The notes under the pieces: model-generated | Told to the model about the DNA's origin: nothing | The model's database searches: none | The model's input: only the letters and a program-made list of their open reading frames with translations | In this document: positions 1 through 22,000 of the stretch, piece after piece | How the letters are laid out: each line of letters starts with the position of its first letter | Position numbering within the stretch: the stretch's first letter is position 1 | Position numbers and translations under genes: made by a program | Virus record (IMG/VR): IMGVR_UViG_3300029787_000377 | Location: 1-22,000 of that record | Direction: 5' to 3' (one strand) | DNA from: a virus | Length of the DNA: 22,000 nt

Positions 1-40
1 TTAGAGGACTCTTTTCCTCCCTATATTTCACAACCTCTAA
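1..40 (+). repeat. inverted repeat ahead of the first gene
   Basis: TTAGAGG at 1-7 is the reverse complement of CCTCTAA at 34-40, so the leader can fold into a 7-bp stem with a 26-base loop. It may extend beyond the left edge. It lies 26 bases ahead of the first start codon. There is no T-run after it, so it does not look like a finished terminator; it could be a leader structure or a processing site. Confidence 0.35.
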
Positions 41-66
41 GATATACTTTAACAAAGGAGAAGACG

Positions 67-255
67 ATGAATGTTAATCAATTAATAAAACAATTAGAAA
101 ACATTGAAGATAAATCGTTACCTATTAGGTTGGAAACACCTAAGTTTGGAGATGATGACACTACTAACTATTGGTTAGACAAGATTGAAGAGTGGTCAAC
201 AGGCTCTAGTGGTTATCCAAACTGTGGCGAAGTTATTTTCATAGGAGACGAATAG
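67..255 (+). CDS. small acidic hypothetical phage protein, 62 aa
   Basis: This is a 62-residue acidic protein of unknown function. The ATG at 67 follows AAAGGAG with good spacing, and the reading frame ends sharing one base with the next start at 255. The N-terminus (VNQLIKQLENI) looks like the helical start common in small phage early proteins, and the C-terminus ends GEVIFIGDE, a short beta-strand pattern often seen in such proteins. No catalytic motif is visible. It is the first gene of the early plus-strand block, so a role in early host takeover is possible, but this is inference from position only. Confidence 0.7.
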   Translation: MNVNQLIKQLENIEDKSLPIRLETPKFGDDDTTNYWLDKIEEWSTGSSGYPNCGEVIFIGDE

Positions 256-440
256 TGAGAATATTAAAAATATTAAAGAAACTTACTGGGGTAGTCATGT
301 TTTCAATTGCGATACTTGTAATTTGGGAACTACCTAACCAACCCATGAACACAGAGATAGATATAAACATTAACTGGATTATCTTATTGGTTATCTATTT
401 TTGGATATGTTTATCTAGTTTATTAATTTTTGAAGACTAA
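255..440 (+). CDS. small membrane protein, 61 aa, GTG start
   Basis: A GTG start at 255 follows GGAGACGA, a near-copy of the ribosome-binding cassette used across this block, and shares a base with the stop of the preceding gene. The protein has two hydrophobic stretches, about residues 11-25 and 41-58, separated by a short polar loop, and a basic N-terminus. It is predicted to be a two-pass inner-membrane protein with both ends inside. I do not recognise a family; membrane-active early proteins of phages can act in superinfection exclusion, but nothing here proves it. Confidence 0.65.
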   Translation: MRILKILKKLTGVVMFSIAILVIWELPNQPMNTEIDININWIILLVIYFWICLSSLLIFED

Positions 441-468
441 TAATTTAACTATAACAAAGGAGACGACA

Positions 469-765
469 ATGAAACTACTAAGACATAATTTTAATGAAAC
501 ATTCACAGATTGTGATAATGACAATTACACTAGACAACCTATGCAACTTGATATGTTTAAGAAATATACAATGGCAGTTATTTTGTCTAGAGATGAAGCT
601 GATTTTGACTGGTGGAGCAATGACTGTGCAACTGTCTTTATAGGTACTGATCGTTGGAGAGTAGAAGATAGATTTACATATGGATTGCAAGATCATCCTA
701 CTAATGTTGGTAGGTTTCTACTAGTCGAAAAACCTTTACATAAACTATATAACAAGGAGTGGTAA
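469..765 (+). CDS. hypothetical protein, 98 aa
   Basis: The reading frame is open from 430, but the ATG at 469 is chosen because it sits directly behind a full GGAGACGAC cassette (459-467). The 98-residue product is soluble with several aromatics (WW at mid-protein, DRWRVEDRF) and no membrane segment or recognisable catalytic motif. It ends two bases before the start of the GP88-like gene. Function unknown; it belongs to the same early transcription unit. Confidence 0.7.
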   Translation: MKLLRHNFNETFTDCDNDNYTRQPMQLDMFKKYTMAVILSRDEADFDWWSNDCATVFIGTDRWRVEDRFTYGLQDHPTNVGRFLLVEKPLHKLYNKEW

Positions 766-767
766 AC

Positions 768-1370
768 ATGACATTTAAATTATCTAAGACTTCTAAGATG
801 CCTTGTAAGAGTATATCTATATCTGCTTGGCTTTGTAGAAACGGCGAGAAACTATCCAAGATCAAGGGTAGTGTTTGTGATGGTTGTTATGCTAGGAAAG
901 GTTTTTATCATATGCCTAATGTCAAAGCAAAGCAGTCATTGACCCTAGAGTTTATGCAGTCTAAAGAATTTATTACTGTAATGATCGAGTTATTACAAAA
1001 AGAAAAGTTCTTTAGGTGGTTTGACTCTGGAGATATCCAAGACCTTAAAATGGCTAATAATATTCTAGATATCTGTGAACAAACGGCACATTGTAAGCAT
1101 TGGATACCTACTAAGGAGTACAAAGATTGGAAGACTATTCTAAGGTCTAGATCATTACCTAGTAATGTCGCTCTTAGATTCTCTGCACCAATGAATGATA
1201 CCCCACCACTAGAGAATGCCCCATTGACTACAACAGTTTTTACATCTGAAGATAGCCTTGGTGCAGTAGGTACTAAGTGTGGAGCATCTTACAAAGACAA
1301 GTATGAGTGTGGCGACTGCCGTGCTTGTTGGGATACTTCTATACCTAATGTCGCTTATGCTAAACACTAA
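768..1370 (+). CDS. GP88-like cysteine-rich phage protein, 200 aa
   Basis: This resembles the phage 'gene product 88' family (Pfam GP88), whose function is not established. Seen directly: a CDGCYA motif with Cys37, Cys40 and Tyr41, the sequence RWFDSGDI at about 83-90, and a second Cys group near the C-terminus (Cys171, 181, 184, 187). The Cys spacing suggests a metal site, zinc or iron-sulfur, which is inference. The ATG at 768 is chosen over the GTG at 759 because it lies 9 bases behind AAGGAG and leaves a two-base gap after the previous stop. The family name is recalled, not searched, so treat it as probable. Confidence 0.7.
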   Translation: MTFKLSKTSKMPCKSISISAWLCRNGEKLSKIKGSVCDGCYARKGFYHMPNVKAKQSLTLEFMQSKEFITVMIELLQKEKFFRWFDSGDIQDLKMANNILDICEQTAHCKHWIPTKEYKDWKTILRSRSLPSNVALRFSAPMNDTPPLENAPLTTTVFTSEDSLGAVGTKCGASYKDKYECGDCRACWDTSIPNVAYAKH

Positions 1371-1384
1371 CAAAGGACAAGCTA

Positions 1385-1753
1385 ATGAAAGTTAAAGTTT
1401 ATTATAATCTACACAAGCAATGTTTTTCTGTTGTCTCTCTAGAAAAAGAGAGATACGGAAAAGTCATTGACCATGTAAAAAGAATTTCTTTATGGGATGC
1501 TACATTCAAAGTATCTGATAAAGGAAGACAACGAGTATTGAGAGAACAACAAAAGAATGTTCATGCTCATGTCGTTGGCTCTTGGGTAAATGATTGGTTT
1601 TTTAATTATCAAAATTTACCTAGGGGTGAAGTTCATCAAGCTACTTACAATCCTTACAAGTACAGTAGCTTTGTAAATACTACAACATTAAACCCTGTAC
1701 ACAAAGCAAAGCAAGTGTACTTAAACGAAAGGAATATATACTATGTTAAATAA
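1385..1753 (+). CDS. conserved phage hypothetical protein, 122 aa
   Basis: This is a basic, aromatic-rich 122-residue protein starting at an ATG behind AAAGGA. It has the pattern KVYYNLHK, then GKVIDHV, then GRQRVLREQQKNVHAHVVG, which I associate with a widespread uncharacterised phage protein; I cannot name its family. Its last 11 bases overlap the start of the DUF932 gene, so the two are probably translated together. Confidence 0.72.
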   Translation: MKVKVYYNLHKQCFSVVSLEKERYGKVIDHVKRISLWDATFKVSDKGRQRVLREQQKNVHAHVVGSWVNDWFFNYQNLPRGEVHQATYNPYKYSSFVNTTTLNPVHKAKQVYLNERNIYYVK

Positions 1754-2627
1754 AACAAATGACCCACACTATGATTTCCCTATTGAGATGGTAAATCTAA
1801 AAGCTATAGGCAATATGGGAGACAATGATGTACTGCCAGAAGTATACAAAGTACCTACAGATATGGCTAGAGCCTTAGTCCGTACTGATACTGGAGATGT
1901 ACTAGGTATTCACGGCAGTAAATACAAACCTATATCTCATAAGCATGTTTGTGATACGATTGAGCAAGGAGTCGAGAAACTTTGTAAAAAGTTTGACACT
2001 AATACAGACGACATTGACTACAAGGTTTCTGTCTATGACAATGGTGCTAAAATGAGAGGTTCATTCTTATTCAACAAACAAATCATTGAGCCACAAGTCG
2101 ATGACATCATAGCCTTTAGAATTAATTTCTTTAATAGCTACGATCAATCTTGGGCATTCCAATCAATAGCTGATGGCTTGAGACTATGGTGCTTGAATGG
2201 ATGTACTACACCAATGACGGCAACCTCCTCTAGGTTTAAACATACTTCTAATGTTTCTATAGAGGGTGTCCAACAAAAGATGCTCAATGGCTACGAGTAC
2301 TTCAAAGACCAAGAGGGTACATTCAAAATGTATGCTGAAAAGAAAGTACAAGACCATGCCGTTGAGTCTTTCTTTAAGACTGTATTATGTAAAACATTTA
2401 CACGGTCTAAAACTTCAATGCCCTTTAACAATACACAGCTTGAGTCATTGCTTAGAGAGTATGACAAGGAGACACCTAAACTAGGTCACACTAAATGGGC
2501 AGTATACAATGCGATGACCTCATGGTCTACTCATGTAGGCAATGGTGATGCATCACATAAGACTAATAAACTTAGAGAGGTTGAAGTCTCTAAAGCATTA
2601 TCAACTTCACAATGGGAGACACTATAA
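1743..2627 (+). CDS. DUF932 phage/plasmid-type protein, 294 aa
   Basis: This is a DUF932-family protein, common on phages and plasmids, of unproven biochemical role. Recognisable features are the N-terminal ALVRTDTGDVLGIHGSKYKP block (about residues 40-59), the central FRINFFNSYDQSWAF stretch, and the RLWCLNGCT segment where family members usually carry a conserved Asn-Gly/Cys pair. The length of 294 residues fits the family. The start at 1743 lies behind GAAAGGA, and the stop overlaps the next ATG as TAATG, indicating translational coupling. Members are often found near recombination or replication genes, but no mechanism can be read from the sequence. Confidence 0.85.
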   Translation: MLNKTNDPHYDFPIEMVNLKAIGNMGDNDVLPEVYKVPTDMARALVRTDTGDVLGIHGSKYKPISHKHVCDTIEQGVEKLCKKFDTNTDDIDYKVSVYDNGAKMRGSFLFNKQIIEPQVDDIIAFRINFFNSYDQSWAFQSIADGLRLWCLNGCTTPMTATSSRFKHTSNVSIEGVQQKMLNGYEYFKDQEGTFKMYAEKKVQDHAVESFFKTVLCKTFTRSKTSMPFNNTQLESLLREYDKETPKLGHTKWAVYNAMTSWSTHVGNGDASHKTNKLREVEVSKALSTSQWETL

Positions 2628-2965
2628 TGACTACAAAAACAAAAAAGAAAAGCATACTAGATAACTATAGTTATCAAGATATAACCAACTTCGTAGAGGA
2701 TATCTACGAGGTTGGCTTTGGAGCGGATGCTATCTACAAAGGCTATACTCTAGAAGAAGTGCTTGAGAGAATAAAAAACTATTCTCAACTTTCATGGAAA
2801 ATAGAGGATTCAGCTGATGATATAGTTAATAGAAATAACGATGTTGGTAACGATATTGAGTCTTTGGTTGTTAATTTGACAACGGATATACGAGATGATC
2901 TATCAAGACTACAGTCTGATATGGACAATCTTAGGTCTGAAGTCTCTAGGATGGAGAGGTCGTAA
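2627..2965 (+). CDS. coiled-coil hypothetical protein, 112 aa
   Basis: The ATG at 2627 is chosen (TAATG overlap with the DUF932 stop, GGGAG at 2614-2618 ahead of it) rather than the in-frame ATG at 2612. The 112-residue protein has a basic N-terminus (TKTKKKS) and a long helical C-terminal half of heptad-like pattern ending DDLSRLQSDMDNLRSEVSRM, so it is probably an oligomeric coiled coil. Function is unknown. It is the last gene before a structured 150-base intergenic stretch. Confidence 0.7.
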   Translation: MTTKTKKKSILDNYSYQDITNFVEDIYEVGFGADAIYKGYTLEEVLERIKNYSQLSWKIEDSADDIVNRNNDVGNDIESLVVNLTTDIRDDLSRLQSDMDNLRSEVSRMERS

Positions 2966-2996
2966 GTTCGCTTTACTCAGCACTAGATTAATGTTA

Positions 2997-3099
2997 CAGT
3001 TAGTCTAGTAAGGCAGTAGGTTTTTTGTTTTATCCTTTGTACCTACTGTCTTACTAGCCTAACTGATACAGCGACAGTTAGGTGGTATAACCCTCGCTG
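2997..3099 (+). ncRNA. structured intergenic RNA: long hairpin with alternative fold
   Basis: The arms 2997-3021 and 3041-3065 are near-perfect reverse complements over 25 bp, with one mismatch and one G-T pair, enclosing a 19-base T-rich loop. The 3' part of the right arm, CCTAACTG (3058-3065), is also perfectly complementary to CAGTTAGG at 3075-3082. A third pair, CAGCGA (3069-3074) with TCGCTG (3094-3099), follows. The long stem and the CCTAACTG/CAGTTAGG stem exclude each other. The structure ends just ahead of the ribosome-binding cassette of the gene at 3116. It could be a leader switch, an RNase III processing site or a separate small RNA; the fold is seen, the function inferred. Confidence 0.5.
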
Positions 3100-3115
3100 A
3101 TATAGGAGACGACTT

Positions 3116-3331
3116 ATGGTAATTACTGCGGAACTATGTAGATTACATTCTACATATGACGGCATCATGGCAGGTCAAGTAGACGGCGATGAGTATGTCG
3201 TAGGTAATTTAATTATCAAAGAACATTTAAAAAATAACCCAATGCATAAAGGTCTAGAGCCCTCAATAGTTTTTGAGATTGCTAGAGAATTTTATGATGA
3301 TACAAAAGGAGGTACAACATGTCCTGTTTAG
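3116..3331 (+). CDS. hypothetical protein, 71 aa
   Basis: The ATG at 3116 follows a full GGAGACGAC cassette (3105-3113), which together with the structured leader makes this the first gene after the 2966-3115 gap. The 71-residue product is soluble with a mixed alpha/beta look (VDGDEYVVGNLII, SIVFEIAREFYDD) and no recognised motif. Its end overlaps the next start by 13 bases. Function unknown. Confidence 0.65.
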   Translation: MVITAELCRLHSTYDGIMAGQVDGDEYVVGNLIIKEHLKNNPMHKGLEPSIVFEIAREFYDDTKGGTTCPV

Positions 3332-3720
3332 CTAGTGAGATCTGGCTAGAAAGTCAGCATGATAAATTTATAGAAGATTATGGCGATTTAATTTCAGCCG
3401 TAGAAGAATGGGATAGACTAAGCAAGGATATTCTTGATCTCAAGACTCGTATAGAATCTGCTCAAGCAAGTATTCATGTGGTTGATGTCTATAAGAGAAC
3501 AGATTTATATCAATGGTATAAGGCTCATTCAACATCTTCTATTAGTAAAAGATCTACCCCTTGGGGAAGTGAGTTGTTTGTAGATGCTATAAGGTTTTAC
3601 GATGCCTATATGAATTACAGTATCTTAGATAAGAAAAAGTATCTTATGTTAACCCATAGGCAAACGACCCCAGATCATATACTTAAAGTTCTAGAATCTT
3701 ACTTTGAACCAGAGGAGTAG
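3319..3720 (+). CDS. hypothetical protein, 133 aa
   Basis: The start at 3319 lies behind AAAAGGAGGT with standard spacing and overlaps the preceding gene by 13 bases. The protein is 133 residues, mainly helical, with an acidic N-terminal half (EDYGDLISAVEEWDRL) that may form a short coiled coil, then an aromatic-rich C-terminal half. I recognise no family. Four bases separate its stop from a tiny membrane-peptide gene. Confidence 0.68.
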   Translation: MSCLASEIWLESQHDKFIEDYGDLISAVEEWDRLSKDILDLKTRIESAQASIHVVDVYKRTDLYQWYKAHSTSSISKRSTPWGSELFVDAIRFYDAYMNYSILDKKKYLMLTHRQTTPDHILKVLESYFEPEE

Positions 3721-3724
3721 AGAT

Positions 3725-3808
3725 ATGGAGCTAATAAAAATGTTAATTATATTCACATCCGCCGTGTTAACTATATGGATGCTTTTATACATGGCTTGTT
3801 GTGGTTAG
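3725..3808 (+). CDS. tiny single-pass membrane peptide, 27 aa
   Basis: A 27-codon reading frame starts at an ATG 7 bases behind GAGGAG (3712-3717). The peptide is almost entirely hydrophobic after a short charged start (MELIK): residues 6-24 run LIIFTSAVLTIWMLLYMA, followed by CCG, so it is a single-pass membrane peptide. It sits neatly between its neighbours with a 13-base gap to the next gene, which carries its own ribosome-binding site. Such peptides are common in phage early regions; the exact role is unknown. Confidence 0.5.
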   Translation: MELIKMLIIFTSAVLTIWMLLYMACCG

Positions 3809-3821
3809 TAGGAGAACAATT

Positions 3822-4160
3822 ATGAAAAGAAAATATATAACCCATAGAGATATGACGATTCTGTCTGTAGGTATAGAACAGAGTCCTATTAATTATAAAC
3901 TTAAAGCAGATTACTTTGATATCTGTGAGACTTTTGGTTTCCCAGATGAGCATTCTAATTTATTCTGTCAATGGAGACTACAGTTTTCAAGTAGCTTAGA
4001 AGATGTAGTTGTTATTATTAACGACAGAAAACAATTGAATCGCAAGGTCGAGGATCGAGATAAATGGATTATCTATGGTTGGTATCAGGTCAATGTAGAT
4101 AGTGCGGTCAATCTGTTTCATGAAAGAATGGAAGAACTTAGAAAGGAGGTGGCTATATGA
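3822..4160 (+). CDS. hypothetical protein, 112 aa
   Basis: The ATG at 3822, behind TAGGAG, is preferred to the GTG at 3801, which would overlap the small membrane gene and lacks a ribosome-binding site. The product is 112 residues with many aromatics (FCQWRLQF, WIIYGWYQV) and a charged, helical C-terminus. No family is recognised. It overlaps the next gene by 4 bases (ATGA). Confidence 0.68.
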   Translation: MKRKYITHRDMTILSVGIEQSPINYKLKADYFDICETFGFPDEHSNLFCQWRLQFSSSLEDVVVIINDRKQLNRKVEDRDKWIIYGWYQVNVDSAVNLFHERMEELRKEVAI

Positions 4161-4312
4161 GTAAAGAAATCTATGAAGAGATGCGAGAACTTAAACAAGA
4201 AGAAGTTCATAATCTCCAAATGAGATTGAAGACTTGTTGCGATAAGATAGCAACGATTAAAACTATGCTTGAAGAGATTCAAGAACGACTAACTGAAATA
4301 CAAAAACTATAA
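4157..4312 (+). CDS. small coiled-coil protein, 51 aa
   Basis: A 51-codon frame starts at 4157 behind AAGGAGGTGG with an ATGA overlap to the gene before it. The product is almost wholly helical and charged, with hydrophobic residues at heptad spacing (IATIKTMLEEIQERLTEIQKL), so it is predicted to be a short coiled coil. One CC pair lies near the centre. Function unknown; it may be an oligomeric regulator or an inhibitor of a host protein, which is a guess from size and shape. Confidence 0.6.
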   Translation: MSKEIYEEMRELKQEEVHNLQMRLKTCCDKIATIKTMLEEIQERLTEIQKL

Positions 4313-4328
4313 CAAAAGGAGACGACTA

Positions 4329-4466
4329 ATGACTTATGAAGAACTTGTTAAATGGCTAGACGACAATGCACCTGTTAACTATGAAGAAGTTGAACACTTT
4401 GAAGATAAAGATGGTGCATCAATATGGATTAGATTTGATTTAGAAAAGGAGGAAGATGATGACTAA
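4329..4466 (+). CDS. small acidic protein, 45 aa
   Basis: A 45-codon frame begins 3 bases behind an exact GGAGACGAC cassette (4318-4326). The product is strongly acidic, beginning TYEELVKWLDD and ending KEEDDD. Its last 8 bases overlap the next gene's start, and the acidic tail is partly dictated by that gene's ribosome-binding site. Small, very acidic early phage proteins sometimes mimic DNA or bind basic host proteins; here that is only a possibility. Confidence 0.6.
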   Translation: MTYEELVKWLDDNAPVNYEEVEHFEDKDGASIWIRFDLEKEEDDD

Positions 4467-4701
4467 AAAATATCATGTAACAACTTATGCTACTGCTGAA
4501 TGGCAATGCATAGTCGAAGCTGATTCTAAAGAGGAAGCTGAAGAAAAAGTTTGGGCAGGAGACTATGATGAATTAAACAAGGGTGAGCCTACCAACATTC
4601 AAGATGAACAAATAGAATCTATTGTTGAACAACCAGATGACATAATAGATAAGATTAAGGAAGAAGATAATTTTGATTCTAATATCAGAAAAGGAGTATA
4701 A
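4459..4701 (+). CDS. DpnD/PcfM-like small acidic protein, 80 aa
   Basis: Two ATGs stand in tandem at 4456 and 4459; the second is chosen because AGGAGG (4447-4452) is then 6 rather than 3 bases away. The N-terminal half, KYHVTTYATAEWQCIVEA followed by DSKEEAEEKV, is the beta-beta-helix pattern of DpnD/PcfM-like small phage proteins. The rest is acidic and probably flexible. A related pattern occurs in the protein at 4924. The family likeness is by eye; function is unknown. Confidence 0.62.
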   Translation: MTKKYHVTTYATAEWQCIVEADSKEEAEEKVWAGDYDELNKGEPTNIQDEQIESIVEQPDDIIDKIKEEDNFDSNIRKGV

Positions 4702-4703
4702 CT

Positions 4704-4931
4704 ATGATTATAGAACTAATAACCGCCGTATCGATTGTTAAAGGGACGATTGAGTTCTTTAACAAAGACTTCTATGTGCAAAAAGATTATATGAATCATA
4801 ACTTTGATTGTACTTGGGAGTATGGCAAGAGAACTACCATTACAGACCCAACTCTGTTTAAGCTAACAGACCCTAATGGACAAGACTATGTTATGTGGAA
4901 ACAACAATGTGAGGAGAAAGGGAATGAGTAA
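4704..4931 (+). CDS. hypothetical protein, 75 aa
   Basis: The start at 4704 follows AAGGAG with 7-base spacing, two bases after the previous stop. The 75-residue protein opens with a hydrophobic helix (IIELITAVSIVKGTIEFF) and continues polar with several aromatics. The first segment is too short and charged to call a membrane anchor with confidence. It overlaps the next gene by 8 bases. Confidence 0.62.
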   Translation: MIIELITAVSIVKGTIEFFNKDFYVQKDYMNHNFDCTWEYGKRTTITDPTLFKLTDPNGQDYVMWKQQCEEKGNE

Positions 4932-5109
4932 GTATTATACATTTAGTGTTCCATGTGAATACTTTTATACTGTGAAAGCAAAAAACGAGAAAGATGCTAG
5001 ACAACTTTTAATTAAAGAGGGTGGTCATAGTATTGATGGAGATTTATGCTTACCAGATAAAAACTATAAACTAGCAAAACTTTGTGATGTAGAATGGAGG
5101 AGTGAGTAA
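4924..5109 (+). CDS. DpnD/PcfM-like small protein, 61 aa
   Basis: The ATG at 4924 is used, behind GAGGAGAAAGG and overlapping the previous stop, rather than the upstream in-frame ATG at 4876. The 61-residue product begins KYYTFSVPCEYFYTVKA followed by a helix rich in charged residues (NEKDARQLL), the same strand-strand-helix plan as the protein at 4459. The two may be distant relatives. No function is known. Confidence 0.6.
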   Translation: MSKYYTFSVPCEYFYTVKAKNEKDARQLLIKEGGHSIDGDLCLPDKNYKLAKLCDVEWRSE

Positions 5110-5136
5110 TGACTAGACTGATTAAGGAGACGACTA

Positions 5137-5226
5137 ATGATTAAAAAACCAGATTATGATTTTATCGTAGGGTGCATAGTTTTATGTACACTATGTTACT
5201 TTATACTCACGGCAGGAGGTGAATGA
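5137..5226 (+). CDS. tiny single-pass membrane peptide, 29 aa
   Basis: A 29-codon frame starts 2 bases behind an exact GGAGACGAC cassette (5126-5134). The peptide has a short charged N-terminus (IKKPDYD) and one hydrophobic span, FIVGCIVLCTLCYFILTA, so it is predicted to be a single-pass membrane peptide. Its final codons carry the ribosome-binding site of the next gene, whose start overlaps the stop codon. It is the second such micro-membrane gene in this block, after 3725-3808. Confidence 0.55.
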   Translation: MIKKPDYDFIVGCIVLCTLCYFILTAGGE

Positions 5227-5429
5227 TGACTAAATACATAGCTGATATATCAAGTGTCCATGAAGTTTCTGAAAAAGAAAAGAAACTCTTGGAAACAGTT
5301 TGGTCAGATGATGAGATCAAGCAATGGTTAATTAAACAAGTAATGGATAACAAGATAGAATTTTTAGGTATTCATTATGATAATGACGAAGAAGAATTAG
5401 AAAATGTAGATTTAGGAGGAGTGTTATGA
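5226..5429 (+). CDS. hypothetical acidic protein, 67 aa
   Basis: Tandem ATGs at 5223 and 5226 compete; 5226 gives 6-base spacing from AGGAGG (5214-5219) and is preferred. The product is acidic and mostly helical (VSEKEKKLLETVWSDDEIKQWL), ending with a DNDEEELENVD acidic patch. No family is recognised. It overlaps the next gene as ATGA. Confidence 0.62.
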   Translation: MTKYIADISSVHEVSEKEKKLLETVWSDDEIKQWLIKQVMDNKIEFLGIHYDNDEEELENVDLGGVL

Positions 5430-5710
5430 TTAATGAAAGCTTTGTTTTACTCATGCTCTTAGGCAATCCAGATGGATCTTATTCTGAACGATACATAGGC
5501 AAGATTCCCTCATGTGTCGACCATGCTGAAGATGTTATCGAAAAAGCTATAATTAAATTTAGAATACCTAATAGCAAAGGATACATCTGTATCACAAATG
5601 AGGTGTGGAAACACCGCCAACGAAATCACAAATGTGATGAACAATTCTTAACTAAGAGTTGTAATATGCCAACACCTAAACCTAACCCTAAAAGAAAAGG
5701 AGACGACTAA
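5426..5710 (+). CDS. hypothetical protein, 94 aa
   Basis: The start at 5426 follows AGGAGGAG and overlaps the previous stop by 4 bases. The 94-residue product has a mixed alpha/beta first half (SFVLLMLLGNPDGSYSERYIG, here split by a turn) and a basic, proline-rich tail (PTPKPNPKRKGDD). The last residues KGDD are encoded by the ribosome-binding cassette of the next gene. Function unknown. Confidence 0.65.
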   Translation: MINESFVLLMLLGNPDGSYSERYIGKIPSCVDHAEDVIEKAIIKFRIPNSKGYICITNEVWKHRQRNHKCDEQFLTKSCNMPTPKPNPKRKGDD

Positions 5711-5925
5711 TGACACCTTACGAAAAATTTGCAAAGAAATATTATAATCAGTTAAGAGGATATACTGTGATTGATTTTAATTTAGAGAGTGATCCATATG
5801 ATGATGATATTATATTTCCAACTTTTACTATGAAGAAAGCAGGGAAAACAATTAAAGTATCTGTTAGCCAAGACGAAGAGGGTAACGGCGGCGGACACTT
5901 ATTTATAGTAGAGGAGGACAGCTAA
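5710..5925 (+). CDS. hypothetical protein, 71 aa
   Basis: The ATG at 5710 forms a TAATG overlap with the previous stop and follows an exact GGAGACGAC cassette (5699-5707). The protein looks like a small alpha/beta domain: an N-terminal helix (TPYEKFAKKYYNQL) followed by strands (IIFPTFTMKKAGKTIKVSVS) and a GNGGGHLFIVEED end. No family is recognised. Confidence 0.65.
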   Translation: MTPYEKFAKKYYNQLRGYTVIDFNLESDPYDDDIIFPTFTMKKAGKTIKVSVSQDEEGNGGGHLFIVEEDS

Positions 5926-6089
5926 TGAAATGGGGATTAACACCACCTATTAAAATACAATACATTACAGAGGATAATTATATCTGTGATGTGCATGGTC
6001 ATAAAGCTACCACAAGTAGTGGTAAGGCTATTAAAGTGCCTAAAGATTATTTAGATTATTACACCATGATAAAGAAAGGAGGTGACTAA
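5925..6089 (+). CDS. small hypothetical protein, 54 aa
   Basis: A 54-codon frame starts as TAATG behind GAGGAGGACAG. The product is basic and beta-rich (IKIQYITEDNYICDVHGHKA) with no membrane segment. It ends in KGGD, encoded by the AAAGGAGGTGAC ribosome-binding site of the next gene. Function unknown. Confidence 0.6.
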   Translation: MKWGLTPPIKIQYITEDNYICDVHGHKATTSSGKAIKVPKDYLDYYTMIKKGGD

Positions 6090-6256
6090 TGGCTAAAGAG
6101 AGAATAATATTAAATGCTTTTAAAGACGGAGTAGCTGATGGCTTACTTATGGGATATAGAGCAGATTATCATCCTAATATGTATTATTATAAGCAAGGAT
6201 ACGATTTTGGTTTAACTATGTATAATGAAATGAAAGGAGGTGACTAATGGCTAAAG
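6074..6256 (+). repeat. 25-bp exact direct repeat of a ribosome-binding/start cassette
   Basis: The 25 bases at 6074-6098 recur exactly at 6232-6256. Each copy covers GAAAGGAGGTGAC, the TAATG stop/start overlap and the codons for Met-Ala-Lys. The copies are 158 bases apart, one small gene apart, and could arise from duplication of a start cassette or recombination between small genes. Confidence 0.6.
6089..6247 (+). CDS. small hypothetical protein, 52 aa
   Basis: A 52-codon frame starts as TAATG with an optimal AGGAGGTGA site. It reads as a helix (ERIILNAFKDGVADGLLMGY) followed by a Tyr-rich stretch (MYYYKQGYDFG) and a second helix. It also ends in KGGD for the same reason as the gene before it. 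Its first codons and ribosome-binding site are repeated exactly at the next gene. Confidence 0.6.
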   Translation: MAKERIILNAFKDGVADGLLMGYRADYHPNMYYYKQGYDFGLTMYNEMKGGD

Positions 6257-6447
6257 CAGATTACGATTATGAGATACTAAGTGAAGTCGAGCAGTTAGAA
6301 ATGATTGCTCGAATACATAAGTTTAGATTGCTTGTAGGTCAGATCAGTATTAAGAGATGTAGAGATCAAGATGATTTTACAGATACTGTCAATGAACTAT
6401 ACGATCATATATTTAGAGATTTAACAATTAAAAAGGAGATGCACTAA
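6247..6447 (+). CDS. hypothetical helical protein, 66 aa
   Basis: This starts as TAATG with an AGGAGGTGA site. The 66-residue product is charged and helical throughout (ILSEVEQLEMIARIHKFRLLV, with ELYDHIFRDL later) and lacks a membrane segment. No family is recognised. It overlaps the next start as TAATG. Confidence 0.65.
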   Translation: MAKADYDYEILSEVEQLEMIARIHKFRLLVGQISIKRCRDQDDFTDTVNELYDHIFRDLTIKKEMH

Positions 6448-6728
6448 TGAAAGTTAATGTAATAGCAAATACACTTAGACCTATTATTAAATATCTTATT
6501 AAAGAAAAATATAGTCCCGCAACTATTGAGTATGTAATCATACAGGCTATACAAGATGTTATCACAGAAGAAAATCTTAATGCAAAGAAACCATCCGCTT
6601 TAGAAGACAAAGACATTGAATGTGTCACAGACACTATTGCTGATGAATACTATGCGGATGCTCCATGTGATACTGAGCCATCAACAGTAGGTAACAATGT
6701 TATTAATTTATCGACTTGGAAATCTTAA
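6447..6728 (+). CDS. hypothetical protein, 93 aa
   Basis: The start at 6447 is a TAATG overlap behind AAAAGGAG. The 93-residue protein has a helical N-terminal two thirds (NTLRPIIKYLIKEKYSPATI) and an acidic C-terminal third containing two Cys. No motif identifies a function. It is coupled to the HNH endonuclease gene by another TAATG overlap. Confidence 0.66.
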   Translation: MKVNVIANTLRPIIKYLIKEKYSPATIEYVIIQAIQDVITEENLNAKKPSALEDKDIECVTDTIADEYYADAPCDTEPSTVGNNVINLSTWKS

Positions 6729-7237
6729 TGAGTTGTAAAAGAAAAGAATGTACTAATGAAGTGGTTGCTCCTAATGTTTATTGCTCTCAGTCATGTGCGG
6801 CGATTGTAAACAATAAGAGATTCATTAAAAGACACAAACAAGATCGAGGGACATACAAGTGCCTTTCTTGTCATAAAGAGCAACCCAAGAGAAGTAATAC
6901 GATGAACAAGTATTGTAATAATCAATGCCAGATGGATCACCGCCGTGCTATAAGGGACAAAAAGATAGAACAAGATCAACATATGGGGACAAGCATTGGA
7001 CATAAGCGACAATTGATTAATTATTTTAAAGACAAAAAGAAATGGTATTGCTCTCAATGTGGGATCAGCTCAGATCAAGCAGGTATGGAGCTACATCATA
7101 TTGATGGAGATCGTAGTCATAATCGATTATCAAATATTGCCGTCCTTTGCCGAAATTGTCATGGGAAGACAAACAATTTTAAGGGAATGAATAAAAATAA
7201 ATATGTGGCAGAAGAGGAGGTGGAATTTTTCTTTTAG
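6728..7237 (+). CDS. HNH endonuclease with extra zinc knuckles, 169 aa
   Basis: This is an HNH-type DNA endonuclease. The C-terminal catalytic part shows WYCSQCG (Cys108, Cys111), LHHIDGDRSHN (His123-His124, Asp126, Asn132) and CRNCHGK (Cys141, Cys144, His145), the beta-beta-alpha metal fold with a structural zinc site. Ahead of it lie two further Cys groups (3, 8, 19, 23 and 45, 48, 63, 67) that look like zinc knuckles for DNA recognition. The ATG at 6728 overlaps the previous stop as TAATG with little ribosome-binding signal, so translation probably depends on coupling. Free-standing HNH enzymes in phages may act as homing endonucleases or in host DNA cutting; the sequence does not decide which. 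Confidence 0.85.
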   Translation: MSCKRKECTNEVVAPNVYCSQSCAAIVNNKRFIKRHKQDRGTYKCLSCHKEQPKRSNTMNKYCNNQCQMDHRRAIRDKKIEQDQHMGTSIGHKRQLINYFKDKKKWYCSQCGISSDQAGMELHHIDGDRSHNRLSNIAVLCRNCHGKTNNFKGMNKNKYVAEEEVEFFF

Positions 7238-7280
7238 CCCCTATAGATAAAAGAGATATAAAGAGAGATAATAGTAGTAG

Positions 7281-7380
7281 TATATCTTGTTATATCTTGA
7301 TAACTCTTGATATATCTTGATAACTATTAGTTTATCTTGATATATCTTGATAACTATTAATAGCTATTAATAACTAATAC
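7281..7380 (+). repeat. phased decamer repeats, core TATATCTTGA
   Basis: Read in steps of ten from 7281, nearly every unit begins TA or TT and resembles TATATCTTGA or TAACTATTAA. The exact core TATATCTTGA occurs at 7291, 7311 and 7341, with one-base variants at 7281 and 7331. A longer copy, TATATCTTGATAACTATTA, occurs at 7311-7329 and 7341-7359. The strict 10-base phase puts each copy on the same face of the helix, suggesting a protein-binding array or an unwinding element. Confidence 0.65.
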
Positions 7381-7488
7381 TATATAACTATATATACTAT
7401 TATTTCCCCCGGTTGTTAATAACTTGTATCACGAGAAGACCAAACCTACAACCCCCCATGGAAAATAAATTACTTATGGGGACAAGGC

Positions 7489-7517
7489 TTGACTAGACGA
7501 ATATTAACCATTAGAAT
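7489..7517 (+). promoter_or_regulatory. sigma-70 type promoter for the replication genes
   Basis: TTGACT at 7489-7494 and TAGAAT at 7512-7517 are separated by exactly 17 bases. Transcription would start near 7524, about 30 bases ahead of the primase-helicase ATG and its GGAGACGAC site. The match points to use of host RNA polymerase. Confidence 0.6.
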
Positions 7518-7553
7518 GTGGGTGGCAAGACCCGCCAAAAGATAGGAGACGAC

Positions 7554-9254
7554 ATGACGACAGACAACAAACAAGTTGACTTTATAAAACATACAAGCTG
7601 TCCACATTGTGGATCAAGCGATGCAAATAGTGTGTACAGCGACGGACATGCTTTTTGTTTTAGTTGCCGGACATATACGGAACCACCAAAAGATCCAGAA
7701 GAGTTAGAAGAATTATTACAAACTGATAAATATAGTTATACCTCTTCTACTGCTACTGTAACCCCTATTGGTATCTATCGACCCATTGTTGATCGAGGTA
7801 TTGATGAGGATGTCTGTAGACTGTTTGGAGTAACCATTACCAACCCAGATAAACCAGAGGTAACTAAACATCACTACCCCTACTACGATAACGATGGTAT
7901 GCATATCGCTACGAAAGTCAGAAGATGTAAGGATAAGACATTCAATTTTGAGGGCAAAGTCGGCAAGTCCATGCTCTTTGGTCAACAGTTGTTTAGTAAA
8001 GGGAGTGGTAAATATATCACAATCTGTGAGGGAGAGATCGATGCTTTGTCTATCTATCAGATGATGAAGCCTAAGAATTATCCTGTAGTATCAATCAGAA
8101 CAGGAGCCGCCGGAGCAGTTAGCGATTGTAAGAAACACTATGAGTTCTTGAATAGTTTTGAAAAGATATTCTTGTGCTTTGATAATGATGATCCGGGTAA
8201 GGAAGCTCGAAAGAAAGTTGCTGAGATATTTCCGCCTAAGAAAGTGCACATCATTAATCTATCTCTTAAAGATCCAAATGAATATCTTATGCAGAATAAA
8301 CAGCGAGAGTTTATGGATCGGTATTGGTCTGCAAAACCTTATACACCAGAGGGAATTATTCTAGGTGAAAATACATGGGATCTTGTAGCTAATGACAAAG
8401 AAGTAGAATCGTTACCCTATCCATGGGATAACATGAATGAGATGACTTATGGTATGAGACTTGGAGAACTGTGTACCTTTACTGCCGGATCGGGTATTGG
8501 TAAGTCGAGTGTGATGAGAGAGTTAGCTTATCATATTATAAAGAATAGTGAACACTCAGTAGGATGTTTATTTCTCGAGGAGTCTATTGAAAGAACGGCT
8601 AAAGGTTTAATGTCTGTACATGGTAACCAACCTTTTCATCTACCGCTAACAGAAACTACAACGGAGCAGAAGAGAAGATCATGGGAAGCAACACTAGGTA
8701 CAGGACGAGTCAAACTCTGGGATCATTTTGGTTCTACAGATATTGATAACATTATATCAAAGGTGCAATACCTAGCCAGTGCTTTGGATTGTAAGTTTAT
8801 TATCTTAGATCACTTAACCATGATTGTATCAGCAATGACCGGAGACAATGAGAGGAGAGCAATCGATAGTATCATGACAAGACTAAGAACGTTAGTGCAA
8901 GAACAGAACATACATTTGATGTTAGTCTCTCATCTTAGTAGAAGAACATCATCAGATAGTGGACACGAAGAGGGAGCTATCGTTAGTCTCTCACAACTTA
9001 GAGGTTCACATGGCATTGCACAACTCTCAGACTTTTGTTTCTCGCTTGAACGAAACGGACAAGCAGATACAGAGGAGGTGCGAAACAGAACAACAGTTCG
9101 TATCTTAAAGAATAGATTTAGTGGAGAGACCGGTCCTTGTTGTTGGCTACAATGGGATAAACAATCTGGGAGATTGAGAGAGATTCCTAATCCACGATCA
9201 GGAGCAGATGATGATAGTGATTTTAAAGAGGTGTCAGATGGATTCCAAGTTTGA
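7554..9254 (+). CDS. T7 gp4-like DNA primase-helicase, 566 aa
   Basis: This bifunctional enzyme makes RNA primers and unwinds DNA at the fork. In order: a zinc-binding primase domain (Cys16, 19, 35, 38), a TOPRIM domain (CEGEIDALS near 158-166 with Glu159; DNDDPGKEA near 210-218), and a RecA-like hexameric helicase domain with Walker A GSGIGKSS (Lys317), Walker B FIILDH (Asp419), the VSHLSRR segment and LRGSHGIAQLSD. T7 gp4A has the same length, and its zinc Cys and Walker lysine lie within one residue. The acidic tail (ADDDSDFKEVSD) resembles the polymerase-contacting tail of gp4. The ATG at 7554 follows an exact GGAGACGAC site; an upstream GTG at 7518 lies inside the promoter and is rejected. 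The gene overlaps the polymerase by 17 bases. Confidence 0.95.
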   Translation: MTTDNKQVDFIKHTSCPHCGSSDANSVYSDGHAFCFSCRTYTEPPKDPEELEELLQTDKYSYTSSTATVTPIGIYRPIVDRGIDEDVCRLFGVTITNPDKPEVTKHHYPYYDNDGMHIATKVRRCKDKTFNFEGKVGKSMLFGQQLFSKGSGKYITICEGEIDALSIYQMMKPKNYPVVSIRTGAAGAVSDCKKHYEFLNSFEKIFLCFDNDDPGKEARKKVAEIFPPKKVHIINLSLKDPNEYLMQNKQREFMDRYWSAKPYTPEGIILGENTWDLVANDKEVESLPYPWDNMNEMTYGMRLGELCTFTAGSGIGKSSVMRELAYHIIKNSEHSVGCLFLEESIERTAKGLMSVHGNQPFHLPLTETTTEQKRRSWEATLGTGRVKLWDHFGSTDIDNIISKVQYLASALDCKFIILDHLTMIVSAMTGDNERRAIDSIMTRLRTLVQEQNIHLMLVSHLSRRTSSDSGHEEGAIVSLSQLRGSHGIAQLSDFCFSLERNGQADTEEVRNRTTVRILKNRFSGETGPCCWLQWDKQSGRLREIPNPRSGADDDSDFKEVSDGFQV

Positions 9255-10935
9255 TAAAGTTGTATTAGATATTGAAACGGATAGTCTTGATGCAAAGACT
9301 ATTCATTGTATTTGTATACAAGATTATGAAACCGGAGAGTTTAAAGACTTTATACAAGAACAAGGATGTGAAGAATTTAAACAATGGCATAATCAAGATA
9401 GAACTTACATCATGCACAATGGTATTAGTTTTGATGCACCAGTTCTGGAAAAGTTACTAGGTATTACAATATCACTAGATAAAATAATCGATACTCTTCT
9501 TATTTCTCAAATGACTAATGCACATAGAGATGGAGGGCATAGTTTAAAAGCTTGGGGCAGAAGACTTAAAGGTTCTGGTAAACTAGAGTTTAAAGATTTT
9601 ACTGAGTATTCAGAAGAGATGTTAAAATACTGTCGCCAAGATGTTAATCTTACCCGAAAGATATTGTTACATCTCACTCCTAAAATAAGTAGGTTTAGTA
9701 AAGAGAGTGTTAGGCTTGAACATAGAATAAGAAGAATAATAGATCAACAAGAACAGAAAGGTTTTTATCTTAATGTGGCTAAGTCTAACGATTTACTAGA
9801 GGAGTTAAAGACAAAAGCAGAAGATATCGAACAAGAGTTAGAGGCTATTTTTCCTACGGTAAGCACTCCACGATATCATAAAACAACGGGAAGAAGAATT
9901 AACGATCATGTGGATAAATTCAATCCAAATTCTAGAAAACAAATTTCAGACAGACTTATATCTCAATTTAAATGGGAGCCAAAACTTTTTACACCTACTG
10001 GACGACCCATTGTTGATGAGGGAGTTTTAAAAGATCTACCTTATCCAGAAGCAAAAAAATTAAATCAATATTTATTATATCAAAAAAGAGTTTCACAAAT
10101 TAGTTCATGGTTAAAAGCAGTAAGTTCAGATAGTAGAGTACATGGCAGAGTAATTACTCTTGGGTGTGTAACAGGCCGCATGAGTCATTATGGCCCTAAC
10201 ATGGCCCAGATTCCCGCTAGTTATTCACCGTATGGTAAAGAATGCAGATCGGTATGGACAATAGAGAACCCAGACAAGTATTGTTTAGTAGGTAGTGATG
10301 CTTCATCATTAGAGTTAAGATGCTTTGCACATTATCTAAACAACAAGCAGTTTACAGAACAAGTTGTAGATGGAGATGTGCATACCTATAATCAGAATAT
10401 TGTAGGGTTGCCAGACAGAAATACGGCAAAGACTTGGATTTATGCTTTTTTATACGGAGCCGGAGATAAGAAACTTGGTGAGATATTTGGTAAAGATGCA
10501 GAAGCCGGAGAACTTTCACGTAAAAGATATATTAATAAAGTTGATGGCATGAGGCAACTAACCAATACTTTAAACAAGTTATTAAGAGAACGTAAAAGAC
10601 AAACCGGAGAATACCAATTGATTGCTATTGATAAAAGAATACTTCTCTCTCGCTCTATACATGCAAGTTTGAATACTTTACTTCAAGGGTGTGGTGCGAT
10701 TATATGTAAACAATGGTTAATTAATATTATTGATAAGGTAGAACATAGTAAACTAGAAGCACACCCTGTTGCTAATATACATGACGAAGTTCAGTTTGAG
10801 GTAAGAAAGGATCATGCGGAAGAATTTGGTCTGATTACAAAACAAGCCATGAAAGAAGTAGAGAATCAATTATCTATACGATGTCCGTTAGATTCTGAAT
10901 TTTCTGTTGGCACGGCTTGGGATCAGACTCATTAA
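9238..10935 (+). CDS. T7-like family A DNA polymerase with 3'-5' exonuclease, 565 aa
   Basis: This replicative polymerase has an N-terminal exonuclease domain (DIETDS with Asp11/Glu13; HNGISFDAP with Asp66; YCRQD with Asp135). The polymerase domain has TGRMSHYGPNMAQIP near 312-326, motif A GSDASSLELR (Asp354), the O-helix RNTAKTWIYAFLYG (Arg394, Lys398, Tyr402, Tyr406) and motif C HDE (515-517). The O-helix Tyr402 matches T7 Tyr526. It is about 140 residues shorter than T7 gp5, and roughly 80 of these are lost between ExoIII and motif A, where T7 has its thioredoxin-binding loop. The ATG at 9238 behind AGAGGTG is chosen over 9208. Confidence 0.95.
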   Translation: MDSKFDKVVLDIETDSLDAKTIHCICIQDYETGEFKDFIQEQGCEEFKQWHNQDRTYIMHNGISFDAPVLEKLLGITISLDKIIDTLLISQMTNAHRDGGHSLKAWGRRLKGSGKLEFKDFTEYSEEMLKYCRQDVNLTRKILLHLTPKISRFSKESVRLEHRIRRIIDQQEQKGFYLNVAKSNDLLEELKTKAEDIEQELEAIFPTVSTPRYHKTTGRRINDHVDKFNPNSRKQISDRLISQFKWEPKLFTPTGRPIVDEGVLKDLPYPEAKKLNQYLLYQKRVSQISSWLKAVSSDSRVHGRVITLGCVTGRMSHYGPNMAQIPASYSPYGKECRSVWTIENPDKYCLVGSDASSLELRCFAHYLNNKQFTEQVVDGDVHTYNQNIVGLPDRNTAKTWIYAFLYGAGDKKLGEIFGKDAEAGELSRKRYINKVDGMRQLTNTLNKLLRERKRQTGEYQLIAIDKRILLSRSIHASLNTLLQGCGAIICKQWLINIIDKVEHSKLEAHPVANIHDEVQFEVRKDHAEEFGLITKQAMKEVENQLSIRCPLDSEFSVGTAWDQTH

Positions 10936-10948
10936 GTATTATAATATG

Positions 10949-10975
10949 TTGACACAAACAAAAACATACTATAAT
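10949..10975 (+). promoter_or_regulatory. promoter ahead of the ssDNA-binding protein gene
   Basis: Consensus TTGACA (10949-10954) and consensus TATAAT (10970-10975) lie in the 105-base gap between polymerase and SSB genes, separated by 15 bases, two short of ideal. TGACA and TGTCA at its two ends form a short inverted repeat that could be an operator. A separate promoter would let the SSB be made in the large amounts such proteins need. Confidence 0.5.
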
Positions 10976-11040
10976 GTCACAAATGTTCTTTATTTATTTA
11001 GGGAACGTTTAATTTTAACAACTTTTAACAAGGAGAAAAT

Positions 11041-11526
11041 ATGCCAGTAATTTCAGGCACTTGCAGTTGGGCAAAAGTCCACCAACCACATTATGATCAA
11101 TATAACGAAGACGGAGTCTTTTCAATCGATGTAACAGTTGATGCTAAGACAAAAGAATCGTTAAAAAAACTAGGTTTAATCACGAAAGTGAAAAACAAAA
11201 ATGATGAACGTAATGACTTTATTACTATTAAAAGAAAATATACACGAAAGGATGGTACCAAAAACTCTTCACCAAGAGTCGTTGATGCTAAGAAGAATCC
11301 TATTAGTCCCGATATCTTAATCGGTAATGGATCGAGTGTTAATGTTCTTTTTGATACGTATGATTATAATGTTGCCGGCAATAAAGGAGTTGGAATGTCT
11401 TTAAAAGCAGTTCAAGTAACTAAGTTGCTTGAGTACTCACCAGACGGTGGTATTGATGAATTTGCGGAAGCTGACGGCTATGTCGCTCCCTCAAAAGACC
11501 CACTAAACGATAACATTAATTTTTAA
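11041..11526 (+). CDS. T7 gp2.5-like single-stranded DNA-binding protein, 161 aa
   Basis: This is predicted to coat single-stranded DNA during replication and recombination. The first 130 residues have the alternating strand pattern of an OB fold (FSIDVTVD, FITIKRKYTRKDG, SVNVLFDTYDYN, GMSLKAVQVTKLL). The C-terminal 30 residues are acidic and end in an aromatic residue (DPLNDNINF), like the gp2.5 tail that contacts polymerase and helicase. It is shorter than T7 gp2.5 (232 aa). AAGGAG precedes the ATG, and position between polymerase and exonuclease agrees with T7-like order. Confidence 0.8.
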   Translation: MPVISGTCSWAKVHQPHYDQYNEDGVFSIDVTVDAKTKESLKKLGLITKVKNKNDERNDFITIKRKYTRKDGTKNSSPRVVDAKKNPISPDILIGNGSSVNVLFDTYDYNVAGNKGVGMSLKAVQVTKLLEYSPDGGIDEFAEADGYVAPSKDPLNDNINF

Positions 11527-11537
11527 AATATGAACGG

Positions 11538-12398
11538 ATGACGGGTTCAAAAATACATTCTTTAGTAAAAGACATTTATGGTTTGTTTGAGGACGGTAAT
11601 AAAAAAATACCGAATCAAAAAGACATAAAAGAATTTGCTGATAATATAAGCGAATCCGTCATTACCGCTCTTTCAGAAGATAGGCAAGGAAGTCGAGGAC
11701 TTCGTATGTCTAGTCTCGGTAAACCAAGCCGTCAATTATGGTATGATTTATATAAACCAGAACTTAGAGAACATATGCAGTCTCATGTAAAAATAAAGTT
11801 TTTATATGGACATATACTAGAAGCTTTGCTTTTACTTCTTGCAAAAACATCCGGACATACAGTTACAGACTCTCAAAAACCATTAGAACTTGATGGAGTT
11901 AAAGGTCATCAAGATGCAATTATTGATGGTTGGGTCATTGATGTTAAGTCGGCTTCAAGTTTTGGATTTAATAAATTTAAAAAAAATGATTTAACTAAAG
12001 AGACAGATGCCTTTGGGTACTTGGCTCAAATTGCGGCTTATGGAGAAGCAAATAAAAACAGTAAACTTGCTTTTTTAGCTATTGATAAAACAAGTGGAGC
12101 TTTAGCTTTGTGTGTTCCAGATAAAAAAGATCTACCAAATGCAAGACAAAGAATTAAAGAATTACAAAATGATTTAAAGAATAAAGATGTGCCACCTCAA
12201 AGATGTTATGAAGACGAACCTGATGGAACATCCGGCAATCGGAAACTAAGTGTTGGTTGTTCCTATTGTGCTTATAAAATGGATTGTTGGAAGGACTCGA
12301 ACAATGGTGATGGTTTGCGAAAATTTATTTATAGTAAAGGCCCTCGATGGTTAACTAAAGTTGTAAATGAACCAAATGTGAATGAAGACTTACCATAG
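11538..12398 (+). CDS. PD-(D/E)XK (RecB/Cas4-type) exonuclease, 286 aa
   Basis: This is a RecB-family nuclease, probably the functional counterpart of T7 gp6 exonuclease in host DNA breakdown and recombination. Motifs in order: SSLGKPSRQLWYD (58-70), LYGHILEAL (89-97), GHQDAIIDG with Asp126, VIDVKSAS with Asp135 and Lys137, and GYLAQIAAY with Gln164. Near the C-terminus come Cys223 and the CSYCAYKMDC cluster (Cys241, 244, 250), the spacing of iron-sulfur nucleases such as Cas4 and AddB. The usual N-terminal fourth Cys of Cas4 is not at its expected place, so Cys223 may substitute. No strong ribosome-binding site precedes the ATG. It ends directly before the endonuclease I start. Confidence 0.85.
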   Translation: MTGSKIHSLVKDIYGLFEDGNKKIPNQKDIKEFADNISESVITALSEDRQGSRGLRMSSLGKPSRQLWYDLYKPELREHMQSHVKIKFLYGHILEALLLLLAKTSGHTVTDSQKPLELDGVKGHQDAIIDGWVIDVKSASSFGFNKFKKNDLTKETDAFGYLAQIAAYGEANKNSKLAFLAIDKTSGALALCVPDKKDLPNARQRIKELQNDLKNKDVPPQRCYEDEPDGTSGNRKLSVGCSYCAYKMDCWKDSNNGDGLRKFIYSKGPRWLTKVVNEPNVNEDLP

Positions 12399-12881
12399 AT
12401 GAATATTCTTAGAAAATCAAACGGTTTCTACCGCTCTGGTTTTGAAGCCGCTGTTTGTGGAAGACTTGATGATGATAAAGTAACTTATGAATATGAAAGT
12501 TTAGTCATACCTTATATTCAACCAGAGTTGAAAAAAACATATACACCTGATATTATTTTAAGCAACGGATTGATAATTGAATTAAAAGGTCAACTTACTA
12601 AAGAAGACAGACAAAAGCATTTGTTAATTCGTGACCAAAGACCAGATTTAGATATACGATTTGTATTGCAAAATCCAAAAGTAAAACTTTACAAAAGCAG
12701 TAAAACTACTTATGGTAATTGGTTAACGAAAAATAATTTTAAATGGGCCGGTAGATTTATACCGGTGGAATGGATAGATGAGCGAGCAAAAGAAATCAAC
12801 ACAACCGACTTATTCGTCAAGTCAAGGGAAAACCCGGATCACTTTAGACCCTACACACGGTATAGCGAACGGGGAAAGTAA
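12399..12881 (+). CDS. T7 gp3-like endonuclease I (Holliday junction resolvase), 160 aa
   Basis: This closely follows T7 endonuclease I, which cuts branched DNA and degrades host DNA. Shared blocks are YRSGFE (Glu16), the YEYESLVIPYI strand, YTPDIILSNG (Asp51), IELKG (Glu61, Lys63), RQKHLLIRDQRPDLDIR and LYKSSKTTYG. The four catalytic residues of the T7 enzyme are all present at matching spacing. Length is near the T7 protein's 149 residues, with an extra basic C-terminus. The ATG directly follows the exonuclease stop with no clear ribosome-binding site, so expression probably relies on coupling. Confidence 0.95.
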   Translation: MNILRKSNGFYRSGFEAAVCGRLDDDKVTYEYESLVIPYIQPELKKTYTPDIILSNGLIIELKGQLTKEDRQKHLLIRDQRPDLDIRFVLQNPKVKLYKSSKTTYGNWLTKNNFKWAGRFIPVEWIDERAKEINTTDLFVKSRENPDHFRPYTRYSERGK

Positions 12882-12903
12882 AGAGGGAGAGGGAGAAAGA
12901 ACA

Positions 12904-13191
12904 ATGTTTAGAGCTGTGGTTTATCAAGCCCTACTTGATGCAAGTCATTTAGAACCTACTTCTAAAGAATTTACACAAGTTAAAGAAGAAGCTGTGCGAT
13001 GGTTTAGTAAAACAAGCGGAGTGACTGCTTCTTGGTTTGTTGATGTGTGTGATCTTGCCGGACTTAATTATCAGCAAGTAAGAACTTTTGCTAAGAAACT
13101 TATTGTTGATCCAAAAAATACAGAGTTTCAAAGAAAAAGATTAAACGTATTATTAAACATGAAAACAATAGACGAGGTAATTGATGACTAA
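12904..13191 (+). CDS. conserved phage hypothetical protein, 95 aa
   Basis: The ATG at 12904 is chosen because GGGAG at 12891-12895 sits 8 bases ahead and the gene then lies outside endonuclease I; a start at 12778 would overlap that gene by over 100 bases. The 95-residue protein is helical with EEAVRWFSKTSG, FVDVCDLAGLNYQQVRTFAKKL and a basic end. I have seen this 'VC-AGL-VR' pattern in small phage proteins next to nuclease genes but cannot name a family; the second half could be a helix-turn-helix, which is a guess. Confidence 0.72.
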   Translation: MFRAVVYQALLDASHLEPTSKEFTQVKEEAVRWFSKTSGVTASWFVDVCDLAGLNYQQVRTFAKKLIVDPKNTEFQRKRLNVLLNMKTIDEVIDD

Positions 13192-13414
13192 TGACCCAGT
13201 AAACAACCCAACCCATTATAAATATAATGATAAAGGTATTGAATGTATTGAAGCTATTGAAGCTGCTTTATCTGATACTGAATATGAAGGATATTTACGT
13301 GGACAAATATTTAAGTATACATGGAGATGTAACTATAAAGGCAAAAAACTTGAGGATTTAGAAAAAGCTCAATGGTATTTAAATAGATTGGTTGAGTTTG
13401 TAAAGAAACGATGA
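13184..13414 (+). CDS. DUF3310 (SaV-like) phage protein, 76 aa
   Basis: This matches the DUF3310 family of small phage proteins, often loosely labelled nucleotide kinase without proof. Typical features are the N-terminal NPTHY, ECIEAIEA, then IFKYTWRCNYKG and DLEKAQWYLNRL. The ATG at 13184 has GAGG 6 bases ahead and overlaps the preceding gene by 8 bases. It overlaps the following membrane-protein gene as ATGA. Position among nucleotide and replication genes fits a role in nucleotide supply, which is unproven. Confidence 0.88.
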   Translation: MTNDPVNNPTHYKYNDKGIECIEAIEAALSDTEYEGYLRGQIFKYTWRCNYKGKKLEDLEKAQWYLNRLVEFVKKR

Positions 13415-13650
13415 TAGAATCAGGGTTCCCGTTTTTAGAATTCTGTGCCGCTGTAAGTGCTTGTTTTTCAGTGTACTTTTACGGTAACGGATCACTTAAA
13501 GCACCTTGGGTTGGTCTTTGTGCTCAAGCCTTTTGGTGGGTCTGGACTTGGGAAGAAGAACTATACATAATGATGTTACTTAATTTATTTATGACGGTAA
13601 CTCATATTAGAAATATAATTGTAATGAAAAGGAGACGACATGACAACTAA
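13411..13650 (+). CDS. small membrane protein, 79 aa
   Basis: This is a hydrophobic 79-residue protein with three candidate membrane segments: LEFCAAVSACFSVYFYG (9-25), APWVGLCAQAFWWVWTW (31-47) and YIMMLLNLFMTVTHI (52-66). It ends with a basic RRRH tail, placing the C-terminus inside. The Trp-rich centre recalls small phage membrane proteins of unknown role. It overlaps DUF3310 by 4 bases and the ribonucleotide reductase gene by 11, so the three are co-translated. Confidence 0.68.
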   Translation: MIESGFPFLEFCAAVSACFSVYFYGNGSLKAPWVGLCAQAFWWVWTWEEELYIMMLLNLFMTVTHIRNIIVMKRRRHDN

Positions 13651-15574
13651 AGAACTTCCATCTGTATACCAACAATTCATCCACAAATCTAGATATGCCA
13701 GATGGTTACCCACAGAAAATAGAAGAGAAGAATGGCATGAAACAGTTGCACGATATTTTAATTTTTTTGAAAAGCATCTTGAAAAGAATTGTGGATATAT
13801 TTTAGATAAGAAAACCCGAAAGTACTTAGAAGATAAAGTTTTAAATTTAGAAGTTATGCCGTCAATGAGAGCATTGATGACCGCAGGACCAGCTTTGGAC
13901 AAAGAAAACATCGCAGGATATAATTGTTCCTATATCCCGGTTGATCATCCAAAAGCTTTTGATGAAATATTATATGTTTTAATGTGTGGAACAGGAGTGG
14001 GGTTTAGTGTTGAAAAAAAGTACATTGAGAATTTGCCTATTGTTGCTGATAATATGCACCCAACTGAAACTACTATTGTCGTTCGAGATTCTAAGCTCGG
14101 GTGGGCAAAAGCATTTCGGGAAATCCTTACATTATTATATGCCGGGCAAATACCCAAGTGGGATATCTCTAACGTACGAGGAGCTGGAGAGAGGCTTCAC
14201 ACATTCGGTGGAAGAGCTTCTGGACCCGGCCCCCTCGTCGACCTCTTTAATTTTTCCACGGAAGTGTTTACTAAGGCACAAGGACGACGACTCACTTCCC
14301 TTGAATGCCACGACTTGGTGTGTAAAGTCGGAGAAATCGTTGTTGTTGGAGGAGTAAGACGATCAGCTATGATTAGTCTTTCAGATTTAAATGATAGAGA
14401 AATGAGAGATGCTAAATCAGGGGAATGGTATCGTGTTGAAAGTCAACGTGCTTTATCTAATAATTCCGCAGTCTATCAAAACAAACCAGAAAATATTGGT
14501 GTGTTTATGGAAGAGTGGTTATCCCTCTACAAATCAGGCAGTGGTGAACGAGGAATCTTTAACAGACAAGCAAGTAAAAGAGTTGCTTCCAGAAACAAAC
14601 GAAGAGATACTGACTTTGAGTTTGGAACCAATCCTTGTTCAGAAATAATTTTACGACCACATCAAGTGTGCAACCTCAGTGAATGTGTGGTACGAAGTGG
14701 CGATAGTGAAGAGAAGTTATTAGATAAAGTAACGGCGGCCACTATTCTTGGAACGATGCAATCCACGTTAACATCTTTTAAATATCTACGAAAGACTTGG
14801 AAAGAGACAACCGAAAAAGAAAGACTGCTTGGAGTTTCTTTAACTGGTATTATGGATCATATGGTGTTAAGTGGTAATATTTTTAATAAAGAAGCATTAA
14901 AAACTTTATTAGTAAAATTAAAAAATAAATCTATTGCTGTTAACAAAGAGTGGGCAAAGAAACTTAAAATTAATCAATCAACTGCAATTACTTGTGTAAA
15001 ACCATCAGGCACCGTGTCACAACTTGTTAATGCGGCTTCGGGTATTCATGCAAGACACAATGATTATTACATAAGAAGAGTTCGTGGAGATAAGAAAGAT
15101 CCATTAACACAGTTTCTTATGTCCCAAAATATACCGACCGAAAGTTGTGTAATGAAACCAGACTCTACATCTGTATTTAGTTTTGTAGAAAAAGCACCAG
15201 ATAACGGTCTAACCAGACATTCAAGAACAGCGATTGAACAATTAGAACATTGGCTAATGTATGCTAAACATTGGTGCGAACATAAACCTAGTATAACCAT
15301 ATCGGTTAATGATGATGAGTGGCTTGGTGTCGCCGATTGGTGTTGGAGACATTTTGATGAATTAACAGGAGTTTCTTTTTTACCTAACTTTGGTCATGTA
15401 TATCAACAAGCACCTTATGAAGATATTGACAAAGATACGTATGATAAGCTACAAAAGAAACAACCAAATAAAATTAACTGGGATGAATTAATGACATATG
15501 AAAAAGAAGATACTACAAAGTCATCTCAAACATTAGCTTGTACAGCTGGAGCTTGTGAAGTTGTTGATGTATAA
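13640..15574 (+). CDS. nrdJ: adenosylcobalamin-dependent class II ribonucleotide reductase, 644 aa
   Basis: This enzyme makes deoxyribonucleotides and needs vitamin B12 coenzyme but no oxygen or second subunit. All five functional cysteines of the monomeric Lactobacillus-type enzyme are present: Cys96 (YNCSY), the thiyl Cys333 in NPCSEI with Asn331 and Glu335, Cys344 eleven residues later, and the C-terminal pair Cys634/Cys639 (CTAGAC). Other blocks are GTGVGFS, GGRASGPGPL, GGVRRSAMISLSDL and KPSGTVSQL. The ATG follows an exact GGAGACGAC site. Its end overlaps the oxygenase gene by 8 bases. Phages use it to recycle host nucleotides; the host must supply or import B12. Confidence 0.95.
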   Translation: MTTKELPSVYQQFIHKSRYARWLPTENRREEWHETVARYFNFFEKHLEKNCGYILDKKTRKYLEDKVLNLEVMPSMRALMTAGPALDKENIAGYNCSYIPVDHPKAFDEILYVLMCGTGVGFSVEKKYIENLPIVADNMHPTETTIVVRDSKLGWAKAFREILTLLYAGQIPKWDISNVRGAGERLHTFGGRASGPGPLVDLFNFSTEVFTKAQGRRLTSLECHDLVCKVGEIVVVGGVRRSAMISLSDLNDREMRDAKSGEWYRVESQRALSNNSAVYQNKPENIGVFMEEWLSLYKSGSGERGIFNRQASKRVASRNKRRDTDFEFGTNPCSEIILRPHQVCNLSECVVRSGDSEEKLLDKVTAATILGTMQSTLTSFKYLRKTWKETTEKERLLGVSLTGIMDHMVLSGNIFNKEALKTLLVKLKNKSIAVNKEWAKKLKINQSTAITCVKPSGTVSQLVNAASGIHARHNDYYIRRVRGDKKDPLTQFLMSQNIPTESCVMKPDSTSVFSFVEKAPDNGLTRHSRTAIEQLEHWLMYAKHWCEHKPSITISVNDDEWLGVADWCWRHFDELTGVSFLPNFGHVYQQAPYEDIDKDTYDKLQKKQPNKINWDELMTYEKEDTTKSSQTLACTAGACEVVDV

Positions 15575-16133
15575 AACCTATGTAACATTACCAGAAGTTG
15601 TCCCAACAAAACTCTGTGATACTATGGTTGAAGAATCATCCTCATATGATGATCATTTAGCCGGTGTTATGTGGAAAAAAGAAGTTGATTTAAAAAAAGA
15701 TAGGAATTCTAAAATTAGGTTTTATCCTGTTGATCATTGGATTGTTCCAAAACTTTGTGAAATTGCCGCAGAAATAAATAAAGAATATTATGGTTTTGAT
15801 ATTTCTAATTTACAATGCCCACAATTTGCCGAATATAAAAAAGGACAACACTATCAATGGCACAGAGATATTTATCCACCGGAACCTGATGGACCTTATC
15901 CGGGATTAATTAGAAAATTATCAATGTGTATTCAATTATCTAATTTTGAAGATTATAAAGGAGGTATTTTACAAATTAAAAATATGGACGGTAAGATAGA
16001 ACCAATAGAAGGTTTTAAAAATAAAGGAGATATGATTATGTTTCCTTCTTTTAATCTTCATAGAATAAAAGCGGTGACAGAAGGAACACGTCATAGTTTA
16101 GTTTGTTGGTTTATGGGACAACCTTTTAGATAA
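15567..16133 (+). CDS. 2-oxoglutarate/Fe(II)-dependent oxygenase, 188 aa
   Basis: This is a prolyl-hydroxylase-type dioxygenase that would use iron, oxygen and 2-oxoglutarate. The iron facial triad is visible: His99 and Asp101 in WHRD, and His165 in FNLHRI, with Arg175 ten residues later (GTRHSLVCWF) for 2-oxoglutarate binding. The YKGGILQI block and GDMIMFPS are typical of the PKHD/PiuC-like group. The ATG at 15567, inside the reductase stop region, is preferred to the GTG at 15555; the ribosome-binding site is weak, suggesting coupling. The substrate is unknown: protein, nucleic acid or sugar are all possible. Confidence 0.88.
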   Translation: MYKTYVTLPEVVPTKLCDTMVEESSSYDDHLAGVMWKKEVDLKKDRNSKIRFYPVDHWIVPKLCEIAAEINKEYYGFDISNLQCPQFAEYKKGQHYQWHRDIYPPEPDGPYPGLIRKLSMCIQLSNFEDYKGGILQIKNMDGKIEPIEGFKNKGDMIMFPSFNLHRIKAVTEGTRHSLVCWFMGQPFR

Positions 16134-16135
16134 TT

Positions 16136-16477
16136 ATGAAAGAAGATATTGTCAGCCGACCTTGGGGAACATATAAAGTTCTAAAAAGAACTCCCAACAT
16201 GGTTGCCAAGATACTTAATGTCTATCCGGGACGATCAATGTCTGTTCAGTACCATAATTTTAGAGAAGAACACTGGAAAATTTTAAAAGGCCAAGCAACG
16301 GTCCTCATAAATGACCGGTGGTGGGAATTTATGCCCGGAGCTAGGGTTTATATCCCAAAAAGAACAATTCATTGTGTACGAGCCTCTGTGGGCCATATAA
16401 GGATATTCGAGGTTTGGAACGGTGAAAAACTAGATGAAAACGATATAATAAGGGTATATGATGATTATAATAGTTAG
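16136..16477 (+). CDS. mannose-6-phosphate isomerase-type cupin, 113 aa
   Basis: This single cupin domain resembles the C-terminal isomerase half of ManC/type II phosphomannose isomerases. Signs are RPWGTYKVL at the start, LNVYPGRSMSVQYHNFREEHW with metal-binding His/Glu residues, GQATVLINDR, RVYIPKRTIH and DIIRVYDDY at the end. It lacks the nucleotidyltransferase half, so it would convert fructose-6-phosphate to mannose-6-phosphate or act on another sugar phosphate. It starts two bases after the oxygenase stop and overlaps the next gene by 17 bases, forming a small sugar-metabolism pair. Confidence 0.85.
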   Translation: MKEDIVSRPWGTYKVLKRTPNMVAKILNVYPGRSMSVQYHNFREEHWKILKGQATVLINDRWWEFMPGARVYIPKRTIHCVRASVGHIRIFEVWNGEKLDENDIIRVYDDYNS

Positions 16478-16886
16478 TGGAGGGTTCGATCCAGTACATT
16501 CGGGCCATATTCAAATGTTTAAACAAGCAAATGACCTAGGAGCTGTATGGCTTTTGTTAAATACAGATAAATGGTTACAAAAAAAGAAGGGATATAATTT
16601 ATTATCGTATAAAGAAAGAGAAATAATTCTAACATCTAATAGATTTATTGATCGAGTTATTAAAGCAAAGGATAATAATGATACCGTGGTAAATAATTTA
16701 AAAGAATTTGTTAACAACGGTTTGGAGTTTGTGTTTGCTAATGGTGGAGATAGAATTCCAACGAATACTCCTGAAGTTTCTTTTTGTATGAAAAATGAAA
16801 TACCGATGATATTTAATCTTGGCGGAAATAAAGTTACCTCCTCTTCAAAAATTGCTCAAAAATTTCTTGAACAAGCTTGTAAATAG
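16461..16886 (+). CDS. cytidylyltransferase-like (HxGH) nucleotidyltransferase, 141 aa
   Basis: This is a HIGH-superfamily nucleotidyltransferase that would join a nucleotide to a phosphorylated sugar or alcohol. Visible features are GGFDPVHSGH with His13 and His16, an LLLNTDKW strand, ERIIL-like helix (REIILTSNRFID), FANGGDR and a late SSSKI loop. It lacks the kinase half found in HldE, and resembles stand-alone TagD or RfaE C-terminal enzymes; the substrate cannot be told. Tandem ATGs at 16458 and 16461 compete; 16461 gives 6-base spacing from AAGGG. It is the last plus-strand gene, with a promoter embedded at its end. Confidence 0.85.
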   Translation: MIIIVSGGFDPVHSGHIQMFKQANDLGAVWLLLNTDKWLQKKKGYNLLSYKEREIILTSNRFIDRVIKAKDNNDTVVNNLKEFVNNGLEFVFANGGDRIPTNTPEVSFCMKNEIPMIFNLGGNKVTSSSKIAQKFLEQACK

Positions 16887-16894
16887 TATATAAT
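16867..16894 (+). promoter_or_regulatory. promoter at the 3' end of the cytidylyltransferase gene
   Basis: TTGAAC (16867-16872) lies inside the end of the coding sequence, and a perfect TATAAT (16889-16894) follows 16 bases later, just after the stop codon. Transcription would begin near 16901 and meet the terminator after about 70 bases, so no protein gene is served. Confidence 0.45.
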
Positions 16895-16899
16895 CTTAA

Positions 16900-16971
16900 A
16901 TGAAACAACGTCGTCAATATAATCCCTAGAGTTGGGAAGGTGTTTACCGTAAGACTCTAGGGATTTTTTTT
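16900..16971 (+). ncRNA. candidate short RNA (or terminated micro-leader)
   Basis: A promoter-terminator pair only about 70 bases apart would produce a roughly 71-base RNA ending in a 12-bp hairpin and a U-run, the usual shape of a phage or bacterial small RNA. It contains a nine-codon frame (16900-16929, MKQRRQYNP) with no ribosome-binding site. No target is known. Confidence 0.35.
16921..16971 (+). terminator. strong rho-independent terminator, plus strand
   Basis: AATCCCTAGAGT (16921-16932) and ACTCTAGGGATT (16954-16965) form a perfect 12-bp stem around a 21-base loop, directly followed by a run of eight T (16964-16971). It ends the long plus-strand transcript. On the minus strand the same stem lacks a T-run, but could still stabilise the 3' end of the opposing transcript. 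Confidence 0.9.
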
Positions 16972-16978
16972 GCCTCAA

Positions 16979-17059
16979 TTATTTTTCAGCACAAGCATAG
17001 CTATTGATTTCTAGACCAACAGATATTTCAGTGATTTTAGGTTGTGTCCACTTTGACAT
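16979..17059 (-). CDS. pqqA: PqqA-like pyrroloquinoline quinone precursor peptide, 26 aa
   Basis: PqqA is the peptide from which the redox cofactor PQQ is cut: PqqE cross-links a Glu and a Tyr side chain, and PqqD, B, F/G and C finish the product. This 26-residue peptide has the family plan: W4 and P7 near the N-terminus (KWTQPKITEI), then VGLEINSYACAEK with Glu17 and Tyr21 in the invariant E-x3-Y spacing. GGAG (17065-17068) stands 5 bases ahead of the ATG. It has its own promoter and a two-hairpin leader and lies downstream of the holin on the same strand. No other pqq gene is in the window, so host enzymes would be needed. An in-frame ATG at 17086 lacks a ribosome-binding site. Confidence 0.85.
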   Translation of the reverse strand: MSKWTQPKITEISVGLEINSYACAEK

Positions 17060-17070
17060 ATCAACTCCAT

Positions 17071-17117
17071 TGTTAAAGGTTAACATTAGTGCTGGTTGTC
17101 TAAGACCGCAGCCACTA
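17071..17117 (-). promoter_or_regulatory. two-hairpin 5' leader of pqqA
   Basis: Read on the minus strand, the leader starts with a stem of TAGT-GCTG against CAGC-ACTA (8 bp with one bulged G; 17109-17117 pairing with 17087-17094), then TGTTAA-CCT-TTAACA (17085-17071), a perfect 6-bp stem with a 3-base loop. The predicted transcript start falls at the foot of the first hairpin, and the ribosome-binding site lies 2 bases after the second. The arrangement could control mRNA stability or translation. Confidence 0.45.
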
Positions 17118-17123
17118 TAAATG

Positions 17124-17152
17124 ATTATAATAACACTTATTTAGATAAACAA
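17124..17152 (-). promoter_or_regulatory. promoter for pqqA, minus strand
   Basis: On the minus strand TTGTTT (17152-17147) and a perfect TATAAT (17129-17124) are separated by exactly 17 bases. The -35 match is modest. Transcription would start near 17117, about 58 bases ahead of the pqqA ATG. It would allow pqqA expression apart from the late genes. Confidence 0.5.
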
Positions 17153-17154
17153 TA

Positions 17155-17553
17155 CTATTTTTTAAGATTGTCTCTAGCTACACCACGAGACTTCTCGAAT
17201 GACCTCATGCCACCAAGCCCCAATAAAGCAATAACTAAGGACATAAGTTCTTCTGTTTGTAAATCAGGCAAAGTGATGCCGGGAGCCCATATTGCACAGG
17301 CCCACTCGGCTAGGGGGAGGATAAAAAAATTAGTAAATAAACCAAGACAAGCCACCCACATGATGGCAGGTCTAGCTCCCGATACAAATATACTTGGATG
17401 CTTGGCTTGTTCGGTATTAGCCTTAGCTTGTTCTTGGGCAAGGGCTAATGTTTGTTTTCTAAGTTCACCATTAATCTTGGTTTTTAAATCTTTGTCTTCG
17501 ACAAACTTGTCTAATATTTTTCCGGCTACTCCGATAACACTATTTGCAATCAT
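17155..17553 (-). CDS. GTA-type 3-TM holin, 132 aa
   Basis: This matches the 'holin of 3 TMs, for gene-transfer release' type (Pfam GTA_holin_3TM), which permeabilises the inner membrane so lysis enzymes can act. A charged helical N-terminus (residues 1-50) is followed by the signature SIFVSGARPAIMWVACLGLF, membrane spans at about 60-90, and a third at about 104-117 (LMSLVIALLGLGGMRSFEK). The family is common in alphaproteobacterial phages and gene transfer agents. GGAG precedes the ATG, which overlaps the upstream gene by 4 bases. No endolysin is evident in the window. Confidence 0.85.
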   Translation of the reverse strand: MIANSVIGVAGKILDKFVEDKDLKTKINGELRKQTLALAQEQAKANTEQAKHPSIFVSGARPAIMWVACLGLFTNFFILPLAEWACAIWAPGITLPDLQTEELMSLVIALLGLGGMRSFEKSRGVARDNLKK

Positions 17554-17858
17554 ACGTTCTCTCCATTGAGTTTATCCATTATAACACTTTTTAACTGATC
17601 CATCAAAACATAAGCTTGAGTAAGATTTAAACTGCCTATAAAATAATCAATTAAGGGCCCATCATCATCCATTAATATTGTAATCATACCTGTTGCTTTT
17701 AAAGCATCAATATCTTTTTTAATTGTTTCTAAACTATCCAGCACCATTTTTTGATACTCTTCTTTAGGTGTTTGAGCTGCCAAATCTTTAGACATAATTT
17801 TAGGATTGGCATTTTTAAATAAATTTACAACCACGTCTTTATCTTCTTTATCAGTCAT
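17550..17858 (-). CDS. hypothetical protein, 102 aa
   Basis: This is a 102-residue acidic protein starting behind GGAGG and overlapping both neighbours (8 bases upstream, 4 bases downstream), so it is translated with the glycosyltransferase and holin genes. The centre is helical (EEYQKMVLDSLETIKKDIDALKA), and the C-terminal third (GPLIDYFIGSLNLTQAYVLMDQL) is amphipathic rather than a clear membrane span. No family is recognised; its place next to the holin makes a lysis-related role possible but unproven. Confidence 0.7.
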   Translation of the reverse strand: MTDKEDKDVVVNLFKNANPKIMSKDLAAQTPKEEYQKMVLDSLETIKKDIDALKATGMITILMDDDGPLIDYFIGSLNLTQAYVLMDQLKSVIMDKLNGENV

Positions 17859-18762
17859 TGTCCTCCATTAAATGTTTCCAAGGTAAACCATGAGCCATTT
17901 CTGTTACGGTCCATTGTGTAAAAGCTAAATTTTGTAGAAGCTGTTGACGATCTTCCATTTTTGGTTTCTCGATATCTTCTAAACTATGACTAGAGATTGG
18001 ATAAGTGAAATTAAGACTACTAGGTGTAATAACAGGGACACCAGCAAGCACACTATCCACCGATCCCCCACTTGTAAAGCTAACCGTTGCCCAACAATCT
18101 TTAAGGTCTTCTTCAATCTTTGTTGTATTTCCTTTAACCAATTCAACATTTTGTTGCTCCTTAATAAAATTTTCAAACTTTGATAAATCGTAACCAGAAA
18201 TTAATGGATGCATGCGAACCTTTATAAGACGTTTAGAATGTTTTTGACATTCAATTATATTATCTTGTAACCATTGTAGTATATCTACCTCTAAAGTAGA
18301 AGCATCTCCGGGAAGTTGCATAAGAAATAATATATGGTTACCGTCTTTTCTCCAGTCTTTAACCTGTATGTTTAAATCTGTTCTAAGAATACCCCAACGT
18401 TGTTTTTCACTTTTTTTATTATTAAACTCTCCCAAAGTATCCATGTAATGATTTTTTCCGAGTCTATAATATTTATGATCTTCTGTTATTGTTCTACCAA
18501 GTAAAGGTGCTTCAAATACTAAAAAATCTCCTTTATGCTTTTCTCGTATATCATTTTTTAAAACATGATGGGGATTACTTCTATTTTTCCATGAACCAAA
18601 CATAACAGCTACATCACACTGCATGTAATGAGGTGAGTTTGACAAGAAAACTAAATGGTCTGTTGTGGTTCTAATTCCGTGACAGAAAGCTGTTAGACAA
18701 TTTAAATGTGGATCTTGTACCGCCGTATTAATAAATACTCCAACTATTTTTTTATTCTTCAT
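17851..18762 (-). CDS. capsule-polysaccharide/glycosyltransferase-like protein, 303 aa
   Basis: This resembles GT-B fold sugar transferases of the capsule synthesis type. The C-terminal half shows RMHPLISGYDLSKFE, ATVSFTSGGSVDSVLAGVPVI and a final QWTVTEMAHGLPWKHL, where the Ser/Gly-rich turn and GVPVI belong to the nucleotide-sugar site of such enzymes. The N-terminal half is less conserved. The ATG at 18762 lies 8 bases behind AGGGA and overlaps the upstream gene by 11 bases. It may add sugars to phage particles or alter host surface sugars; the donor and acceptor are unknown. Confidence 0.65.
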   Translation of the reverse strand: MKNKKIVGVFINTAVQDPHLNCLTAFCHGIRTTTDHLVFLSNSPHYMQCDVAVMFGSWKNRSNPHHVLKNDIREKHKGDFLVFEAPLLGRTITEDHKYYRLGKNHYMDTLGEFNNKKSEKQRWGILRTDLNIQVKDWRKDGNHILFLMQLPGDASTLEVDILQWLQDNIIECQKHSKRLIKVRMHPLISGYDLSKFENFIKEQQNVELVKGNTTKIEEDLKDCWATVSFTSGGSVDSVLAGVPVITPSSLNFTYPISSHSLEDIEKPKMEDRQQLLQNLAFTQWTVTEMAHGLPWKHLMEDND

Positions 18763-20374
18763 CAAACAATTCCCTATACGTTATTGTATTATTTTTTTTA
18801 TTTAGACCATCGTTCCATAAAGCAGGTATCAAACCAGTACCATGAACATTAATTTGTAAATCAACTTCTTCATTTTGCATTAACTTTTCAAAGTCTTGAG
18901 CTTGAGCTAAAAGTTCTCCTGTCGTCCAAAAAGGTTTACTGTCTTCACCTACAGAAACTTTTAACCATTTCTTTGTACCGTCTTCTCCTAGTTCATTTTT
19001 ATCTTTAGGCGGCCCGTCATTACACGAATCAAATCCATAAAGATGAACCGTTCTAAAACCAAGAGTATGGACTAAACCAATCGACCTCATACCCGCACAG
19101 GTTCCTCCTGTAATTAACAATCTGTCTTTAAAATAATCCCAACCTTCAATAGCATTACAATAAGCATCCCACCCTATAACATTAGCTTTTTTATCAAGCA
19201 GATGAGTTACAACATCTGTATTAGACATAGTAGCTACAAAGTATTTAATACTAGGATGTGGTTCAGCTAATAATTCTTTTCTTATAAACCCGTGAGTAGA
19301 CTTTTCGTGAAAGGGTCTAGGATCTAAAACTGTACAGCCCCAAGGTTGTATACCATTTTCAAGAAGTATGTTGTGGCTATGTTTAACACATATAATTTTA
19401 ACACCATTGTTTTGTTCGAGCCTAATGTTTTCTAAATTATTTTTTAATGAAGGACCAGCGGAGACAATAGCAACTTCCTCGTTATTCCATTTACATTTTT
19501 TTAACATAGATGGAATTCGTTCTGAGTTTGTCATTATATTCATGCGAATCTCTTCCACAGGCATACAATCTTGCGGTTCTACAACAATTGGTTTTTTCTT
19601 GTCGTTAGGTCGTTTATGTTGAACCTCTGTATTTACATTAGCAGCTTGTTGTTTTTCCTGTTTAAACTTTAATAAACCTTTATTGTGATACAAATATTTT
19701 ACTAAAGGTGAACATTCAAAAGCATTAAGGTCAGCACAATAAGGAGATAAATTATATACTTTCATACCATGAGCTTGGTGTAATTTTAACAATCGAGTTA
19801 AGACAAAAGCATCATGCCACTCTTTATAGTTAAAGACTTCTCCAGTAGCCCACGTGCCATATAGGTCTGCAATGACAGCTTGATTTAAATTACTCATCTT
19901 TAACATAAAGAAACCAGCTTCTGCATAGTTGGTTGCTGTACGATCTAAGATACAAATATCTTGTCCCTCTGGTAGCCACTCTGATAATTCTTTGTGTGTA
20001 ATTTTATTATAGGTTACTGTGTCGGCATCTAACCAAATACCTATGTCACCCTTTGGCGGGTTCTTAACAAAAAAGTCATACTCAGTATAAACTTTATAAG
20101 CCCAACGACTAGCATCTGTTCGCCAGTTAGATTTGTTAGGATTGTCTTTATGAGTCTCCAAAAACTTGCATAAGCCATTATCATTATCGGTAAGGTCAAT
20201 GAACTCTACTCTTTTTTTATCATAGCTTTGTAGCCCTACTTCTGGCCAATCATTGTAATAAGCATAAAGTTTAATGTCTTCAGGCCAGTTTTTTATAAAA
20301 CTGTCTACACATTCTTTAGCATAAATATTCCAGTGATCTCCTCGAAAGGAAGTTACAACGTTAATTTTAGACAT
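18752..20374 (-). CDS. glycosyltransferase fused to a DUF115/MptE-like domain, 540 aa
   Basis: Two domains are visible. Residues 1 to about 235 form a GT-A type glycosyltransferase with WLDADT (Asp116, Asp118) as the metal-binding DxD motif. After a polar linker (about 236-290), residues 295-500 match the DUF115/6-hydroxymethylpterin pyrophosphokinase MptE-like fold, also found in Maf flagellin glycosylation proteins, with VAIVSAGPSLKNN, WGCTVLDPRPF, ITGGTCAGMRSIGL and LYGFDSC. The fusion suggests one protein that makes or transfers an unusual sugar, possibly a nonulosonic acid. It overlaps both neighbours by 11 and 22 bases. Confidence 0.8.
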   Translation of the reverse strand: MSKINVVTSFRGDHWNIYAKECVDSFIKNWPEDIKLYAYYNDWPEVGLQSYDKKRVEFIDLTDNDNGLCKFLETHKDNPNKSNWRTDASRWAYKVYTEYDFFVKNPPKGDIGIWLDADTVTYNKITHKELSEWLPEGQDICILDRTATNYAEAGFFMLKMSNLNQAVIADLYGTWATGEVFNYKEWHDAFVLTRLLKLHQAHGMKVYNLSPYCADLNAFECSPLVKYLYHNKGLLKFKQEKQQAANVNTEVQHKRPNDKKKPIVVEPQDCMPVEEIRMNIMTNSERIPSMLKKCKWNNEEVAIVSAGPSLKNNLENIRLEQNNGVKIICVKHSHNILLENGIQPWGCTVLDPRPFHEKSTHGFIRKELLAEPHPSIKYFVATMSNTDVVTHLLDKKANVIGWDAYCNAIEGWDYFKDRLLITGGTCAGMRSIGLVHTLGFRTVHLYGFDSCNDGPPKDKNELGEDGTKKWLKVSVGEDSKPFWTTGELLAQAQDFEKLMQNEEVDLQINVHGTGLIPALWNDGLNKKNNTITYRELFDEE

Positions 20375-21129
20375 GGTGCTCTACTCTTTGTTATAAGTGA
20401 ATCCATGTGAGTTTTTTCAAGATACCATTGCTTACTAAAATCACATTCTTCATACCCTCGTAACCAAGGGCCTCCTAATGAAAAATGCACAGCATTTGGT
20501 TGGTTTGTTTTGTATTCGGTTATATCAGGAACATAATTCCAAAATGGATTAATTTCTCCTACACTCTCTGGACCTCTAGTAAGCCATGAGAATTGATGTA
20601 GGTCCAAACCTTTCCATTTATTTACAGCTTCAACTGTTAGTCTTTTATTGTCTTCATGTTCCATATTAAAAGCCATAAGTGATGACCATAGTTTACAGTT
20701 ATACTTTGTTTGTATCTTGTTGTCCATCTTAAATTGTTGATCTGACTCATAATTAAAAGGAACAGACATAACCGGGTATCCATCATCTAGTTGGTCTACT
20801 AAGTTTTTAATATCGTCAAGCCATAAAAAATCACAATCACAAAAGATAGCCCAACCTTTTAAATTATTTCTTCTGGCAATCTCTGGAACTAAAAATCTAG
20901 TATGGCTAAACTCTGTAGAAAATGGTGCCTTATCTAACAGATCATAGTATTGATTGTGTTTATCAATCTTCCATTCTCTGTAGAATAATTTATGTTCTCT
21001 GAGCTCATTATGTTTTAAAGGAGTTACTGTGATAGGAATAGATGAACGTCTGATTAACGAATGCTCTGCAACATTGTAAGCATCGATTTCTCTAGCATCC
21101 CAGCCCATTAAAACGTGAATTGATTTCAT
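20353..21129 (-). CDS. DxD glycosyltransferase, 258 aa
   Basis: This is a GT-A type glycosyltransferase related in layout to family 8. Features are HVLMGWDAREIDAYNVAEHS at the N-terminus, FSHTRFLVPEIA, the FCDCDFLW DxD motif (Asp98, Asp100), LWSSLMAFN and a late VHFSLGGPW. It is first in the minus-strand sugar cluster and overlaps the next gene by 22 bases. A promoter begins at the end of the preceding gene, leaving almost no 5' leader and no ribosome-binding site, so the mRNA may be leaderless. Target sugar and acceptor are unknown. Confidence 0.8.
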   Translation of the reverse strand: MKSIHVLMGWDAREIDAYNVAEHSLIRRSSIPITVTPLKHNELREHKLFYREWKIDKHNQYYDLLDKAPFSTEFSHTRFLVPEIARRNNLKGWAIFCDCDFLWLDDIKNLVDQLDDGYPVMSVPFNYESDQQFKMDNKIQTKYNCKLWSSLMAFNMEHEDNKRLTVEAVNKWKGLDLHQFSWLTRGPESVGEINPFWNYVPDITEYKTNQPNAVHFSLGGPWLRGYEECDFSKQWYLEKTHMDSLITKSRAPCLKLTL

Positions 21130-21137
21130 AGTAAAGA

Positions 21138-21165
21138 AGTATATAGATGCCTATTATTTAGTCAA
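21138..21165 (-). promoter_or_regulatory. promoter ahead of the glycosyltransferase cluster, minus strand
   Basis: On the minus strand TTGACT (21165-21160) overlaps the stop of the large protein gene, and TATACT (21143-21138) follows 16 bases later. The start of transcription would be about 2 bases ahead of the ATG at 21129, implying a leaderless mRNA. Read-through from the large gene is also possible. Confidence 0.5.
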
Positions 21166-22000
21166 TAGGAAAAGCTTTTTTAAGTTCAGGATCTTCTCTA
21201 CCTTCGGTTTGTAGAGCATCAATACCTAGTCTTCCTCTTATCATTTTTCTTCGTACTGTAGCCGGATCAAGGTCAATAACCATATCATATTCCCCAAGTC
21301 TTCTAGAGTTCTGATTGTGTTCTGCAACGTCTTTTCTAACTTCATCTAATTGTTTTTGATATCGCTCTATTTTTCCTAAATCGTTATTTGCGACAGCACG
21401 TTCTAAATTAGTTAATGCCCTGCTTTGTCTTGCATAAAATTGGTCTCTTAGTTGAGCTGCTTTAAACTTTCCTGATTTTTGTAAATAATTATATTCTCTT
21501 GCTCTTGAAATCTCTACAGGACTAAATCCTAAAAATTGTAGAACTTGTGCTTGTGTGCTTATATTTTCTGGAACGACAATTTGCTCGCCGCTTTTAGTTT
21601 TATATCCTTGTGTTCCTAAATTACCTGATTTTATTATATTTTGAAATGGTTTTGGTAAAACACTGGCTACAGCCATGGGTATATCGTCATTACCTAGATA
21701 ATGTTTAGAATCAACAAACCCTCTTATAACACTAACAGCCGGTATACTTGCTTGATTAAGGCCTGTATCTCCAAAAACAGCATCGTTAAAAAATCCAGTG
21801 ATAGGGTGAGAACCTAGACCAACTCTTCGACCAATGTCAACACCAGCATAACGTAGAAAACCACGGGCCATGGCATCCGCCATTTCTGGGCTTGTAATAT
21901 CGGCCATTAATTTAAAGTATTCTTTTTCAATGTTTAAATTTCTTTTTGTAGCAAAGTTGTAAACTCCTTCATAAGTATCTAAACCATCTTCCATAAACGG
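21158..22000 (-). CDS. C-terminal part of a large PLxRFG-like internal virion protein, partial
   Basis: The frame is open to the right edge, so only the last 281 codons are here. The sequence resembles the C-terminus of very large phage polyvalent proteins (PLxRFG-type), thought to be injected with the DNA. The matching part runs from PKPFQNIIKSGNLGTQGYKTKSG through LGFSPVEISRAREYN, a helical stretch (LRDQFYARQSRALTNLERAV), and DPATVRRKMIRGR. An ATG at 21994 is not evidence of a start. The likeness is by eye; alternatives are a T7 gp16-like internal core protein. Confidence 0.6.
   Translation of the reverse strand, partial: PFMEDGLDTYEGVYNFATKRNLNIEKEYFKLMADITSPEMADAMARGFLRYAGVDIGRRVGLGSHPITGFFNDAVFGDTGLNQASIPAVSVIRGFVDSKHYLGNDDIPMAVASVLPKPFQNIIKSGNLGTQGYKTKSGEQIVVPENISTQAQVLQFLGFSPVEISRAREYNYLQKSGKFKAAQLRDQFYARQSRALTNLERAVANNDLGKIERYQKQLDEVRKDVAEHNQNSRRLGEYDMVIDLDPATVRRKMIRGRLGIDALQTEGREDPELKKAFPID

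Follow-up and report, generated by a model that had tools for sequence, protein, structure and literature searches.

We analyzed a 22,000-nucleotide stretch of viral DNA (hereafter the window; IMG/VR record IMGVR_UViG_3300029787_000377, positions 1 to 22,000) from a marine bacteriophage. A 26-codon frame on the minus strand, at 16979-17059, encodes the peptide MSKWTQPKITEISVGLEINSYACAEK and lies 95 nt from, and just 3' of, a holin gene. It is the last gene of the minus-strand cluster, which is taken to be late, and faces a convergent plus-strand cassette of ribonucleotide reductase, 2OG-Fe(II) oxygenase, cupin, and cytidylyltransferase-like genes. The features around the locus are as follows.

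16458..16886 (+): cytidylyltransferase-like protein, the convergent neighbor (PF01467, E=1.6e-7), which is context and not part of the PQQ function
16921..16972 (+): hairpin with a 13-bp stem plus a T8 run between the convergent gene sets, terminator of the plus-strand cassette and possibly also halting minus-strand transcripts after pqqA
16979..17059 (-): pqqA, 26-aa PQQ precursor peptide
17060..17075 (-): ribosome-binding region (AATGGAGTTGAT-ATG)
17155..17553 (-): holin directly upstream of pqqA (PF11351 GTA_holin_3TM, E=1.5e-11; phrog_3427 holin)
17550..21994 (-): rest of the minus-strand cluster, comprising a 102-aa protein, a 304-aa protein, a 540-aa MptE-like protein, a 258-aa protein, and the C-terminal part of a large protein

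Within this cluster, the 540-aa protein (18752-20374) contains a PF01973 MptE-like domain (E=6e-22) and is flanked by two proteins without a Pfam match. The hairpin had a folding energy of -23 kcal/mol (z=-4.1) on the plus strand and -20 kcal/mol (z=-3.8) on the minus strand, which lacks the T run. It was not found by a consensus terminator scan because its loop is too long.

To test whether the small frame is a genuine PqqA, we searched it with curated profiles. The peptide matched NCBIfam TIGR02107 (an equivalog model) at 37.5 bits against a cut-off of 20 (E=1.5e-9, model positions 1-21/21) and Pfam PF08042 at 33.9 bits against a cut-off of 21.1 (E=3e-8, positions 1-19/19). Searching the 22-kb record itself gave this single PqqA with E=3.4e-10, whereas 14 control genomes gave none, so chance is excluded. 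Trp4, Pro7, Glu17, and Tyr21 are present, and Glu17 and Tyr21 have the E-x3-Y spacing that PqqE cross-links (PMC5715301). The peptide shares with the bacterial PqqA family its length, the W-x2-P start, and the G-L-E-x3-Y core, and has the conserved C-terminal ACAE tail as in marine alphaproteobacterial PqqA. The upstream sequence ACCTTTAACAATGGAGTTGAT-ATG carries GGAG at ribosome-binding distance. The same GGAG occurs in most relatives, and an SD-like motif was found within 20 nt in 124 of 125 phage copies. No pqqB-E gene was recognized in the window, based on the ORF list and family searches of the genes around pqqA. These results support the proposal of an earlier note that the frame is a phage-encoded lone PqqA.

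Next, we examined whether the gene is conserved among related phages. The DNA polymerase encoded in the window is about 42% identical to that of pelagiphages HTVC103P/HTVC104P, and polymerase relatives, mostly at 69-74% identity, were found in IMG/VR. Every one whose contig reaches the holin (our contigs L205, L211, L212, L222, L225, L231, L233, L237, L248, L251, and the nearly identical L204) has pqqA directly 3' of the holin. The same arrangement was found in the holin relatives L003 and L004 and in a phage contig binned in a Flavobacteriaceae MAG (L311, PANU01000007.1). The latter belongs to this phage group and has the identical PqqA peptide, and its binning is probably contamination. In another contig, L002, the cytidylyltransferase neighbor is missing but pqqA remains. 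Notably, only 3 of 48 holin relatives with at least 1.5 kb on both sides carry pqqA, so the gene follows this phage lineage rather than holins in general. In the GenBank phage collection, megablast of the 12.4-21.1 kb region found nothing, and tblastn of two phage PqqA peptides against its 50,697 phages gave no hit at E<=10, so no near copy was seen in that collection.

The gene is kept by selection. Eleven distinct pqqA genes obtained without selecting on the peptide had a pN of 0.079 and a pS of 0.564, a ratio of about 0.14, with Trp, Pro, Gly, Leu, Glu, and Tyr invariant. In a scan that left Glu and Tyr free, 120 of 120 phage copies kept both residues. Moreover, two phage peptides are identical to solo PqqA peptides of bacteria, although their genes differ at 8-12 of 75 nt.

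We then investigated how widely PqqA occurs in phages. Well over a hundred related and unrelated phages carry the gene. Their neighborhoods fall into at least six kinds: holin; portal/GroES-like capsid block; exonuclease/helicase loader; NifU with endolysin; tail-assembly chaperone; and a weak terminase-small-subunit match. NifU-like Fe-S assembly genes lie near pqqA in eight marine phage contigs, in two different arrangements. As PqqE is an Fe-S enzyme, NifU might serve such enzymes, although this is speculation. A second phage type of PqqA, RFGFE[VI]TMY, is also widespread and is carried by very large viral contigs of 356 kb, 166 kb, and 148 kb. A Roseobacter-like pattern gave only one chance match, which lacked the Trp-Pro start. 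All 50 long viral records of the marine type tested (up to 60 kb) hold exactly one PqqA, and 0/50 have PqqE or a PF13360 PQQ-repeat protein, although most are fragments, so absence there is not proof for each phage. Interestingly, one 72-kb phage-like contig with pqqA (L542, IMGVR_UViG_3300025120_009955, 28000-44000, and L447) additionally encodes a PQQ methanol/ethanol-type dehydrogenase, a formate dehydrogenase alpha subunit, a CsgG-like curli protein, and a thioredoxin, suggesting an apparent methylotroph phage with two oxidation steps.

To identify candidate hosts, we scanned genomes for the same motif, which returned mainly marine Alphaproteobacteria. The ...SYACAEK type found in the window is the type of single-cell and metagenome-assembled genomes in an order that includes MED-G10 (HIMB59 clade by record title). 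In this order, 31/32 genomes have PqqA in 1-5 copies, usually several, with one in the pqq operon and others solo beside unrelated genes. More broadly, many marine alphaproteobacteria carry 2-5 pqqA copies, most of them solo, and one alphaproteobacterial MAG has three tandem, slightly different pqqA genes (contig L296:2096-2825). A full PqqE was found in 23 of 30 candidate host genomes, many of which are single-cell or metagenome assemblies that may be incomplete. A full-length PQQ alcohol dehydrogenase of the methanol/ethanol type was present in 20/32, with coordinates near pqqE where both were mapped. Solo pqqA acting in trans is therefore the hosts' own habit. However, the host assignment rests on peptide likeness only. 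Searching 32 genomes of the candidate order for the window's polymerase found mostly cellular PolA plus an unrelated phage contig without pqqA, and no close relative of this polymerase, so there is no direct host link.

Taken together, these findings suggest that phage pqqA is an auxiliary metabolic gene that supplies the consumed substrate of the host's PQQ pathway in trans, most likely to keep the infected cell's energy metabolism supplied. The Glu and Tyr side chains of PqqA are joined by PqqE/PqqD, and the product is trimmed and oxidized into PQQ by the other enzymes. Each PQQ molecule destroys one PqqA, whereas the enzymes are reused, so a phage that adds only PqqA could sustain PQQ supply with about 80 bases. 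Consistent with this, separate pqqA copies are natural and expressed in a methylotroph with five copies, three of them separate, and a cell-free extract converted added PqqA to PQQ (PMC9851590). Raising single pqq genes including pqqA was also reported to raise PQQ (PMC7936290). PqqA is not always the limiting step, however, as pqqB raised PQQ more than pqqA in the study quoted in PMC7936290. We consider substrate supply likely, although without expression or biochemical data the expression of the gene, its processing by host PqqD/PqqE, the benefit, and the host are all inferred. The link to late transcription in this phage is likewise an inference from gene order, and it cannot be general because some pqqA copies lie beside DNA-metabolism genes rather than late genes.

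Of the two roles proposed in the earlier note, substrate supply and a decoy for PqqD/PqqE, the former fits and the latter is unlikely. A pathway substrate expressed without the enzymes could in principle compete with host PqqA and deprive the cell, or superinfecting phages, of PQQ-dependent energy. Nevertheless, a working substrate is converted, not trapped, and a decoy should lose or alter the reactive residues in at least some lineages and has no reason to match host solo PqqA sequences exactly. It is also conceivable, but improbable, that the peptide feeds the host pathway for a benefit other than alcohol oxidation, with PQQ serving as an antioxidant or shared redox compound during infection. 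The same data would fit this reading. The infected cell's use of PQQ was not observed and no quinoprotein was found in the marine-type records. The dehydrogenase role is nonetheless simpler, given that most candidate host genomes encode a full PQQ alcohol dehydrogenase and one phage contig carries such an enzyme itself.

Repurposing of the peptide as a lysis or structural accessory unrelated to PQQ, such as an antiholin or capsid peptide, appears very doubtful. The gene does sit next to a holin here and next to portal/GroES-like genes in many other phages, but other copies have quite different neighbors, and 45 of the 48 holin relatives lack it. Furthermore, constraint falls on exactly the PqqA residues, and the peptide is too short and polar for a membrane protein. 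Short genes are easily carried along and hosts have scattered solo copies, yet a functionless captured host fragment or assembly chimera is the least likely reading. It is refuted for this locus by recurrence at the same place in many independently assembled contigs under purifying selection, and PqqA also recurs across unrelated phages.

A PqqA encoded by a phage was already reported for the Lake Baikal methylotroph phage VP_266, where it was proposed to support host PQQ (PMC7678222), and viral pqqA, pqqD, and pqqE are listed in a 2026 reservoir study (PMC13188868). VP_266 is a freshwater phage that also encodes methanol dehydrogenase, whereas here pqqA is alone, in marine phages with the alphaproteobacterial type of peptide. 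In contrast to the earlier note, which regarded such a gene as unusual, we found it to be widespread. What appears new is how widespread, solitary, and conserved it is; we found no report of lone pqqA as a widespread marine phage gene, although this is weak evidence because only open-licence papers were searched. The main text of a large ocean AMG survey (PMC11360552) does not mention PQQ.

Lone pqqA is probably one of the commoner metabolic genes of aquatic phages, overlooked because it is about 24-26 codons long. In this view, many unrelated phages of PQQ-making marine and freshwater bacteria carry only the consumed substrate of a ribosomal-peptide cofactor pathway, representing a substrate-supply class of auxiliary gene. 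PQQ-dependent alcohol and methanol dehydrogenases carry part of ocean one-carbon and alcohol oxidation. If many phages feed PQQ synthesis by supplying only its consumed peptide, gene callers and AMG catalogues have missed a common lever.
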